Shown one piece after another: positions 1 through 64,000 of a DNA stretch of 64,000 nt. Both the position numbers and the translations under genes were made by a program. The stretch lies in NCBI RefSeq assembly GCF_003933745.1, contig NZ_RSEB01000001.1:434001-498000 (forward strand), in the 5' to 3' direction. The notes beneath the pieces are model-generated. The model worked only from the letters and a program-made list of their open reading frames with translations. It ran no database searches and was not told the origin of the DNA. Every line of letters starts with the position of its first letter. The stretch's first letter is position 1. The DNA is from Glycomyces terrestris. GTDB lineage: Bacteria > Actinomycetota > Actinomycetes > Mycobacteriales > Micromonosporaceae.

Positions 1-96
1 ATCGGCGACGCCGACCGCGGCGGCCGCCACGACGGCGAGGCCCTCAAGCGGGTGTGGCACTGCGTGGCCCGCTTCGGCGCGCCGCGCGACTCCTGA
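1..96 (+). CDS. C-terminal end of a truncated gene
   Basis: An open frame enters from the left edge in frame 1 and stops with TGA at 94-96, giving the last 31 residues of a protein (ending VARFGAPRDS). The fragment is too short and too polar to assign to a family. The next gene starts 67 bases downstream on the same strand. Nothing indicates whether the two are co-transcribed. Confidence 0.5.
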   Translation: MGDADRGGRHDGEALKRVWHCVARFGAPRDS

Positions 97-163
97 CGTG
101 TCGTGGCCGCGCGAGCGGGTACACCTCCGGCGCAAGCGCAACCGAACGGCCAAAGGGGGGCTG

Positions 164-397
164 ATGGGCAGCAGTGGAGAGACCGGGCACGTCACGGGCA
201 CGGCTGACAAGGACTACAACATCATCTGGTTCACGGAGGCGTGCCTGAGCAACGCACTCCGGCTGGAGACCTACATCGCCGACGCCGAGCGCGCCGGCGA
301 CACCGAACTGGTGGAGTTCTTCCAGCGCGCGCAGGCCGCGAGCCGCAAGGGCGCCGAAGAGGGCAAGGCCCTGCTCGCCCGGCGCCTCGCCGGCTGA
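164..397 (+). CDS. small conserved hypothetical protein, probably helical
   Basis: A 77-residue protein. The frame is open from 98, but the ATG at 164 follows a purine-rich AAAGGGGGG at 152-160, and conserved-looking sequence begins only after it. The core (YNIIWFTEACLSNALRLETY, then alternating acidic and basic residues) reads as two amphipathic helices. No catalytic motif, signal peptide or membrane segment is visible. Similar short proteins are common in actinomycetes without a known role; this is recollection, not a search. The convergent DUF6766 gene ends 49 bases away. Confidence 0.6.
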   Translation: MGSSGETGHVTGTADKDYNIIWFTEACLSNALRLETYIADAERAGDTELVEFFQRAQAASRKGAEEGKALLARRLAG

Positions 398-446
398 CCT
401 GAACGCGCGGCGCCCGCGGTCCGGCCGGACCGCGGGCGCTCCGCGT

Positions 447-1121
447 TCAGCCGGACTCCTGCGTCGCGTCGTGCGGCGCGCCGACCGGCTTCGACTCGGG
501 CGACCCGCGCTGGCGCAGGTAGATGCTGAGCACGACGATCGAGACCATCGCCAGGAACTCCGACTGCCAGTTCTGGAGGGTCCGGTTCCAGAAGTCGGCG
601 CTGCCGACGTAGCCGAACCACGTCAGCGGGTCCTGGAACTGCGCCAGGCGCTCGGCGTTGAAGGCACTGCGCCCGGCGATCGACTGCGCGAGCCACGACA
701 ACGCGAACAGGACGCCCATGACCACGCCGAGCGAGGTGGAGAAGACCGCGGTTCGCCAGCCGCCGGTGCGGGCCCACTCCGGGGAGTCCGGTTCGGCGTG
801 CTTGCCGACCTTCTGCTGCTCGTCGGACTCGGTGCCGGCGTTCTCCACGAGCTTGGACTCGTTCGAGCCGCGCTGCACGAGCCAGACGGTGGCGAGCACG
901 AACAGGAGGAACTGGAGGTACTCCGACTGCCAGTTCTCGGCGACGTCGACGGCGAAGTCACTGGAGGTCACGTACTCCAGCAACGTCAACTGCCGGCCCG
1001 AGTCGGCGAGCTGGCGCTCGTTGAAGGCCGCGCGGCCCGCGAACGCCTGGCCGACCAGGGCGGCGAGGAACAGCAGCCCGAAGCCGATGCTCAAGCCGTT
1101 GTCGCGCAGTGCACGTCTCAT
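447..1121 (-). CDS. DUF6766 family membrane protein with internal duplication
   Basis: 224 residues, four hydrophobic segments at about 8-29, 68-84, 128-148 and 189-203, so an integral membrane protein. It consists of two copies of one module: residues 29-90 and 150-211 share the order GR-AFN-ER-L, then a NWQSE(Y/F)L segment leading into a transmembrane helix, then (L/Q)RGS-ESK. The linker between them (about 91-120) is charged. This matches the DUF6766 family, which has no known function. The gene ends towards the preceding small gene and lies 10 bases after the 28-residue membrane peptide gene on the same strand, so it may be the last gene of that transcript. Confidence 0.75.
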   Translation of the reverse strand: MRRALRDNGLSIGFGLLFLAALVGQAFAGRAAFNERQLADSGRQLTLLEYVTSSDFAVDVAENWQSEYLQFLLFVLATVWLVQRGSNESKLVENAGTESDEQQKVGKHAEPDSPEWARTGGWRTAVFSTSLGVVMGVLFALSWLAQSIAGRSAFNAERLAQFQDPLTWFGYVGSADFWNRTLQNWQSEFLAMVSIVVLSIYLRQRGSPESKPVGAPHDATQESG

Positions 1122-1131
1122 CCCGTCCTCC

Positions 1132-1218
1132 TCACCGGTGCATCAGTCCCAGGGCGATGAAGTACGCGAGGCCGGCGAGCGTGACGACCAGGCACAGCGT
1201 GAACATGGTCCTCTTCAT
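1132..1218 (-). CDS. 28-residue single-pass membrane peptide
   Basis: A short gene (MKRTMFTLCLVVTLAGLAYF, then IALGLMHR): basic N-terminus, one hydrophobic helix, basic C-terminus. Its ATG overlaps the TGA of the upstream lipoprotein gene in an ATGA arrangement (1215-1218), the usual sign of translational coupling in high-GC actinobacteria, and this is the main reason to believe in it. The role is unknown; a small membrane partner of the lipoprotein or of the DUF6766 protein is possible. Confidence 0.55.
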   Translation of the reverse strand: MKRTMFTLCLVVTLAGLAYFIALGLMHR

Positions 1219-1604
1219 GCGCTCACCTCGCACTCGTAGGGGCGCTCGCCCTGCGGCTCGCACCCGGCCGCGACGACCTTCCAGCCCTCGTCGAGCTCGG
1301 CGAGGAAGAGCACGTCGGTGCCGGTGCGGACCTGCGCGCGGTCGCCCCACACGTCGGTCTCGCCGACCGTCCCGGTCGGCAGGTCGAGGGCGGCGACGGC
1401 CTGCTCGCACGTCTGGTCCTCCGAGGAGGCGAGCGCCTGGGCGGTCTCGGGCGCGAGCGCCGCGCAGACCGCGGCCGCGTCGCCGTCGGCGAGCGCGGTC
1501 AGGAACGCCTCGGCCGCGGCCGAGGCGTCGTCCGCGCGCTGGGAGCCGCAGGCGGCGAGGGCGCCGCAGCAGACCGCCAGCGCGGCGATCCGATTCCACT
1601 TCAC
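1215..1604 (-). CDS. putative lipoprotein
   Basis: 129 residues. The N-terminus (MKWNRIAALAVCCGALAACG) is a lipoprotein signal with the lipobox LAAC and the modified cysteine at residue 19. The mature part alternates Ala-rich helix with beta-prone segments and contains paired cysteines (VCAAL, TCEQA, GCEPQ, ECEV), suggesting two disulfides in a small NTF2/cystatin-like extracytoplasmic domain; that fold is a guess. It is translationally coupled to the 28-residue membrane peptide downstream. Confidence 0.7.
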   Translation of the reverse strand: MKWNRIAALAVCCGALAACGSQRADDASAAAEAFLTALADGDAAAVCAALAPETAQALASSEDQTCEQAVAALDLPTGTVGETDVWGDRAQVRTGTDVLFLAELDEGWKVVAAGCEPQGERPYECEVSA

Positions 1605-1632
1605 GGCGCCATAGTTCCCCGGCCGGTCGGGA

Positions 1633-2601
1633 TCAAACGGCGAGGCAGGGCAGCACGTGCTCGCCGAAGGCGTCGATGAACCGCTCCTGGCCGGGCCCGA
1701 CCTGGTGGAGGTAGAGCCGCGAGAAGCCGAGGTCGGCGTAGGAGGCGAGCACCTCGGCGTGGCGGCCGAGGTCGGCGCCGATGTGGACGCCGGGTTCGAG
1801 GGCGTCGGCCGGGACGTGCGCGCAGGCGGCGTCGAACTGCTCGGGCAGTTCGAGCTCCTGGTTGAGCGCGGCGGGGAGGGCCACGAAGCGCCACTGGGCG
1901 AGCGCCTGGGCGCGGGCGCGGTCCTCGTCGGGGTCCCAGGAGAGGTGGACCTGGAGGTGGAGGGGCTTGCCCTCGCCGCCGCCCTCGGTGAACGCGTCGA
2001 TCACCTTCCGCAGGTGCGCTTCGGGGGCGTTGACGGTGATGAGCCCGTCGGCCCAGGCGGCGACCTCGCGGGCGGTGGCCGGGGAAAGCGCGGCGGCGAA
2101 CAGCGGCGGCGGCGTCTCGGGGCGGGTGTAGAGGCGGGCGGCGCGCACGGTGACACGGCCGTCGTGGTCGACGGTCTCGCCGTCGAGGAGGCGGCGGATG
2201 ACGTCGGCGCATTCGGCCAGGCGCGCGTTGCGCTCGGGCTTGCGCGGCCACAGGGCCCCGGTGACGTGCTCGTTGAGGGCCTGGCCGCTGCCGAGGGCCG
2301 GGGTGAAGCGGCCGGGGAAGAGCGCTTCGACGGTGGCGATGGCCTGGGCGGTGACCGCGGGGTGGTAGCGGTTGCCGGGGGCGGTCACGATGCCGAAGGG
2401 GACGCTGGTGGCGGCCATGGCGGCGCCGAGCCAGGTCCAGGCGTAGGCGGACTCGTCCTGGTCGGCGCTCCAGGGCGCGAAGTGGTCGGAGGAGAGGACC
2501 GCGTCGAAGCCGGCGGCCTCGGCCGCGGCGGCGCAGGCGGCGAGGCGCGCGGGCGGGAACTGCTCGTGCGAGGCGTGGTAGCCGATCTCCATGGTGGACA
2601 C
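1633..2601 (-). CDS. TIGR03885-type FMN-dependent luciferase-fold oxidoreductase
   Basis: 322 residues with the TIM-barrel signature of bacterial luciferase-like monooxygenases: DAVLSSDHFAPW near residue 35, LGAAMAAT, GIVTAPGNRYHPAVTAQ, and LGSGQALNEHVTG around residue 105. The overall pattern fits TIGR03885, a clade thought to have reverted from F420 to flavin. It would act in the cytosol; the substrate is unknown. The start lies 3 bases after the stop of the GH13 gene, so the two are one operon. This oxidoreductase and a trehalose-synthase-like GH13 enzyme are often neighbours in actinobacteria, which hints at a sugar-linked substrate. Confidence 0.8.
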   Translation of the reverse strand: MSTMEIGYHASHEQFPPARLAACAAAAEAAGFDAVLSSDHFAPWSADQDESAYAWTWLGAAMAATSVPFGIVTAPGNRYHPAVTAQAIATVEALFPGRFTPALGSGQALNEHVTGALWPRKPERNARLAECADVIRRLLDGETVDHDGRVTVRAARLYTRPETPPPLFAAALSPATAREVAAWADGLITVNAPEAHLRKVIDAFTEGGGEGKPLHLQVHLSWDPDEDRARAQALAQWRFVALPAALNQELELPEQFDAACAHVPADALEPGVHIGADLGRHAEVLASYADLGFSRLYLHQVGPGQERFIDAFGEHVLPCLAV

Positions 2602-2604
2602 TCC

Positions 2605-4239
2605 TCACTTGAAGACGTGCGGGCGGGGCCGCAGCCAGCGGTAGCCGTACCCGGCGAGCTTGAGGACCGGCAGGTCGTCCTCCTCGGGCGGGTAGTCGCC
2701 GTCGGTGAGGACGTCCACGAGGTCGTCGAGGTCGTCGTCGGGGATGCGGACCTCGACCTCGTCGGCGGAGAGGTTGACGAGCGTGACGACGGTGCCGTCG
2801 CGGTCGTCGTCGTGGCGCAGGGCCACCACCGAAGGGCTGCCGGTCTCCAGGACGCGGTGCGTGCCGTAGCCGATCTCGGTGAGCCCCAAGCGGGTCCGCA
2901 CGAGGTCGCCGACGCGCGCGAGGAGGCCGCCGCCGGGGCTGCGGTGCTGGTCGTACACGTTGACCTCCTCGTAGCCGAAGGGGCCCTCGCGCACGGGCTC
3001 GGCGACGAGCCGGTCCTTCGGGGCCGAGGAGAAGCCGCCGTGCTCGTCGGCGGTCCACTGCATGGGGATGCGCACGCTCAGGCGCTCGCGGCGCGAGAGG
3101 TCGTCGCCCATGCCGATCTCGTCGCCGTACTGGAGCACGGGGGTGCCCGGCAGCGACAGCAGGAGCGCGTGGGCGGCGGCGATGCGCCGGTGGTCGCCGC
3201 CGAGCATGGGGGCGACGCGGCGGCGGATGCCGCGCCCGTAGGCGCGCATGTCCTCGTCGGGGGCGAAGACCTCCATGACCTCCTGGCGCTCGGCTTCGGT
3301 GAGGCGTTCGAGGTCGAGCTCGTCGTGGTTGCGCAGCCAGTTCGCGAACTGGCTCTGGCGCGGCGGCTGCGGCTGCTCGGCGAGGGCCCGGTGGACCGGT
3401 TCGGCCTCGCCGCGGGCGAGGGCGAGGAAGACGTGGTTGTTGAGCCAGAAGTTGAGGAGCATGGTGAGGCCGTCGCCGTCGAGGAAGTAGTCCCCGTACG
3501 CGTCGATGGGGACGTCGACCTCGCCGATGAGCACGGCCTCGGGGTGGCGCAGGGACACGAACTCGCGCATCTCGCGCAGGAAGTCGGCGCCCTCCTCGTA
3601 CTCCTCGGCCTGGGCGGCCTGGTGGACCATGTAGGGCACGGCGTCCACGCGGAAGCCGGAGACGCCCAGGCGCAGCCAGAACGCCATGACGCGGCGGATC
3701 TCGGCGCGCACGGCGGGGTTGGCGGTGTTCAGGTCGGGCTCATGCGAGTAGAACACGTGCCGGTAGTACTGGCCGGCCTCCTCGTCCCACGTCCAGATGG
3801 AGTCCTCGACGGTGGGGAACACCGGTTTGAGGCCGTCGTCGCGCGGCTCGTCGGACCAGATGTAGTAGTCGCGGTAGGGCGAGTCGCGGTCCGAGCGGGC
3901 CTGCTGGAACCAGGGGTGCTGGTCGGAGGTGTGCTGGACGACCAGGTCGAAGATGACGCGGATGCCGGCCTCCTCGGCCTGCTCCAGCAGCTCGACCACG
4001 TCCGGGAGGGTCCCCAGGCGCGGGTCGACCGAGAGGTGGTCGGAGACGTCGTAGCCGCCGTCCTTGAACGGCGAGGGGTAGAACGGCAGGAGCCACAGGC
4101 AGGTGGCGCCGAGCCCGCGCAGGTGCTCGAGCCGGTTGGTGATGCCGCGGATGTCCCCCCAGCCGTCGCCGTCGGAGTCGCGGAACATGGCCGGGTCCAT
4201 CGCGTAGACGACGGCGTTGCGGTACCAGAGCGGATGCAT
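2605..4239 (-). CDS. GH13 alpha-amylase family enzyme, trehalose-synthase-like
   Basis: 544 residues, cytosolic (no signal peptide). Regions of the (beta/alpha)8 barrel can be read in order: DLVVQHTSDQHPWF near 98-111, GFRVDAVPYM with the predicted nucleophile D199, LIGEVDVP with the acid/base E240, and RNHDELDLE with the transition-state D306. The N-terminal WYRNAVVYAMDP(A)MF resembles trehalose synthase and GH13_16/alpha-glucosidase enzymes rather than secreted amylases. A C-terminal beta domain of about 110 residues follows. It probably rearranges or hydrolyses alpha-glucosides or trehalose. It leads the operon with the TIGR03885 oxidoreductase. Exact specificity cannot be set from the sequence. 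Confidence 0.88.
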   Translation of the reverse strand: MHPLWYRNAVVYAMDPAMFRDSDGDGWGDIRGITNRLEHLRGLGATCLWLLPFYPSPFKDGGYDVSDHLSVDPRLGTLPDVVELLEQAEEAGIRVIFDLVVQHTSDQHPWFQQARSDRDSPYRDYYIWSDEPRDDGLKPVFPTVEDSIWTWDEEAGQYYRHVFYSHEPDLNTANPAVRAEIRRVMAFWLRLGVSGFRVDAVPYMVHQAAQAEEYEEGADFLREMREFVSLRHPEAVLIGEVDVPIDAYGDYFLDGDGLTMLLNFWLNNHVFLALARGEAEPVHRALAEQPQPPRQSQFANWLRNHDELDLERLTEAERQEVMEVFAPDEDMRAYGRGIRRRVAPMLGGDHRRIAAAHALLLSLPGTPVLQYGDEIGMGDDLSRRERLSVRIPMQWTADEHGGFSSAPKDRLVAEPVREGPFGYEEVNVYDQHRSPGGGLLARVGDLVRTRLGLTEIGYGTHRVLETGSPSVVALRHDDDRDGTVVTLVNLSADEVEVRIPDDDLDDLVDVLTDGDYPPEEDDLPVLKLAGYGYRWLRPRPHVFK

Positions 4240-4312
4240 GGCCCTCCTCGTGGGATCGGGTCCGGTTCGGCCCTTGGCAGGTGCCCGCGGGGGCCGCCGG
4301 CGAAACTCCGGC

Positions 4313-4337
4313 GCGGTCCGCGGGGCCCGCGGACCGC
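4313..4337. promoter_or_regulatory. 25-bp palindrome in the divergent GH13/DUF4383 intergenic region
   Basis: Arms of 12 bases (GCGGTCCGCGGG and its exact complement) flank one central base. It lies 74 bases upstream of the GH13 start and 70 upstream of the DUF4383 start, a place where an operator shared by both genes would be expected. It could instead be a hairpin in the DUF4383 leader. Confidence 0.4.
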
Positions 4338-4406
4338 CGTCTGGAGTGGAACCGCGGGAAACGGGTAGTTCTCCATTCCCTCGATCAACGGAGAAGGAGG
4401 CCCGAC

Positions 4407-4856
4407 ATGGGTGACTCAGACGATTATTCGGGACGCGGGCGCGCGCCGGTGCAGATCGTGACGATGGTGATCGCCCTCGTCTTCCTGCTGGTCGGCCTGC
4501 TGGGGTTCGTCCCCGGCGTCACGTCCGACTACGACTCGCTCGCGTTCGCGGGGCACCACTCGGAGGCGGCCCTCCTGGGGGTCTTCCAGGTGTCGGTCCT
4601 GCACAACCTCGTGCACCTGCTGTTCGGGATCGTGGGCTTCCTCATGGTCCGCACGGTGAGCGGGTCGGTCACGTATCTGCTCGTCGGCGGCGCGATCTAC
4701 TTCGTGCTGTGGCTCTACGGGCTGTTCATCGACTTCGACTCGGCGGCGAACTTCGTGCCGCTCAACGACGCCGACAACTGGCTCCACCTGGGCCTGGCCG
4801 TCGGGATGCTCGCGCTCGGCGCGGTCTTCTCGCGCGGCGCCCGCCGCACCGCCTGA
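4407..4856 (+). CDS. DUF4383 family membrane protein
   Basis: 149 residues with four membrane helices (about 13-33, 56-78, 83-105 and 122-142). The start at 4407 is set by the strong ribosome site GAGAAGGAGG at 4391-4400; the upstream extension of the frame runs through the GH13 promoter and is unlikely. The motif HNLVHLLFGIVGF in helix 2 and the DADNWLHLGLAVGM stretch near the end are typical of DUF4383, a family of unknown function common in actinobacteria. It is transcribed away from the GH13 operon and ends at a strong bidirectional hairpin. Confidence 0.82.
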   Translation: MGDSDDYSGRGRAPVQIVTMVIALVFLLVGLLGFVPGVTSDYDSLAFAGHHSEAALLGVFQVSVLHNLVHLLFGIVGFLMVRTVSGSVTYLLVGGAIYFVLWLYGLFIDFDSAANFVPLNDADNWLHLGLAVGMLALGAVFSRGARRTA

Positions 4857-4870
4857 CCCGCGGCACGGCG

Positions 4871-4922
4871 ACGCCGCAGGAAGACGCCGCACGACAACGC
4901 CGCAAGACCACGCCGCAAGGAG
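4871..4922. repeat. four tandem 13-bp repeats
   Basis: Four adjoining copies of ACGCCGCAnGAnn (4871, 4884, 4897, 4910) follow the DUF4383 stop. The last copy runs directly into the left arm of the terminator hairpin. No frame in the array looks coding. Confidence 0.8.
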
Positions 4923-4959
4923 ACGCGGCCGGCACCTCATGCCGGCCGCGTCTCCTTGC
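4915..4959. terminator. bidirectional terminator hairpin
   Basis: Perfect 20-base arms (4915-4934 and 4940-4959) around the loop CCTCA, between two convergent genes. There is no T-run, as is usual for high-GC actinobacterial terminators. Confidence 0.8.
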
Positions 4960-4962
4960 GCG

Positions 4963-5385
4963 CTAAGCGCTCTCGTCCGTTTCGAGGCCGACCGCGCGGC
5001 GCAGTTCCTCGCGGCAGTCGTCCAGGTCGTGCGAGTCGGGGTCCGCCTTCGCCGTGTGCTCCATGAGGTCGGCGAGGCCGTTCGCAAGCGCGTTCAGCTT
5101 GTGCTGGACCGCGGCGTCGTTGCGCGACTCGGTGTTCTGGAGCAGGGCGACCAGCAGGAACGTGATGATCGTCGTCGTGGTGTTGATGATCAGCTGCCAG
5201 GTGTCCATGGGCAGCCAGATGATCGAGGGCGCCCAGATCAGCACCAGCAGGATGCAGAGCAGGAAGAACGGCGCCCGGGCGGCGAACTCGGAGGCCTTGG
5301 TCGCGAACCGGTCGAACGGGCTGACGTGGTGCGAGACGTCCCGGGGCATGACCGGCTTGCGCGCACCGTGCTTATCGGATTCCAT
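4963..5385 (-). CDS. low-affinity iron permease family protein
   Basis: 140 residues from the ATG at 5385 (MESDKHGARK); a longer frame from 5421 would run into the region upstream of the divergent exporter. The sequence has FDRFATKASEFAARAPFFLL, a first membrane helix, the short loop PSIIWLPMDTWQLIINTTTT, a second helix with ITFLLVALLQNTESRN, and an acidic tail. This matches the PF04120 'low affinity iron permease' family, a name carried over from yeast Fet4 that says little about bacterial function. Two-helix topology with both ends cytoplasmic is likely. Confidence 0.78.
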   Translation of the reverse strand: MESDKHGARKPVMPRDVSHHVSPFDRFATKASEFAARAPFFLLCILLVLIWAPSIIWLPMDTWQLIINTTTTIITFLLVALLQNTESRNDAAVQHKLNALANGLADLMEHTAKADPDSHDLDDCREELRRAVGLETDESA

Positions 5386-5477
5386 GCCCGCAACTTCCCG
5401 GCCGCGTGTGGCCGCAAACATCGGGCCTGCGGGCCCGCCCCGGGTTCCGGACTCCAGGGCGGGGTATGCCTGCGGCC

Positions 5478-6596
5478 ATGACGCGGCATCCGATTCGCGA
5501 GGGCGTGGGACGCGACCTGCGCGGGGCCTGGGGCTTCGCGCGCGCCGTCCCGCGCCGCGGCTCGTGGGCGCGCGAGACGGCGATCCAGGCGCTCAAGGCG
5601 GGCATGGCGGCGGTCCTGGCGTGGTTCGTGGCGGCGCACCTGCTGCACCTCCCCCAGCCGTACCTGGCGCCGTGGGCGGCGCTGTGCATGGTCCGCCCGA
5701 CGGTGCGCTGGTCGGTGCTCACGGGCCTGCGGCAGGTGGCCGCTGTCGCGCTCGGCGTGGTGGTCGCGGTGGCGGCGACGGCGCTCATGCCGGGCAAGGA
5801 GCTCGCGCTCGCGGTGTGCGTGCCGGTGGCGTTCCTCGTGAGCTACTGGCCGCGCCTGGACGACCAGGGCCAGTACGTGCCGTTCACGGCCCTGTTCATG
5901 ATCGCGGTCGACAGCGTGGAGGAGCCGTTCGTGCTGTTCCGGCTGGTGGAGACGGCGCTGGGAGCGGCGATCGGGATGGGGGTGAACCTGCTGGTCGCGC
6001 CGCCGATCCGGGTGCTCACGGTGGACGCGCGGGCCCGGCGGGACGCGGACGGGGCCGCGGGCCTCATGCGCGAGCTCGCCGGGCGGCTGCGCGCGGGCGA
6101 GGCCGACGCCGGGGACGAGTCGTGGTCGGCGCGGGTGCGGCGCCTGGAGGAGCACCTGAGCGGCACCGAGGGCGCGCTCCAGCATGCGCGGGACGGGCTC
6201 CGGCTCAACCCGCGCCGGAGCGAGGCGGGGATCAGGAACGCGGTCGAGCGGGCGGGGAGGGCGCTGGAGGTGAACCGGCGGGTCGTGCGGGCGGCGCGGG
6301 CGCTCGCGGAGGTGCTCGACGACGTGCGCCGCGATGACACCCCGGACCCGTCGCTCGACCCCGGCTTCCGCAGGGACTGCGCCGAGATGCTGGAGACGGC
6401 CGCCGACGCGTGCGAGCGGCGGGTGGCGGCGCTGCTGGGGCCGGAGGACGAGGCGGAGGGCCCGGACCTGTCGGCGGCGTTGGACGCGCTGGAGCACCGG
6501 GTCGATCCGACCGGTGGCGACCTCCCGACGACCGAGGCCCAGAGCGCGCTGGTCATGGCGGTGCGGCGGCTTGTGCTGGCGGTCGGGAGCGGGTGA
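5478..6596 (+). CDS. FUSC/aromatic-acid-exporter family protein
   Basis: About 372 residues. ATG codons at 5466 and 5478 are both possible and neither has a convincing ribosome site. The N-terminal half has six hydrophobic helices beginning with ETAIQALKAGMAAVLAWF and contains the YLAPWAALCMVRPTVRWS segment and GQYVPFTALFMIAV typical of the FUSC/ArAE (YccS-like) transporters. The C-terminal half (from about residue 185) is soluble, charged and helical. Such proteins are proposed to export small aromatic or amphipathic compounds; the substrate here is unknown. It is divergent from the iron-permease-family gene and convergent with ku. Confidence 0.8.
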   Translation: MTRHPIREGVGRDLRGAWGFARAVPRRGSWARETAIQALKAGMAAVLAWFVAAHLLHLPQPYLAPWAALCMVRPTVRWSVLTGLRQVAAVALGVVVAVAATALMPGKELALAVCVPVAFLVSYWPRLDDQGQYVPFTALFMIAVDSVEEPFVLFRLVETALGAAIGMGVNLLVAPPIRVLTVDARARRDADGAAGLMRELAGRLRAGEADAGDESWSARVRRLEEHLSGTEGALQHARDGLRLNPRRSEAGIRNAVERAGRALEVNRRVVRAARALAEVLDDVRRDDTPDPSLDPGFRRDCAEMLETAADACERRVAALLGPEDEAEGPDLSAALDALEHRVDPTGGDLPTTEAQSALVMAVRRLVLAVGSG

Positions 6597-6599
6597 GGC

Positions 6600-7484
6600 T
6601 CAGGCGCTCTTGCGCCGCGCGGCCTTCTTCGCGGCGGTCTTCTTGGCGGCGGTCTTCTTGGCGGTGCGCTTGCGGGCGGCGGTCTGCTTCGCCGCTTGCT
6701 TGGCGGGCCGGCGCTTCGGGCCGCCCTGGGCGTCGAGGCTCTGCTGGAGGGCGTCGGCGAGGTCGATGACCTTGGCGGCGGGCTCGGCCCGCTGCTTCTT
6801 GGCGGGGGCCTTGCGGCCCTTGGACTTCGCGGCGATGAGGGCTTCGAGGGCCTCGCGGTAGGCGTCGCTGTACTCCTCGGGCCGGAAGTCGTCGGACATC
6901 GACTCGATGAGGGTGGCGGCCATGGCCAGCTCCTGCTCGCGCACCTCGCCGGCGGCGCCGGCGAACTCGGGCCGGCGGATCTCGTCGGGCCAGAGCATGG
7001 TGTGGACCAGCAGGAGGTCGCCGCGGGGCCGCAGGGCCGCGAGGGTCTCCCTGCGGCGCAGCGTGATGCGGACGATCGCGATCTTGCCGGACTCGGCGAG
7101 GGCCTCGCGCAGCAGGACGTACGGCTTGGCGGCGCCCTTGCCGGGCTCGGCGTAGTAGGTCTTCTCGAAGTGGATCGGGTCGATCTGCTCGACCGGGACG
7201 AACTCGACGACCTCGGCGGACTTCGAGGAGCTGACGGGCAGGTCGTCCAGGTCGTCCTCGTCGATGAGGACCACCTCGCCCTCGACCTCGACGCCCTTGA
7301 CGATGTCCTCGGGCGGCACGTCCTTGTCGTCGAGCTCGCACACCTTCCAGTAGCGGATGCGCCCGGCGTCGCTCGCGTGGTACTGGTGGAGCGCCGGGTC
7401 GTGGCTGCTGGTCGCGGTGTGCAGCTTGACCGGGATGCTCACGAGTCCGAACGCGATGGTGCCGTTCCAGATCCCCCCTGGCAT
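6600..7484 (-). CDS. ku: Ku, non-homologous end-joining DNA-end-binding protein
   Basis: 294 residues from MPGGIWNGTIAFGLVSIPVK, a canonical bacterial Ku N-terminus that fixes the start. The Ku core (about 1-230) includes DPALHQYHASDAGRIRYWK and VLIDEDDLDDLP. The C-terminus is a Lys/Ala-rich tail (repeats of KKTAAKK, about 250-290) like the basic extensions that help DNA binding in actinobacteria. Ku encircles broken DNA ends and recruits LigD. It is divergent from the split ligD genes, with only 126 bases between, so the pathway genes share one promoter region. Confidence 0.95.
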   Translation of the reverse strand: MPGGIWNGTIAFGLVSIPVKLHTATSSHDPALHQYHASDAGRIRYWKVCELDDKDVPPEDIVKGVEVEGEVVLIDEDDLDDLPVSSSKSAEVVEFVPVEQIDPIHFEKTYYAEPGKGAAKPYVLLREALAESGKIAIVRITLRRRETLAALRPRGDLLLVHTMLWPDEIRRPEFAGAAGEVREQELAMAATLIESMSDDFRPEEYSDAYREALEALIAAKSKGRKAPAKKQRAEPAAKVIDLADALQQSLDAQGGPKRRPAKQAAKQTAARKRTAKKTAAKKTAAKKAARRKSA

Positions 7485-7610
7485 GGTCACAGCATGCCAC
7501 CGGGGGCCCGGGCCCGGCGGCGAATGTGTCATCTTCTCGCCTTCCCGGCGGGGCTCGCGCGGCGCCCGCGCAACTGTTTGCCGCCGGTGGTGACCGGGTA
7601 TCTGGCGCCC

Positions 7611-8183
7611 ATGGCACGGGGGGACAAACTTGGAGAATATCGGGCGAAACGGGACTTGCGGAAGTCCGGTGAGCCCGGGGGCGGGCGCCGCCGCGGCAAG
7701 GCCGACCGGTTCGTCGTCCAGCGCCACGAGGCCACCCGGCTCCACTTCGACTTCCGGCTCGAGGTCGATGGCGTGCTCGTCTCGTGGGCGGTGCCGAAGG
7801 GCCCCTCGCTCAACCCCGACGACCGGCGCCTCGCCGTCCGCACCGAGGACCACCCGCTCGACTACGCCGAGTTCGAGGGCCTGATCCCCGAACCGGAGTA
7901 CGGCGCCGGCACGGTGATCGTGTGGGACGCCGGCACCTACCGGAACCTGACCGCGAAGCGCGGCAAGGCGATCGCGATGGCCGACGCGGTCGAGCACGGC
8001 CACGTCAAGGTCTACCTCGAAGGCGAGCGGCTCACCGGCGCGTTCGCGCTCTCGCGCATGGGCGACGGCGACTGGATCCTGGTCAAGGTCGACGACGAGG
8101 GCGCCGACCGCCGCCGCAAGCCCGCCAAGACCCGCCTCGAATCGGTCCTCACCGGCCGCACCAACCGGGACCTGCGGGCATGA
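7611..8183 (+). CDS. LigD 3'-phosphoesterase domain as a separate protein
   Basis: 190 residues comprising only the LigD phosphoesterase domain. The motif RHEATRLHFDFRLE supplies the predicted metal and catalytic residues H39, H45 and D47, and VLVSWAVPKGPS and YGAGTVIVWDAG follow. It would trim 3'-phosphates or 3'-ribonucleotides at broken ends. The start at 7611 is supported by a -10-like TATCTG six bases upstream, suggesting a leaderless message. The stop overlaps the next gene's start in ATGA, so it is coupled to the ligase. Confidence 0.92.
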   Translation: MARGDKLGEYRAKRDLRKSGEPGGGRRRGKADRFVVQRHEATRLHFDFRLEVDGVLVSWAVPKGPSLNPDDRRLAVRTEDHPLDYAEFEGLIPEPEYGAGTVIVWDAGTYRNLTAKRGKAIAMADAVEHGHVKVYLEGERLTGAFALSRMGDGDWILVKVDDEGADRRRKPAKTRLESVLTGRTNRDLRA

Positions 8184-9121
8184 ACGGCTTCCGCGAACCG
8201 ATGCTGGCCTCGCCCACCGAGCGGCGGTTCTCCAGCCCTGACTGGGTGTTCGAGCGCAAGCTCGACGGCATGCGGGCCCTCGCCGTCCGCGACGGCGGCC
8301 TGCCGCGGCTGTGGTCGCGCAACGGGCGCCGCATCGACGAGAGCTTCCCCGAGATCGTGGAGGCCCTCACCGAGCTGGGCGGGCCCCGCTTCACCGCCGA
8401 CGGCGAGATCGTCGCCTTCGACGGGAGGCAGACGAGCTTCGCGCGCCTCCAGGCCCGCATCCACCTCACCGGCGCGGCCCGCATCGCCGCCACCGGCGTC
8501 GAGGTCTACTACTACCTGTTCGACCTCCCCTCCTACGGCGGCGAGGACCTGAGCCGGGTGCCGCTGCGCGAGCGCAAGGGCCTGCTGCGGCGGGCCTTCG
8601 AGTACCGCGACCCGCTGCGGTACTCCGTCCACCGCAACACCGAGGGCGAGGCGCTGTACGCGGACGCCTGCGCGCGCGGCTGGGAGGGCCTGATCGCCAA
8701 GCGCGCCGCCTCGCGCTACCGGAGCGGCCGCTCCCGCGACTGGCTCAAGTTCAAGTGCGTGCGCGACCAGGAGTTCGTCGTCGGCGGCTTCACCGACCCG
8801 CAGGGCTCGCGCACCGGCTTCGGGGCGCTCCTGGTCGGCTACCACGACGGGCGCGGCCCGCTGCGCTACGCCGGGAAGGTGGGCACCGGCTACGACGAGC
8901 GCACCCTGCGGCTCCTGCGAGCGCGCCTGGACGCCATGGAGCAGGACGCGAGCCCCTTCACCGGCCCGATCCGCGAACCGGGCGCGCACTGGGTGCGGCC
9001 CGAGATGGTCGTCCAGGTCGGCTTCACCGAGTGGACCCCGGACGGGCGCCTGCGCCACCCCCGCTACCAGGGCGAGCGCGCCGACAAGCGCGCCGCCGAC
9101 GTCGCCCGGGAGGCGGTCTGA
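8180..9121 (+). CDS. ligD: LigD ATP-dependent DNA ligase domain as a separate protein
   Basis: 313 residues. The adenylation motif ERKLDGMR places the catalytic lysine at K27. Other nucleotidyltransferase motifs follow: LWSRNGRRI, FTADGEIVAFDG, EGLIAKRAASRYRSGRSRDW and the LKFKC motif V. The C-terminal part (from about 205: FVVGGFTDPQGSRTGFGALL) is the OB fold. It seals double-strand breaks held by Ku. It overlaps the phosphoesterase gene by four bases and precedes the polymerase gene by one base, so all three domains of LigD are made from one message as separate polypeptides. Confidence 0.93.
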   Translation: MNGFREPMLASPTERRFSSPDWVFERKLDGMRALAVRDGGLPRLWSRNGRRIDESFPEIVEALTELGGPRFTADGEIVAFDGRQTSFARLQARIHLTGAARIAATGVEVYYYLFDLPSYGGEDLSRVPLRERKGLLRRAFEYRDPLRYSVHRNTEGEALYADACARGWEGLIAKRAASRYRSGRSRDWLKFKCVRDQEFVVGGFTDPQGSRTGFGALLVGYHDGRGPLRYAGKVGTGYDERTLRLLRARLDAMEQDASPFTGPIREPGAHWVRPEMVVQVGFTEWTPDGRLRHPRYQGERADKRAADVAREAV

Positions 9122-9122
9122 C

Positions 9123-10037
9123 ATGGCGCCCACGCTCCGCATCTCCGGACACGACATCTCACTGTCCAAACTGGACAAAGAACTGTTTCCGGACGACCAC
9201 GTCAGCAAGGACGACATGCTCGTCCACTACCTGACCGTGGCCGAGGCGATGGTCCCCCACCTGGCCGGGCGGCCCCTGACGCTGCTGCGCTTCCCCGACG
9301 GGATCGGCGAGGAGGGGTTCTTCCAGAAGGACGCGCCCGCCTACTACCCCGACTGGATCCGCACCGTGGAGGTGCCGCACAAGCGCCGCGAGGGCACCGC
9401 CCGGTACGCGGTGTGCGACGACGCCGCCTCGCTGCTGTACCTGGCGAACCTGGCCGCCGTCGAGTTCCACATCTGGACCGCGACCGCCGACCGCATCGAC
9501 CACCCCGACCGGCTCGTGCTCGACTTGGACCCGCCTCCCGGCGGCGTCCCGACCCCGACGCTCCGCTCGGTCGCCAGGCGCGCCCGCGACCGGTTCGCCG
9601 AGCTGGGCCTGACCCCGTACCTCCAGGCCACCGGCGGCCGCGGCTACCACGTCGTGGCGCCGCTCGACCGGTCCCAGGACTACAAGTTCGTGCGCGACCT
9701 CGCCGGGGGCCTCGCCGCCTCGCTCGCCGCCGACGACCCGGACCTGCTCACCACCGAGCTGCGCAAGAACAAGCGCGGCGACCGGATCTTCCTCGACGTC
9801 AACCGCAACGGCCGCGCCCAGACGTTCATCGCGCCGTATTCGATGCGCGCCCGGCCCGGCGCCGCCGTCGCGACGCCGCTGGAATGGGACGAGCTGAGCC
9901 GGTCCAAGCCCGACGGGTACACCCCGGCGTCGCTGCGGCGCCGCCTCGCGCGCCGGGGCGACCCCTGGGCGGACATGGACCGCCACGCCGCCGACGCGGC
10001 CGAGGCGCGCGGACGCCTCGCGGCGCTGGAGGGCTGA
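9123..10037 (+). CDS. LigD primase-polymerase domain as a separate protein
   Basis: 304 residues of the archaeo-eukaryotic primase fold: SKLDKELFP at the N-terminus, LRFPDGIGEEGFFQKDAP, the metal-binding DLDPPPG with D134 and D136, the GGRGYHVVAPL loop and TFIAPYSMRARPGA. It adds nucleotides, often ribonucleotides, to fill gaps during end joining. The ATG lies one base after the ligase stop, which indicates tight translational coupling. The length is typical for a stand-alone polymerase domain. Confidence 0.93.
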   Translation: MAPTLRISGHDISLSKLDKELFPDDHVSKDDMLVHYLTVAEAMVPHLAGRPLTLLRFPDGIGEEGFFQKDAPAYYPDWIRTVEVPHKRREGTARYAVCDDAASLLYLANLAAVEFHIWTATADRIDHPDRLVLDLDPPPGGVPTPTLRSVARRARDRFAELGLTPYLQATGGRGYHVVAPLDRSQDYKFVRDLAGGLAASLAADDPDLLTTELRKNKRGDRIFLDVNRNGRAQTFIAPYSMRARPGAAVATPLEWDELSRSKPDGYTPASLRRRLARRGDPWADMDRHAADAAEARGRLAALEG

Positions 10038-10084
10038 CGGGTACCGGTGCGGCCGTTCGGCAAGCGCTCCTCGCGTTCCGGTCG

Positions 10085-10090
10085 TACGCT
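10085..10090 (+). promoter_or_regulatory. -10 box for a leaderless ligase-like gene
   Basis: TACGCT ends six bases before the GTG at 10097, the spacing expected if transcription begins at the start codon. Confidence 0.45.
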
Positions 10091-10096
10091 CGGGCG

Positions 10097-10720
10097 GTGG
10101 AGGAGGCGCCGGAGCTCATGCTCGCCACCGCCGGGGCGCTGCCGACGGCGGGCGGCTGGGCGTACGAGTTCAAATGGGACGGCGCGCGCGTCCTGTGCGA
10201 GACCGGCGGCGGGCACTGGCGGCTGCGGACCCGGCACGGTGAGGACGTCGCCTGGCGGTTCCCCGAACTCGCCGCGATCGCCTCGATCGGCGACGCGGTC
10301 CTCGACGGCGAGCTGGTGGTCTTCACCGACCGCCTCCCGGACCTGGAGGCCACGGTGGCGCGGCTGCGGGCCGGGCCCGAGGAGGTCGAGGGGCTGGCGG
10401 CCGCGACGCCGGCCACGGTCCTCGTGTTCGACCTGCTCCGCCGCGACGGCGCCGACCTGCGGGGCGAGCCGTACGTCCACCGGCGCGTCGCCCTCGACGG
10501 CCTCGGGCTGACCAGGGAGCGCTGGGCGGTGCCGCCGTGGTCGGACAACCGGATCGCGATGGTCGCCGCCGCGCACGCGCACGGCCTCGACGGCGTCGTG
10601 GCCAAGCGGCTGAACAGCCCCTACGTCGGCGGGCCGTCCCGGTTCTGGATCACCGACCGGCACGCGGACACCGTGCCGCGGCCGCGGTTCCTGCGGGCCC
10701 GCTTCGACCGGTTCGACTGA
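10097..10720 (+). CDS. short ligase-like adenylation-domain protein, motif V lost
   Basis: 207 residues from a GTG chosen because of the -10 box immediately upstream. It contains adenylation motif I (EFKWDGAR, K26), motif III (VLDGELVVF) and motif IV (DGVVAKRL), so it belongs to the ATP-dependent ligase superfamily. The usual Trp-x-Lys-x-Lys of motif V is replaced by FWITDRH, and the protein then ends without an OB fold. Complete ligation looks impossible; self-adenylation, RNA- or nucleotide-directed transfer, or a regulatory role in the Ku/LigD pathway are alternatives. It lies 59 bases after the polymerase gene but seems to have its own promoter. Confidence 0.75.
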   Translation: MEEAPELMLATAGALPTAGGWAYEFKWDGARVLCETGGGHWRLRTRHGEDVAWRFPELAAIASIGDAVLDGELVVFTDRLPDLEATVARLRAGPEEVEGLAAATPATVLVFDLLRRDGADLRGEPYVHRRVALDGLGLTRERWAVPPWSDNRIAMVAAAHAHGLDGVVAKRLNSPYVGGPSRFWITDRHADTVPRPRFLRARFDRFD

Positions 10721-10770
10721 GGGACGGCGCGCCGACGCTCGTCCGGGCGGCTTCACCGGACTCGCGGGAC

Positions 10771-11331
10771 TCAGGCCGCGGGCCAGGCGGCCGGGTAGCG
10801 CTTGGCGGCCCGGCGGTGCTGACGGCGCAGATCGCGCCGCTCGGCGTCGGTGAGGTGGTCCTCCATGACGATGCCGCGCAGGTGGTCGGTCTCGTGCTGG
10901 AGGCAGCGCGCGAGGGTGCCGGTGCCCTTGACGGTGACGGGCTGCCCGAACTGGTCCTGGCCGTGGCAGACCGCGAAGTCGGGGCGCGCGACGGGCAGGT
11001 AGGCGCCGGGCAGCGAGAGGCAGCCTTCGAGGCCGGTCTCGTCCACCGGGTCGGCGGCGAGCTCGATGCGCGGATTGCACACCAGGCCCTGGTGGCGGCG
11101 GCCGTACGCGTCGTGGCAGTCGTACACGAAGACGGCGAGGTCGACGCCGACCTGCGGCGCGGCCAGCCCCGCGCCCTCGGCGGCGGCGTTGGTCGCGAAC
11201 ATGTCGCACAGCAGGTTCCACAGCTCCGGACCGAACTCGGTCACCGGCGCGCTCGGGCGGTGCAGCACCGGCGTGCCCCACCGGGTGATCGGCCGTGCGG
11301 TCCCCGAGGCGAGCAGTTCCTCCAGCGGCAT
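10771..11331 (-). CDS. def: peptide deformylase
   Basis: 186 residues with all three deformylase motifs: GAGLAAPQ (53-60), EGCLS (102-106, Cys is a metal ligand) and QHETDH (145-150, two His ligands plus the catalytic Glu). It removes the formyl group from new proteins in the cytosol. The C-terminal extension is basic (RRDLRRQHRRAAKRY). The gene is convergent with the ligase-like gene. Several actinobacteria carry more than one def copy, and there is no fmt or other translation gene next to it, so it may be an accessory copy. Confidence 0.93.
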   Translation of the reverse strand: MPLEELLASGTARPITRWGTPVLHRPSAPVTEFGPELWNLLCDMFATNAAAEGAGLAAPQVGVDLAVFVYDCHDAYGRRHQGLVCNPRIELAADPVDETGLEGCLSLPGAYLPVARPDFAVCHGQDQFGQPVTVKGTGTLARCLQHETDHLRGIVMEDHLTDAERRDLRRQHRRAAKRYPAAWPAA

Positions 11332-11369
11332 GGGCGGCCTTCCTTTCCGTCGAGCGGGACCATCATAGT

Positions 11370-11400
11370 CGCCGCTCGCCGGCGGGGTCTGCGAGCGGCG
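11370..11400. terminator. possible terminator hairpin
   Basis: Ten-base arms (CGCCGCTCGC and its complement) around an 11-base loop, in the 161-base gap between the hypothetical gene at 11493-12341 and def. It could end the former, but the loop is long and there is no T-run. Confidence 0.35.
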
Positions 11401-11492
11401 AGTGCCGCCCGGCGACGAAGACGTCGGCGCACAGCAGCGAAGCGGGGGATGCGGCGCTCCAGGCCGAACCCGGCCCGCTTCGGGCACCGGGC

Positions 11493-12341
11493 CTACCAGG
11501 AGGCGGTCAGGGCGGACTGCGCGGCGCGGATCGCCTCGCGGATCTCGGCGGCGAGGCCGTGGCGGCCGTCGTCGCCGAACAGGTCGGTGCGCATGAACGT
11601 CAGGTCGCGCACGCGCCCGTACCGGTCCAGGGTGGCGCGGCACAGGCGGCTGGACGAGTACGCCTCGCAGCGGTACGCGTCGCCGCCGCCGCGCCCGGAG
11701 CCGATCTCGGGGAAGTCGTCGTGGACGCCCAGCTCCTTCGCGCGGGCCCACCGCTGCTTCTCGGCGGCCACCCACGCGCGGATGACGGCCTTGCCGATCG
11801 ACCTGCCGCCCAGGCGCTCCGCGCCGCGCAGGAGGTCGAGCGAACGGAGCATGCCGTCGAGGCCGATCGCCAGCGCGACGACGTGCTGCGCGTCGGACCC
11901 GGTGAACTCGGGCTCCTCCGGGCCGGCGGCGGCGCCGGCCGGGACGAGGGTCCGCGAGGCGGCGGCGACGACCTGGTCGGCGCGCGAGCGGAAGCCCGGG
12001 TGGCGCTTCGCGATCTCGCGGATGACCAGGTGCTGCGCCGTGAGGACCTGGCGGGGGTGGATCCCGCCGCCGGGCCCGCCCTCGGCGCGCACGACCCGCC
12101 GCACGCCGCCGGCGTACTGGGGGTGGCGGTCGGCGACCTGGTCGATGAACTCCTCCAGCAGCTCGCGCGAGGGGCGGTGTCCGAAGTGGTGGGCCATCGC
12201 CTTCGCGTACACGCGGTTGACGGTGTCGCGGTAGGCGATCCGCTCCCGGTCGGGCAGCGCCCGGTACGCGATGCGGGCATCGCGGGCGCCGGTCTGGATA
12301 TACGAAACGAGCGCCCCGGGTCCGGGCACTGGTCGGGACAT
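11493..12341 (-). CDS. hypothetical protein
   Basis: 282 residues, not recognised. It is soluble and largely helical, with no signal peptide or membrane segment. The first 130 residues are rich in Arg, His and Tyr (ARIAYRALPDRERIAYRDTV). The middle has QHVVALAIGLDGMLRSLDLLRG, and the last third contains two cysteines (YRCEAY, RLCRATL) in a beta-prone segment. Codon use matches its neighbours. It stands alone between def and the xylanase, separated by 161 and 120 bases. Confidence 0.6.
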   Translation of the reverse strand: MSRPVPGPGALVSYIQTGARDARIAYRALPDRERIAYRDTVNRVYAKAMAHHFGHRPSRELLEEFIDQVADRHPQYAGGVRRVVRAEGGPGGGIHPRQVLTAQHLVIREIAKRHPGFRSRADQVVAAASRTLVPAGAAAGPEEPEFTGSDAQHVVALAIGLDGMLRSLDLLRGAERLGGRSIGKAVIRAWVAAEKQRWARAKELGVHDDFPEIGSGRGGGDAYRCEAYSSSRLCRATLDRYGRVRDLTFMRTDLFGDDGRHGLAAEIREAIRAAQSALTASW

Positions 12342-12461
12342 CGGCGTCCTTGCTCTGAACGGGCCGCCTGGAGCGGCGGCGGGCGGGCGGATTGCGCCGA
12401 GTGTACGAACCTCCGCCCAGCCCGTCCCGGCCGAACCCCCCGCCCCTCCAGGCGCTCGCGG

Positions 12462-13697
12462 CTACCGCAGCTCGGCCGCCACGGCCGCCTCGCCGGACGC
12501 GTCGAGCGTGAACTCGGCGGTGCGGCCCTCGTGCGTGATCCGGTAGTCGCCGAGGAAGCCGGTCAGGCGCAGGCGCCCGTCGGCGTCGGTGGCGACGGTG
12601 GTCGGCGGGGTGCCCCACTCGGTGTTGACGAGGTGGTGGAGGCGCTCGTAGGAGGGCTTGGGGGTGCCGTCGGCGCGCACGAGCCCGCCGGGGGCGCCGA
12701 GCCACATGCCGGCGTCGCACATGCCCCAGTAGGTGACGGCCTCGACCGAGGGGTGCGCGAGCAGCGTCCGGTAGTGCCGTTCGATCTCGTCCGCTTGGCG
12801 CGCTTCGCCTTCGGGGGTGGAGGGCCAGGAGTCGACCTGGTAGTCGTTGAGGTCCTCGATGTGGGGCGGCATGATCTCGCCGGAGAGGAGGGTCGTCTCG
12901 GTGAAGTGGATGGGCAGGCCGTAGCGGGAGAAGCGGTCGAGGATCGCCTCGGTCTTCTCCTCGCCCCAGTAGCCCTGGTGCATGTGGCTCTGGAGGCCGA
13001 GCACGTCGATCTTGATCCCGGCTTCGAGGACGCCCTCGATGAGGCATTCGTAGGCCGCGGACATGTCGAAGTCGTTGAGCAGCAGCACGGCGTTCGGGTT
13101 CGCCTCGCGGGCGGCGTCGAAGACCAGGCGCACCATGGGGATGCGGCCGATGTCGCGGCACAGGCGGGTGATGCCGTTGTCGTACTTGTCGAAGATCGGC
13201 ATGATGACGACCTCGTTGATGACGTCCCACATGTCGATGACGCCGGCGAAGTCGCTCGCGTCGCGGAGGATGCGGTCGACCTGGGCGCGGGCGATCTCCT
13301 CGTTGTCGAGGTCGAGGAGCCAGTCGGCGGTGACGGTGTGCCAGGCGAGGGGGTGGCCCTTGACGGGGTGGCCGCGGTCGGCGAACCACTTGGCGGCTTG
13401 GAGGAGGCGCTCGGTGTCGGGCTTGCCGCGCTCGGGTTCGAAGCGGCCCCAGTAGAACGGGAGCGTCGCGAAGTTGAAGACGCCCTCCCACAGCTCGGCG
13501 TCGCGCTGGGCCCGCGCGGGGTCGGCGGCGGTGCCGTTGGCGTGGTCGATGAGGTCGAACCCGATGCAGCCGAACAGGAACCGGTGCCTGGTCTGCTCGA
13601 CGACGACTTCGCGTCCGGCGAGGGGCTCGCCGTCGCGGGTGAGGGTGACGACGGCGTCGGCCGTGCGGTGCGCGAACCGACCGGAAGTTTCAGACAT
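12462..13697 (-). CDS. GH10 endo-beta-1,4-xylanase, apparently cytosolic
   Basis: 411 residues. The GH10 barrel (about 35-340) shows KGHPLAWH near 113-120, WDVINEV with the acid/base E162 and HFTETTL with the nucleophile E267. A short beta-rich tail (about 350-411) ends the protein. There is no signal peptide: the N-terminus (MSETSGRFAHRTADAVVTLT) is polar. It is therefore probably an intracellular enzyme acting on imported xylo-oligosaccharides, unlike typical secreted GH10 xylanases. A longer start at 13714 exists in another frame and is not used. Two copies of a 12-bp operator-like repeat sit at and just before the start. Confidence 0.88.
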   Translation of the reverse strand: MSETSGRFAHRTADAVVTLTRDGEPLAGREVVVEQTRHRFLFGCIGFDLIDHANGTAADPARAQRDAELWEGVFNFATLPFYWGRFEPERGKPDTERLLQAAKWFADRGHPVKGHPLAWHTVTADWLLDLDNEEIARAQVDRILRDASDFAGVIDMWDVINEVVIMPIFDKYDNGITRLCRDIGRIPMVRLVFDAAREANPNAVLLLNDFDMSAAYECLIEGVLEAGIKIDVLGLQSHMHQGYWGEEKTEAILDRFSRYGLPIHFTETTLLSGEIMPPHIEDLNDYQVDSWPSTPEGEARQADEIERHYRTLLAHPSVEAVTYWGMCDAGMWLGAPGGLVRADGTPKPSYERLHHLVNTEWGTPPTTVATDADGRLRLTGFLGDYRITHEGRTAEFTLDASGEAAVAAELR

Positions 13698-13726
13698 GTG
13701 GCGCTACTTTCCATGGAAGTTTCAGA
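13683..13726. promoter_or_regulatory. candidate xylanase operator, direct repeats
   Basis: GGAAGTTTCAGA occurs at 13683-13694, overlapping codons 2-5 of the xylanase gene, and again at 13715-13726, a spacing of 32 bp, about three helical turns. The second copy overlaps the palindrome TTCCATGGAA at 13709-13718. The GAAAC/TTTC character resembles operators of actinobacterial xylan-utilisation LacI regulators; that parallel is an inference. Confidence 0.45.
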
Positions 13727-13842
13727 GCCATTTCAGCACCCCGGCGGCCGCGGGTCAAGGGCGCGGCCGTGGCAGGAATGGCACCCGGGATGTCGATCGA
13801 GACACTGGATCGACCGCATCGGTTGCGGCCATAGTGGTTCCC

Positions 13843-13899
13843 ATGAACGAGCGCGACGAGAAGCGAGTCTTGAGGAACCGGCGCGGAGGGCTGACATGA
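13843..13899 (+). CDS. possible 18-codon leader peptide
   Basis: ATG at 13843 opens an 18-residue frame (MNERDEKRVLRNRRGGLT) whose TGA overlaps the next gene's ATG in ATGA. A CATAGT hexamer ends seven bases before the ATG. The overlap suggests coupling, but the peptide is short and unverified. Confidence 0.25.
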   Translation: MNERDEKRVLRNRRGGLT

Positions 13900-14093
13900 G
13901 CGCGCCACCGGACGGGCTGCCCGTCTACCGAGTGCTGACCGGCCCCGACGACTCGGCGTTCTGCCGCCGGGTGAGCGAGGCGCTGGCCGCCGGGTACGAG
14001 CTGCACGGCGGTCCGGCCGTCACGTTCGACGGCGAGCGGGTCATCGTGGCGCAGGCGGTCCTCTGGCCCGGGCCGCGGGGAAAGCGCGAATAG
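13896..14093 (+). CDS. DUF1737 family protein
   Basis: 65 residues. YRVLTGPDDSAFCRRVSEAL, then GYELHGGPAVTFDGERVIVAQAV, matches DUF1737, a small alpha/beta protein of unknown function. The start is placed at the ATG preceded by CGGAGG. It may be translationally coupled to the 18-codon frame upstream. It is divergent from the xylanase and convergent with the aldo/keto reductase, separated from it by a perfect palindromic terminator. Confidence 0.75.
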   Translation: MSAPPDGLPVYRVLTGPDDSAFCRRVSEALAAGYELHGGPAVTFDGERVIVAQAVLWPGPRGKRE

Positions 14094-14126
14094 GCGCGTG
14101 CGCCGGCCGCGGCCGGCGCACGCGCC
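14093..14126. terminator. bidirectional terminator palindrome
   Basis: A perfect 34-bp palindrome with no loop bases at its centre (GGCC/GGCC flanking GC) between two convergent genes. It begins at the last base of the DUF1737 stop codon. Confidence 0.75.
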
Positions 14127-14133
14127 GGACCGT

Positions 14134-15105
14134 CTACCAGGCGTAGGCCTCGGGGGCGGCGCCGCCGGGGCCGGGGAAGAGCTCGTCGAGGGTGGCGAGG
14201 TCCTTCTCGGTGAGCTCGACGTCGAGGGCGGCGACGGCGTCCTCGAGCTGGGACATGACGCGCGGGCCGATGATCGGTCCGGTGACGCCGGGCCGGCTCA
14301 GGACCCAGGCGAGGCCGAGGACGGCGGGCGCGATGCCCTTCTCGGCGGCGAGCGCCTCGTAGCCTTCGAGGGCGGGGCGGTGCTGCTCGATGCGCTCGGC
14401 CATGTGGGCCCCGGCGCGGCGGCCGGTCGCGGCGGTCTCGCCGAGGACGCCGCCGAGGAGCCCGCCGGCGAGCGGGGACCAGGGGATGACGCCGAGGCCG
14501 TACCGCTGCGAGGCGGGGACGACCTCGAGTTCGATGTGGCGGTTGACGAGGCTGTAGATCGACTGCTCGGAGACGAGGCCGTAGCTGCCGCGCCTGGCGG
14601 CCTGCTCGTTGGCCTGCGCGATCATCCAGCCAGCGAAGTTCGAGGAGCCGGAGTAGACGACCTTGCCCTGGGCGACGAGGACGTCGATCGCCTCCCAGAT
14701 CTCCTCCCAGGGGACGGAGCGGTCGACGTGGTGGAACTGGTAGAGGTCGATCCGGTCGGTCTGGAGCCGCCGCAGGGAGGCGTCGACCTGGGCGCGGATG
14801 CTGTAGGCGGAGAGGCCGCGGTCGTTGGGGCCCTCCCCCATCGCGCCGTAGACCTTGGTGGCGAGCACGACCTGGTCGCGGGCCTCGGGGCGGGCGGCGA
14901 ACCAGCGGCCGATGATCTCCTCGGTCCAGCCCTTGCGGTCGCGGCCGTAGACGTTGGCGGTGTCGAAGAAGTTGACGCCGAGTTCGAGCGCGCGGTCCAT
15001 GATCCGGTGCGCGTCGGCCTCGTCGGTCTCGGGACCGAAGTTCATGGTGCCGAGGACGATGCGCGAGACCTTGACGCCCGCGCGGCCGAGTTGGGTGTAT
15101 TCCAT
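14134..15105 (-). CDS. aldo/keto reductase
   Basis: 323 residues of the AKR barrel: RIVLGTMNFG near 15-24, NFFDTANVYGRD containing the catalytic Asp and Tyr, VVLATKVYG with the catalytic Lys, YQFHHVD with the catalytic His, and the C-terminal NADP-binding ITGPIIGPRVMSQLEDAV-like segment (here VTGPIIGPR). It resembles the YajO/YeaE-type reductases that reduce sugar aldehydes or other carbonyls with NADPH. The substrate is unknown. It is divergent from the deoxyribosyltransferase-Nudix gene with 105 bases between. Confidence 0.9.
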   Translation of the reverse strand: MEYTQLGRAGVKVSRIVLGTMNFGPETDEADAHRIMDRALELGVNFFDTANVYGRDRKGWTEEIIGRWFAARPEARDQVVLATKVYGAMGEGPNDRGLSAYSIRAQVDASLRRLQTDRIDLYQFHHVDRSVPWEEIWEAIDVLVAQGKVVYSGSSNFAGWMIAQANEQAARRGSYGLVSEQSIYSLVNRHIELEVVPASQRYGLGVIPWSPLAGGLLGGVLGETAATGRRAGAHMAERIEQHRPALEGYEALAAEKGIAPAVLGLAWVLSRPGVTGPIIGPRVMSQLEDAVAALDVELTEKDLATLDELFPGPGGAAPEAYAW

Positions 15106-15210
15106 TGGTCCTCCAGTGGGTCGCTCCCATCGTAGTCGCGCGGAACGCCTGTTCACCCCTCGCGCGGCAGTAGACTGGGGCGGCCCGCAGGCGCGTCGAG
15201 AGGAGTCCCG

Positions 15211-16380
15211 GTGGCATCCGAGGTCGTTGTGGTGCATGCGAACGAGACGCCGCCCGAGTGGTGGGACGCGGCGGTGTTCCTCGCCGGGCCGCTGCCGCGC
15301 TCGGCGGCGGTCCCCTCGTGGAACCCGGAGGCGGTGCGGCACCTGCGCGAGCGGTGGCGGCACGACGGCCGACTCGTGGTGTTCACGCCGGAGCTGCGCG
15401 AGGGCGTGCTCGCCGACTACACCGGGCAGATCGAGTGGGAGCACCGCGGCCTGCACGACGCGGACGTGATCCTGTTCTGGGTGCCGCGGGACCTGGAGAC
15501 CATGCCCGCGTTGACGACGAACATCGAGTACGGCGCCTGGTACGACTCGGGGAAGGTGGTCTTCGGGGCGCCCCCGTCGGCGCCGAAGAACGAGTACCTG
15601 CGGTACCTGGCGGAGTCGCGCGGGGTGCCGGTCGCCGACCGGCTCGACGCCGCCGCGGGCGCGGCCCTGGATCTGATCGGGGCCGGGGCGCGCCGCGAGG
15701 GCGGGGAGCGGTCGGTGCCGCTCCTGGTGTGGCGCACCGAGAGCTTCCAGACCTGGTACGGCGCGCAGCGCGCGGCCGGGAACGTCCTCGAAGGCGCGCG
15801 TCTGGAGTGGACGTTCCGGGTCGGGGCGCGCCGGGAGGCGGTCGTGTACTGGGCGGCGCACGTCCAGGTGCGGGTCGCGGCCGAGGACCGGGTGAAGTCG
15901 AACGAGGTGGTGATCTCGCGGCCGGACACGGCGCAGGTGCTGCTGTACCGGCCCGGGCCCTCGCTCGACGAGACGGCGGTGGTGCTGGTGCGCGAGTTCC
16001 GTTCGCCCGCTTCGACCGCCGACGGGTTCGTGCACGAGCTGCCCGGCGGCAGCAGCCGCGAGGAGTCCGACCCGGCGGCGCAGGCGCTCGCGGAGGTCCG
16101 GGAGGAGACGGGGCTGCGCCTGACGGCGGACCGCTTGCGGCCCATCGGGTCCCGTCAGGTGGCGGCCACGATGTCGGGCCACCGGGCGCACCTGTTCGCC
16201 GCCGAGGTCACCGAGGCCGAGCTGCGGTGGCTGGCCGAGCAGCGGGGCACCGCGCACGGCGAGGGCGACTCCGAGCGGACCTGGGTCGAGATCGCCACGT
16301 GGGGCGAGGTCCGCAAGCGCGGCCTGGCCGACTGGGCGACGCTTGGCATGATCGCGCAGGCGCTCGACCTCGCGCCCTAG
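15211..16380 (+). CDS. nucleoside 2-deoxyribosyltransferase-like / Nudix hydrolase fusion
   Basis: 389 residues from a GTG preceded by GAGAGGAG. The N-terminal part (about 1-150) has the deoxyribosyltransferase-like pattern VFLAGPLPR, then ADYTGQIEWEHRGLHDADVILFWVPR and TTNIEYGAW. A middle segment of about 90 residues is not recognised. The C-terminal part (about 250-389) is a Nudix fold with LPGGSSREESDPAAQALAEV followed by REETGL; two consensus positions (first Glu, and the Arg before Glu-Val) are altered but the core Glu residues remain. The fusion suggests paired cleavage of a nucleoside and of an ADP-ribose- or nucleotide-like product. The role is inferred. Confidence 0.78.
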   Translation: MASEVVVVHANETPPEWWDAAVFLAGPLPRSAAVPSWNPEAVRHLRERWRHDGRLVVFTPELREGVLADYTGQIEWEHRGLHDADVILFWVPRDLETMPALTTNIEYGAWYDSGKVVFGAPPSAPKNEYLRYLAESRGVPVADRLDAAAGAALDLIGAGARREGGERSVPLLVWRTESFQTWYGAQRAAGNVLEGARLEWTFRVGARREAVVYWAAHVQVRVAAEDRVKSNEVVISRPDTAQVLLYRPGPSLDETAVVLVREFRSPASTADGFVHELPGGSSREESDPAAQALAEVREETGLRLTADRLRPIGSRQVAATMSGHRAHLFAAEVTEAELRWLAEQRGTAHGEGDSERTWVEIATWGEVRKRGLADWATLGMIAQALDLAP

Positions 16381-16381
16381 C

Positions 16382-17848
16382 TCAGTCGCAGACGCTCGGG
16401 TCGGAGCCGCTGTAGGAGTAGGTGATCGTGACGGTGTCGTCGAAGTCGGCCTCCTGCCCCGCGGCGGGGCTCTGGCCGATGACCTCGCAGTCGTCGTAGT
16501 AGGGGCCGAACAGGCCCTCCTGCTCGCCTTCGCGGGCGACCTCGGCGAAGCCGGCGCCGCCGAGGGCCTGAACCGCGTCGGCGGCGGTCATGCCGGCGAC
16601 GTCGGGGACGGTCCCGGACGTCGGCGCTTCGGACTCCTCAGTGGACGCTTCGCTCGTCTCCTCCTCGGCGGCTTCGGAGGTGGCGGCGGCGTGCGGGGAG
16701 CCGGGGGCCTCCTGGCCGCCGGCGCCGGAGCCGCCCTCGACGTCCTCGGTGGTCGCGGCCTCGCTCGTGGCGGCGGTCGCGGACCCGTCGGGGGTCTCGC
16801 TGGCGCTCGCTTCGGGCTGCGCGTCGCCGCCGAGCTGGTTGCCGTAGACGGCGCCGGCGGCGACCAGCGGCACGAGGACGGCGGCGAGGACGCCGACGCG
16901 GCGCATGGTGCGGCCGCGCGGGCGGGACTCGGCGGCGGCCGGGGCGTTGGCGAGCGCGACGATGCGGGCGCCGTCGGCGGCGGCGGCCTCGGGGTACGCG
17001 GGGACGACGGGTTCGAGGCCGGTGCGCTCGGCGAGGACCGTGGCGAGCAGCGGGGTGCGGCTGGCGCCGCCGACGAGGATGAGGCCGGTGACGGGCACGT
17101 CGGACTCGGCGATCGCGGCCGCGACGAGGTCGGCGCTCTGGAGGAGGAGCTCGCCGATGCACGACTCGACCTCGTCGCGCGTCAGGTGCAGATCGCGCTC
17201 TCCGATGGGCAGCGGCACGCCTGCCCTGGGGCGCTTGGAGATCAGCTCGCGGGCGGCGCGGATCTCGTCGAGGAGGGAGGCGCGCAGGACCTCCTCGTCG
17301 AGGTCGGCCGGAGCGCCGACGGTGTCCCAGAACTCGGGGTCGGTGTCGCGGTAGCGGCCCGAGAGGTAGGCGAAGAGGAGCTGGTCGAACTCGCGGCCGC
17401 CGACCTCGGCGGTGCTGGTCGAGCCGCGGTGCTGGAAGTCCTCCTCGCCGCGCACGACGACCGCGACGTCGAAGGTGCGCGCCCCGAGGTCGCACACGGC
17501 CAGTCCGGAGCCGGTCGCGAGTTCGCGGCCGAGGCCCTTGACGTAGCAGATCGCGGCGGCTTCGGGCGCGGCCATGACCTCGACCTCGCCGAGGCCGGCC
17601 TCCCCGGCGAGGTAGACGAGCTCCTGGCGGCGCGCCGCGCCCCAGGAGGCGGGCACGGCGAAGCCGACCGGGGCCGCTCCGGCGGCCTCGTCGCGGGCTT
17701 CCCGGACCCGTTCGAGGACGGTCTCCAGTGGCGCGTCGCCGTCGAGCCGGCGGATGTCGGTCTCCTGCTCGCCGCGTCGGATCGACACCGTGACGGTCGA
17801 GCTGCCGAGCTCGACGCCGATCGCGGACGCTCCCGGGGTGTGCTGCAT
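16382..17848 (-). CDS. membrane Hsp70-like ATPase with external PASTA domain
   Basis: 488 residues in four parts: an Hsp70/actin-type ATPase (about 1-305; GVELGSSTVTVSI phosphate-1 loop, LAVCDLGARTFDVAVV phosphate-2, LILVGGASRTPLL adenosine motif); a membrane helix (about 322-342, VGVLAAVLVPLVAAGAVYG); an acidic Ser/Thr/Glu linker (345-415); and one PASTA-like domain (416-488, VPDVAGMTAADAVQALGGAG). The Hsp70 substrate-binding domain is absent. PASTA domains bind peptidoglycan or muropeptides, so the protein may couple wall status to an internal ATPase. Two cysteines in the PASTA part could form a disulfide. It ends one base from the convergent Nudix fusion gene. Confidence 0.8.
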   Translation of the reverse strand: MQHTPGASAIGVELGSSTVTVSIRRGEQETDIRRLDGDAPLETVLERVREARDEAAGAAPVGFAVPASWGAARRQELVYLAGEAGLGEVEVMAAPEAAAICYVKGLGRELATGSGLAVCDLGARTFDVAVVVRGEEDFQHRGSTSTAEVGGREFDQLLFAYLSGRYRDTDPEFWDTVGAPADLDEEVLRASLLDEIRAARELISKRPRAGVPLPIGERDLHLTRDEVESCIGELLLQSADLVAAAIAESDVPVTGLILVGGASRTPLLATVLAERTGLEPVVPAYPEAAAADGARIVALANAPAAAESRPRGRTMRRVGVLAAVLVPLVAAGAVYGNQLGGDAQPEASASETPDGSATAATSEAATTEDVEGGSGAGGQEAPGSPHAAATSEAAEEETSEASTEESEAPTSGTVPDVAGMTAADAVQALGGAGFAEVAREGEQEGLFGPYYDDCEVIGQSPAAGQEADFDDTVTITYSYSGSDPSVCD

Positions 17849-17993
17849 GAGCCGAGTCTAGAACTCAGATAGACCGTCTTTGATCTACCTTGCACCCATT
17901 CCCCGTTACCTGCTGGAACACCCGATCCGATCGCTTTGCGTCTGAGCGCGGTCACACACGGTGGACGTCCATTGTGTCCGGCCCGGCGGGGGT

Positions 17994-19085
17994 TCAGGCG
18001 GCGGCGGGCGCGTCCTGGAGCGGGACGGGCTCGGGGCGCGGGCAGGTGCTCGCGACCGGGACCGCCTCACCGCTAGCGGCGGCGTCGAGGAGCGAGGTCA
18101 TGACGTCGAGGACGTGGTAGGCGAGTTCGCCGCTGGCGCGGAAGGGCGTCCCGGGCGGTGCGGCGGCGAGGTCGGCGAGGCCGTAGCCGCGCCCGGCGTT
18201 CCGGTAGCCGGCGGAGGCGGGGAGGGTGCGCCACTCGCCGCCGAGCGGGTGGAGCTCGACGTCGCCGTCGAAGTGGTTGGGGTCGGGCACGATGAGCGAC
18301 CCGTCGTGGCCGTGCACCTCGATGTTGGAGGCGCGGGTGGCGGTGGCGTCGAAGCTCATGACGAGGGTCGACAGGGCCCCGGACTCGTGGCGCAGGACGC
18401 CGGTGACGTGGGTGTCGACCTCGACCGGGACGGTCTCCCCGGCGCGGGGGCCGGAGCCGATGACGCGGGTGTCGCGGCTGCGGCTGGCGGCGCCGACGAC
18501 GGAGGCGACCGGGCCGAGGAGGGTGACGAGGGCGGTCACGTAGTAGGGCCCCATGTCGAGCAGGGGGCCGCCGCCGGGGACGTAGTAGAAGTCCGGGTTG
18601 GGGTGCCAGCGCTCGTGCCCGGGGGTGAGCATCATGGCGGTGGCGGCGACGGGGGTGCCGATGAGGCCGTCGTCGATCGCCTTGCGGGCGGTCTGGACGC
18701 CGGTGCCGAGGACGGTGTCGGGGGCGCAGCCGACGCGCACGCCGGCGGCGCGGGCCGCCTCCAGGATCGGCAGGGCTTCGGCGGGAGTGGAGGCGAGGGG
18801 CTTCTCGCCGTAGACGTGCTTGCCGTGGGCGATGGCCTTGAGGGCGATCTCGGCGTGGGCGGCGGGGATCGTGAGGTTGAGGACGAGGTCGACGTCGGGG
18901 TCGGCGAGGAGTTCGTCGACGCCGAGGGCGCGCACGCCCTGCGCGTCGGCGACGGCCTTGGCGCGGGCCTCGTCGAGGTCGGCGACGGCGGTGAGTCGCA
19001 CGGCGTCGAGGCGTTCGAAGGCGCTCAGGTACTGGCCGGAGATCGCCCCGGTGCCGACGATGCCGATCTTCAGCGGCTGGCCCAC
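17994..19085 (-). CDS. Gfo/Idh/MocA family oxidoreductase
   Basis: 363 residues. The Rossmann motif GIVGTGAIS, the VADLDEARAKAVA strand, GKHVYGEKPLA containing the conserved Lys, and the C-terminal domain (GGGPLLDMGPYYV, SFDATATRASNIEVHG) define the family: NAD(P)-dependent sugar or inositol dehydrogenases. A GTG at 19085 is taken as start, which overlaps the upstream ThuA gene by 16 bases; a later CTG is less likely. With ThuA it forms a LacI-controlled operon for oxidation of a carbohydrate, as in trehalose/sucrose ThuAB systems. The substrate is unknown. Confidence 0.87.
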   Translation of the reverse strand: MGQPLKIGIVGTGAISGQYLSAFERLDAVRLTAVADLDEARAKAVADAQGVRALGVDELLADPDVDLVLNLTIPAAHAEIALKAIAHGKHVYGEKPLASTPAEALPILEAARAAGVRVGCAPDTVLGTGVQTARKAIDDGLIGTPVAATAMMLTPGHERWHPNPDFYYVPGGGPLLDMGPYYVTALVTLLGPVASVVGAASRSRDTRVIGSGPRAGETVPVEVDTHVTGVLRHESGALSTLVMSFDATATRASNIEVHGHDGSLIVPDPNHFDGDVELHPLGGEWRTLPASAGYRNAGRGYGLADLAAAPPGTPFRASGELAYHVLDVMTSLLDAAASGEAVPVASTCPRPEPVPLQDAPAAA

Positions 19086-19777
19086 AGGAGGCCCCTTTCG
19101 ATGATGGTGCGGACGTTGGCGTCGGCGAGGACGCCCATGTCGTGGCCGGGGGTGGCGACGAAGATGCGGCCCTCGCCCCACAGGCGGGTCCACACGGCCG
19201 GGCAGGTGACGGGGCGGTGCCAGGGGTGGTAGGGGGTGACGGGGATGGTGGTGGTGGCGAGGACGTCGTTCAGCTCGTCGGAGAGGACCCAGTACTGCTC
19301 GGTGTGGAGGTCGAAGTCCTTGATGCCCTTGACGATCGGGTGGTCGGCCTGCTCGGGCACGATGTTGACGGTGTAGTGGGTGAAGCAGTCGGCGGCCTCG
19401 CCCTTGAGCTCCTCGCGGGGCGCGCGGGTGGGGTGGGTGGCGAACTGGCCGCCGATGAACTGGAGGTAGTCCGAGCTCTCGCGGTAGGAGTCGGCGATGC
19501 CGCCGTGCCAGCCGGCCATGCCGGTGCCGTGCTCGACGGCGCCGATGAGGCCCTTGAGCTCGTCGCGGTCGATCTTGTTCATGGTGTTGGTCTGGACGAT
19601 GAGGTCGACCGTGGCCATGTACCCCTCGTCGGCGTAGACGGCGGTGGTGTCCTCGACGCGGACCTCGTAGTCGTGGTCGCGGAGGAACGGCAGGAACGAG
19701 TCGGTCGCCTCGACGGGCTGGTGCCCGTCCCAGCCGCCGCGCACGACCAGCGCGCGCTTGCTCCCAGTTGTCGCCAT
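19070..19777 (-). CDS. ThuA-like domain protein
   Basis: 235 residues. RALVVRGGWDGHQPVEATDSF at the start, AGWHGGIADSYRESSDYLQFIGGQF in the middle and TRLWGEGRIFVATPGHD near the end are the landmarks of the ThuA fold, a glutamine-amidotransferase-like domain that works with Gfo/Idh oxidoreductases in sugar catabolism. There is no signal peptide, so it is cytosolic. It is the first gene of a two-gene operon, starts 13 bases from the nearer of two LacI operators, and faces the lacI-type gene that probably represses it. Confidence 0.85.
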   Translation of the reverse strand: MATTGSKRALVVRGGWDGHQPVEATDSFLPFLRDHDYEVRVEDTTAVYADEGYMATVDLIVQTNTMNKIDRDELKGLIGAVEHGTGMAGWHGGIADSYRESSDYLQFIGGQFATHPTRAPREELKGEAADCFTHYTVNIVPEQADHPIVKGIKDFDLHTEQYWVLSDELNDVLATTTIPVTPYHPWHRPVTCPAVWTRLWGEGRIFVATPGHDMGVLADANVRTIIERGLLWASR

Positions 19778-19789
19778 GCAGGGCTCCCA

Positions 19790-19803
19790 AAGTTGCGCAA
19801 CTT
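19790..19803. promoter_or_regulatory. LacI-type operator 1
   Basis: Perfect palindrome AAGTTGCGCAACTT, just upstream of the ThuA gene. An identical copy lies 87 bp away near the regulator. Confidence 0.8.
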
Positions 19804-19876
19804 CAGCGCCGGTCGGCGCTTCGCGGTTCATTATGTCAAGAGTTTCGCGCGCTATCCAGTGCCTTTCACCGGCGCG

Positions 19877-19890
19877 AAGTTGCGCAACTT
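19877..19890. promoter_or_regulatory. LacI-type operator 2, over the regulator's -35 box
   Basis: A second AAGTTGCGCAACTT. Its TTGCGC (19880-19885) sits 18 bp before a TATGCT -10 box, so a bound repressor would block the regulator's own promoter. This implies autoregulation. Confidence 0.8.
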
Positions 19891-19903
19891 TTCGAGTGCT
19901 CGG

Positions 19904-19909
19904 TATGCT
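19904..19909 (+). promoter_or_regulatory. -10 box of the LacI-type gene, leaderless
   Basis: TATGCT ends six bases before the ATG at 19916 and is 18 bp from TTGCGC. Confidence 0.55.
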
Positions 19910-19915
19910 CGCGGC

Positions 19916-20947
19916 ATGGAGAACGCGCGACGGACGACCCTCGCCGACGTGGCCGAGGCGGCGGGCACGACGGTGCCGACCGCCTCGAAGGTGCTCTCCG
20001 GGCGCTCGGACGTCTCGGCCGCGACGCGGGCCCGGGTCATGCGGGCCGTGGCCGAGCTCGGGTACCGCGGCCGCTCGGGCCGCGGCGCGGTCCCGCGTCT
20101 CGACCGTCCGTCGCTTGTGGACCTGGTGTTGAGCGGGGTGGAGGGGACGTGGGCCAACCGGGCCCTCAGTGGCGTCGAGCGCGCCGCCACCGCGGCCGGC
20201 GTCGACCTCGTCCTGACCGTCGCGCACCCGGACGGCGCGTGGCTCACCCGGCTCCTGGAGCGGAACCTGCGCGGCGCGGTCCTCGCCCTCGTCGACGTCA
20301 CCGCGGAGCAGCTCGCAACCCTCGCCGCCGCGCGGGTCCCGGTCGTCCTGCTCGACCCGGTGGCGCCGCCGCCGAGCACCGTCGCGAGCGTGGGCGCCGC
20401 GAACTGGGCCGGCGGCCGGGCCGCCGCCGAGCACCTCCTCGGACTCGGGCACGAGCGCCTCGCCGTCCTCGGCGCCGACCGCAGGCACCTGTTCACGCAG
20501 GCGCGCGTCGACGGGTTCCGTTCGGCCGCGGCGCAGGCGGGCCGCGACGTGGAGGTCAGGTACATCGAGTGGACGGCGACCGGCGCGGCCGACGCCGCCG
20601 CGGCGCTCCTCGCCGGCCCCGACCGGCCCACGGCCGTGTTCGCGTGCACCGACAACATCGCGGTCGGCGTCTACGACGCCGCCGAGGCGCTCGGCCTGCG
20701 CCTCCCCGAGGACGTCAGCGTCGTCGGCTTCGACGACCTTCCCGAGGTGCAGTGGCTGCGCCCCGCGCTCACCACCGTCCACCAGCCGATCAGCGAGATG
20801 GGCGAGGCCGCCATGCGGATGCTCCTGCGCATCGTCGCCGACCCGCCCCCGCTCGCCCCGCGCGAGGAGCTCGCGACCCAGCTGGTGGTCCGCGGCTCCA
20901 CCGCGCCCCCGCGCCGAGCGGTCCGGACCGGCATCCGCGGGGAGTAA
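19916..20947 (+). CDS. LacI family transcriptional regulator
   Basis: 343 residues. The helix-turn-helix TTLADVAEAAGTTVPTASKV lies at about 7-26, with the hinge region near 50-60, and a periplasmic-binding-protein-like effector domain follows (SVVGFDDLPEVQWLRPALTT near the end is characteristic). The ATG fits a leaderless promoter. Two identical palindromes in the divergent region make it the likely repressor of the ThuA/Gfo-Idh operon and of itself. The inducer would be a sugar related to that pathway. Confidence 0.92.
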   Translation: MENARRTTLADVAEAAGTTVPTASKVLSGRSDVSAATRARVMRAVAELGYRGRSGRGAVPRLDRPSLVDLVLSGVEGTWANRALSGVERAATAAGVDLVLTVAHPDGAWLTRLLERNLRGAVLALVDVTAEQLATLAAARVPVVLLDPVAPPPSTVASVGAANWAGGRAAAEHLLGLGHERLAVLGADRRHLFTQARVDGFRSAAAQAGRDVEVRYIEWTATGAADAAAALLAGPDRPTAVFACTDNIAVGVYDAAEALGLRLPEDVSVVGFDDLPEVQWLRPALTTVHQPISEMGEAAMRMLLRIVADPPPLAPREELATQLVVRGSTAPPRRAVRTGIRGE

Positions 20948-21019
20948 CCGTGTCGCTCCGGTGCATTAGGGTGGAGGCAGGCACATGCGGGCGATTCGGC
21001 TTTTGGGTGGGAGCGGCCA

Positions 21020-22810
21020 TTGCGCACCGGGCAGGTAGTGGGCGGCAGGTACCGGCTGGAGGCGCGCCTCGGATCGGGCAGCCAGGGCGAGGTCTGGCGC
21101 GCCGCCGACCTCCGGCTCCACGAACGCGCCGTCGCCCTCAAGCGGGCCCTCACCGGCGGTGACGCGTCCGCCGCGGCGAAGGTCCGCAAGGAGTCCGAGG
21201 TCCTCGCCAGCCTCAACCACCCCAACGTCGTCACCGTCCACGACGCCGTCGAGGAGGACGGCGACTGGTGGATCGTCATGGAGTTCGTCTCCGGCCGGTC
21301 CCTCGCCGACCTCGGCACCGTCACCGCCGACGAGGCCGCCCGCTACGGCGCCCAGCTCGCCGGCGGCCTGGAGGCCGTGCACGCCAAGGGCATCCTGCAC
21401 CGCGACATCAAACCCGCCAACGTCCTCGTCACCGAGCAGGGCCAGGCCAAACTCGCGGACTTCGGCATCGCCCGGCAGGTGCACGCCGAACCCACCCTCA
21501 CCGGCACCGGGGTCGTCACCGGGACGCCCGGATACGTCGCCCCCGAAGTCGTGCGCGGCGGGCGCTACACCGCCGCCGCCGACGTGTTCTCCTTGGGCGC
21601 CACCCTCTTCCACGCCGTCGAGGGCACCTCGCCGTTCGGGGAGGGCAACGCCCACGCCCTGCTGTGGCGCACCGCCCAGGGCGACCGTGTCGAGCCCAGG
21701 CGCGCTGGAGCGCTCGAGCCCGTCCTGGACCGGCTCCTCGACGGCGACCCCAAGCGGCGCATCAGGATCGCGGAAGCGCACGCCGAACTCGCCCGCCTCT
21801 CCGGGCAACCGGTGGCCGCCCGCCGCGCGGACCGGCGCCGCGGCTGGATCTGGGCCGCGGCCGTCGCCTCCGCGCTCGTCGTCCTCGCCGCCGTCGTCTG
21901 GCCCGCCCTCCGACCGGCCGAGTCCGGCGGCGAACCCGGCGACGGCACCCCGCGCGGCGGCGTCCCCGTGGACTACATCGGCGACCCCCGGACCGCCGAT
22001 CCGTGCTCGCTGCTCGACGCGGAGGCGCTCGGCGCCTACGGCCGCTCCCGGCTCGACACCGACAACGGCAACTTCGGCCAGTGCGACGTCGTCCTGGACA
22101 CCGACGCGGGCTGGGTGTACGTCGAGCTGTACTTCTATGTCAGCCAGGGCGAGCCCGAGCCCGGTCCGACCACCATGTCCGGTCCGATCGGCGTCATCCG
22201 CTACGAAGGCGACCACGAGGAGTGCCAGCGCACCCTGGTCCTGCCCGACGGGTCCACCTTCATCTCGATCGAGACGCGCCAGGACGAGAGCGGCGAGAGC
22301 GACCTGTGCGCCATCGGCGAGACCGCCACCGAGACCGCGCTCGCCATCCTCGCCGCGGGCGAGATCCCGCGCCGCACGATCGAGGACCCGTCCTCGCTGT
22401 ACGCCCTCGACGCGTGCGAACTGCTCGAAGGCGAAGGGCTGGAACGGTTCCCGGGCGTCAACGCCCATGAGCCGCTCCGGGCCTTCGGCGGCTGGGGCTG
22501 CGACTGGTACAGCACCACCAGCGACCGCGAGCTCCGGCTCGTGTTCGACCGCTCCGACCCGCCGACCGCCGCCGACGGCACCCTCATCCAGGCCCACGAC
22601 CGGACCGCGATCATCCAGGGCGACCACTGGGGCGAGGGGTCCTGCCTGGTGAGCATCGCCCACCGCACCTATCCGAGCGGTGACGGCGACGGCACCACCA
22701 CCACCGAGTTCCTGCGCGTCCTCGTCTCCGGCGACGACCCCGAGGAGGAGCTGTGCGCCTTGGCGACCGACATCGCCCAGCCCGCGGCCAAGGCGCTCCC
22801 CGACGCCTGA
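21020..22810 (+). CDS. transmembrane Ser/Thr protein kinase with duplicated sensor domain
   Basis: 596 residues. A TTG at 21020 behind GGGAG gives MRTGQVVGGRYRLEARLG, a usual kinase N-terminus. Kinase motifs: GSGSQGEV, K41, HRDIKPAN with D129, DFG with D147 and the APEV segment; all key residues are present, so it should be active. A helix at about 275-297 crosses the membrane. The external part (300-596) contains two related modules starting DPCSLLDAEAL and DACELLEGEGL, each with a Cys-containing DUF3558-like pattern (GQCDVV and WGCDWY). It lies 60 bases before the FHA gene, its likely partner. Confidence 0.88.
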   Translation: MRTGQVVGGRYRLEARLGSGSQGEVWRAADLRLHERAVALKRALTGGDASAAAKVRKESEVLASLNHPNVVTVHDAVEEDGDWWIVMEFVSGRSLADLGTVTADEAARYGAQLAGGLEAVHAKGILHRDIKPANVLVTEQGQAKLADFGIARQVHAEPTLTGTGVVTGTPGYVAPEVVRGGRYTAAADVFSLGATLFHAVEGTSPFGEGNAHALLWRTAQGDRVEPRRAGALEPVLDRLLDGDPKRRIRIAEAHAELARLSGQPVAARRADRRRGWIWAAAVASALVVLAAVVWPALRPAESGGEPGDGTPRGGVPVDYIGDPRTADPCSLLDAEALGAYGRSRLDTDNGNFGQCDVVLDTDAGWVYVELYFYVSQGEPEPGPTTMSGPIGVIRYEGDHEECQRTLVLPDGSTFISIETRQDESGESDLCAIGETATETALAILAAGEIPRRTIEDPSSLYALDACELLEGEGLERFPGVNAHEPLRAFGGWGCDWYSTTSDRELRLVFDRSDPPTAADGTLIQAHDRTAIIQGDHWGEGSCLVSIAHRTYPSGDGDGTTTTEFLRVLVSGDDPEEELCALATDIAQPAAKALPDA

Positions 22811-22870
22811 TCCGGGAGTGGTCCCGAGCCGGCGTGGCAAGGTGGGCGCTGAAGGAATCCGGAGGACGAC

Positions 22871-23665
22871 ATGACCGATCTCTCGCAGGTGGAGGGCCTG
22901 GAGCCCCTGCCGCCCGACCATGCGAGCCTCGCGTTCGGGGTCGCCGACACGACCCCCGGCACCCTCTATGCGCTCTCCGTCTCCGGCGGCGTGCGCTTCC
23001 GCCCCAAGGAGGAGCGAATCGTCCTCTTCGGACGGAACCGCCCGGAGGTGCACGTCTGCGTCGGTGAGGACGACCGCCGCGTCAGCCGCAGCCACGGGCG
23101 TCTCGCCCGCCGCGGCGACCACTGGTGGCTCACCAACACCGGGCACCTGCCGCTCCAGCTCCCCGGCTCGCGCACCCTCTTCCCCGAGGACGAGCCCTTC
23201 CCCGTGCAGACCGGTTACACGCCCGTCTTCATCTCCGGCACCGCCCGCCGCCGCCACCTCGTCGAGCTGTACGTCTCCGGCGACGACGGCCGCCTCCCGC
23301 CGCCCGCGCCCGACGCCGCGACTCTCAAGGACCGCCCGTGGCGCCTGGACGCGGACGAGCGGCTCGCCCTCGTCTGCCTCGCCCAGCGATACCTGCTCCA
23401 CGAGGCCTATCCGCAGCCGGTGTCGTGGAAGCAGGTCGCGGCCGAGCTCACCGAACTCGGCTTCGAGGGGAACTGGCGCCCGAAGCGGGTCGAGCACCTG
23501 GTCGCGAAGGTGCGCCAGCGCCTCTCGGGCGCGGGCGTCCCGGGCCTCACCCGCGAGGAGGTCGGCGAGCCGGTCGGCAACATGCTCAACCACAACCTCA
23601 TCACCGAACTCCTCCACACCCGCACGCTCGTCCCGCCCGACCTGCGTGTCCTCGGCGACGACTGA
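22871..23665 (+). CDS. FHA domain protein
   Basis: 264 residues; start preceded by CGGAGG. An FHA-like fold spans about 30-125: FGRNRPEVHVCVGEDDRRVSRSHGRLARRG contains the GR, SRSH and G positions used to bind phosphothreonine. The C-terminal 110 residues form a helical domain (ERLALVCLAQRYLL, WKQVAAELTELGF, RVEHLVAKVRQRLSGAG) resembling a winged-helix-like segment seen in some actinobacterial FHA proteins. It is encoded immediately after the kinase and would read the phosphorylation it produces. The output is unknown. Confidence 0.85.
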   Translation: MTDLSQVEGLEPLPPDHASLAFGVADTTPGTLYALSVSGGVRFRPKEERIVLFGRNRPEVHVCVGEDDRRVSRSHGRLARRGDHWWLTNTGHLPLQLPGSRTLFPEDEPFPVQTGYTPVFISGTARRRHLVELYVSGDDGRLPPPAPDAATLKDRPWRLDADERLALVCLAQRYLLHEAYPQPVSWKQVAAELTELGFEGNWRPKRVEHLVAKVRQRLSGAGVPGLTREEVGEPVGNMLNHNLITELLHTRTLVPPDLRVLGDD

Positions 23666-23711
23666 GGCCCGATCCCCGGCGCGGCGGGCCGCGATGGGTC
23701 AGACTGCTTCC

Positions 23712-24092
23712 ATGTTGCTCATCGTTCAGATCCTCGCCGCGATCGCCGGCCTCGTGCACGTCTACATCTGGGTCATGGAGAGCCTGCGCTTCGCCGACCC
23801 GAAGGTCCACCGCGGCACGTTCAAGACCGACTCGGCCGACCTCGCCGCCGTGACCCCGTGGGCGTTCAACCAGGGCTGGTACAACCTCTTCCTCGCGGTC
23901 GGGGCGCTCGCGGGCGCGGTCCTGGTGCGCTCCGAGCCGCCGGTGGGGTGGACGCTCGTCGTGTTCGCGTGCGGCTCGATGCTGCTGGCGGCGCTGGTGC
24001 TGGTGGCCCGGGACCGGTCGATGGCCGCGGCGGCGCTCAAGCAGGGCATGTTTCCCCTGCTGGCGCTGGTGTTCTCGCTGACGCAGCTGTGA
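23712..24092 (+). CDS. DUF1304 family membrane protein
   Basis: 126 residues with four helices. IAGLVHVYIWVMESLRF and AFNQGWYNLFLAVGALAG are characteristic of DUF1304 (YqjF-like), a small integral membrane family of unknown function. An alternative ATG at 23694 adds six residues. Transcribed in the same direction as the kinase/FHA pair, 46 bases after it. Confidence 0.82.
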   Translation: MLLIVQILAAIAGLVHVYIWVMESLRFADPKVHRGTFKTDSADLAAVTPWAFNQGWYNLFLAVGALAGAVLVRSEPPVGWTLVVFACGSMLLAALVLVARDRSMAAAALKQGMFPLLALVFSLTQL

Positions 24093-24149
24093 TCTTGTAG
24101 GCTGGCGGCGCCCCCTCGAGAGCGTTTCCCTCGAAGACTGGAGTCCCCC

Positions 24150-24569
24150 GTGGCCTATCCGCCCGCCCCGCAACACGTCCTCAAGGTCAGGTACAAGACG
24201 TGGTACCCGGTGCTGTGCACCGTCGTCGGCGCCCTGTGGGCCGTCGTCGGCCTGCTGAACGCGCTGGCCGGCGCCTTCGCGATCGGCATCGTGACCGGTC
24301 CGCTGTTCCTGCTCATCGGCATCCTGACGTTCACGAACCCGTACCTCTCGTACGAGCCGGCGACCGGCGCGCTCCACATGCACTCGCCGCTGGGCTTCCG
24401 GGCCGCGACGTACGGCCCGGCGAAGGGCGAGCGGCTGTGGTTCGACGGCACGAACCTGCTGCGGATCAAGGCCGACGGCGGCCAGAAGCGCGTGAACGTG
24501 AAGATCGGCCGACCCGAGGACGTGGGCCAGGTGCTCCAGGCGGTGGCGGCCGCGCAGCAGGTGCGGTAG
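24150..24569 (+). CDS. hypothetical two-helix membrane protein
   Basis: 139 residues from a GTG. Two hydrophobic helices (about 19-42 and 46-65) separated by a tight Gly turn are followed by a soluble C-terminal domain of about 70 residues (YLSYEPATGALHMHSPLGF, then RLWFDGTNLLRIK), which looks like a small PH-like beta domain. Not assigned to a named family. A TAGGCT at about 24098 could be its promoter. The stop is six bases before kptA, so the two are probably co-transcribed. Confidence 0.6.
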   Translation: MAYPPAPQHVLKVRYKTWYPVLCTVVGALWAVVGLLNALAGAFAIGIVTGPLFLLIGILTFTNPYLSYEPATGALHMHSPLGFRAATYGPAKGERLWFDGTNLLRIKADGGQKRVNVKIGRPEDVGQVLQAVAAAQQVR

Positions 24570-24575
24570 GCCGCG

Positions 24576-25118
24576 ATGGACGACCGGCGGCTGGTCAAGG
24601 TCTCGAAGTACCTCTCGCGGCACCTGCGGCACGATCCGCAGCGGCTCGGGATCGAGCTCGACGAGCACGGCTGGGTCGAGGTCGAGGCGCTGCTGGCGGC
24701 GCTGGAGCGGCAGCGCTTCCGGCTCAGCCGCGAGGAGCTCGATGAGGTCGTGGAGCGCAACGACAAGCGGCGCTTCACGATCCGCGACGGCCGCATCCGG
24801 GCGAACCAGGGCCACACGGTCGCGGTCGACCTGGCGCTGGACCCGGTCGAGCCGCCCGCCGAGCTGTTCCACGGCACCGCCGAGGGCTTCCTGGAGTCGA
24901 TCCGCGAGGAGGGCCTCAAGGCGATGGCCCGCCACGCCGTGCACCTCTCCCCCGACTACGCGACCGCGGTCCGGGTCGGCTCGCGCCGCGGCAGGCCGGT
25001 GGTCCTGGTGGTCGACGCGGCCCGCATGACCGCCGAGGGCTGCGTGTTCTACCGCTCGGAGAACGGCGTGTGGCTGACGGAGTCGGTGCCGCCGTGGGCG
25101 ATCGCGTTCCCCGAGTAG
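24576..25118 (+). CDS. kptA: RNA 2'-phosphotransferase (Tpt1/KptA)
   Basis: 180 residues covering the whole KptA fold: KVSKYLSRHLRHDPQRLGIE at the N-terminus with the catalytic Arg-His-x-x-Arg, the winged-helix VEVEALLAAL, FHGTAEGFLESIREEGL, and RHAVHLSPD and VFYRSENGVWLTESVPPW near the end. The enzyme moves an internal RNA 2'-phosphate to NAD+. In fungi it completes tRNA splicing; bacteria have no such introns, and the bacterial role is thought to be RNA or nucleotide end metabolism. It follows a small membrane protein gene by six bases. Confidence 0.92.
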   Translation: MDDRRLVKVSKYLSRHLRHDPQRLGIELDEHGWVEVEALLAALERQRFRLSREELDEVVERNDKRRFTIRDGRIRANQGHTVAVDLALDPVEPPAELFHGTAEGFLESIREEGLKAMARHAVHLSPDYATAVRVGSRRGRPVVLVVDAARMTAEGCVFYRSENGVWLTESVPPWAIAFPE

Positions 25119-25122
25119 CGCT

Positions 25123-25764
25123 TCAGCGCAGCTGCGAGCGTGCGGTGGACTCGAGCCGCAGCGCCTGGACCAGGCCGGGGGCGAGGCGATCGGGCGCGTC
25201 GACGTCGCCGGTGGCGAACCAGGCGAGCAGGTGCTCGCCGGTGCGGACCGGCAGCGCGGGGAAGGTGTTCTCGGCGGGCTCGGTCGCCAGGCAGGCCGCG
25301 AAGCGGCCGCCGAGGGCCGCGCGCACCTGGAGGGCGAGCGCCTCGGCGGCATCGGGGGCGACGCGGTGGACGGCCGCGGTGAGGCGCGTGGGCGCCGGCC
25401 GGTCCCCCGGGCCGGGCCGGGCGGGCGCGGGGTGCGGGAACCCGGCCCCGGGTGCGGCCGCGCGGAGCAGCAGCACATCGCTGGAGTCGATCATGGTGGC
25501 GTTGGCCGCGGCGCCGTGCTCCTTCCACACCGGACCGCCGTAGAAGGCGGCCAGCGCTTCGGCGCGGACGGTCATGTCGCGGAAGCCGCGGACCCACACG
25601 AAGCGGTCGGGGCGGTCGAGGTCGCGGAACTGGCCGACGATCCGCATGCCGGCCGCCTCCTGCGTCTCGACGAACTCGCGGTCGAACAGCTCGATGAGCT
25701 CGTCGCGCCGCCCGGGGCGGAGGGTGTACTGGCGCAGTTCGAACACGGTGCGGTCGGGGGTCAT
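25123..25764 (-). CDS. NIPSNAP family protein
   Basis: 213 residues. FELRQYTLRPGRRDELIELFDREF and AAGMRIVGQFRDLDRPDRFVWVRGF are a NIPSNAP ferredoxin-like (dimeric alpha/beta barrel) domain; the second half (about 115-213) looks like a degenerate second copy (HLLAWFATGD, ALRLESTARS). The family has no settled function, although relatives include small oxygenases and isomerases. The ATG overlaps the stop of the Rrf2-type gene (ATGA), so it is probably the gene that regulator controls. Confidence 0.82.
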   Translation of the reverse strand: MTPDRTVFELRQYTLRPGRRDELIELFDREFVETQEAAGMRIVGQFRDLDRPDRFVWVRGFRDMTVRAEALAAFYGGPVWKEHGAAANATMIDSSDVLLLRAAAPGAGFPHPAPARPGPGDRPAPTRLTAAVHRVAPDAAEALALQVRAALGGRFAACLATEPAENTFPALPVRTGEHLLAWFATGDVDAPDRLAPGLVQALRLESTARSQLR

Positions 25765-26201
25765 GCGGTCTCCTTGGCGGCGAGGGTCTGCGCGAGGACG
25801 TCGGCGACGGTGCGCCCGCCCAGCTCCCGCCGGACCGCCTCGTCGACGGCGGCGTAGACCTCGGTGAGGACCGGCCTGATGCCGTGGCCCACAGGGCATT
25901 CGAGGTTGGGGGCGCTGGGGTGGAGCGCGAACAGCGGTTCGGCGCCGAGGGCGTCGTGGACGTCGAGGACGGTGATCGACTCGGGTCCGCGGGTCAGCCG
26001 CCAGCCCGCCCCGGCGCCGCGGCGGGAGGCGACGAGTCCGGCGGCGCGCAGCTCGCCGAGGCTGCGGCGCACGATGACCGGATTGGTGGCGAGGCTCGCG
26101 GCGATCTCTTCGGAGGTCATGACCTCGCGTCCGCGCCGGCTCGCCAGCGCCATCCAGGCGAGGATGTGGACGGCGATCGTCAGCCGGCTGTTGGCCGCCA
26201 T
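25761..26201 (-). CDS. Rrf2 family transcriptional regulator without Fe-S cysteines
   Basis: 146 residues. The winged helix-turn-helix includes MTSEEIAASLATNPVIVRRS (about 28-47) and LRAAGLVASRRGAGAGWRL. Iron-sulfur Rrf2 proteins (IscR, NsrR, RsrR) use three Cys; here only C102 is present, in the usual place (LECPVG). It should therefore respond by single-cysteine chemistry (as CymR- or YwnA-like proteins may) or to another ligand. It is the first gene of an operon with NIPSNAP, with a palindromic operator 39-55 bases upstream, so autoregulation is likely. Confidence 0.88.
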   Translation of the reverse strand: MAANSRLTIAVHILAWMALASRRGREVMTSEEIAASLATNPVIVRRSLGELRAAGLVASRRGAGAGWRLTRGPESITVLDVHDALGAEPLFALHPSAPNLECPVGHGIRPVLTEVYAAVDEAVRRELGGRTVADVLAQTLAAKETA

Positions 26202-26239
26202 GGGCGCCTCCTGTCGTGTGCGGTTCGCGCCCCTCGATC

Positions 26240-26256
26240 GTAACAGTTCTTGTTAC
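26240..26256. promoter_or_regulatory. operator for the Rrf2-type regulator
   Basis: GTAACA and TGTTAC form perfect arms around five bases (GTTCT), 39 bp upstream of the regulator's start. Confidence 0.72.
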
Positions 26257-26310
26257 AACAGATGCCGGGGGCCGCCGTCCATTGCGGACAGCGGCCCCGT
26301 GGTGTTCGCG

Positions 26311-27762
26311 CTAGACCGCGACCGGGACCGGTTCGGCTTGGGCCGCTGCGGTCGTGCGGGTCCTGATGACGGTGACCGCGACGACCAGGGCGACGGCGAC
26401 CATGACCGCGGCGATCGTGTAGCCGAGGCGGTAGCCGGCCGTGAGGGCCTCGGCCTGGGCCGCGCCGCCGTCGAGGAGCGCCGTGCTGCGGGAGGCGACC
26501 GCAGTGCTGATGACCGCGAGGCCGACCGCGCCGCCGACCTGCTGGGCGGTGTTGAACAGGCCGGAGGTGACGCCGGCGTCCTCGGGCCTGGAGTCGGCCA
26601 TGCCGAGGGTCATGAGGGCGGGCATCGTCAGGCCGAAGCCGAGCGGGGCGGTGATCATGCCGGGCAGGACGTCGACCAGGTAGGAGCCGTCGGGGCGCAT
26701 CTGGGCGAAGAGGACGAACCCGAGGACCATGACGGCGAGGCCGGCGATGGCGAGCTTGCGGGGCGCGACCCGGGTGAGGAGCCGGGGGGCGACCCACATG
26801 GACACCGCGGCGATCACCAGGGGCGCGGGCAGGAACGCCGTGCCCGCGGCCAGCGGGGCGAACTCGAGGACCTGCTGGAGGTAGAGGACGGTGAAGTACA
26901 TGAACCCGAACGCGGCGCCGACCATGAGGGCCTGGGCGATGTTCGCTCCGGCCACGCTGCGGGAGAACATGATCCGCAGCGGCACGAGCGGGGTCGCGGC
27001 CTTGGCCTGGCGCAGGAGGAACCCGGCCAGGAGCAGCGCGGCGAGGGCGCCGGAGCCGATGGTGCGCGCCGAGGCCCAGCCCTGGTGCTCGACCTCGATC
27101 AGGGTGAAGACGGCGAGCATGACGCCGGCGGTCACGAGGAGCGCGCCGAGCACGTCGGCGCCGGCCCGCAGGCCGATGCCGCGGTCGTTCTCCAGCAGGC
27201 GCCAGGCGAGGACGGCGACGGCCAGGCCGATCGGCACGTTGATGAAGAAGATCGACTCCCAGCCGACGGACTCGGTGAGGACGCCGCCGACGACGCTGCC
27301 GAGCGCGCCGCCGCCCGCGGAGGCGAACCCGAAGGCGCCGATGCCCTTCGCCTGCTGCACCGGCTCGGGCAGGAGCATCACGACCATGCCGAGCAGGCCC
27401 GCGGAGGCAATCGCGCCGCCGATGCCCTGCACGAAGCGGCCGGCCAGGAGCAGGCTCTGCGTGTCGGCGAACCCGATGGCGGCCGAGGAGAGCGTGAACA
27501 GGGCCAGGCCGACGATGAACACCCACTTGCGGCTGAGGAGGTCGCCGAGCCGGCCGGCGAGGAGCAGCAGGCCGCCGAAGGGGATCACGTAGGCGTTCAC
27601 GGTCCAGACCAGGTTCGACTGCGAGAAGCCGAGGTCGTCGCGGATGGCCGGGAGCGCGATGGTGACGATGTTCTGGTCGAGGATGATCATGACCTGGGCG
27701 GCGAGCAGGACGGTGACGGTGAGCCAGCGGCGGCGCAGACTCGCTTCGGTGGCGGTGGACAT
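26311..27762 (-). CDS. MFS drug-efflux transporter, DHA2 family
   Basis: 483 residues with 14 predicted helices. The N-terminal LDQNIVTIALPAIRDDLGFS motif, GRLGDLLSRKWVF (motif A) and the RFVQGIGGAIASAG region (motif C-like) mark the EmrB/QacA/LfrA type of proton-coupled multidrug exporter. It lies in the cytoplasmic membrane and would expel hydrophobic or cationic compounds. It is divergent from an HxlR regulator that probably senses the compound. Confidence 0.93.
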   Translation of the reverse strand: MSTATEASLRRRWLTVTVLLAAQVMIILDQNIVTIALPAIRDDLGFSQSNLVWTVNAYVIPFGGLLLLAGRLGDLLSRKWVFIVGLALFTLSSAAIGFADTQSLLLAGRFVQGIGGAIASAGLLGMVVMLLPEPVQQAKGIGAFGFASAGGGALGSVVGGVLTESVGWESIFFINVPIGLAVAVLAWRLLENDRGIGLRAGADVLGALLVTAGVMLAVFTLIEVEHQGWASARTIGSGALAALLLAGFLLRQAKAATPLVPLRIMFSRSVAGANIAQALMVGAAFGFMYFTVLYLQQVLEFAPLAAGTAFLPAPLVIAAVSMWVAPRLLTRVAPRKLAIAGLAVMVLGFVLFAQMRPDGSYLVDVLPGMITAPLGFGLTMPALMTLGMADSRPEDAGVTSGLFNTAQQVGGAVGLAVISTAVASRSTALLDGGAAQAEALTAGYRLGYTIAAVMVAVALVVAVTVIRTRTTAAAQAEPVPVAV

Positions 27763-27787
27763 GGCGGGGGCTCCTTCAGCTCAACGG

Positions 27788-27802
27788 GGAACGATTTGTT
27801 CC
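27788..27802. promoter_or_regulatory. candidate HxlR operator
   Basis: GGAAC and GTTCC arms around GATTT, 26 bases before the MFS start, with a further TGTTCC half-site at about 27816. The repeat is short, so confidence is modest. Confidence 0.4.
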
Positions 27803-27926
27803 TGGAGCAATCATGTGTTCCAATGGAGCCGTCCGAAAGAAGGCACTTCGATGTACCGGGGGATACACGGATGTTCCTCTCCTGGTCATCCCCGCAGGCG
27901 CCTTGCTGTGAAGTGGAGCACATGCC

Positions 27927-28316
27927 ATGAAAGACGAGTGCGACGACGCCCCGATGTCCGACGTCCAGGTCGAGGCGTGCCCGATCGTCCAGATCATCGA
28001 CCGGGTCGCCGGCAAGTGGTCGGTCTCGATCCTGGTGGCGGCCATCCGCAACCCGGTCCGCTACACCGAGCTGGAGCGCAGCATCCCCGGCATCAGCCGC
28101 CGCATGCTCACGCTGACCCTGCGGAACCTCGAACGCGACGGCCTGCTCACCCGGACCGTCTACCCCACGGTCCCGCCGAAGGTCGAGTACAGCGCCACCG
28201 ACTCCGCCCGCGAGCTCTACGGCCACCTCACCGGCCTCCTCGAATGGGCCGAGCGGCACCGGCCCGACATCATCGAGGCCCGCGAACGCTACGACGCCCT
28301 CGTGGCCGCGGCCTAG
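27927..28316 (+). CDS. HxlR family transcriptional regulator
   Basis: 129 residues. CPIVQIIDRVAGKWSVSILV with C18 is the typical HxlR N-terminus, then YTELERSIPGISRRMLTLTL (recognition helix) and the wing RTVYPTVPPKVEYSATDSA. HxlR proteins sense reactive aldehydes, quinones or drugs. It is divergent from the MFS pump at 164 bp, which is the classic arrangement of such a repressor or activator and its target. Confidence 0.9.
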   Translation: MKDECDDAPMSDVQVEACPIVQIIDRVAGKWSVSILVAAIRNPVRYTELERSIPGISRRMLTLTLRNLERDGLLTRTVYPTVPPKVEYSATDSARELYGHLTGLLEWAERHRPDIIEARERYDALVAAA

Positions 28317-28354
28317 GGTTCCGGCTCGCAGGGGACGGGGCCGCGCGGGCGATA

Positions 28355-28376
28355 GGCTATTACGGTCGTCATAGCC
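28355..28376. promoter_or_regulatory. operator of the TetR regulator at 28392
   Basis: GGCTAT and ATAGCC outer arms with inner ACG and CGT give a nearly perfect 22-bp dyad. It ends 15 bases before the regulator's TTG start and covers a TAGGCT-like promoter element. Confidence 0.6.
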
Positions 28377-28391
28377 CCGGAGGAGGACCCG

Positions 28392-28976
28392 TTGCCGCAG
28401 GTCGAAGCGCCCCGCGAGCGGATCGTGGCCGGTGCGGCCGAGATGATCAGTCGCCGCGGCCTCAACGCCACCAGCATCCGCGAGCTGTCCAAGCACGCGC
28501 ACGCGCCGCTCGGCTCGACCTACCACTACTTCCCCGGCGGCAAGGGCCAGCTCGCGACCGAGGCGGTGCGCTTCGCGGGCGAGAGCGTCGCGCGCAGCCT
28601 CCGCAAGGAGCTGCGGGTCGGCCCCCGCGAAGGGGTGGCCGCGTTCCTCGCGCTCTGGCGGGACATCGTGACCGGCACCGGGTTCCGCGCCGGCTGCCCG
28701 GTGCTCGCCGTCGCCGTCGAGGAGCCCCCGCCGGGGCCGGTCCCCGCGGCCGTCCTCGCCGCCGCGGAGGTCTTCGCGGACTGGGAGCGCCTGCTCGCCG
28801 AATCCCTTGCGGCCCATGGCGCCGACGCGACCGAGGCGGCGGAGATCGCGACGCTCATCGTCGCCTCCGTCGAAGGCACGGTCGCGATGTGCCGGGCCCG
28901 GCGCGACACCGGCCCCCTCGACCGGGTCGCCGCGCGGCTCGACGCGATCATCGCCGGCGTCCTCCGCGCCGATTAA
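28392..28976 (+). CDS. TetR/AcrR family regulator (LmrA/YxaF type)
   Basis: 194 residues from a TTG behind GGAGGAGG. DNA-binding domain at about 8-55: AGAAEMISRRGLNATSIREL and APLGSTYHYFPGGKGQLATEA. The C-terminal domain (GFRAGCPVLAVAVEEPPPGP) is of the LmrA/YxaF group, which usually controls drug pumps. No target gene adjoins it, but a 22-bp operator precedes it, so it regulates at least itself and perhaps the nearby MFS pump. Confidence 0.88.
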   Translation: MPQVEAPRERIVAGAAEMISRRGLNATSIRELSKHAHAPLGSTYHYFPGGKGQLATEAVRFAGESVARSLRKELRVGPREGVAAFLALWRDIVTGTGFRAGCPVLAVAVEEPPPGPVPAAVLAAAEVFADWERLLAESLAAHGADATEAAEIATLIVASVEGTVAMCRARRDTGPLDRVAARLDAIIAGVLRAD

Positions 28977-29064
28977 TCGCGGAGCAACCGCAGGTCAACC
29001 GGGTGCGGTGATACTTCTGGCGCGCTTCGCGGAACCGGTCCGCGAACTCCAGAAGGGAAGCTCG

Positions 29065-29538
29065 ATGAAGAACGCTCTGCCCCGGCTCCGGTCCGCGCTG
29101 CGCGGGACGGCCCTCGCCTCCGCCGCGACCGCGGTCGCCGTCCTCGCGGTCCAGTCGCCGGTCCTGGCCGACGAGCAGTACCTCGGGATCTGCGACGACG
29201 CCGGCGTGAGCTGCCAGACCGGCGTCCAGGTCGCCTCGCCGCAGGGCGAGTGCGAGATGGCGCCCAGCCAGTACGCCAGCACCTACGTGTGCGTCGCGTA
29301 CGACGGCGACTTCGTGTACGTCAAGGACAACGACGCCGACGGCCGCGCCGCGATGGCCTACGTCTGGTCCGAGGAGGGCGCCACCGACTCGCGCCTGTGC
29401 CGCAACAACCTCGGCTCCGGCACCTGGGCCCGCTGCGACTTCGACTGGGTCGAGTCGGGCCGCCACTCCGTCGAGGGCGGCTACAAGACGAGCACCGTCC
29501 TGAACACGACCCCGCTCTGGTCGTGGTCGGGCAAGTGA
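29065..29538 (+). CDS. secreted cysteine-rich small protein
   Basis: 157 residues; start at 29065 behind AGAAGGGA. A signal peptide (about 1-35, ending VLA before DEQYLG) directs export. The mature 122 residues have six cysteines (ICDD, SCQTG, GECEM, YVCVAY, RLCRNN, ARCDF), enough for three disulfides, and a beta-rich segment VCVAYDGDFVYVKDNDADGR that resembles the crystallin-like fold of peptidase inhibitor I36 proteins. That resemblance is weak. It may be an extracellular inhibitor or a cell-surface protein. Confidence 0.65.
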   Translation: MKNALPRLRSALRGTALASAATAVAVLAVQSPVLADEQYLGICDDAGVSCQTGVQVASPQGECEMAPSQYASTYVCVAYDGDFVYVKDNDADGRAAMAYVWSEEGATDSRLCRNNLGSGTWARCDFDWVESGRHSVEGGYKTSTVLNTTPLWSWSGK

Positions 29539-29547
29539 GCCGAGCAT

Positions 29548-29573
29548 CCGGCCCGGCGACCGCGCCGGGCCGG
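29548..29573. terminator. terminator between convergent genes
   Basis: CCGGCCCGGCG and its exact complement around ACCG, placed between the secreted-protein gene and the WYL regulator gene. Confidence 0.7.
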
Positions 29574-29595
29574 GACGCCGCCGGACGCGACCGTC

Positions 29596-30570
29596 TCAGG
29601 CCCCAGGGGCGTAGCGGGCCGCGAGGGCGGTCGCGCGGGCGTGCAGGGCGGCGCGCAGCGACGGCGGCGCGAGCGCCTCGGCGTCCCCTTCGAGCTGCCA
29701 CAGCGCCCATTCGGCATGGCGCGCATCCTGGAAGGTGACCTCAAGACGCAGCCGGCCGTCCGGTTCGGGCGCCTCGGCCCTGACGGCCAGCGCGGTGTCG
29801 AGCAGCTCCTCGCGCCGTCCCCGGTCCACGAGCACGAGCGCGGTGAGGAGGTCGCCGCCGGAGAGGAACCGCGCCGAGCGCTCGCGCCAGATCCGGTCGA
29901 GATCGACCCGGTCCGGGCGCGCCGCGGCCTCGGCGAGCGCCTCGGCGGCGAGCACGCGTGAGAGCCGGTAGGTGCGGTCCGCGCCGACCCTGGTGGCGAG
30001 CAGGTAGCCGCGGTCGCGGACGGTGACCAGGCCGATCGGGTCGACGGTGCGCCACTGCGGGTCCTGATCGGCTGCGGCGTAGTGGATGCGGAGCCTGCGC
30101 CCGGCGAGCACGGCCGTGCGGACCTCGGCCATCACCGCGCCGGGCACGGTCTCGGCGGCGCGGCGGCGCGAGAGCAGGTCGGTCTCCGGCTCGACCAGGA
30201 ACCGCTGCGCCGCGTCGTCGACGGCGGCCTGGTGGCCCGCCGGGAGGGCGTCGACGACCTTGCGCATGGCCGAGGCGAGGGCCGTGCCGAGGCCGAAGAC
30301 GCGCTCGCCGTGCAGCGTGCCCGCCGTGAGCAGGGCCAGCGCCTCGTCGTGGTTGAGGCCGGTGAGCTCGGTGCGGAAGCCCGGCAGGAGTGCGAAACCG
30401 CCGCCTCGCCCGCGCTCGGCGTAGACGGGGACGCCGGCCGCCGACAGGGCTTCGATGTCGCGCAGCACGGTCCGGGTGGAGACCTCCAGTTCCCGGGCCA
30501 GCGTCTCGGCGGTGAGCCGGCCGTGCCGGCGCAGCAGGAGCACGAGCGAGACGAGGCGGTCGGCGCGCAT
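29596..30570 (-). CDS. WYL-domain (YafY family) transcriptional regulator
   Basis: 324 residues. An N-terminal DeoR-like winged helix (MRADRLVSLVLLLRRHGRLT, LEVSTRTVLRDIEAL) is followed by the WYL domain (about 145-225; VLAGRRLRIHYAA, DPIGLVTVRDRGYLLATRV) and a C-terminal WCX dimer domain. Single WYL regulators of this kind often control one neighbouring small enzyme gene. It is divergent from the RidA gene, with a perfect 10+10 inverted repeat beginning 19 bases upstream of its start. Confidence 0.9.
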   Translation of the reverse strand: MRADRLVSLVLLLRRHGRLTAETLARELEVSTRTVLRDIEALSAAGVPVYAERGRGGGFALLPGFRTELTGLNHDEALALLTAGTLHGERVFGLGTALASAMRKVVDALPAGHQAAVDDAAQRFLVEPETDLLSRRRAAETVPGAVMAEVRTAVLAGRRLRIHYAAADQDPQWRTVDPIGLVTVRDRGYLLATRVGADRTYRLSRVLAAEALAEAAARPDRVDLDRIWRERSARFLSGGDLLTALVLVDRGRREELLDTALAVRAEAPEPDGRLRLEVTFQDARHAEWALWQLEGDAEALAPPSLRAALHARATALAARYAPGA

Positions 30571-30588
30571 CCGCGAAATCTATCAGGA

Positions 30589-30613
30589 AAACACGACAGG
30601 AGATGTCGTGTTT
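30589..30613. promoter_or_regulatory. operator of the WYL regulator
   Basis: AAACACGACA and TGTCGTGTTT form perfect 10-base arms around GGAGA, between the divergent WYL and RidA genes. Confidence 0.75.
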
Positions 30614-30665
30614 CTTTGGCAGGCTCGTGAGCTGCAAGTGTCCCGACGAATCGAATGGAACCGAT

Positions 30666-31067
30666 GTGGCGATCGAACGAACGGCAGTGAACCCGGTGAC
30701 GTGGTCCGAAGAGCTGGGCTTCAATCAGGGCGAGCTCGTCTCCGGGCACACCCGGACCCTCTACTGCTCCGGTCAGACCGCGATGAGCGCGGAGGGCCGG
30801 CCCGAGCACGAGGGCGACATGGCGGGCCAGCTGGCGCTGAGCCTCGCCAACCTGGAGGCCGTCCTCGGCGAGGCGGGCATGGCCCTGCCGAACCTGGTGC
30901 GGCTCAACGTGTACACCACGGACGTCGACCTCCTCTTCCAGCACTACGGGGTCCTCGCCGCCCGACTCGGCGGCGCGGGCGCGGCCCCGGCCACCACGAT
31001 GCTCGGCGTCGTCCGCCTGGCGGTCCCGGGCCAGATGGTCGAACTGGAGGGCACCGCGGTGGCGTGA
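30666..31067 (+). CDS. RidA family protein
   Basis: 133 residues from the GTG at 30666; the frame is open earlier (30603), but that would run through the operator. LYCSGQTAMSAEGRPEHEGD, LANLEAVLGEAGMALPNLVR, LNVYTTD and TTMLGVVRLAVPGQMVELEGTA-type motifs (C-terminal LAVPGQMVELEGTAVA) show the trimeric YjgF/RidA fold. Canonical RidA uses an Arg near the end to deaminate reactive enamines; here that position is not Arg, so this may be a divergent subfamily. Probably controlled by the adjacent WYL regulator. Confidence 0.87.
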   Translation: MAIERTAVNPVTWSEELGFNQGELVSGHTRTLYCSGQTAMSAEGRPEHEGDMAGQLALSLANLEAVLGEAGMALPNLVRLNVYTTDVDLLFQHYGVLAARLGGAGAAPATTMLGVVRLAVPGQMVELEGTAVA

Positions 31068-31124
31068 CGCCGGGCGGCCGCTCGGCGGGTGCGGCGCCGC
31101 TCGCGGCGGTGGCCGCGGGCGGCG

Positions 31125-31364
31125 CTACTCGGTCGCCTCCGGGGGCTCGGCGCTCGAACGGCGGTCGTCGTCCCAGTAGGACTCGAGTTCCTCGCCGGTG
31201 AGGAGGCCGGTGGGCGGCTCGGTCGGGCGGATCAGCCCGGTCCCGCCGGGATCGGGCGTCGGCTCGCCGGAGTCGCCGCCGCGCAGGCCGGCCGCCAGCG
31301 CGATGCCGATGGCGAGCACGGCGACCGCGATCCCGGCCGCGAGGTAGATCGTCTCTCTGCGCAT
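31125..31364 (-). CDS. small membrane protein carrying a protease-propeptide-like segment
   Basis: 79 residues: a basic start, one membrane helix (about 6-26), a Gly/Pro spacer, then 36 external residues from LIRPTEPPTG to PPEATE. These align with residues 45-78 of the serine protease encoded 60 bases upstream (LISPTDEPRFQADDLDAYW and onward): LI-PT, acidic-L, acidic, YW, then R, SA, PE recur in order. It therefore looks like a membrane-tethered copy of part of the protease propeptide. It could inhibit, chaperone or retain the protease at the cell surface. The function is inferred. It would be co-transcribed with the protease unless the hairpin between them terminates. Confidence 0.6.
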   Translation of the reverse strand: MRRETIYLAAGIAVAVLAIGIALAAGLRGGDSGEPTPDPGGTGLIRPTEPPTGLLTGEELESYWDDDRRSSAEPPEATE

Positions 31365-31383
31365 CGTCCCTCCGGTGACGGGC

Positions 31384-31412
31384 GGCAGGCCGCGCGGTGG
31401 GCGCGGCCTGCC
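31384..31412. terminator. hairpin after the protease gene
   Basis: GGCAGGCCGCGC and its complement around GGTGG. It follows the protease stop and precedes the 79-residue gene, so it could reduce readthrough into the latter. Confidence 0.65.
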
Positions 31413-31424
31413 GGATCGAGGTGG

Positions 31425-32423
31425 CTACAGGGCGCTCATCTGGGTGTAGAAGTCCCAGATGACGTCGTCGAAGTAGCCGCTGAGGTTCCTTCCGTCAGAC
31501 GACCGCCAGGTGCTCTGGGTTCCATTGGCGAGCCCGAGCCCCGGGTAGCTCGCCGAGTACTCCAGCAGCCAGGGGCCGCCGCTCGCGCCGTGCGAGAAGT
31601 TGCAGTTCATCTGGATGCGGTCGTCGAAGAGTCCGGCGGACTCGCTCTGGCCCCAGCAGTGCCACTGCACTTCGTTGTTGTCGTGGTTGGCCGGGTATCC
31701 GATGGTGTGGAGGTCCACTTCGTAGCCCTGCCCGGTGGCGAAGCCGTGGCCGCCGACGACCTGGTTGAGGGTCTGGCCGCTGGAGTTGGTGTTCACGAGG
31801 AACATGCCGACGTCGCGGTTGACGTCGCCGTCGTCCGCCCACGAGGTGAGGACGGTCTGGGTGAAGTAGTCCGCCGTCCAGGTGCCGTTCGGCTCGTAGC
31901 CGTTGTCGTACCCGGGGACGAAGACGACGTTGGAGGACCAGCCGGCTGGGTCGTCGTAGGGCCCGTACAGGCAGTGCGCGGCGGTGAGCACGAGGCTCTG
32001 GTTGCCGCTGGCGAGGGCGGAGGCCGAGCAGCTGCTCGGGTCGCCGTTGAAGTCGTCGTAGAAGATGCGGCCGGTCGCGTACGAGTGGTCGATCTTCGGG
32101 GACGCGAACTCGGAGTCGGGGAGGACCGGTTCGACCAGCTGGGTCTCACCGAGGTCGAGGTCCTGGAACGCGTCGAGGTCCGGTGCGGTCTCCTCGACCT
32201 CCGGGAACTTCGCGGACGCCATGCGCTCCGGCGTCCAGTACGCGTCGAGGTCGTCGGCTTGGAATCGGGGTTCGTCGGTCGGGGAGATCAGCGAGACCCG
32301 CGAGTCGGCGTCGGTCTCGGGTGCCGCATTGGCAGCGGCGGGAACGAACGCCAGCGTCATCGCGAATGCGAAGAAGACGGCGGTCATCACTCGGATTGCA
32401 GAGCGGAAGCCCTTGTGCGCCAT
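31425..32423 (-). CDS. secreted trypsin-like serine protease
   Basis: 332 residues. A signal peptide (about 1-33, cleavage after AAANA) is followed by a propeptide (about 34-115) and a chymotrypsin-fold domain. Catalytic triad: LTAAHC H150, VNRDVG D204 and HGASGGPW S281. Cysteines pair around the active site (SSCS with AAHC; WHCW with MNCNF). It resembles the V8/trypsin-like peptidases of actinomycetes. The gene is visibly less GC-rich than its neighbours. Its propeptide shares a motif with the small membrane protein downstream. Confidence 0.92.
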   Translation of the reverse strand: MAHKGFRSAIRVMTAVFFAFAMTLAFVPAAANAAPETDADSRVSLISPTDEPRFQADDLDAYWTPERMASAKFPEVEETAPDLDAFQDLDLGETQLVEPVLPDSEFASPKIDHSYATGRIFYDDFNGDPSSCSASALASGNQSLVLTAAHCLYGPYDDPAGWSSNVVFVPGYDNGYEPNGTWTADYFTQTVLTSWADDGDVNRDVGMFLVNTNSSGQTLNQVVGGHGFATGQGYEVDLHTIGYPANHDNNEVQWHCWGQSESAGLFDDRIQMNCNFSHGASGGPWLLEYSASYPGLGLANGTQSTWRSSDGRNLSGYFDDVIWDFYTQMSAL

Positions 32424-32636
32424 GAATATCCTCCTGAAATTCAGGCGTTTCGTCGGACCGCTTCAGATTATCGAGCACTATTCAAGATCACGGTCCGCAT
32501 TGGCGCAGTGCGCTTGATCAACTGCGAATCACAGCAATGTGAAATGCATTCTTGATCGTTTTCAGCAATCGATTTCCGCTCTGTCGGAGACGACTGTCCA
32601 CGGTGACCTCAGCAGGAACGCCTTGCGACGGAGAGG

Positions 32637-32672
32637 GGGCCGGGCGATCTTCCACCAAGGATCGCCCGGCCC
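32637..32672. terminator. terminator of the hypothetical gene pair
   Basis: GGGCCGGGCGATC and its complement around a 10-base loop. It lies just past the stop at 32684 on the minus strand. The remaining 32424-32636 is relatively AT-rich and holds the protease promoter; no gene is seen there. Confidence 0.7.
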
Positions 32673-32683
32673 GTGGAGGGTGG

Positions 32684-33007
32684 TCAGGTGGTGTCGGGTT
32701 CGGCGATGAGGGCCCGGCACTGTTCGAGGAGCCAGGGGCACCATTCGTCACCCTGCCAGCTGGCGGCCCACTCGGGGACGTCCTCGCGGTCGTCGGTGAA
32801 CCGGCAGCACTCGCGCGGGCCGCCGCCGTCGTCGACGTCGAGGAGGTAGTCCGTGACGCGGGGCCGCTGCGCCGGATGCGAACCGAGGCTGTAGAGCGTG
32901 AACACCGCCGGCCCGCGGCGGAAGTCGCCGAGGTAGCCGTCGACGCCGGGCTTGCCGTCGGAGCGGAGGTTGTACGGGCCGTCCTCGGGGACCGTCGAGC
33001 TAGCCAT
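32684..33007 (-). CDS. hypothetical protein
   Basis: 107 residues, not recognised. Soluble and acidic, with RRGPAVFTLYSLGSHPAQRP and VTDYLLDVDDGGG, a cysteine pair (RECCRF) and two further Cys near the Trp-rich C-terminus (GDEWCPWLLEQCRAL). No signal peptide. It starts 8 bases inside the end of the preceding gene, so the two are translated together. Confidence 0.55.
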   Translation of the reverse strand: MASSTVPEDGPYNLRSDGKPGVDGYLGDFRRGPAVFTLYSLGSHPAQRPRVTDYLLDVDDGGGPRECCRFTDDREDVPEWAASWQGDEWCPWLLEQCRALIAEPDTT

Positions 33008-33320
33008 CGCAGAACCTCGCGGCTTCGGCGGAGATGCGGGCGCGGTAGAAGATCCGGAACGCCTGCTCCTCGACCCAGATCTTCGCGTGGGGCTTGAGCC
33101 GGCTCCAGTACGAGCCCCAGGTGGCCTTGAGGTCGCCGGAGTTGAGGCCGGAGACGACGAGGACCACGTCGTCGTTGCGGGGCCCGGTCAGCACCTGGAA
33201 CGAGTCCGGCGCGACGGCGCTCGAAGCCTGGACCGTGTAGGTCCGGTACTCGTCCTCGAAGGTGCCGCGGATGGGCGGACCCGAACCGGGGTCGCTTCTC
33301 GTAACAGGAACCGTTCTCAT
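33000..33320 (-). CDS. hypothetical protein
   Basis: 106 residues from the ATG at 33320, which has GGAG five bases before it. Not recognised. The middle VVLVVSGLNSGDLKATWGSYW looks like an alpha/beta core, and IWVEEQAFRIFYRARISAEAAR is helical. No cysteine except near the C-terminus. First gene of a two-gene operon, divergent from the XRE regulator across a region with a large inverted repeat; it may be one of that regulator's targets. Confidence 0.55.
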   Translation of the reverse strand: MRTVPVTRSDPGSGPPIRGTFEDEYRTYTVQASSAVAPDSFQVLTGPRNDDVVLVVSGLNSGDLKATWGSYWSRLKPHAKIWVEEQAFRIFYRARISAEAARFCDG

Positions 33321-33507
33321 CGTAACTCCATTTCGGACTGTCATGTTTCCGACACTTCCCCGGCGTGTCTCGCACGACGAGGCGACCATGGAGCGATCCG
33401 CCGAACCGCCCCGCACACCGCGACCCGGGTCAGCGAACTCGCGACACCATGAATCTAGACCGTGAAACCGCAGGTCACAAGATGAAAATGGTTGCGGTGC
33501 AACGGCA

Positions 33508-33580
33508 CTGTGAGAATCCGACCGTGGAAAATCTATAGGGGATTCTGCACGGTCAGAACTCCCCGGTCCGATTCTCACAG
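33508..33580. promoter_or_regulatory. large inverted repeat framing the XRE promoter region
   Basis: CTGTGAGAATCCGACCG (33508-33524) and the complement of CTGTGAGAATCGGACCG (33564-33580) match at 16 of 17 positions and are separated by 39 bases. Those bases contain a -10-like TATAGG. Two spaced operator halves around a promoter, or a stem in RNA, are both possible. The rest of 33321-33651 shows no gene. Confidence 0.6.
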
Positions 33581-33651
33581 CGGCGCAACGGGTGTGGACT
33601 GTGCGATAGTGATAGTTCCGCAACAGGGGCCCACCAACCTTGGGAGCTGCG

Positions 33652-34488
33652 ATGGCAAAGACGGACTCGGGAGCCTGGTTCATCCGCATGATGCTCAGGA
33701 CCGGCAGGGAAAGGCAGAGGAGGACACAGGAATCCATTGCGCGCCAGTGCCATCTGGCGACCGATACCTACCGCGCGTACGAGGCGGGACGCTCCAGCCC
33801 GCCCGCGAAGAACATGGAGGCGCTGGCGAAGGCCTGCGGCTACGACGAGGAGAAGGCCGCCTACATGGCGAAGGCCGCCGGTGCGCGCGGGGAGGAGTGG
33901 GAGGCGCTGGAAGCCGATCAGCGGTTCAACGCCCTCTACATCGCTCTGGCGGAGCGCTTCTACGGCGAGATCTTCAAGTTCGACGCACTCATGATCCCCG
34001 GACTTCTGCAATGTCAGAAGTACCACTACATCGTGGCGAGGCAGGCCGAACCGGGATCAGACGAATGGGTCGATGCCGGATGGGTGTTCAAGGACGGGCG
34101 ACAGCTCGCCGCCGAAGCCCGGAAGGACAGGCCGGTGATGCACTTCCTCATCGGCGAGACCGCGCTCCTGCAACTTCGGATGATCTCGGAGGAGCTCTAC
34201 CAGGAGCAGATGCTGCACCTGCGGCGCTGGGCCAGGAAGCCGGGTGTCCTCATCCGCATCCTGCGCGGTCCGGTGCTCGCACAGCGAAGCAGTTTCGAGA
34301 TCTACCTGCCGGAGGAGTTTCCGCTTGCAGGACCTTCGATCACCTATATCGAGGCCGCCGACTCCAGCTGGCTCATCGACGACCCCACCCGCATCGCGGG
34401 TTACGATGACATCCGCAAGATGCTTTGGAAACAGGCGATCCGGATCGAGGTCTACAACGATGACGACTGGCGTTACCGTTTGGCGTAA
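33652..34488 (+). CDS. XRE family regulator with DUF5753 domain
   Basis: 278 residues from the ATG behind GGGAG. The helix-turn-helix (about 22-75; RTQESIARQCHLATDTYRAY, RSSPPAKNMEALAKACG) is followed by the DUF5753 domain (about 95-275; YIALAERFYGEIFKFDALMIPGLLQC, GVLIRILRG, ITYIEAADSSWLIDDP). In actinomycetes this type pairs with a DUF397 protein, as in the whiJ-like developmental modules. Here the DUF397 gene overlaps the end by 29 bases. It probably binds the inverted repeat upstream. Codon GC is lower than in most of the window. Confidence 0.9.
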   Translation: MAKTDSGAWFIRMMLRTGRERQRRTQESIARQCHLATDTYRAYEAGRSSPPAKNMEALAKACGYDEEKAAYMAKAAGARGEEWEALEADQRFNALYIALAERFYGEIFKFDALMIPGLLQCQKYHYIVARQAEPGSDEWVDAGWVFKDGRQLAAEARKDRPVMHFLIGETALLQLRMISEELYQEQMLHLRRWARKPGVLIRILRGPVLAQRSSFEIYLPEEFPLAGPSITYIEAADSSWLIDDPTRIAGYDDIRKMLWKQAIRIEVYNDDDWRYRLA

Positions 34489-34714
34489 GAGCACCCGTAG
34501 CGGCTCTGGCAACAACTCGAGCTGTGTCGAGGTTCGCCGGGCTTGGCGCAAGAGCACCCGCAGTGGTGCGGGGAACAACTCCAACTGCGTCGAGGTGGCC
34601 TTCTGCGCCGACGACGCCGGATTCCACCTGCGGGACTCGAAGCTCGACACCGACTCCCCGGTGTTCGACCTGGCCGCCGCCGACTTCACCGCTCTGGTCA
34701 AGGCCGCGGGCTAA
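34460..34714 (+). CDS. DUF397 protein with duplicated motif
   Basis: 84 residues starting at the ATG inside the end of the XRE gene. DUF397 normally has one WRKSTRSGxGNNxxCVEV motif near its N-terminus; here the motif occurs twice (residues 8-25 and 29-46) because of an in-frame 63-bp duplication. The rest (FHLRDSKLDTDSPVFDLAAADFTALVKAAG) is the normal DUF397 end. DUF397 proteins act with XRE/DUF5753 regulators, possibly as antagonists; whether the doubled motif changes binding is unknown. Confidence 0.88.
   Translation: MTTGVTVWRKSTRSGSGNNSSCVEVRRAWRKSTRSGAGNNSNCVEVAFCADDAGFHLRDSKLDTDSPVFDLAAADFTALVKAAG
34481..34606. repeat. 63-bp tandem duplication inside the DUF397 gene
   Basis: Two adjoining 63-bp units (34481-34543 and 34544-34606), each encoding 21 residues beginning WRKSTRSG. 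They differ at scattered, mostly synonymous, bases, so the duplication is not very recent. Confidence 0.8.
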
Positions 34715-34736
34715 GCGCCACAGACCGACAAGAGGA

Positions 34737-34765
34737 GGGGCGACCGCTGCGCGGTCGCCCCTTTT
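34737..34765. terminator. intrinsic terminator
   Basis: GGGGCGACCG and its complement around CTGCG, followed by TTTT. It lies between the convergent DUF397 and inositol-phosphatase genes. Confidence 0.9.
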
Positions 34766-34775
34766 CGGTGCCGTC

Positions 34776-35564
34776 CTAAGCGATCTCGGCGAGGAGCGCC
34801 CGGTGAAGCTCCGGGTTGCAGGCGAGGATCGAGGTGGCGCTGGTGTCGTAGTCGACGCCGTCGAGGTCGGTGACCAGAGCGCCGGCCTCGCGGGCGATGA
34901 CGACGCCGGCGGCGACGTCCCACGGGTTGATGAACGAGTGGTACGTGGCGTCGACGCGCCCGGCCGCGGTCCAGCACATGTCGAGGGCGGCGGTGCCGAG
35001 CATGCGCACTCGCTGGATGCTGGGGACCAGGCGGCGCAGCAGCTCCAGGCGCTGGGCGTTGCGGCGCTCGGACTCCGGGGTGACCCCGAAGTCCCCGAAG
35101 GCGACCACCGCGTCCGCGAGCGCGGCGGGCCCGCGGACGGCGAGCGGGTGCTTGTTCAGGGCCGCGCCGTGGCCGAGGGCGGCGGTGAAGCGCTCCTCGG
35201 AGGCGGGGGCCTCCACGACGCCGACGACGGAGATGCCGTTCCGGGTCAAGGCGAGGGAGACGGCGTACATGGGCGAGCCGTGGGCGAAGTTGACGGTGCC
35301 GTCGATCGGGTCGAGCACCCACTCGTAGTGGGACTCGGTGTCGCCGGTGCGGCCGCGCTCCTCCCCCAGAACCGGGATGCCGGGGGTCTCGGCGGCGAGG
35401 AACTCGCGGACGGCGTCCTCGACGGCGTAGTCGAGGTCGGTGGCGTAGTCGCGGTCACCCTTGCCGCTGATGGAGCGTTCGCGTCCGAGCCCGGTGCGGA
35501 TGACCTCGGCGGCGGTCGCCACCGCCTGCTCGGCCGTGCCCAGGAAGTCAAGCAGCTCGCTCAT
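34776..35564 (-). CDS. inositol monophosphatase family protein
   Basis: 262 residues. Metal-binding motifs in order: VLGEERG near 67-73, WVLDPIDGTVNFAHG near 83-97, and INPWDVAAGVVIAREAGA near 205-222. These define the Mg2+-dependent, Li+-sensitive phosphatase family (myo-inositol-1-phosphate, histidinol phosphate or 3'-phosphoadenosine). The exact substrate is not fixed by the motifs. It is a stand-alone gene ending at a shared terminator. Confidence 0.9.
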   Translation of the reverse strand: MSELLDFLGTAEQAVATAAEVIRTGLGRERSISGKGDRDYATDLDYAVEDAVREFLAAETPGIPVLGEERGRTGDTESHYEWVLDPIDGTVNFAHGSPMYAVSLALTRNGISVVGVVEAPASEERFTAALGHGAALNKHPLAVRGPAALADAVVAFGDFGVTPESERRNAQRLELLRRLVPSIQRVRMLGTAALDMCWTAAGRVDATYHSFINPWDVAAGVVIAREAGALVTDLDGVDYDTSATSILACNPELHRALLAEIA

Positions 35565-35718
35565 TATTCGGTTCCTCGATTCGTCCAACCCACCCGACGT
35601 GCCACATCCTAGACGTGCAAGACCAAGCGGCACTTGGACTCCCAGTGCGATTTCTCGGACAATCGCCGCGAACCGGGGCCGGTGCGCCCGCAAAGCGGTG
35701 CGCACCGGCCCAAACCGC

Positions 35719-37611
35719 TCAGGCCGCGGGCAGCCACACGCGCATCGCGGCGGCCCCGCGGGTGTCGCGGAGCCGGAACGGCAGGAGCGGCAGCTCGGTC
35801 GGCTCGCCGTCGTCCTTGCCTTCGTCGTCGGGGCGGGCGGGCCCGTACGGCCAGCCGTCGGCGCGGTCGTGGACGCGGGCGGCGACCCAGACGCGGCCGT
35901 CGCGCACCACCGGGGCGGCGGCGGTGTCGACCGTGAGGCAGTCGAGGTCGCCGCCGGGGAGGTCGATCGACTCGGCGCACAGGACGAGCGGGCCCTGCTC
36001 GACGGCGGCGCAGCCGCGGACGGCGTCGACGCGCGGGTCCGGCAGCGTCCAGCGCGGCGCGACCGAGAACTCCAGGCGGAACTCGTCGCCGGGGGCGAAC
36101 GCCTCGGTGACACCCGCTGCGGCGGTGCCGGGCTCGATCTCGGTCACGGAGCCGTCGGGGTGGACGAGCCGCGCGTCCTCGGCCCAGGCGGGGACGCGGA
36201 GCGCGACCTCGCGGCGGCGGCCGCCGTCGTTGGCGTCGACGCGGACGGTGACCGAGCCTTCCTCGGGGTAGGCCGTCTCGACGGTGAGCGCGAACCGGGC
36301 GCCGTCGATCTCGGTGTCGACGGTGCAGGGCGTGAACTGGTGGATCTGGACGCCGCGGTCGTCGGCGGTGGCGGTGTAGACGGCGAACTGGGCGAAGGTG
36401 CGGGCGAGGTTGGTCGGGCAGCAGGAGACCTCGAACCAGTGCCCGCGGCGGCCCCCGGCGCTGAGGTGCGCCAGCGCGCCTTCGCGGGGCGGCTCGGGGT
36501 CGGCGGTGCGCTGGTGGAGCGGGTTGGCGTAGAAGAAGGACCGCCCGTCGGGGGCGACCGCGCCGGAGAGGACGTTCCAGGCGATCCGCTCGATCATGTC
36601 GCCGTAGCGGGCGTCGCCGGTGGCGAGGAGCAGGCGCCAGGCGGTCATGACCGCGGCGACGCCCGCACAGGACTCGGAGTAGGCGCGGTCGGGGCCCAGC
36701 GCGAAGTCGCGGCCGAACGCCTCGTCGGCGTACTGGGAGCCCATGCCGCCGGTGAGGTGGGTGCGGCGGGCGACGGTGCGGTCCCATTGGGCGCGCACGG
36801 CGTCGAGGAGTTCGGTGTCGCCGGTCTCGACGGCGACGTCGACGGCGCCGGCCGCGAGGTAGAGCGCGCGGACCGCGTGGCCGCGCAGGACCTCGGCGTC
36901 GCGGACGGGGACGTCGTCCTGGTAGTAGAGGCCGTTCTCCTTGAGGGTCTTGCGCCCGTGGCGCTCGATGAAGAGGCGGGCCTGCTCGAGGTAGCGGGCC
37001 TCGCCGGTGGCGCGCGCGAACTCGGCGAGGGCCGCCTCGATCTCGGCGTGGCCGCAGATGCGCTCGATGCCGCCGGGCCCGAAGGTGTCGCACACGTGGT
37101 CGGCGACGCGGCGGGCGATCGCCGTGAAGTCGTCCTCGCCGTGGTTGCGCAGCCGGGCGACGGCGGCCTGGAGGAGGTGACCGGCGCAGTAGAGCTCGTG
37201 GCCCCATTCGAGGTCCGCATAGCGGGGCCGCTGGCCGGGGCTGCCGTAGCAGGTGTTGAGGTAGCCGTCCTCGTGCTGGGCGGCGCCGATGCGGCGGGTC
37301 AGCTCGGCGAACTGCGCTTCGAGGGCGGGGTCGCCGGTGCGGCCGATCTCCCACGCCATGGCCTCGGCGAGCTTGTACACCTCCGAATCCGAGAACTGGG
37401 GTCCGGAGCGCTCGAACCGGCCGCCCGTACTCGCGTGGTCGAAGTTGCCGATCCAGCCGAGTTCCTCGAGCCAGTGCAGGCAGTGCTGGATGGTCGCCGC
37501 GGCGTTCACCGCCTGCCGCTCGGACCAGTGGCCGCCGGTGAGGCGGACCTCGTCGGTCCCCAGGGGCCGCAGGGCGCCGGCGGAGGGCGTTACGGGTGTT
37601 CTCATCGTCAT
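35719..37611 (-). CDS. GH127 beta-L-arabinofuranosidase family protein
   Basis: 630 residues from MTMRTPV (37611; 37605 also possible), with no signal peptide, so cytosolic. The (alpha/alpha)6 barrel carries the predicted zinc site: YSESCAG (Glu and Cys) and WFEVSCCPTN, where one Cys would be the nucleophile, as in HypBA1. C-terminal beta-sandwich domains follow (VALRVPAWAED, PRVDAVRGCAAVEQGPLVLC). It would cleave beta-L-arabinofuranosides from imported plant or extensin-type glycans. It is divergent from a LacI regulator, with an 18-bp operator between them. Confidence 0.92.
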   Translation of the reverse strand: MTMRTPVTPSAGALRPLGTDEVRLTGGHWSERQAVNAAATIQHCLHWLEELGWIGNFDHASTGGRFERSGPQFSDSEVYKLAEAMAWEIGRTGDPALEAQFAELTRRIGAAQHEDGYLNTCYGSPGQRPRYADLEWGHELYCAGHLLQAAVARLRNHGEDDFTAIARRVADHVCDTFGPGGIERICGHAEIEAALAEFARATGEARYLEQARLFIERHGRKTLKENGLYYQDDVPVRDAEVLRGHAVRALYLAAGAVDVAVETGDTELLDAVRAQWDRTVARRTHLTGGMGSQYADEAFGRDFALGPDRAYSESCAGVAAVMTAWRLLLATGDARYGDMIERIAWNVLSGAVAPDGRSFFYANPLHQRTADPEPPREGALAHLSAGGRRGHWFEVSCCPTNLARTFAQFAVYTATADDRGVQIHQFTPCTVDTEIDGARFALTVETAYPEEGSVTVRVDANDGGRRREVALRVPAWAEDARLVHPDGSVTEIEPGTAAAGVTEAFAPGDEFRLEFSVAPRWTLPDPRVDAVRGCAAVEQGPLVLCAESIDLPGGDLDCLTVDTAAAPVVRDGRVWVAARVHDRADGWPYGPARPDDEGKDDGEPTELPLLPFRLRDTRGAAAMRVWLPAA

Positions 37612-37769
37612 CCTTCGATGGCTTCGGGATATGAGTCCTCGGACGGGAGTGGCGTCGGAGCGGGCGGAGTGCAGCGGGCAGCGCCGTGCGCCCGCGGGGT
37701 CGCTCCGATGTCGACGGCGCGCCTCCGTGCGCTTGCGGTAGTGGGTGGGGAAGGGAAGGACCGAAAGGT

Positions 37770-37787
37770 TCCGAAAACCTTTTCGGA
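37770..37787. promoter_or_regulatory. LacI operator of the GH127 locus
   Basis: TCCGAAAA and TTTTCGGA are perfect arms around CC. A further half-site, CCGAAAGGTT, precedes it at 37761, and another CCGAAA occurs at about 37883. The remainder of the 361-bp gap holds no gene. Confidence 0.75.
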
Positions 37788-37972
37788 TCGCCGTCGAGTC
37801 GATCGTAGGGGCCGCACCGAGCCCTGTCAATGCGTTGATTCCGGTGGATCGCTCCGCGGCGCGGGGACCTGCGGTGCCGTGTCCGAAAGCGGGATCAGCG
37901 GGATTTCGGCGCGTCGGATACAGTCGATCCCGTTCCGGCCGGTCGCGGCCGGGATCGCAGAAGGAGGACGAG

Positions 37973-39001
37973 GTGGCCCCATCCCCGGCACCGCGCGGCG
38001 CGCGCACCGCCACGCTCACCGACGTGGCCCGGCTCGCGGGCGTCTCCGTCGCAACCGCGTCCAAGGCCCTGAACGGGCGCAACCACGTCAGCGCCGCCAC
38101 CCGCGAGCGGGTCGCGGAGGCCGCGGCGCAGCTCTCGTTCTCCCCCAACTCGCTCGCGCGCGGGCTCCTGGCCGGGCGCACCGGGACCGTGGGGCTCCTG
38201 ACCTCGGACCTGGTGGGCCGCTTCAGCCTGCCGATCCTCATGGGCGCGGAGGACGCGTTCGGCGCGGGCGAGATGTCGGTGTTCCTGTGCGACGCCCGCG
38301 GCGACGCGATCCGCGAGCGCCACCACGTGCAGGCGCTGCTGAGCCGCCGCGTGGACGGGCTCATCGTGGTGGGCTCCTCGACGGACCCGCGCCCGCCGCT
38401 GGCCGCCGCGGTCGACGTCCCGGTCGTGTACGCCTACGCGCCCTCCGAGAACCCCGAGGACCTCTCGATCGTGCCCGACAACGTGGGGGCCGGCCGCATG
38501 GCCGTGGAGCACCTGATCGCCTGCGGGCGCACCAGGATCGCCCACATCTCGGGCGACCGCGGCTTCAGCGCCGCCCGCGACCGCGCCGCCGGCGCCCTCG
38601 CCGCGCTCGCGGACGCCGGGCTCGCCCCGGTCGGCGAGGTCGCCTACGGCACCTGGCAGGAGGGCTGGGGCCGCGCGGCGGCCGCGATGCTCCTCGACCG
38701 CGAGCCGGACTTCGACGCCGTCCTGTGCGGCTCGGACCAGGTCGCCCGCGGCGTCCTGGACACCCTGCGCGAGCGGGGCCGCCGCGTCCCCGAGGACGTC
38801 GCGGTCATGGGCTTCGACGACTGGCGCGTCATGACCACCGGCGCCCGCCCGCAGCTGACCAGTGTGGACATGAACCTGGAGGAACTGGGCCGCACCGCGG
38901 CCCGGGCCCTGTTCGAGGCGATCGGCGCCGAGCACGGCCGCGGCGTGCGCACCGTCCAGTGCCGCGTCGTCGTCCGCGGCTCCACGGCCCCGGGCACCTA
39001 G
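37973..39001 (+). CDS. LacI family transcriptional regulator
   Basis: 342 residues from a GTG preceded by AAGGAGG. Helix-turn-helix at about 15-34 (LTDVARLAGVSVATASKALN); ligand-binding domain with DGLIVVGSS, HISGDRGFSAARDRAAG and VMGFDDWRVMTTGARPQLTS. It is divergent from GH127, and the CGAAAA/TTTTCG palindrome between them is the probable binding site. The effector is likely an arabino-sugar. Confidence 0.92.
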   Translation: MAPSPAPRGARTATLTDVARLAGVSVATASKALNGRNHVSAATRERVAEAAAQLSFSPNSLARGLLAGRTGTVGLLTSDLVGRFSLPILMGAEDAFGAGEMSVFLCDARGDAIRERHHVQALLSRRVDGLIVVGSSTDPRPPLAAAVDVPVVYAYAPSENPEDLSIVPDNVGAGRMAVEHLIACGRTRIAHISGDRGFSAARDRAAGALAALADAGLAPVGEVAYGTWQEGWGRAAAAMLLDREPDFDAVLCGSDQVARGVLDTLRERGRRVPEDVAVMGFDDWRVMTTGARPQLTSVDMNLEELGRTAARALFEAIGAEHGRGVRTVQCRVVVRGSTAPGT

Positions 39002-39146
39002 CCCCAGGGCGCGGCGGCCCCTTCGCGGCCACTCCGGTTCGCCCGGCGTTTGGCGACTATTTTCAAATTGGTGCCTATCCATGTAACTCGGCTTCATGGG
39101 ATCTTGGACGGGACCGTGCTCCCTCCCCCGAAGGCCAGGTCCCATC

Positions 39147-42100
39147 GTGCGAACGACCCCGTGGATCGCCGCCGCCCTCGCGGCCGCGCTCGTGACCGCA
39201 CCGCCGGCGAGCGCCCAGGACGACTCCGGCGCGGTGCCGGTGGACGGCGAATCGACGCCGATCGCGCCCGGCATCACCCTCGACTCCTTCGACCGCTGGG
39301 AGGATCAGGGCTGGATCCGCGGCGACGCGGCCACGATCGACCTCACCGCCGGATCGAGCCCCGTGTACCTCTCCCCCGGCGAGGTGGCGGCGTCCGCGCC
39401 CGTCCGCGCCCAGCTCGAGGGCGTCGAGGGCGCGGTGCTCGCGTTCAACGCCGACTTCTTCGACATCAACGACACCGGCGGCCCCGACGGCGTCGCGATC
39501 GCGGACGGCGCGCTCGTCAAATCCGCTTCGTCGGGAACGTCCACTGTGCTCGCCTTCGACGCCGAAGGCCGCGCCTCCATCCAGTCGATCGGATTCGAGG
39601 GAACCGCGGCCACCCCTGACGGCGTCCTGGACCTGGCCGGCCTGAACACGACCGCGCTGCCCGCCGGCGGCATCGGCGTGTACGACGCGAACTGGGGCGA
39701 CGCGAGCCGCGCCCGCGTCGCCGACGGCGTGCCCGTCACCGAGGCGACCGTGGTCGACGGCGTCGTCACCGCCGTCACCACCGCGCCCGAGGCGGGCGCG
39801 ATTCCCGAGGGCGCGCTCGCCCTGGTCGGCCGCGACGCCGGCGCGCAGGCGCTCGCCGCCCTCGACGTCGGCGACGAGGTCGCCGTGGAGTACGGCGCGG
39901 TCGCGGACGGGGAGCTCCCCGAGACCGCCGTCTCCGGCCACCAGCTCCTCATCACCGACGGGCAGGTCGTCGACCACGCCGACCAGGCCCGCCACCCGCG
40001 CACCGCGGTCGGCGTCTCCGCGGACGGCACCGAGCTGTACGTCCTCACCGTCGACGGCCGCCAGGCCGCCAGCGGCGGGTACACCCTCGAAGAGACCGCC
40101 GAGCAGCTCCTCGCCATGGGCGCGCACAGCGCCCTCAACCTCGACGGCGGCGGCTCCTCCACCCTCATCGCCCGCGCCCCCGGCACGACCGACCTCGTCA
40201 CCGTCAACTCCCCCTCGGACGGGACCGAACGGGCGGTCGGCAACGGCCTCGCCTTCACCGTCCCCGCCGGCGACGGCGAGCCGGTCGGCTTCGCGGTCGC
40301 CCCGCAGGCGCCCTTCGACCCCGGCGCGATCGAAGGCACCGACGTCGACCGCGTCTTCCCCGGCCTCACCCGCCCCCTCACGGCCGCCGCCTACGACGAC
40401 GCGTACGGCCCCGCCGAGGCCGACCCGCACTGGACCGTCTCGCCCTCGCGCCTGGGATGGATCGACGACGACGGGGTCTTCCACGCCCGCAACCGGTCCG
40501 GCACGGCCGAGGCCACCGCGAAGGACGGCCGCGCCGAGGGCTCGACCGAGCTGACCGTGCTCGGCCCCCTCGCGGCCCTCGAACCCTCCCAGCGGCTCCT
40601 GTCGCTCCCCGAGACCGGCGCGAACGCCGCGTTCACGCTCGTCGGCGCCGACGCCGCCGGGTTCACCGCCCCCGTCGACCCCGGGGACGTCGACCTCGCC
40701 TACGACGAGGACCTGTTCACGGTCGCCCCGGACGGCCTGGGCGCCTTCACCGTCACCGCGAAGGCCGCCGGATCGGGCACCGTCGAACTCACCGCCGGCG
40801 GCATCACCACCGCGCTCGCCGTCACCGTCGGCTTCGAGGAGCACACCGTCGCCGACTTCGCCGACGGCGCGCAGTGGACCTTCTCCACGGCCCGCGCAAC
40901 CGGCTCGATGACGCCCGCCGCCGGGCACGACGGCGGCGACGGACTCGCCCTGACCTACGACTTCACCCAGTCCACCGCCACCCGCGCCGCCTACGCCCGG
41001 CCCCCGGCGGACATCCCCGTCGCCGGCCAGCCGCAGCGCTTCAGCCTGTGGGTCGAGGCCGAAGGCCACGGCGAATGGCCCTCGCTCCAGCTCAGGGACG
41101 CCAACGGGACCAGCGTGATCCTCCGCGGCGACCACCTCACCGCGCCCGGCTGGACCCAGGTCGAGTTCGACGTCCCCGACGGCGTGAACTACCCGGTCTC
41201 GGTGTACCGCTTCTACGTCGCCGAGACGCGCCCGTCCTCGCTCTACGAGGGCTCGGTGACCATCTCCGACCTCACGGCCCACACCGCGCCCGACGTCGCG
41301 ATCCCCGAGTCCGCGACGGCCCCTGACGCGATGGTCGCCGGAGACCTCGACGGCGCCGACTGGACCTTCGCGGTCATGTCCGACGCCCAGTTCACCGGCG
41401 AGCAGCCCGACAGCGCCATCGTGGCCTCCGCCCGCCGCACCCTCCGCGAGATCGTCGCCTCGGACGCCGAACTCCTCATCGTCAACGGGGACCTGGTGGA
41501 CGAGTGCGAAAGCGACGACCTCGCGCTCGCGGAGCAGATCCTCGACGAGGAGCTCGGCGACGCCCTCGACTGGGTGTACGTGCCGGGCAACCACGAGGCC
41601 ATGGGCTGCACCGTGTCCGAATGGTCGGCCGTGTTCGGCCCGGCGTACCAGGTCTTCGACCGCGGCGGCACCCGCTTCATCACGCTCGACACCTCCGGCC
41701 TGACGATCGGGAGGGGCGGCTGGGACCAGATCCTCATGCTGCGCACCGCACTCGACGAGGCCGCCGCCGACCCGGACGTGGACTCGGTGGCCGTCGTCGC
41801 GCACGTGCCGCCGCACGACAAGAGCCCGCAGGCCGCGAGCCAGCTCGGCGACCGCCTCGAAGCCGAGGTCGTGGAGGAGTGGCTCACCGGCTTCGAGGCC
41901 GGCTCGGGCAAGGAGGCCGTCTACATCGGCGCGCACGCCGGCTACTTCGACGCCTCCCGCGTCGACGGCGTCTCGTACTGGGTCAACGGCAACTCCGGGA
42001 AGGCCCCCTCGGCCACCCCGGAGGACGGCGGCTTCATCGGCTGGACCGAGTTCGGGCTCGGCGCCACGGGCGAGGAATGGCTCGCGGCGCAGGTCAGGCC

Positions 42101-42401
42101 CCAGGTCGACGCCCTCACCGTGGACGTGCCCGACCTCGCCCGCGGCGAGGTGGCGACCGTCGAAGCCGAACTGACGCAAGGGAACCGGACGATCCCGGTG
42201 GTCTACCCGATGGGCGTGTCCTGGTCCGGATCGGGCGTCTACATCGGCCAGCGGCCCCCGGGCGTGCTGGACCTGCTCCGGTACCGCGCCTGGTTCGACC
42301 CCGCCACCGGCGAGCTCCGGGCCTGGCGCCCGGGCGGCGTGTCGCTGACGGCCGCGGTCAACGGCGTCACCGCCGCCGACACCGCGACCGTCGCGCGCTG
42401 A
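39147..42401 (+). CDS. secreted phosphodiester glycosidase / metallophosphoesterase
   Basis: 1084 residues from the GTG at 39147, which begins a signal peptide (RTTPWIAAALAAALVTAPPASA); an ATG at 39096 lacks a ribosome site. Domains: a phosphodiester glycosidase (NAGPA/DUF2233) at about 35-395 (FNADFFDINDTGGPDG, ALNLDGGGSSTL); beta-rich Ig-like modules at about 400-550; a carbohydrate-binding-like sandwich at about 560-700; and a calcineurin-like phosphoesterase at about 735-960 (SDAQFTG, NGDLVDE, VPGNHEAMG, AHVPPHD, IGAHAGYF). It would strip sugar-1-phosphate caps and phosphates from wall or teichoic polymers outside the cell. Substrate is inference. Confidence 0.88.
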   Translation: MRTTPWIAAALAAALVTAPPASAQDDSGAVPVDGESTPIAPGITLDSFDRWEDQGWIRGDAATIDLTAGSSPVYLSPGEVAASAPVRAQLEGVEGAVLAFNADFFDINDTGGPDGVAIADGALVKSASSGTSTVLAFDAEGRASIQSIGFEGTAATPDGVLDLAGLNTTALPAGGIGVYDANWGDASRARVADGVPVTEATVVDGVVTAVTTAPEAGAIPEGALALVGRDAGAQALAALDVGDEVAVEYGAVADGELPETAVSGHQLLITDGQVVDHADQARHPRTAVGVSADGTELYVLTVDGRQAASGGYTLEETAEQLLAMGAHSALNLDGGGSSTLIARAPGTTDLVTVNSPSDGTERAVGNGLAFTVPAGDGEPVGFAVAPQAPFDPGAIEGTDVDRVFPGLTRPLTAAAYDDAYGPAEADPHWTVSPSRLGWIDDDGVFHARNRSGTAEATAKDGRAEGSTELTVLGPLAALEPSQRLLSLPETGANAAFTLVGADAAGFTAPVDPGDVDLAYDEDLFTVAPDGLGAFTVTAKAAGSGTVELTAGGITTALAVTVGFEEHTVADFADGAQWTFSTARATGSMTPAAGHDGGDGLALTYDFTQSTATRAAYARPPADIPVAGQPQRFSLWVEAEGHGEWPSLQLRDANGTSVILRGDHLTAPGWTQVEFDVPDGVNYPVSVYRFYVAETRPSSLYEGSVTISDLTAHTAPDVAIPESATAPDAMVAGDLDGADWTFAVMSDAQFTGEQPDSAIVASARRTLREIVASDAELLIVNGDLVDECESDDLALAEQILDEELGDALDWVYVPGNHEAMGCTVSEWSAVFGPAYQVFDRGGTRFITLDTSGLTIGRGGWDQILMLRTALDEAAADPDVDSVAVVAHVPPHDKSPQAASQLGDRLEAEVVEEWLTGFEAGSGKEAVYIGAHAGYFDASRVDGVSYWVNGNSGKAPSATPEDGGFIGWTEFGLGATGEEWLAAQVRPQVDALTVDVPDLARGEVATVEAELTQGNRTIPVVYPMGVSWSGSGVYIGQRPPGVLDLLRYRAWFDPATGELRAWRPGGVSLTAAVNGVTAADTATVAR

Positions 42402-42416
42402 CCAGAGCCGCGCTGA

Positions 42417-42992
42417 CTAGGGCCGCTCGGGGACGTGGCAGTCGACCAGGTGGTCGTCGACCATCCCCACGGCCTGCATCATCGCGTACGCCGTGGTCGG
42501 CCCGACGAAGCGGAAGCCCTGCCGCTTGAGCGCCTTCGACAGCGCGGTCGACTCGGGCGTGACGGCCGCGATGTCGGCGAGGCGCCTCGGCCGGGCGCGC
42601 CGCTCGGGCGCGAACGACCACACCAGGTCCGAGAGGCCGCCGTCGAGCTCGGCGGCGGCCTTCGCGTTCGCGATCGTCGCCGCGATCTTCAACCGGTTGC
42701 GGACGATGCCGGCGTCCTGGAGCAGCCGCTCCGCGTCGGCCTCGGTGTACTCGGCGACCTTCGCGATGCGGAAGCCGTCGAACGCCTTGCGGAACGCCGC
42801 CCGCTTGCGCAGGATCACCAGCCACGACAGGCCCGACTGGAACGCCTCCAGGCTCACCCGCTCGAACAGCTCGTCGTCGCCGCGCACCGGGCGGCCCCAC
42901 TCGCCGTCGTGGTACTCCCGGTAGATCTCGGGATCGGCGCCCCAGGGGCACCGCGCCAGGCCGTCCTCGGCCGACGTCACCGCGTCACTCAT
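42417..42992 (-). CDS. tag: DNA-3-methyladenine glycosylase I
   Basis: 191 residues. RCPWGADPEIYREYHDGEWG with the conserved Cys and His, LFERVSLEAFQSGLSWLVIL, AGIVRNRLKI, and the FVGPTTAYAMMQAVGMVDDH end with zinc ligands are those of Tag. It excises 3-methyladenine from alkylated DNA. It is divergent from a GNAT gene across a strong TATTGCAA palindrome. Its end is 15 bases from the large phosphoesterase gene. Confidence 0.94.
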   Translation of the reverse strand: MSDAVTSAEDGLARCPWGADPEIYREYHDGEWGRPVRGDDELFERVSLEAFQSGLSWLVILRKRAAFRKAFDGFRIAKVAEYTEADAERLLQDAGIVRNRLKIAATIANAKAAAELDGGLSDLVWSFAPERRARPRRLADIAAVTPESTALSKALKRQGFRFVGPTTAYAMMQAVGMVDDHLVDCHVPERP

Positions 42993-43064
42993 CGCTTCCC
43001 TCCTGACCGGGCGAGCCTACGCGCCGGGACCGACAGCCCGCCGCCATGTGGAATGTCGGTGGCT

Positions 43065-43085
43065 TATTGCAAGATAGTTGCAATA
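43065..43085. promoter_or_regulatory. operator between tag and the GNAT gene
   Basis: TATTGCAA and TTGCAATA are perfect arms around GATAG. The site is 73 bases from the tag start and 38 from the GNAT start. It is AT-rich in a GC-rich context, so its conservation is unlikely to be chance. The cognate regulator is not in the immediate neighbourhood. Confidence 0.7.
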
Positions 43086-43123
43086 GAGTTCACGTCGTCC
43101 CGACCGCCCTGAAGGAGCCCCCG

Positions 43124-43777
43124 ATGACCACCACGCCCACCGGCCACACCCTCCCCGAACTCGTCACCGCCTGGGGCCGCGGCCGCGCCCACTCGCGGAT
43201 CACCGCCCCGCCCGAGCCCATCGACGGCGGCTTCGAAGTCGCCGTCGGCCCGCCCAGCACCGAGGTCCGCCAGGTCTTCCACACCTACACCCCCGAGTCC
43301 CTCGCCGCGGCCGCCGCCCGGCTCGACACCCCCGGCCACCAGGTCATGATCGCCGGACCCACCGCGCTCCTCGCGTCGGCCGTGCCCTCCACCTGGACCC
43401 TCGACGAGGGCGGCCACCTCATGACCGTCGCGTTCGCGCCCGCCTCCTACGACGTGCCCGCCGAGTACCGGCTCACCGTCGAGACCGCCGGGCCGCTGTC
43501 GGTGGCGCGGATCCACCACGACAACGGCGACCTCGCCGCCTCGGCCCGCCTCGGCCGCGACGGCGACTTCGGCGTCTTCGACAAGGTCGTCACCGCCCCC
43601 GCGCACCAGCGCCGCGGCCTCGGCTCGCTCATGATGCGCGCCCTCTCCGGCCACGCGCTCGCCCTCGGCATGCGCTTCGGCCTCCTCGTCGGCAGCGACG
43701 AGGGCCGGGCCCTGTACGAGCACCTCGGCTGGTCCTTCGTCTCGGACTTCCCCGGAGCGCGCAGCAAACGCGGGTAA
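43124..43777 (+). CDS. GNAT family N-acetyltransferase
   Basis: 217 residues; GAAGGAG precedes the ATG. The C-terminal half is the GNAT acetyl-CoA site: FDKVVTAPAHQRRGLGSLMM (the Q/R-x-x-G-x-G/A loop) and YEHLGWSFVSDF. The N-terminal half (about 1-105) is an extra domain without a recognised motif. The acceptor is unknown. Divergent from tag and probably under the same operator. Confidence 0.88.
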   Translation: MTTTPTGHTLPELVTAWGRGRAHSRITAPPEPIDGGFEVAVGPPSTEVRQVFHTYTPESLAAAAARLDTPGHQVMIAGPTALLASAVPSTWTLDEGGHLMTVAFAPASYDVPAEYRLTVETAGPLSVARIHHDNGDLAASARLGRDGDFGVFDKVVTAPAHQRRGLGSLMMRALSGHALALGMRFGLLVGSDEGRALYEHLGWSFVSDFPGARSKRG

Positions 43778-43817
43778 ATCGCTTGCCGCCCGCCGGGGCC
43801 GCTGCGAGAGTGGCCCC

Positions 43818-44633
43818 ATGAGCACCGATGCCGACTGGCGCGACGCGAACCGGGCCATGTGGGACGAGCGCGTCCCGATCCACGCCGCGAGCCGCTTCTA
43901 CGACCAGGCGGGCTTCCGCGAGGGCCGCGGCGACGTCAACGCCTTCGAGGCCGAGGAGGTCGGCGACGTCACCGGCAAGCGCCTCGTCCACCTCCAGTGC
44001 CACATGGGCCAGGACACGCTCTCGTGGGCCCGCCGCGGCGCCGCCGAGGTCGTGGGCCTCGACTTCTCCGAGCCGGCCGTCGAAGTCGCCCGCGGCCTCG
44101 CCGCCGACCTCGGGCTCGCCGACCGGGCCTCATTCGTCGCCGCCGACGTCTACGACGCCCGCGAGGCCCTCGGCGGGCGCGTCTTCGACGTCGTCTACAC
44201 CGGGCTCGGGGCCCTGTGCTGGCTGCCGGACACCGCCGGCTGGGCCGAGGTCGCCGCGTCCCTGGTCGCACCCGGCGGGTTCCTGTACCTCGCCGAGTTC
44301 CACCCGCTGTGCGACACCCTCGACTGGGACACCGGCACCCGCCTCGCCCGCAGCTACCTCGACCGGGAGCCGATGGTCTTCGACGAGCCCGGCACCTACA
44401 CCGACGGCGAGGCCGCCACTGAGCACAATCTGAACTTCCAGTGGACCCACCCGATCGGCGCGGTCGTGTCGGCGCTGGCCGCGACCGGGCTGCGGATCGA
44501 GTTCCTGCACGAGTTCGACTGGACGCTGTTCCAGCACTTCGGCTCGCTCCAGCAGGTCGAGGGCCGCTACCAGCAGCCGGCGGGCGTGCCGCGCGCGCCG
44601 CTGATGTACTCCCTCAAGGCGTCCCGGGCGTGA
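43818..44633 (+). CDS. class I SAM-dependent methyltransferase
   Basis: 271 residues. Motif I is varied: LVHLQCHMGQDTLSWARRG, where the normal Gly-rich loop reads HLQCHMGQDT, a form seen in a known actinobacterial methyltransferase subgroup. Then VVGLDFSEPAVEVARGL (motif II), FVAADVYD, and VYTGLGALCWLPD with VAPGGFLYLAEFHPL (motif IV region). It lies 40 bases after the GNAT gene in the same direction. The substrate is unknown. Confidence 0.85.
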   Translation: MSTDADWRDANRAMWDERVPIHAASRFYDQAGFREGRGDVNAFEAEEVGDVTGKRLVHLQCHMGQDTLSWARRGAAEVVGLDFSEPAVEVARGLAADLGLADRASFVAADVYDAREALGGRVFDVVYTGLGALCWLPDTAGWAEVAASLVAPGGFLYLAEFHPLCDTLDWDTGTRLARSYLDREPMVFDEPGTYTDGEAATEHNLNFQWTHPIGAVVSALAATGLRIEFLHEFDWTLFQHFGSLQQVEGRYQQPAGVPRAPLMYSLKASRA

Positions 44634-44738
44634 CGGCTGCCGCGCGCTAGTTCCGATGGTTCTCTGAACCGCCTCCCAGCCCACCCCGGCGTCCCGGCCC
44701 CCAGAATGGCGGGACCACGAGGTGAGAGGGGTGGGTCA

Positions 44739-45674
44739 GTGACCGCCAAGCAGGACGTGACGCCGACCTACGAGGGCCGGCCGTACGCCAGGCCCGACGA
44801 GGAGCTGGTCGACCAGGGCCTCCAGTTCGACATCGGCACGCTGCTGAGCCGCCGCGGCGTGCTCGTCGCCGGCGCCGGGGCCGCGGCTCTGGGCCTGGCC
44901 GCGTGCACGAACGGCGGGGGCTCGGCCACGGGTTCGGAGACGACGAGCGCCGCCGCGGGCGATCTGACGGAGATCCCCCAGGAGACGGCCGGGCCCTACC
45001 CCGGCGACGGCTCGAACGGGCCGGACGTGCTCGCGGAGAGCGGCGTGGTCCGCAGCGACATCCGCTCCAGCTTCGGCGGCAGCACCACGACCGCCGAGGG
45101 CGTCCGGATGGGCATCGAGCTGACGCTCTACGACATGGCGAACGACAACGCCCGCTTCGAGGGCGCCGCGGTCTACCTGTGGCACTGCGACCGCGGCGGC
45201 GGCTACTCGATGTACTCCGAGGGCGTCGAGAACGAGAACTACCTGCGCGGGGTGCAGGTCGCCGACGCCGACGGGGTCGTGGCGTTCACGAGCGTCTTCC
45301 CCGCCTGCTACGCGGGCCGCTGGCCCCACATCCACTTCGAGGTGTACCCGGACGTCGACGCGATCACCGACTCGGCGAACGCGATCGCGACCTCGCAGAT
45401 CGCGCTCCCGCAGGACGTGTGCGAGGCGGTGTACGCCGAGGAGGGCTACGAGCAGTCGGTCGAGAACCTCGCGCAGGTGTCGCTGGAGACCGACGGGATC
45501 TTCAGCGACGACGGCGGCGAGTCGCAGCTGGCGACCGTGACCGGCGACGTCGCGGGCGGGTACGCGATCTCGCTGGCGGTCGGGGTCGACACCGGGACCG
45601 AGGCCGCGGCGGGTGGCGTCTCCGGGGGCGGCGGTCCCGGCGGGACGCCGCCGGGCGGCGGGTCGTCCGGCTGA
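44739..45674 (+). CDS. lipoprotein intradiol ring-cleavage dioxygenase-like protein
   Basis: 311 residues from a GTG. A twin-arginine-type signal (SRRGVLVAGAGAAALGLAAC) ends in a lipobox, so it is exported folded and lipid-anchored. The catalytic fold contains VYLWHCDRGGGYSMYS, RGVQVADADGVVAFTSVFPA, CYAGRWPHIHFEVY; two Tyr and two His would bind Fe(III) as in catechol 1,2-dioxygenase. Extracellular relatives are thought to attack lignin-derived or self-made catechols. The C-terminus is Gly/Pro-rich and probably disordered. Confidence 0.88.
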   Translation: MTAKQDVTPTYEGRPYARPDEELVDQGLQFDIGTLLSRRGVLVAGAGAAALGLAACTNGGGSATGSETTSAAAGDLTEIPQETAGPYPGDGSNGPDVLAESGVVRSDIRSSFGGSTTTAEGVRMGIELTLYDMANDNARFEGAAVYLWHCDRGGGYSMYSEGVENENYLRGVQVADADGVVAFTSVFPACYAGRWPHIHFEVYPDVDAITDSANAIATSQIALPQDVCEAVYAEEGYEQSVENLAQVSLETDGIFSDDGGESQLATVTGDVAGGYAISLAVGVDTGTEAAAGGVSGGGGPGGTPPGGGSSG

Positions 45675-45680
45675 ACGCGC

Positions 45681-45720
45681 GCGGAAGGCCCGCGACCGCA
45701 CGGGGTCGCGGGCCTTCCGC
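45681..45720. terminator. bidirectional terminator
   Basis: Perfect 17-base arms (45681-45697 and 45704-45720) around a six-base loop, between the convergent dioxygenase and VOC genes. Confidence 0.85.
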
Positions 45721-45724
45721 ATGG

Positions 45725-46345
45725 TCAGATCAGGACGACGAGGCCGGATTCCCCGAAGAGGGTGGCGGCGAGGGAGCCGCGGTTGCCGGCCTTCATCGGG
45801 AGCTTCGCGCCGAGGGCGTGGATGTGCGGTTCGACCCGCTCGGGGTGGGGGTGGACCGCTTCGAGGCCGACGAGGGGGACGACCGGCAGGTCGGCGGCGG
45901 GGTGCGGGGTGGCGCCCCAGTCGATGAGGAAGGGCACGGGGCCGCGGTGGCGGCCCTCCTTGTCGAGGGTGAGGCGCCAGGTGAGCGTGTCGCCGGCCGG
46001 GCTCTGGCGGGACATCTCCCACGGCTCGCCCGGGTCGTACCCGGCCTCGCGGGAGGCGGCCACGGCGGCGTCGATGCCCTCCACGCGCACCGACCAGGTC
46101 ACGAGCCGGGCCTCGGTGAGCGTGTCGATCCCGAACGGCCGCCACTTGTCGGGGGCCTCCTGCTCCGGGTCGGGGCCGATGATCTCGAGGTAGGTGCCCT
46201 CGCCGAGGCCGAGCAGGAAGTTCCGGGTGCCCAGGCCCAGGTGGACGCCGCCGGGGACGGGTTGCGTCCCGGTCAGGCGCGCGACCTCCTTGACCGTGAC
46301 GGCCAGGTCGGGCGTGGCGAGAACGAGGTGGTCGAGTGAGGACAT
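45725..46345 (-). CDS. VOC/glyoxalase-like domain protein
   Basis: 206 residues. LDHLVLATPDLAVTVKEVARL at the start, GVHLGLGTRNFLLGLGEGTYLEIIGPDPEQ and PFLIDWGATPHPA are typical of the PF13468 glyoxalase-like family with metal-binding His and Glu. Its activity is unknown. A -10 box (TAGAAT on the minus strand) ends seven bases before the ATG, so its mRNA is probably leaderless. Confidence 0.83.
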   Translation of the reverse strand: MSSLDHLVLATPDLAVTVKEVARLTGTQPVPGGVHLGLGTRNFLLGLGEGTYLEIIGPDPEQEAPDKWRPFGIDTLTEARLVTWSVRVEGIDAAVAASREAGYDPGEPWEMSRQSPAGDTLTWRLTLDKEGRHRGPVPFLIDWGATPHPAADLPVVPLVGLEAVHPHPERVEPHIHALGAKLPMKAGNRGSLAATLFGESGLVVLI

Positions 46346-46352
46346 GGGCCGG

Positions 46353-46358
46353 ATTCTA
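46353..46358 (-). promoter_or_regulatory. -10 box of the VOC gene
   Basis: TAGAAT on the minus strand, seven bases before the ATG at 46345. Confidence 0.5.
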
Positions 46359-46410
46359 GTCACGATGCGCCACAGCCGTAACGGCCGTCCTGAAACCGCA
46401 CCGGCCCGGT

Positions 46411-47202
46411 TCAGGCGCGGCCGGGGTCGGCGAGGGCCTCGATGATCTCGTCGCCGGCCTCGCCGGCGAAGCGCTCCAGGACGGCCTCGGCCTCGGCGCG
46501 GCCGGGCTCGTAGCCGACGCGGCAGCCGTCCGGGGCGAAGGCCGCGTCGGCCGCGGGCGGGTCGGTGTCGCGGCGCATGAGGTCGCCGATGCCGGTCTCG
46601 AGCAGTCCGAACGCGTGGAAGGCGGCGGAGACGGCCTGCGAGTAGACCTCGTCGACCGGGCGGCCTTCGAGGACGTGGTGCACGTTGACCTCGACGAGGA
46701 TGTGCTGGGTGTGCAGGAGCTGGGAGGCGACCAGGCGCGAGGTGAGCGGCGGGTTGCCCTCCTCGATGAGCTCCTGGGCGAGGAGCACCGAGGAGCGGCG
46801 GCGGTAGTCCATGGCGCTGATCAGGAGCGAGGGCGTGGCCTGGATGAGGCGCTGGACCTGGAGGAACAGCGGCTTGTCGCTCAGGCCGGTCTGCGGGGCG
46901 CGGTGTTCGAGCAGGTCCAGGTAGCGGTCGCGCAGGGCCGCGTGCGGGGTCTGGCCGAGGGGGCGCTCGCGGACCGTGCGGGCCGGGTCCTCGATGTGGT
47001 GCTTCATGCCGCCGATGACGAGGTCTTCCTTCGACGGGAAGTAGTTGAACACGGTGGCCTTGGAGACCTCCGCGGCGGCCGCGATCTCGGCGACGGACAC
47101 GTTCTCGTACCCGCGCTCCTCGAACATCTGGAGGGCGGTGGCCTTCAGGCGCCCCCACATGGCGTTCTTCTTGCGCTCGCGCAGGCCGCTGCGTTGTTCC
47201 AC
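46411..47202 (-). CDS. TetR family regulator
   Basis: About 263 residues from a GTG at 47202 (EQRSGLRERKKNAMWGRLKA); ATG codons at 47238 and 47226 are alternatives. Helix-turn-helix: VSVAEIAAAAEVSKATVFNYFPSKEDLV. The effector domain is helical. It is divergent from the ABC exporter genes, and a 16-bp dyad between them covers their -35 box, so it is the likely repressor of the pump, relieved by a pump substrate. Confidence 0.88.
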   Translation of the reverse strand: MEQRSGLRERKKNAMWGRLKATALQMFEERGYENVSVAEIAAAAEVSKATVFNYFPSKEDLVIGGMKHHIEDPARTVRERPLGQTPHAALRDRYLDLLEHRAPQTGLSDKPLFLQVQRLIQATPSLLISAMDYRRRSSVLLAQELIEEGNPPLTSRLVASQLLHTQHILVEVNVHHVLEGRPVDEVYSQAVSAAFHAFGLLETGIGDLMRRDTDPPAADAAFAPDGCRVGYEPGRAEAEAVLERFAGEAGDEIIEALADPGRA

Positions 47203-47257
47203 CCCGCCACTGTACCAGAACTCCATGGACCCGGCCAAAAAATAATCCCGGAAAAAC

Positions 47258-47288
47258 TTTGTACCCGGTCAAACTTCGGTGCTAGGCT
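47258..47288 (+). promoter_or_regulatory. ABC exporter promoter with TetR operator
   Basis: TTTG and CAAA with inner ACC/GGT form an imperfect dyad at 47258-47273. It overlaps a -35 TTGTAC (47259-47264), which is 18 bp from a -10 TAGGCT (47283-47288). The ATG follows after seven bases, so the transcript is probably leaderless. Confidence 0.6.
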
Positions 47289-47295
47289 CGTCGGC

Positions 47296-49104
47296 ATGAC
47301 AGGAAACCGTCCCGCCCACACCCCCCGCAAGACCGCGCCACCGGCCGGCGGGGAGGCCGCACCGGAGGCCTCGGTCCTCCGCCTCCTCGCCGACTACCTC
47401 CGGCCCCACCGCACCCCGCTCCTGCTCGCGGTCCTCTTCCAGATCGTCCAGACGCTCGCGTCCCTGTACGTCCCCACGCTCAACGCCGACCTCATCGACA
47501 ACGGCGTCGCCGCCGGAGACACCGCGTACGTGCTGCGCCACGGCGGCATCATGCTCGCCGTCACCGTCGTCCAGCTCACCGCCGCCGCCCTCGGCGTCTA
47601 CTTCGGCGCCCGCGCCGCGATGGGCCTGGGCCGCGACCTCCGCGCCGACCTCTTCGCCCAGGTGCAGCGGTTCTCGGCCGCCGAGATGAACCGCTTCGGC
47701 GCGCCCTCGCTCATCACCCGCACCACCAACGACGTCACCCAGGTCGTCACCCTGCTCGTCTTCGGGCTCACCATGTTCATCACGGCCCCGATCACCGCGG
47801 TCGTCGGCCTGTCGCTCGCGCTCACGCTCGACGTGCCGATGACGGGCGTGCTGCTCGGCGCGATCCCGTTCATGGCCCTGGCGATCTACTTCATCGTCGT
47901 CTCGATGGTCCCGGCCAGCCGCGTCATGCAGCAGCGCATCGACTCCATCAACCAGGTCATGCGCGAGCACATCACCGGCATCCGCGTGATCCGCGCGTTC
48001 GTGCGCGACGACCACGAGCAGGACCGCTTCTCCGACGCCAACGCCGAGCTCACCGACGCCGCGCTGCGCGTCGGCCGCGTCCAGGCGTTCTTCGGCGCCA
48101 CCGCCATGGTCTTCGGCAACGTCACCTCGATCGCCCTGGTCTGGTTCGGCGCCCGGTTCATCGCCGAGGGCTCGATGCAGATCGGCGACCTCATCGCCTT
48201 CATCTCCTACGCCGGGCTCATCCTCGGCTCGGTCATGATGTCCATGGGCGTGTTCATGATGACCCCGCGCGCGAAGGTCGCGGCCGGGCGCATCCGCGAG
48301 GTCCTCGGCACCGAACCCACCATCACCGACCGTGCCGACGCGGTCCGCGAACTGCCCGGACGCGGCGAACTCGACCTCGAGGCCGTCACCTTCCGCTACG
48401 AGGGCGCCGAGGAGGCCGTCCTGCGCGGCGTCGACCTCATCGCCCGCCCCGGCCAGACCACCGCGATCATCGGCTCCACCGGCGCCGGCAAGACCACCCT
48501 CCTCAATCTCGTCCCGCGGCTGTTCGACGTCGACGGCGGCGCGGTCCGCATCGACGGCGTCGACGTCCGCGACATGGACCGGGCCCTCATCGCCAAGACC
48601 GTCGGGCTGGTCCCCCAGCGCGCCTACCTGTTCTCGGGCACCATTGCCTCGAACCTGCGCTACGGCAACCCGGACGCCGACGACGCGACCCTCTGGCGGG
48701 CCCTGGAGACCGCGCAGGCCGCCGAGTTCGTGCGGGCCATGCCGAACGGCCTCGACACCGTGATCGGCCAGGGCGGCACCACCGTCTCCGGCGGCCAGCG
48801 CCAGCGGCTCGCGATCGCCCGCACGCTCGTCGCCAACCCCCGGATCTACCTGTTCGACGACTCCTTCTCCGCCTTGGACACCGCCACTGACGCGGCCCTG
48901 CGGGCGGCGCTCGCCACCGAGATCGCCGACGCCGCGCAGGTGATCGTGGCCCAGCGGGTCTCGACCATCCGCGACGCCGACCGCATCGTCGTCCTCGACG
49001 CCGGCCGCGTCGTCGGCACCGGCACCCACGAGCAGCTGCTGGAGACCAACCCCGTGTACGCCGAGATCGTCAACTCCCAACTCACCCTCCAGGAGGCGCT
49101 GTGA
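47296..49104 (+). CDS. ABC exporter half-transporter, degenerate-site subunit
   Basis: 602 residues: six helices (about 40-325) then an ATPase domain with GSTGAGKTT (Walker A), VSGGQRQRL (canonical signature) and IYLFDDSFSALD, in which the catalytic Glu after Walker B is Asp. Together with its partner this gives one canonical and one degenerate ATP site, as in heterodimeric exporters such as TM287/288 and LmrCD. Substrates are probably drugs, lipids or peptides. Its stop overlaps the partner start (GTGA). Confidence 0.93.
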   Translation: MTGNRPAHTPRKTAPPAGGEAAPEASVLRLLADYLRPHRTPLLLAVLFQIVQTLASLYVPTLNADLIDNGVAAGDTAYVLRHGGIMLAVTVVQLTAAALGVYFGARAAMGLGRDLRADLFAQVQRFSAAEMNRFGAPSLITRTTNDVTQVVTLLVFGLTMFITAPITAVVGLSLALTLDVPMTGVLLGAIPFMALAIYFIVVSMVPASRVMQQRIDSINQVMREHITGIRVIRAFVRDDHEQDRFSDANAELTDAALRVGRVQAFFGATAMVFGNVTSIALVWFGARFIAEGSMQIGDLIAFISYAGLILGSVMMSMGVFMMTPRAKVAAGRIREVLGTEPTITDRADAVRELPGRGELDLEAVTFRYEGAEEAVLRGVDLIARPGQTTAIIGSTGAGKTTLLNLVPRLFDVDGGAVRIDGVDVRDMDRALIAKTVGLVPQRAYLFSGTIASNLRYGNPDADDATLWRALETAQAAEFVRAMPNGLDTVIGQGGTTVSGGQRQRLAIARTLVANPRIYLFDDSFSALDTATDAALRAALATEIADAAQVIVAQRVSTIRDADRIVVLDAGRVVGTGTHEQLLETNPVYAEIVNSQLTLQEAL

Positions 49105-50948
49105 CCATGCGCGGACCCGGCATGGGCGGCGGCCCGGCCCTGAAGAAGGCGGAGGACTTCGGCGGCACCGTGCGCCGGATCGTGGCGCTCATCCGGCGCG
49201 ACCGGTTCCGGCTGGCCTCGGTGATCGGCTTCGGCGTCCTCATGGTGTGCGGGATGCTCGCCATCCCCGCGATCCTCGGCGACGCCACCGACCTCGTCAT
49301 CGACGGCGCGGCCGCGGGCGGCGTCGACTTCGGCGCGCTCACCCGCATCCTCGGCATCGCGACCGCGATCGCCTTGGCGACCTTCGCGATCACCGTCCAC
49401 AACGGGCGCACGATCGCGAAGATGGCGCAGCACATGGCGTTCGAGCTGCGGGAGGAGGCGGACCGGAAGGTGGCGGCGCTGCCGCTGTCCTACTTCGACT
49501 CCCGCCCGCGGGGCGAGGTGCTGTCGCGGGTCACGAACGACATCGACAACCTGACGCAGACCGTCGGGCAGGTGACGCAGCGGATCGTGCAGGGCCTGCT
49601 GTTCCTCATCGGCGTGCCGGTCATGATGCTCACGATCTCACCGCTGCTGACGCTGGTCGTGGTGGTGACGCTGCCGCTGACGCTCCTGGCGACGCGGCTG
49701 ATCGGCAGGCGCAGCCAGCCGCGCTTCGCGCAGCAGTGGGCCACGACCGGGAAGCTCAACGGTCACGTCGAGGAGATGATCACCGGCCACCAGCTGGTGA
49801 CGCTGTTCGGCCGGCGCGAGGAGGGGGCCGCGGTCTTCAAGCGGCACAACGAGGAGCTGTACGAGCACACGGTGCGGGCGCAGTGGGTGTCGGGCCTGCT
49901 GGGCCCGGCGATGATGTTCCTCGGCTGGTTCACGTACGTGCTCGTGGCCGTGGCCGGCGGGCTCCAGGTGGCCGCGGGTGCGCTCTCGTTCGGCCAGATC
50001 CAGGCGTTCATCCAGTACACGGGCCAGTTCCAGAACCCGCTGAACATGCTCGCGGCCATGTTCGGGCAGGTGCAGTCGGCGGTGGCCTCGGGCGAGCGGG
50101 TCTTCGAGCTGCTCGACGCGGAGGAGCAGTCGCCGGAGCCGGTCGCGGCGGCGGGGGCCCTGGCGGCCGTGGAGGGCCGGGTGGCGTTCGAGGACGTGTC
50201 GTTCCGGTACCTGCCGGACGAGCCGCTCATCGAGCACCTGTGGCTGGAGGCCGCGCCGGGCCAGACGGTCGCGATCGTGGGCCCGACCGGGGCGGGGAAG
50301 ACGACGCTGGTGAACCTGCTCATGCGCTTCTACGACCTGGACGCGGGGCGGATCACCGTCGACGGCGTCGATGTGTCCACGGTGGAGCGCGAACGGCTGC
50401 GGCGGCGGATCGGCATGGTCCTCCAGGACACGTGGCTGTTCGAGGGCACGATCGCGGAGAACATCGCGTACGGCCGGCCGGAGGCGACCCGCGAGGAGGT
50501 GGTGGCGGCCGCGCGGGCGGCGCACGCAGACCACTTCATCCGGACGCTCCCTGACGGCTACGACACGGTGGTGGAGTCGGACGAGGGCGGCCTGAGCGCG
50601 GGCGAGCGACAGCTGGTGACGATCGCGCGGGCGTTCCTGATCGATCCGTCGATCCTCATCCTCGACGAGGCGACCAGTTCGGTGGACACCCGCACCGAGA
50701 TGCTGGTCCAGCAGGGGATGGTCGCGCTGCGGCGAGGGCGCACGAGCTTCGTGATCGCGCACCGGCTCTCGACGATCCGCGACGCCGACGTGATCGTGGT
50801 GATGGAGCACGGCACGGTGGTCGAGCAGGGCCCGCACGAGAAGCTGCTGGCCGCGGGCGGCCCGTACGCGCGGCTGTACGAGGCCCAGTTCGCGCGGCCG
50901 GCCGTGGAGGAAGAGGAGGCCGTGACGGCGGCGCCGGCCCGCGCCTGA
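49101..50948 (+). CDS. ABC exporter half-transporter, canonical Walker B subunit
   Basis: 615 residues from the GTG that overlaps the previous stop by four bases. Six helices are followed by an ATPase with GPTGAGKTT, ILILDEATSSVD (intact catalytic Glu) but a changed signature LSAGERQLV (Ala for Gly). Its Walker motifs pair with the canonical signature of the partner to form the working site. The asymmetry is complementary, which supports obligate heterodimerisation. A strong hairpin follows the stop. Confidence 0.93.
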   Translation: MTMRGPGMGGGPALKKAEDFGGTVRRIVALIRRDRFRLASVIGFGVLMVCGMLAIPAILGDATDLVIDGAAAGGVDFGALTRILGIATAIALATFAITVHNGRTIAKMAQHMAFELREEADRKVAALPLSYFDSRPRGEVLSRVTNDIDNLTQTVGQVTQRIVQGLLFLIGVPVMMLTISPLLTLVVVVTLPLTLLATRLIGRRSQPRFAQQWATTGKLNGHVEEMITGHQLVTLFGRREEGAAVFKRHNEELYEHTVRAQWVSGLLGPAMMFLGWFTYVLVAVAGGLQVAAGALSFGQIQAFIQYTGQFQNPLNMLAAMFGQVQSAVASGERVFELLDAEEQSPEPVAAAGALAAVEGRVAFEDVSFRYLPDEPLIEHLWLEAAPGQTVAIVGPTGAGKTTLVNLLMRFYDLDAGRITVDGVDVSTVERERLRRRIGMVLQDTWLFEGTIAENIAYGRPEATREEVVAAARAAHADHFIRTLPDGYDTVVESDEGGLSAGERQLVTIARAFLIDPSILILDEATSSVDTRTEMLVQQGMVALRRGRTSFVIAHRLSTIRDADVIVVMEHGTVVEQGPHEKLLAAGGPYARLYEAQFARPAVEEEEAVTAAPARA

Positions 50949-50985
50949 GACTCGGAGCGCTGCAAGGAAACCAGGGCCCCGAACC

Positions 50986-51021
50986 GCAGCGGCGCCCGAG
51001 GCCATGCCTCGGGCGCCGCTG
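50986..51021. terminator. terminator after the ABC exporter
   Basis: CAGCGGCGCCCGAGG and its exact complement around GCCATG. Confidence 0.75.
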
Positions 51022-51152
51022 CGCGTCTACGGCAGGCCGGTCGCGTCGCGGCCGCCGGCCGCGACCTCGGCGATGGTCGGCGGGCGCCGCTGCGCGTCTG
51101 CGGCAGGCTGGTCGCGTCGCGGTCGCCGGCCGCGACCTCGGCGGTGGTCGGC
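51011..51152. repeat. 71-bp tandem duplication
   Basis: Two units (51011-51081 and 51082-51152) beginning GGGCGCCGCTGCGCGTCT, nearly identical, with the first nine bases of a third. The first unit starts inside the right arm of the terminator. It accounts for most of the 256-bp gap between the exporter and the ECF genes; no gene is seen. Confidence 0.85.
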
Positions 51153-51204
51153 GGGCGCCGGACCCGTGATGCGGCCGGCGCGCACCCCGCGCTGCGGCGG
51201 CAGC

Positions 51205-51996
51205 TCAGAGGCTGAACGTGCCGGCGGCGACGCTGAGGGCCACGGCGGCCGCAGCGGCTACGGCCGCCAGCGCGATGAGGGCCCAGTCGGCGGGGCGCAT
51301 TCGCTGCTCGCGGGCGTGGGTGCGGGGGATCTCGGTGTCGAAGCCGCGGGCGTCCATGGCGGCCGCGAGGCGGCCGGCGCGGCGCAGGGCGCCGACGAGG
51401 AGCGCGAACATGGTCGAGGCGAAGAGCCTGGTGCGCCGCAGCGGGTTCCAGCCGCCTTCGAGGCCGCGGGCGCGGCGGGCGGTGGTGATCTGGCGCCACT
51501 CGGCGGCCAGGAGCGGGAGCAGGCGCAGCGCCGCGAGCGAGCCGATGGTGAAGCGCGGCGGGGCGTTGAGCTGCTGGGTGAGGGCGTCGGCGAGGTCGGT
51601 GGGGTCGGTGGTGGCGAAGACGAGGACCCCGGCGGTGGCGGCGACGCAGACGCGCAGGCCGATGGCGGTGCCGTCGAGGAGCGTCCCGGAGCTGATCGCG
51701 ATCGGGCCCAGGTCGACCAGGAGCCGGCCGGTCTGCTCGGCGGCGAACACGGCGTTGACGACGACGACCGCAGCGGCGGCGAGCCACAGCCAACGCAGCC
51801 GCCGCACGAGCGGCCCGGGCCGGATACCGGTGAACGGCAAGGCGATCGCGAGTGCGGCGAGCAGGAGCAGCGGAGTGAGCCAGTCCCCCGCGACCAGCGC
51901 CACGGTCGTCACGAGCACGACAGCGGCGAGCTTGGCGACAGGATTGGCACGCGCAATCGCCGCCTCGGGACCGCACACGGGCGCCAGGGTCAGCAC
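51205..51996 (-). CDS. ykoC: ECF transporter T component (YkoC-like)
   Basis: 263 residues from the GTG at 51996, which has GGGGAGGG before it; an ATG at 52035 would add 13 residues. Membrane helices are followed by the coupling region (SLAALRLLPLLAAEWRQITTARRARG), containing the two Ala-Arg-Gly-like motifs that dock on the ATPases, here ARRARG and MDARGF. It transmits ATP-driven movement to the S component. Last gene of the ykoEDC operon. Confidence 0.88.
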   Translation of the reverse strand: MLTLAPVCGPEAAIARANPVAKLAAVVLVTTVALVAGDWLTPLLLLAALAIALPFTGIRPGPLVRRLRWLWLAAAAVVVVNAVFAAEQTGRLLVDLGPIAISSGTLLDGTAIGLRVCVAATAGVLVFATTDPTDLADALTQQLNAPPRFTIGSLAALRLLPLLAAEWRQITTARRARGLEGGWNPLRRTRLFASTMFALLVGALRRAGRLAAAMDARGFDTEIPRTHAREQRMRPADWALIALAAVAAAAAVALSVAAGTFSL

Positions 51997-52078
51997 CGGC
52001 CCTCCCCAGTGGTCCCGCCGGTCGCGGCGGCCCATCGGCAGCGTTCGCGATGACCCGGCGCGCGAACTGCCCGCGAAG

Positions 52079-53518
52079 TCAGCATGGGCGCTCCTCGGCG
52101 ACACGGCCGCCTTCGAGTACGAGTTCCCTGGCTTCCAGGGCCTGGGCGAAGTCGCGGTCGTGGGTGACGGCGAGGAGGGCGGTGCCCTCGTCGCGGATGT
52201 CGGCGGTGAGGTCGACCAGTTCGCCCCAAGTCCGGCGGTCCTGGCCGAAGGTGGGCTCGTCGAGCAGGAGCACGCCGGGCGCGGCGGCGAGGGCGCCGGC
52301 GACGGAGAGGCGGCGGGCCTCGCCGCCGGAGAGGGTGTGCGGATTGGCTTCGGCGAGGGGCGCGAGGCGCAGGCGGTCGAGGAGTTCGGCGACGCGCGCC
52401 TCGATGCGGTCCTTGGCCCACCCGGCCTGTTTGGGGCCGAAGGCGAGCTCGTCGCGGACGGTGGCGGTGACGAACTGGTGCTCAGGGTCCTGGAAGACCG
52501 AGCCGACGCGCGTGGCAAGGCGACGTGCGGGCAGGCGGTGCAGCGGCCGGCGCTCGCCGGGGACGGTGGCCGTCCCCGCGTCGGGTGCGGCGAGGCCGCC
52601 GGCGAGGAGCGCGAGCGTGGACTTCCCGGAGCCGTTGGGGCCGGTGACGGCGAGCAGTTCGCCTTGGCGCAGTTCGAAGGAGACGCCGTCGAGGGCGGGC
52701 CGGGCAGCGCCGGGGTAGGCGAGCGCGAGGCCGTCGCTGCGCAGGGCGGGCCCGCCCGGGGCGGGCGCGGGGCGGTGCGGCAGGGGCGCGCCGGGCACCC
52801 AGACGCCTTGGGCGGCAAGGGTCGCGCCGTGTTCGGTGAGGACGCGGGCGGCGGGGCCGTCGGCGATCAGCGCGCCGCCGGGTCCGAGGGCGATGACGCG
52901 GTCGACGAGGTCCAGGATGTCGGCGACGCGGTGCTCCACGACGATGAGCGTGGCGTCGGTGTCGGCCAGCGCGGCCCGGAGCGCGTCACGGATGCCTTGG
53001 GCGCCTTGCGGGTCGAGGTTCGCGGTGGGTTCGTCGAGGAGGATGAGCTCGGGGCGGCGGGCGAGGACGCCGGCGAGCGCGAGGCGCTGCTGCTCGCCGC
53101 CGGAGAGGGCGTGGGTGTCCCGGTCGGGTCCGTAGGGGAAGCCGACGGCGTCGAGGGCGCGGTGGACGCGGGGCCAGATGTCGCCGCGGGGGACGGCCTG
53201 GTTCTCGAGTCCGAAGGCGACGTCGTCGCCGGCGCGGGCCATGACGAGCTGCGTCTCGGGGTCCTGGAAGAGGATGCCGGCGCGGCCGCGCTGGTCGGCG
53301 GCGGGCTTGCCGTCGAGGAGGACCTCGCCCTCCTGTTCGCCGGCGTCCTCGGTGAGGAGCCCGGCGAGCGCGGCGAGCAGGGTGGACTTGCCCGACCCGG
53401 AGGGGCCGAGCAGGAGCACCCGCTCGCCGGGCTCGACGCGCAGGTCGACGCCCGTGACCGCCTGGGCGCGGCGTCCGGCGTGGCGCCAGGCGAAGCCGCG
53501 GAACTCGACCGGGATCAC
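52079..53518 (-). CDS. ykoD: ECF transporter double ATPase (YkoD-like)
   Basis: 479 residues with two ABC ATPase domains in one chain. First: GPSGSGKST, LSGGEQQRL, LILLDEPTANLD. Second: GPNGSGKST, LSGGEARRL, VLLLDEPTFGQD. Both sites look complete. The fused A and A' arrangement is that of YkoD in thiamine-precursor (hydroxymethylpyrimidine/thiamine) importers. It is four bases from the S-component gene and 82 bases before the T component. Confidence 0.92.
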   Translation of the reverse strand: MIPVEFRGFAWRHAGRRAQAVTGVDLRVEPGERVLLLGPSGSGKSTLLAALAGLLTEDAGEQEGEVLLDGKPAADQRGRAGILFQDPETQLVMARAGDDVAFGLENQAVPRGDIWPRVHRALDAVGFPYGPDRDTHALSGGEQQRLALAGVLARRPELILLDEPTANLDPQGAQGIRDALRAALADTDATLIVVEHRVADILDLVDRVIALGPGGALIADGPAARVLTEHGATLAAQGVWVPGAPLPHRPAPAPGGPALRSDGLALAYPGAARPALDGVSFELRQGELLAVTGPNGSGKSTLALLAGGLAAPDAGTATVPGERRPLHRLPARRLATRVGSVFQDPEHQFVTATVRDELAFGPKQAGWAKDRIEARVAELLDRLRLAPLAEANPHTLSGGEARRLSVAGALAAAPGVLLLDEPTFGQDRRTWGELVDLTADIRDEGTALLAVTHDRDFAQALEARELVLEGGRVAEERPC

Positions 53519-53522
53519 GGGG

Positions 53523-54125
53523 TCAGATCCGGGCCCGTTCGCGGCCGGCGGGGAACCGGTCGAGGACGCCGGTGGGGAGCATGGCGGCGACGAGGGCCTT
53601 GGAGCCGAGGCCGGCGACGATCGCGCCGGAGAGGGCGGCGAAGGCGATGTACGGGAGTTTGAAGGCCCACAGTTCGGTGTCGGGGTACCAGACGAGGACG
53701 TCGAAGATGGTGGCGGCGATGCAGGCGAGCGCGCCGGCGGCGACGGCGATCGGGGTGCCGAAGCGGCGGTAGCGTCCGGCCGCGAAGGCGAGCTCGCCGC
53801 CGAGGCCCTGGATGAGGCCCTGGTAGATCACGAGGACGCCCCACACGGAGCCGAGGAGGGCGGAGACGGTGGCGGCGAGGGCTTCGGTGAGGAGGCCGGC
53901 GCCGACGCGGCGGACGATGAGCGGGGCGAGGACGGCGGGGATGAGCCAGACGCCGTACAGGATGCCCTTGAGCGGGGGCAGGAACGCGAGGACGGGGTCG
54001 AGTCCGGTCCAGACGAAGTTCCAGGCCCAGAAGACGACGCCGAAGGCGACGGCGAGGACGGCGCAGGTGAGGATGTCGACGGTGCGCCAGCGGCCGGGGG
54101 CAGCCAGGGTGCTGTCGGTAGGCAT
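53523..54125 (-). CDS. ykoE: ECF transporter S component for thiamine precursor (YkoE-like)
   Basis: 200 residues, six helices, from the ATG behind AAAGG. VDILTCAVLAVAFGVVFWAWN, LKGILYGVWLIPAVLAPLIV, YQGLIQGLGGELAFA, RYRRFGTPIAVAAGA and FKLPYIAFAALSGAIVAGLGSKAL match YkoE, the membrane protein that binds thiamine or its hydroxymethylpyrimidine part. First gene of the operon, directly after a TPP riboswitch, which settles the substrate class. Confidence 0.93.
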   Translation of the reverse strand: MPTDSTLAAPGRWRTVDILTCAVLAVAFGVVFWAWNFVWTGLDPVLAFLPPLKGILYGVWLIPAVLAPLIVRRVGAGLLTEALAATVSALLGSVWGVLVIYQGLIQGLGGELAFAAGRYRRFGTPIAVAAGALACIAATIFDVLVWYPDTELWAFKLPYIAFAALSGAIVAGLGSKALVAAMLPTGVLDRFPAGRERARI

Positions 54126-54176
54126 GGGCTTGCCTTTCAAGTGATGGGTACACAGCGCGACAGCGGCACACGACGA

Positions 54177-54254
54177 CTCCCTACGCCGGTATGACCCGGA
54201 TCAGGTGTGAGGGTCTGCGGTCGGTTCCGCACTCTCAGCCAATCGGCTCCCCTG
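54177..54254 (-). promoter_or_regulatory. TPP riboswitch
   Basis: Read on the minus strand: GGGGAGCC, GGCTGAGAGTGCGG (pyrimidine-sensing CUGAGA), ACCCTCACACCTGATCCGGG and TCATACCGGCGTAGGGA. These are the conserved elements of the thiamine pyrophosphate aptamer. It sits about 50 bases before ykoE, so thiamine pyrophosphate would shut the operon off. The 54255-54451 stretch beyond it shows no gene. Confidence 0.95.
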
Positions 54255-54451
54255 TCTGCTTCGACGTTAACACCAAGTGCGGCGTCCGTAGCGGGGCGAG
54301 TGCAGGCCGGTGACGCGGGGCGGCCCGGTGCCCCGGGTGCGGGGGCCGATGGTTCGGGACGCCTGTACGGGGGACGCGCGTGTCTGGGGCCGGTGCTCGC
54401 GGCCAGCCGAGCCGGACCGGTCCGCGGGAGGGGGCCGTCGCCCGCTGCGGT

Positions 54452-54457
54452 TAGGCT
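54452..54457 (+). promoter_or_regulatory. -10 box of the MGMT-like gene
   Basis: TAGGCT, seven bases before the ATG at 54465. Confidence 0.5.
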
Positions 54458-54464
54458 CGCGGGC

Positions 54465-54836
54465 ATGACGAGCGAGCAGGATTGGGATCTGGTGAAGCGG
54501 GTCGTGGAGGCGCTGCCGGACGGCACCTGGACTTCGTACGGCGACCTCGCCGAGCTCATCGGCACCGGCCCGCGCCAAGTCGGCGCGTACATGCGCGACG
54601 GGGACGTCTCCCGCGCCTACCGGGTGCTGACCGCGGGCGGCACGGTCTCGGAGGGCTTCCGCTGGTCCGACGGCCGCTCGGGCAAGGACGTGCCCGACCT
54701 CCTCCGCGAGGACGGCGTGACGGTGAGCCGCAGCGGCCGGGCCGACAAGGCGCAGCGGATGTTCGTCTACGACCTGAAGCTCCTCGCCGCAGAACTGGAC
54801 GGCGCGGCACCAGAGGACACCAAAGACCGGAAATAA
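54465..54836 (+). CDS. cysteine-less MGMT-like DNA-binding protein
   Basis: 123 residues with the DNA-binding fold of O6-alkylguanine alkyltransferases: DLVKRVVEALPDGTWTSYGDLAELIG, GPRQVGAYM, and YRVLTAGGTVSEGFRW. The acceptor motif Pro-Cys-His-Arg is replaced by SRAYR and the whole protein has no cysteine, so it cannot accept alkyl groups. It may act like alkyltransferase-like proteins that flag lesions for excision repair, or have another DNA-related role. The start is supported by the adjacent -10 box. Confidence 0.8.
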   Translation: MTSEQDWDLVKRVVEALPDGTWTSYGDLAELIGTGPRQVGAYMRDGDVSRAYRVLTAGGTVSEGFRWSDGRSGKDVPDLLREDGVTVSRSGRADKAQRMFVYDLKLLAAELDGAAPEDTKDRK

Positions 54837-54844
54837 CCGCTAAA

Positions 54845-54905
54845 TCATGATATTTCAGGCCTAAGGGACCCCTGGTTCAAAAATACCCCAGGGGTACGAC
54901 ATTGC
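54845..54905. repeat. dispersed intergenic element, copy A
   Basis: A 61-bp sequence with GATATTTCAG, AAGGGACCCCTGGT and GGGTAcGACAT, also present at 60164-60226. About 50 of 63 aligned positions match. It includes a potential hairpin (CCCCTGG ... CCAGGGG). It lies between two convergent genes. Confidence 0.75.
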
Positions 54906-55126
54906 AGCGCCACAAGGAATCTGAAGCTTCTTCAGAATGTTCTTCGGCAATCGCTCGGCACCCGCGCGATCCCAGCTGAACGAAGCAGCCTTCGGCCGGA
55001 GTCCGGTCGATGCGGGCGGTCAGGGGCAGGTCCCAGCGGCGGCCCCGACCGGAGCGAGCGGCGGAACACCCCCGCGGGAAGGCCGTTCGGCCGAGGTGAG
55101 CGGCAGGAAACCCCCTCGGGAAAGCC

Positions 55127-55153
55127 GCCCGGCCGGCGAAATGCCGGCCGGGC
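55127..55153. terminator. terminator hairpin
   Basis: GCCCGGCCGGC and its complement around GAAAT, just past the minus-strand DUF1349 stop. The 54906-55126 stretch is GC-rich, holds a diverged direct repeat (GAGCGGC-GGAA-C-CCC), and has an unlikely 85-codon frame. Confidence 0.7.
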
Positions 55154-55157
55154 CGCA

Positions 55158-55229
55158 GTGCTCGCTCAGCGGAGATCGGCGTCCGATTCGGTAGTACTCG
55201 CTCAGTGGAGGTCGGCGTCCGGTTCGGTC
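55158..55229. repeat. 36-bp tandem duplication over a stop codon
   Basis: Two units (55158-55193 and 55194-55229) starting GTRCTCGCTCAG, with five differences. The second contains the last codons and the stop of the DUF1349 gene; the first is a relic copy beyond it. Confidence 0.8.
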
Positions 55230-55810
55230 AGGCGCCAGGAGGTGAACTCGACCGTCAGGCCCGCGCGCGAGGGCGCGCAGCAGTACGGGCCGGCGTGCAC
55301 GGTCGCGTCGGGGTCGAGCGGGGCGAGGCGCACCAGGCGCCAGGGCTCCTCGACGCCGTCGGCGTCCGTGGCGCGGGCGCGGATCACGACCGCGTCGTTG
55401 AAGCGGGTGGCGCGCATCGTGACCTCCTTGCCGGCCCACTCGGGAACCGGCGCGGTCGACCAGTCGGAGCGTCCGTCGGTGACGACCGCGCCGAGCTGGA
55501 GCGCGCCGTCGGCGAACTCGACGCCGGTCTTGATCCAGCGCTCGGCGTCGATGCGGACCATCAGCCCCGCCTGGTCGAACTGCGAGCCGTAGTCGGCGAT
55601 GAACGAGACCTCGACGGCCTGCCCGCGGTCCCACTCCTCCAGGAGCGCGTGCTCGTCGTCATGGACGAAGCCGTAGGCGGTGTGCCGCCACGCGTCACTG
55701 CCTTCGACCGCGGTGACCCGCAGCCGTCCGCCGGCCTCCTCGGCCGCGGCCGGCAGCGCCGTCCAGGCGCCGGACTTCCAAGGGACTTCGATGGGTGCGT
55801 CGATGTGCAT
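55202..55810 (-). CDS. DUF1349 concanavalin-like protein
   Basis: 202 residues: VEVSFIADYGSQFDQAGLMVRIDAERWIKTGVEF and the beta-sandwich that follows are DUF1349, a lectin/LamG-like jelly roll. No signal peptide, so cytosolic. It may bind or act on a carbohydrate. The ATG at 55810 is seven bases after TACGCT, a -10 box for a leaderless mRNA. The gene ends within a 36-bp tandem duplication. Confidence 0.82.
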   Translation of the reverse strand: MHIDAPIEVPWKSGAWTALPAAAEEAGGRLRVTAVEGSDAWRHTAYGFVHDDEHALLEEWDRGQAVEVSFIADYGSQFDQAGLMVRIDAERWIKTGVEFADGALQLGAVVTDGRSDWSTAPVPEWAGKEVTMRATRFNDAVVIRARATDADGVEEPWRLVRLAPLDPDATVHAGPYCCAPSRAGLTVEFTSWRLTEPDADLH

Positions 55811-55817
55811 CGGTCCG

Positions 55818-55823
55818 AGCGTA
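55818..55823 (-). promoter_or_regulatory. -10 box of the DUF1349 gene
   Basis: TACGCT on the minus strand, seven bases before the start codon. Confidence 0.5.
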
Positions 55824-55865
55824 GCGGCGCCGCCGCTGTCACACCAGTCCTGTACAAAAGGGCCC

Positions 55866-57977
55866 ATGGGGGAAACCACCGAAACGCTCAGGAACGAAGC
55901 CGAAGCGCTGCTGCGCGCACTCGCCGGCGAGCACGCCCGCCTGCGCGACGACCAGTGGCGGGCCATCGAGGCGCTCTGCACCGGCGGCGCCGACAGCGCG
56001 GGACGGCGCGTGCTCCTGGTGCAGCGCACCGGGTTCGGCAAGTCGGCCGTGTACTTCACGTCCACGGCGCTGCTGCGGCGCCGCGGCGCGGGTCCCACCG
56101 TCATCGTCTCGCCGCTCCTCGCGCTCATGCGCAACCAGATCGAGGCCGCCGAGCGCGCCGGCATCCGCGCCCGCACCATCAACTCCGCCAACCCCGAAGA
56201 CTGGGACGCCATCGCCGAGGCGATCGGCGAGGACGCCGTCGACGTGCTCCTCATCAGCCCCGAGCGGTTGAACAACCCCGCCTTCCGCGACTACCAGCTC
56301 CCCAAGCTCGCCGCCGGCTGCGGCATGCTCGTCGTCGACGAGGCCCACTGCATCTCCGACTGGGGCCACGACTTCCGGCCCGACTACCGCCGCATCGCCA
56401 CCTTCATCGAGGACCTCCCCGAGCGCGTCCCCGTCCTGGCCACCACCGCCACCGCGAACGCCCGCGTCTCCGACGACATCGCCGAGCAGCTCGACCGGCC
56501 CGGCACCCCTACGCTCGTCCTGCGCGGCACCCTCGACCGCGAGTCCCTGCACCTGTCCGTGGCCGACCTACCCGACAACGCCCACCGCCTCGCCTGGCTC
56601 GACGAGGCCCTCCCCCGCTTCGCCGGCTCCGGGATCGTCTACACGCTCACTGTCGCCGCCGCCGAAGAGGTCAGCGACTACCTCTCCAGCCGCGGCCACG
56701 CCGTCGCCTCCTACACCGGGCGCACCGACAACGCCGAGCGCCTCGCCCGCGAGGACGACCTCCTCAACGACCGCATCAAGGCGCTCGTCGCCACCAGCGC
56801 GCTCGGCATGGGCTTCGACAAGCCCGACCTCGGCTTCGTCGTCCACTTGGGAGCGCCGTCGTCGCCGGTGGCGTACTACCAGCAGATCGGCCGCGCCGGG
56901 CGCGCCCGCGACCGCGCCGAGGTGGTGCTGCTCCCCGGCGCCGAGGACCGCGCCATCTGGGACTACTTCGGGTCGCTGTCGTTCCCGGCCGAGGACGCGG
57001 TGCGCCGCACGCTCGACGTGCTCGCCGTCGAGGGCCGGGCCCTGTCGACCGCGGCGCTGGAGACGCGGGTCGACCTGCGCCGCACCAGGCTCGAGATGAT
57101 GCTCAAGGTCCTCGACGTCGACGGCGCGGTGCGCCGCGTCAAGGGCGGCTGGGAGGCCACGGGCATGCCGTGGACGTACGACGCCGAGCGGTACGCGAAG
57201 GTCGCGGCCGCGCGCCGGCACGAGCAGCAGCGGATGCTCGAGTACGAGGCGACCGACCGGTGCCGGCTGGAGTTCCTGCGCGCTGAGCTCGACGACGCCG
57301 AGGCCGCGCCGTGCGGGCGCTGCGACAACTGCACCGGGGAGCGCATCGAGGCGAAGGTGTCGTCCGAGGCGGCCGAGGGCGCGGCGGCGGCGCTGTCGAA
57401 GCCGGGCGTCACGGTCGAGCCGAAACGCATGTGGCCCACGGGCATGCAGGCGCTCGGCGTGGACCTGAAGGGAAAGATCGCGCCCGAGCTCGGGGCCGAG
57501 CCGGGCCGGGCGCTGGCGCGCCTGTCGGACATCGGCTGGGGCGGGCCGCTGCGCGCGCTCCTGTCGGACGGGGCCGACCGCGACGTGCCCGACGACGTGT
57601 TCGGCGCGGTCGTCAGGGTGTTGGCGGCCTGGGACTGGGCCGAGCGGCCCGCGGCGGTCGTCTCGACCGGGTCGCTCTCGCGCCCGCGCCTGGTGAACGG
57701 GCTCGCCGAGCGGATCGCGGCGCTCGGGCGCATGGAGTACCTCGGCGCGCTCGGGCGCACCCCGGGCGCCGTCTCGGGCGCGCCGCGCGCGAACAGCGCC
57801 CAGCGGCTGCACCAGGTCCTGGACGCGTTCACGGTCGACTTCCCGGTGCCGCCGGTGAGCGTGCTCCTCGTGGACGACGTGCGCGACAGCGGCTGGACGG
57901 CGACCGTGGCCGCGATGCGGCTGCGGCAGGCTGGCGCGACCTCGGTGCATCCGCTCGCACTGGCACTCCAGGCCTGA
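55866..57977 (+). CDS. recQ: RecQ family helicase with C-terminal phosphoribosyltransferase-like domain
   Basis: 703 residues. Helicase motifs: RLRDDQWRAIEAL (motif 0), RTGFGKSAVYF (motif I), VVDEAHCISDWGHDFR (motif II and the aromatic-rich loop), ATTATANARV (III), IVYTLTVAAAEEV (IV), VATSALGMGFDKPDL (V), QIGRAGRARD (VI). The zinc domain ends PCGRCDNC. Beyond it (about 590-703) is a non-RecQ tail with VSVLLVDDVRDSGWT, the PRPP-binding loop of phosphoribosyltransferases. It unwinds DNA in recombination and repair; the tail's role is unknown. Confidence 0.9.
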   Translation: MGETTETLRNEAEALLRALAGEHARLRDDQWRAIEALCTGGADSAGRRVLLVQRTGFGKSAVYFTSTALLRRRGAGPTVIVSPLLALMRNQIEAAERAGIRARTINSANPEDWDAIAEAIGEDAVDVLLISPERLNNPAFRDYQLPKLAAGCGMLVVDEAHCISDWGHDFRPDYRRIATFIEDLPERVPVLATTATANARVSDDIAEQLDRPGTPTLVLRGTLDRESLHLSVADLPDNAHRLAWLDEALPRFAGSGIVYTLTVAAAEEVSDYLSSRGHAVASYTGRTDNAERLAREDDLLNDRIKALVATSALGMGFDKPDLGFVVHLGAPSSPVAYYQQIGRAGRARDRAEVVLLPGAEDRAIWDYFGSLSFPAEDAVRRTLDVLAVEGRALSTAALETRVDLRRTRLEMMLKVLDVDGAVRRVKGGWEATGMPWTYDAERYAKVAAARRHEQQRMLEYEATDRCRLEFLRAELDDAEAAPCGRCDNCTGERIEAKVSSEAAEGAAAALSKPGVTVEPKRMWPTGMQALGVDLKGKIAPELGAEPGRALARLSDIGWGGPLRALLSDGADRDVPDDVFGAVVRVLAAWDWAERPAAVVSTGSLSRPRLVNGLAERIAALGRMEYLGALGRTPGAVSGAPRANSAQRLHQVLDAFTVDFPVPPVSVLLVDDVRDSGWTATVAAMRLRQAGATSVHPLALALQA

Positions 57978-58004
57978 CGTTCTAGGGGCGCAAGCGTTCA
58001 GGGC

Positions 58005-58275
58005 GCAGGGTTCCGGTGTTCGGAGCGCGGGTTTCCGGTGTTCACGACGCATCGGCTCCGGCGCTGGGCCGCGGAGCCGGGGCGTTCGAAGGGCGGGTTC
58101 CCGGTGTTCGCGAGGCACTAGCTCAGGCGCCGGGGCCGCGGGGCCGGGGGGTCGGAGCGCGGTTCCCGATGCTCAGGTGCTCGGGGCCGCGGGGCCGGGG
58201 CGTTCGAAGCGCGGGTTCCGGTGTTCACGAGGCACCGGCTCAGGCGCTCGGGGCCGCGGGGCCGTCGAAAGCGCG
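58005..58275. repeat. 66-bp degenerate tandem repeat array
   Basis: Units begin GCGCGGGTTTCCGGTGTTC and start at 58025, 58091, 58157 and 58209, with a partial copy at 58005. Unit length is 66, 66, 52 (with a 14-base deletion) and about 62. The array fills the gap between recQ and the SGNH gene terminator; a 127-codon frame through it is low-complexity and unlikely to be a gene. Confidence 0.8.
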
Positions 58276-58277
58276 TG

Positions 58278-58309
58278 ACGGGGCCCGGCGGATCGCCGCC
58301 GGGCCCCGT
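58278..58309. terminator. terminator of the first SGNH gene
   Basis: ACGGGGCCCGGCGG and its complement around ATCG, just past the stop on the minus strand. Confidence 0.85.
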
Positions 58310-58316
58310 GCCGTGC

Positions 58317-59093
58317 TCAGAGCGCGCCGAGGAGCGCCGGGTAGTAGCCGGAGGCCTGGCCGGCCGCGTTCGGGTGGTAGGGGACGTCGAAGAGGGTGAA
58401 GCCGTGCAGCCACGGCGTGCGCGAGCAGATCTCGTGGCCGGTGAACTCGTCGCGCACGTCCACATAGGTGAACCCGTGGTCCTCGGCGGCGGCCTGGATG
58501 ACCCCGGCGAGGAGGTCGGCGCCCTGGTTCATGCGGACCTGCTCGGCGATGCTGATCGAACCGAGGGCGTCGCAGGTGTTGCGGGCGGCGAACAGCCGCG
58601 GGTAGCCGGTCACGTACACCTCGGCGTCGGGGGCGCGGGTCGCGATCTCGGTGTAGACGGCGTCGAGCCTCGCCGGCAGCTCCTGGGTGGCCTTGCGCTC
58701 GGCCTCCTCGATGGCGGGGGTGCAGTTCTGGAACGGGGTGATGCAGGCGATGACGGCGTCGGTCCAGCCGATGTCGTTGCCGCCGATGCCGATCGTGACG
58801 AGGTCGGTGCCGGCGTCGAGGGCCTGCACCTGCTCGGCGAGGACGTCGGCGGTGGTCGCGCCGCCGCAGGCGACGAAGGTGAACTCGGCCCCGAGCTCTG
58901 CGGCGAGGAGCGCGGGGTGGGCCCTGGTCGAGCGCTGGCAGGCGTCGGTGTAGGAGCCCGCGCCCGAGCCGGAGGAGTAGGAGTCGCCGAGGGCGACGTA
59001 CTCGGTCTGCTGGGCCTGGGCCGCGGCGGGGGCGAGCAGGAGCATGGCGAGCGCGGCGGCGGCGATCGTCGCTGATCGTCGGAGTCGGTCCAT
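58317..59093 (-). CDS. secreted SGNH/GDSL hydrolase
   Basis: 258 residues. Signal peptide about 1-27 (APAAAQA). SGNH blocks: YVALGDSYSSG (Ser), FVACGGATTADV, TIGIGGNDIGW (Gly and Asn), and DVPYHPNAAGQASGYYPAL (Asp and His). Six cysteines (DACQRS, VACGG, IACITPFQNC, NTCDA, EICSR) probably form disulfides as in the Streptomyces exeinulicola/rimosus-type lipases. It hydrolyses lipid or other ester bonds outside the cell. A paralogue lies immediately upstream on the same strand. Confidence 0.92.
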   Translation of the reverse strand: MDRLRRSATIAAAALAMLLLAPAAAQAQQTEYVALGDSYSSGSGAGSYTDACQRSTRAHPALLAAELGAEFTFVACGGATTADVLAEQVQALDAGTDLVTIGIGGNDIGWTDAVIACITPFQNCTPAIEEAERKATQELPARLDAVYTEIATRAPDAEVYVTGYPRLFAARNTCDALGSISIAEQVRMNQGADLLAGVIQAAAEDHGFTYVDVRDEFTGHEICSRTPWLHGFTLFDVPYHPNAAGQASGYYPALLGAL

Positions 59094-59251
59094 GGAAGGC
59101 GTCCTTCGCGGTCGGGGGGAAGACTTGCCCCACATTGTGAACTCGCCGGTAACTTGTTGGGAACCCTGCGACGGTAACAAATCGGGAAATTTACACATCT
59201 CGTTCTGATGGTGGCGTCGGCCGGGACCGATGTGGTTGCGGCACTGCGGGA

Positions 59252-59274
59252 GCGGGGCGACGCGGTCGCCCCGC
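59252..59274. terminator. terminator of the second SGNH gene
   Basis: GCGGGGCGAC and its complement around GCG, after the stop on the minus strand. Confidence 0.8.
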
Positions 59275-59281
59275 CGGTCGG

Positions 59282-60067
59282 TCAGACGGCTCTGGCGACG
59301 GCCGGGTAGTAGCCGTTGGCGTGGCCGAGGGCGTTCGGGTGGTACGACTCGGCCGCCGGGTAGCGCAGGCCGTGGAGGTAGGGCACGTCGTCGCAGACGG
59401 CGTGCCCGGCGAAGGAGTCGCGCACGTCCACATAGGTGAAGTCGTGCTCGGCGGCGGCCTCGCCGAGGACGTCGGCGAGGAGGTCGGCGGCCTGGTTCAT
59501 GCGGACCTGCTCGGCCAGCGAGGGCTGGTGGAGCGCGCCGCAGGTGCTGCGCTCGTTGAACAGCCGCGGGTAGCCGAGGACGAGGACCCGGGCGCTCGGC
59601 GCGCGGTCGGCGATGGCGGCGTAGGCGCCGTCGAGGAGCGCCGGCAGCTGGTACCGGATGAGCGCTTCGGAGGCCGCGATCTCGTCGGCGCAGTCCGCGA
59701 GCGGGGTGAGGCAGGCGGCGACGGCCTCGGTCCAGCCGATGTCGTTGCCGCCGATGCTGACCGTGACGAGGTCGGTGCCCGCGTCGAGCGCCCCGAGTTG
59801 CTCGGCGAGGAGGTCGGCCGTGGTCGCGCCCGAGCAGGCCGCGAAGGCGAGGTCGGCGCCGAGGCCGTGGGCGAGGAGCCGCGGGTAGGCGAGGTCGGAG
59901 CGGAGGCACTGGGGGTCGGTGTACTCCCCCGCGCCCGTGCCCGAGGCGTACGAGTCGCCGAGGGCGGCGTACTCCTTCGGCCAGGGCTCGGCCTGGGCCG
60001 CGGCGGGGAGGAGGACGAGGGCGGCGGAGGCGGCCAGCGCCGCCGCCGCGAGGCGCAGAGGGTTCAT
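59282..60067 (-). CDS. secreted SGNH/GDSL hydrolase, paralogue
   Basis: 261 residues. Signal peptide about 1-26 (PAAAQA). Same blocks and order as its neighbour: YAALGDSYASG, SIGGNDIGW, RTCGAL-like (STCGAL), YVDVRDSFAGHAVCDDVPYLHG and ESYHPNALGHANGYYPAV. The cysteine pattern is conserved as well. The two genes arose by tandem duplication but differ along their whole length, so the event is old. Each has its own terminator, and probably its own promoter. Confidence 0.92.
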   Translation of the reverse strand: MNPLRLAAAALAASAALVLLPAAAQAEPWPKEYAALGDSYASGTGAGEYTDPQCLRSDLAYPRLLAHGLGADLAFAACSGATTADLLAEQLGALDAGTDLVTVSIGGNDIGWTEAVAACLTPLADCADEIAASEALIRYQLPALLDGAYAAIADRAPSARVLVLGYPRLFNERSTCGALHQPSLAEQVRMNQAADLLADVLGEAAAEHDFTYVDVRDSFAGHAVCDDVPYLHGLRYPAAESYHPNALGHANGYYPAVARAV

Positions 60068-60163
60068 TCGGGCTCCGTTCCAAGTCGGTACGAGGTGGAA
60101 CTGTATTGCCCGTTGCGCCTAAAGAGGCTGAAAATCGTCGTTTTTCGGATGAGTCGCGCTATG

Positions 60164-60226
60164 TCACGATATTTCAGCCGTTAAGGGACCCCTGGTATCA
60201 AGTTTACCGCGAGGGTATGACATCGC
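60164..60226. repeat. dispersed intergenic element, copy B
   Basis: The partner of the element at 54845-54905, in the same orientation. It lies in the divergent gap (60068-60388) between the second SGNH gene and the DUF4287 gene. GATATTTCAG, TTAAGGGACCCCTGGT and GGGTATGACAT are kept. The rest of the gap shows no gene. Confidence 0.75.
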
Positions 60227-60376
60227 CCTGCGGTGGCGAAAACGCGAGAGCCGCTTGGATTCTTGCGGGGCGCCGGGCCGGCGGTCGACGGCACGGGGTT
60301 GGCGGCGCGGTCGACTGCCTGGAGCGGCGGGCCCGAGAAGCGGGGCGATCCGGCCGTCCCGGGCGGTCGGCGCGCC

Positions 60377-60382
60377 TAGGCT
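60377..60382 (+). promoter_or_regulatory. -10 box of the DUF4287 gene
   Basis: TAGGCT, six bases before the ATG at 60389, which favours that start over the internal ATG at 60422. Confidence 0.5.
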
Positions 60383-60388
60383 GGACGC

Positions 60389-60943
60389 ATGGGCGAATCG
60401 ACGGCGCGACGGCGGGAGAGCATGTCCGACCAGGCCCTCATCGAGGGCACGGGCGCGGACTGGAAGACGTGGCTGGCCCTGCTCGACGAGCGGGGCGCGG
60501 CGGAGCTCGGGCACACCGCGATCGCGCGGATGCTGGTGAGCGAGTTCGAGATCGACGGGTGGTGGGCGCAGTCGATCACCGTCGGGTACGAGCAGGAGCG
60601 CAACCTGCGCGAGCCGGGCCAGCGCCCGGACGGGACGTTCAGCGCCAGCGCGTCCAAGACCGTGGCGGCCCCGATCGGATCGGTCTTCGAGCAGCTGGCG
60701 GACCCGGAGCTCCAGGCGGCGTGGCTCGACGGGATCGAGCTGTCGCAGCGGAGCGCGTCGCCGCCGAAGTCGGTGCGGTTCGACGCCTCGGACGGCACCC
60801 AGGTGTACGCGAACCTGACCGCGAAGGGCGACAAGACGGCCGTGGGCATCGAGGTCGCGAAACTGGAGTCGGCCGAGGCCGCCGCGGCGGCCAAGGCGGC
60901 GTGGAAGGACCGGCTGGGCCGCCTCGCCGAGCGGCTCGGCTGA
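60389..60943 (+). CDS. DUF4287 / SRPBCC-like protein
   Basis: 184 residues. The N-terminal part (about 12-75; GTGADWKTWLALLDERGAAE, HTAIARMLVSEFEIDGWWAQ) is DUF4287; the C-terminal part (about 80-180; SASASKTVAAPIGSVFEQLADPELQAAWL) reads as a START/SRPBCC-type hydrophobic pocket. Its role is unknown. It is cytosolic. The start at 60389 fits the -10 box directly before it. Confidence 0.75.
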   Translation: MGESTARRRESMSDQALIEGTGADWKTWLALLDERGAAELGHTAIARMLVSEFEIDGWWAQSITVGYEQERNLREPGQRPDGTFSASASKTVAAPIGSVFEQLADPELQAAWLDGIELSQRSASPPKSVRFDASDGTQVYANLTAKGDKTAVGIEVAKLESAEAAAAAKAAWKDRLGRLAERLG

Positions 60944-60999
60944 GTTGACCCGGTCGCCGGCTCGGCGATCGAGTAGGCGGTCACCGGCGTCGTCGCCGG

Positions 61000-61039
61000 G
61001 ACCGCGCTCGGGCCGCCGATCGGCGGCCCGAGCGCGGTC
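61000..61039. terminator. bidirectional terminator
   Basis: Perfect 18-base arms (61000-61017 and 61022-61039) around GATC, between convergent genes. The right arm reaches into the DMT transporter's stop codon. Confidence 0.85.
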
Positions 61040-61974
61040 TAGTGCTTCGCGGTCGGGGCGACTTCCTCGGCCGGGGCGGCGGGCGGGGTCGCCTGCTTGC
61101 CGGCGCGGCCGCCGGAGCGGGAGATCGCGACGCCCACGAGCGCGAGCGCGCCGCCGGCGAGGGTGAGCCAGGTCGGGACCTCGCCGAGCAGGAGCCAGGA
61201 CATGGCGACCACGATCGCGGGGACGACGTACGTGGTGGCGCCCATCTTCCCGGCCGTGGTGTACCGCAACGCGTAGCCCCAGGTGAGGAAGGCGATCGCG
61301 GTCGGGAAGAGGCCGAGGTAGAGCACGTGCAGGGTCGCGGCTGCGGGCGCGTCGCCGAGCTGCGTGACGAGCAGGGGCGCGAACGGCAGGCACAGGACCG
61401 CGGCGATGGCGTTGCCGAAGGCGGTGAACTGGAGCGAGGAGCAGTGCTGGAGCGTGGGCTTCTGCACCACGACGCTGATGGCGTACGTGACGGCCGAGAC
61501 GAGGCAGAGCAGGACGCCGACGACGGAGGCGGCGCTGTCGCGGGACATCGAGAGGGAGACGACCGCGACGCCGGCGAAGGCGACGGCGATGCCGAGGAAG
61601 AGGCGGGGCGGGAAGCCCTCCTTGAGGATCCAGCCGCCGAGGAGGGCGATGAGGATCGGGCCGATGTTGACGATGAGGGCGGCGGTGCCGGCGTCGACGA
61701 GCTGCTCGCCCCAATTGAGGGCGAGCATGTAGAGGCCGAACCAGAGGACGCCGGCGGTGGCGATGCCGGGCCAGGCGCGGCGGCCGGGGAGTCCCTCGCG
61801 GCGCAGCGCCCAGACGGCGAGGAGGACGACGGCGGCGACGGCGGCGCGGCCGAGGGTCAGGGGCCCGGGGTCGAGGTGCTGGCCGGCGTCGCGGATGGAG
61901 ACGAAGGCCGAGGCCCAGCAGAAGACGGTGACGCCGACGGCGAGAGCCGCGCGGGTGTGGAATCGCTCGCTCAT
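61039..61974 (-). CDS. DMT superfamily transporter (EamA type)
   Basis: 311 residues from MSERFHTRAA. Ten helices in two EamA repeats: FCWASAFVSIRDAGQHLDPG, GLYMLALNWGEQLVDAGTAALIVNIGPI, then FTAFGNAIAAVLCLPFAPLL and LGLFPTAIAFLTWGYALRYTTAGK. These are features of the RhaT/EamA metabolite exporters. The C-terminal tail (SRSGGRAGKQATPPAAPAEE) is cytoplasmic and disordered. Probably exports an amino acid or other metabolite; the substrate is not predictable. Confidence 0.9.
   Translation of the reverse strand: MSERFHTRAALAVGVTVFCWASAFVSIRDAGQHLDPGPLTLGRAAVAAVVLLAVWALRREGLPGRRAWPGIATAGVLWFGLYMLALNWGEQLVDAGTAALIVNIGPILIALLGGWILKEGFPPRLFLGIAVAFAGVAVVSLSMSRDSAASVVGVLLCLVSAVTYAISVVVQKPTLQHCSSLQFTAFGNAIAAVLCLPFAPLLVTQLGDAPAAATLHVLYLGLFPTAIAFLTWGYALRYTTAGKMGATTYVVPAIVVAMSWLLLGEVPTWLTLAGGALALVGVAISRSGGRAGKQATPPAAPAEEVAPTAKH

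Positions 61975-64000
<2,026 letters not shown>

Follow-up and report, generated by a model that had tools for sequence, protein, structure and literature searches.

In the window (the whole 64,000-nucleotide stretch of Glycomyces terrestris DNA that was analysed), the tail of a small membrane protein resembled part of the propeptide of the adjoining secreted serine protease beyond chance, and the small protein was an optional partner of the protease. We give nearly an even chance to the small protein acting as a propeptide mimic, stand-alone and tethered to the membrane, which binds its protease in trans. The recurrent pairing of the two genes in other actinomycetes points to surface retention or restraint of the protease by the small protein. 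The positions of both open reading frames given in the original prediction were confirmed, and the features were as follows.

31125..31364, minus strand: small membrane protein, 79 aa (ORF call), with a membrane segment at about residues 6-24 and then a 55-residue acidic tail
31128..31235, minus strand: propeptide-like tail, small-protein residues 44-79 (aligned to protease residues 45-78, and profile comparison)
31383..31413, minus strand: 13-pair hairpin between the small gene and the protease gene, with no T-run after it; a 66-nt stretch folds at z-score -3.94
31425..32423, minus strand: secreted V8-like serine protease precursor, 332 aa, with triad H150, D204 and S281 (fold, alignment)
32190..32291, minus strand: protease propeptide segment, residues 45-78, including W63 and R67 (alignment; residues 61-70 at pLDDT 97)

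Likeness of the tail to the propeptide

Small-protein residues 44-79 paired with protease residues 45-78, as first described, with a local alignment score of 68. Shuffled tails gave a mean of 29.1 (sd 4.7) and none of 2000 scored as well. Three Glycomyces genomes provided nine tail-protease combinations, for which 0 to 15 of 2000 shuffles were as good. The motif common to tail and propeptide was L..YWxx[DE]Rx3AxP. Profile similarity, a test set beforehand, was significant: Glycomyces-only profiles of three small proteins (A2) and five proteases (A6), whose members were first found by whole-protein similarity, matched over 35 columns with 96.1% probability and E 3.2e-9. The wider profile sets gave 97.8% and E 7.5e-13, values biased by members gathered mostly by the motif itself. 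By alignment and profiles, the small protein was homologous to the propeptide of the adjoining protease. The earlier wording of a "partial copy" also fits, as the protease profile matched four orphan small ORFs through signal peptide and propeptide in order (profile positions 7-107, 17-85, 12-77 and 14-77, two of the four matches reading through one TGA).

The AlphaFold model of the precursor had a mean pLDDT of 89.3, with residues 61-70 at 97 and short helices at 59-62 and 65-70. For the small protein modelled alone, helices were predicted at residues 3-27, 57-63 and 66-72, the latter two being those of the motif (block means of 91 and 93); with the motif this confident in the absence of the enzyme, the two models do not discriminate a docked motif from a free one. 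The same predicted local structure of the motif in both proteins fits homology.

Tails also resembled the propeptides of their cognate proteases more than those of re-dealt partners. From 29 linked pairs, nine were dropped that had no full 20-letter core in the small protein, and the 20 left gave 17 non-redundant pairs. Their score sum was 782 against a re-dealt mean of 681.9 (sd 28.0), with 10 of 20000 re-dealings as good, in a test that ignores phylogeny. Four genomes had two or more motif proteases, two of them with a single alternative; in three of the four the cognate protease was the most tail-like, and in the other it ranked second of five. At the residue preceding the motif W, three linked pairs showed H/H, one H/Y and one Y/H, and this agreement was set aside as resting on too few cases.

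The protease, the small protein and the hairpin

The 332-residue protein began with a signal peptide and a propeptide, followed by a V8-like catalytic domain, and the G. terrestris genome held one match to the protease. The fold was that of the V8 group, with the V8-like proteases AL20 (3cp7) and Anisep (3wy8) as best Foldseek matches and closest solved relatives of the catalytic domain, followed by the glutamyl endopeptidase 1p3c; the motif profile itself matched no PDB chain significantly (best E 1). The protease scored 19.3 bits with Pfam Trypsin_2 (PF13365), below the gathering cut-off of 27.6 bits. The catalytic triad H150, D204 and S281 was invariant across 75 aligned rows, and so were propeptide residues W63, T64 and R67, a result biased by most rows having been gathered by the motif itself. 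Two motif proteases stood in tandem on one strand in L210, L290 and L291. The motif protease of genome G121 (L288:4220-5341) was interrupted by an in-frame stop, and its relative in G419 (L289) was intact.

The small gene lay downstream of the protease gene on the same strand, 60 bases from the protease stop, with a ribosome-binding-like GGAGGG 3 bases 5' of its ATG. The hairpin between the two genes was not called by the terminator scan. In G. salinus, a strong hairpin likewise lay between protease and small gene (L062:7840-7905, z-score -2.64). A hydropathy scan of the 79-residue protein showed a single N-terminal membrane segment, with the shared motif near the end of the tail, and the motif W, R and A were invariant in all 24 aligned small proteins with a single membrane segment. 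No Pfam or NCBIfam model was found for the shared motif in small proteins (P0001 gave no match, other members weak ones). Membership of the NCBIfam CU044_5270 family was rejected, the best score being 25.6 bits against a curated cut-off of 100 (ten small proteins, residues 3-55; P0001 without a match).

Distribution of the gene pair

Co-occurrence in relatives had been put forward as a check in the original prediction, and the two genes were found to adjoin there. Together with the profile similarity, this upheld part of the earlier reading; the pairing was not obligatory in either direction, something the original prediction had not anticipated. The protease was present in 5 of 22 Glycomyces genomes, with the small gene alongside in three of the five. 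Its other carriers were G. dulcitolivorans, G. tenuis, G. buryatensis and G. salinus, the first two of which had the protease without the small gene. In the fetched regions, 29 linked pairs from seven families were gathered, and because they occur on the same (24) as well as on opposite strands (5), the linkage survives rearrangement. Four of the 29 partners had no membrane segment in view (L174, L193, L242 and L243). Beside one small gene the protease frame was just 190 codons long (L115:4503-5072), and the enzyme may be broken there.

Matches to the motif profile, proteases included, occurred in 85 of 397 genomes of the order (profile A1, E 0.05), 104 of 394 genomes of the class (profile A3, E 0.02) and 75 of 151 genomes of genus g4 (profile A3, E 0.05). 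Twenty non-protease matches were examined among those listed in the class search (394 genomes), with long open frames away from a protease excluded; nine were at most 2 kb from a motif protease, eight were not, and three looked spurious (L277-L279). The genomes of all eight unlinked matches carried a protease of the family elsewhere. Regions picked by the motif protease had a small neighbour of at least 15 bits in 2 of 55 cases and none in 53, several of these regions ending at contig ends. The 55 were 60 regions from the top of the class-search list (L171-L230) minus four picked at a small match and L223, which had no protease. Next to the G490 protease, a small ORF (L293) reached 14.8 bits, under the 15-bit line, and was left uncounted. 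Searches with the whole small protein as query (E up to 1, 100 of 101 genomes) returned mostly membrane-segment noise, and only adjacent matches were used.

The small gene also occurred by itself. A small motif protein was present and no protease of the family was detected at E 1e-5 in two Glycomyces genomes, G003 (97% complete) and G020 (92%), and in six genomes of genus g74. In that genus, 8 of 10 genomes carried a small protein whose motif is followed by a second hydrophobic segment (L117-L120 and L284-L287); two of these eight also had a motif protease, and in six none was detected. Family f31 held a group of orphan small motif proteins (L244, L247-L250 and L274), and the next gene looked alike by eye in L244, L247 and L248. 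At L241 (G879) the motif was present with neither a nearby protease nor a visible membrane segment.

Possible roles of the small protein

Secreted proteases must stay inactive until they are outside the cell. If the small protein is a propeptide mimic, it would, on the simplest account, have originated by partial duplication of the 5' end of the protease gene, with the signal peptide of the duplicate becoming the membrane anchor. The tail would lie outside the membrane, a placement made because the N-terminus is positive and the tail acidic. There the tail motif may bind the cognate protease at the propeptide motif's own site, and the bound tail could inhibit the protease, retain it or help it fold at the cell surface, any one of the three. 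Pooled pN/pS of the motif in genus g4 was 0.21 (8 sequences) and 0.25 (3 sequences), and in the same two sets it was 0.36 and 0.73 for the linker and 0.38 and 0.79 for the membrane part; the Glycomyces motif gave 0.66, with pS nearly saturated. A role with the protease is the leading idea because of the links on both strands, the cognate likeness and the low pN/pS of the g4 motif. Telling against the mimic are the rarity of a small neighbour beside motif proteases, the two Glycomyces genomes that have the protease by itself, the four linked partners lacking a membrane segment, the eight genomes with the small gene in which no protease was detected, and the pN/pS of the Glycomyces motif. Such a mimic would give meaning to a motif for which no Pfam or NCBIfam model was found in the small proteins, and moving a propeptide module to a separate membrane protein would offer an uncomplicated means of holding or controlling a secreted protease at the surface. 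The gene pairs are common enough for testing.

It is possible, if somewhat doubtful, that these proteins form an undescribed family spanning several actinomycete families, in which anchored stand-alone propeptide motifs exert control in trans over their cognate V8-like proteases at the cell surface and some members are re-used for another partner where the protease is absent. Stand-alone propeptide-like inhibitors of the I29 and I9 types have the propeptide module as a separate protein; they belong with other protease families, are whole folded domains and are not known to be membrane-anchored. The small protein shares with them a propeptide module as its own protein and differs in its membrane anchor and protease family. 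Staphostatins are soluble cytoplasmic proteins and are not known to be copies of a propeptide. These inhibitors (ScpB and SspC) share an operon with a protease that the same bacterium secretes, and their targets are cysteine proteases (PMC8443034); the small gene is like theirs in adjoining the gene of a secreted protease. The neighbour here, however, is a serine protease and not a staphopain-type cysteine protease, which places the small protein outside that group. No literature on this motif or gene pair was found, as judged by titles and abstract openings.

The main rival, which we consider unlikely, makes the motif a recognition tag read by a third partner such as an envelope chaperone, convertase or receptor, with precursors and small proteins both being clients that need not touch. 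A third partner is kept in play because some genomes, eight by the detection above, carry the small gene without the protease. Small motif proteins distant from a protease (L223, L244, L246-L250 and L274) are consistent with it, as is the prediction that the motif forms its two short helices by itself. However, no third gene was spotted in ten orphan neighbourhoods viewed by eye, and a tag by itself explains neither the linkage to the protease nor the cognate likeness. A role for the small protein as substrate or surface docking site of the protease, and not as its regulator, is improbable. The same linkage and topology would be expected, and an acidic tail would suit a glutamyl-specific enzyme, a specificity known for some V8-like enzymes. 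Nothing specific speaks against this role, but the retention of W and R in both proteins indicates binding over a cleavage site. The small gene could also be a remnant, now without a role, of the 5' part of a duplicated protease gene, as the four orphan small ORFs matching signal peptide and propeptide in order might suggest; this is very improbable in view of the low motif pN/pS in genus g4, the links on opposite strands and the GGAGG found 5' of the small gene in 9 of the 13 tandem pairs checked.
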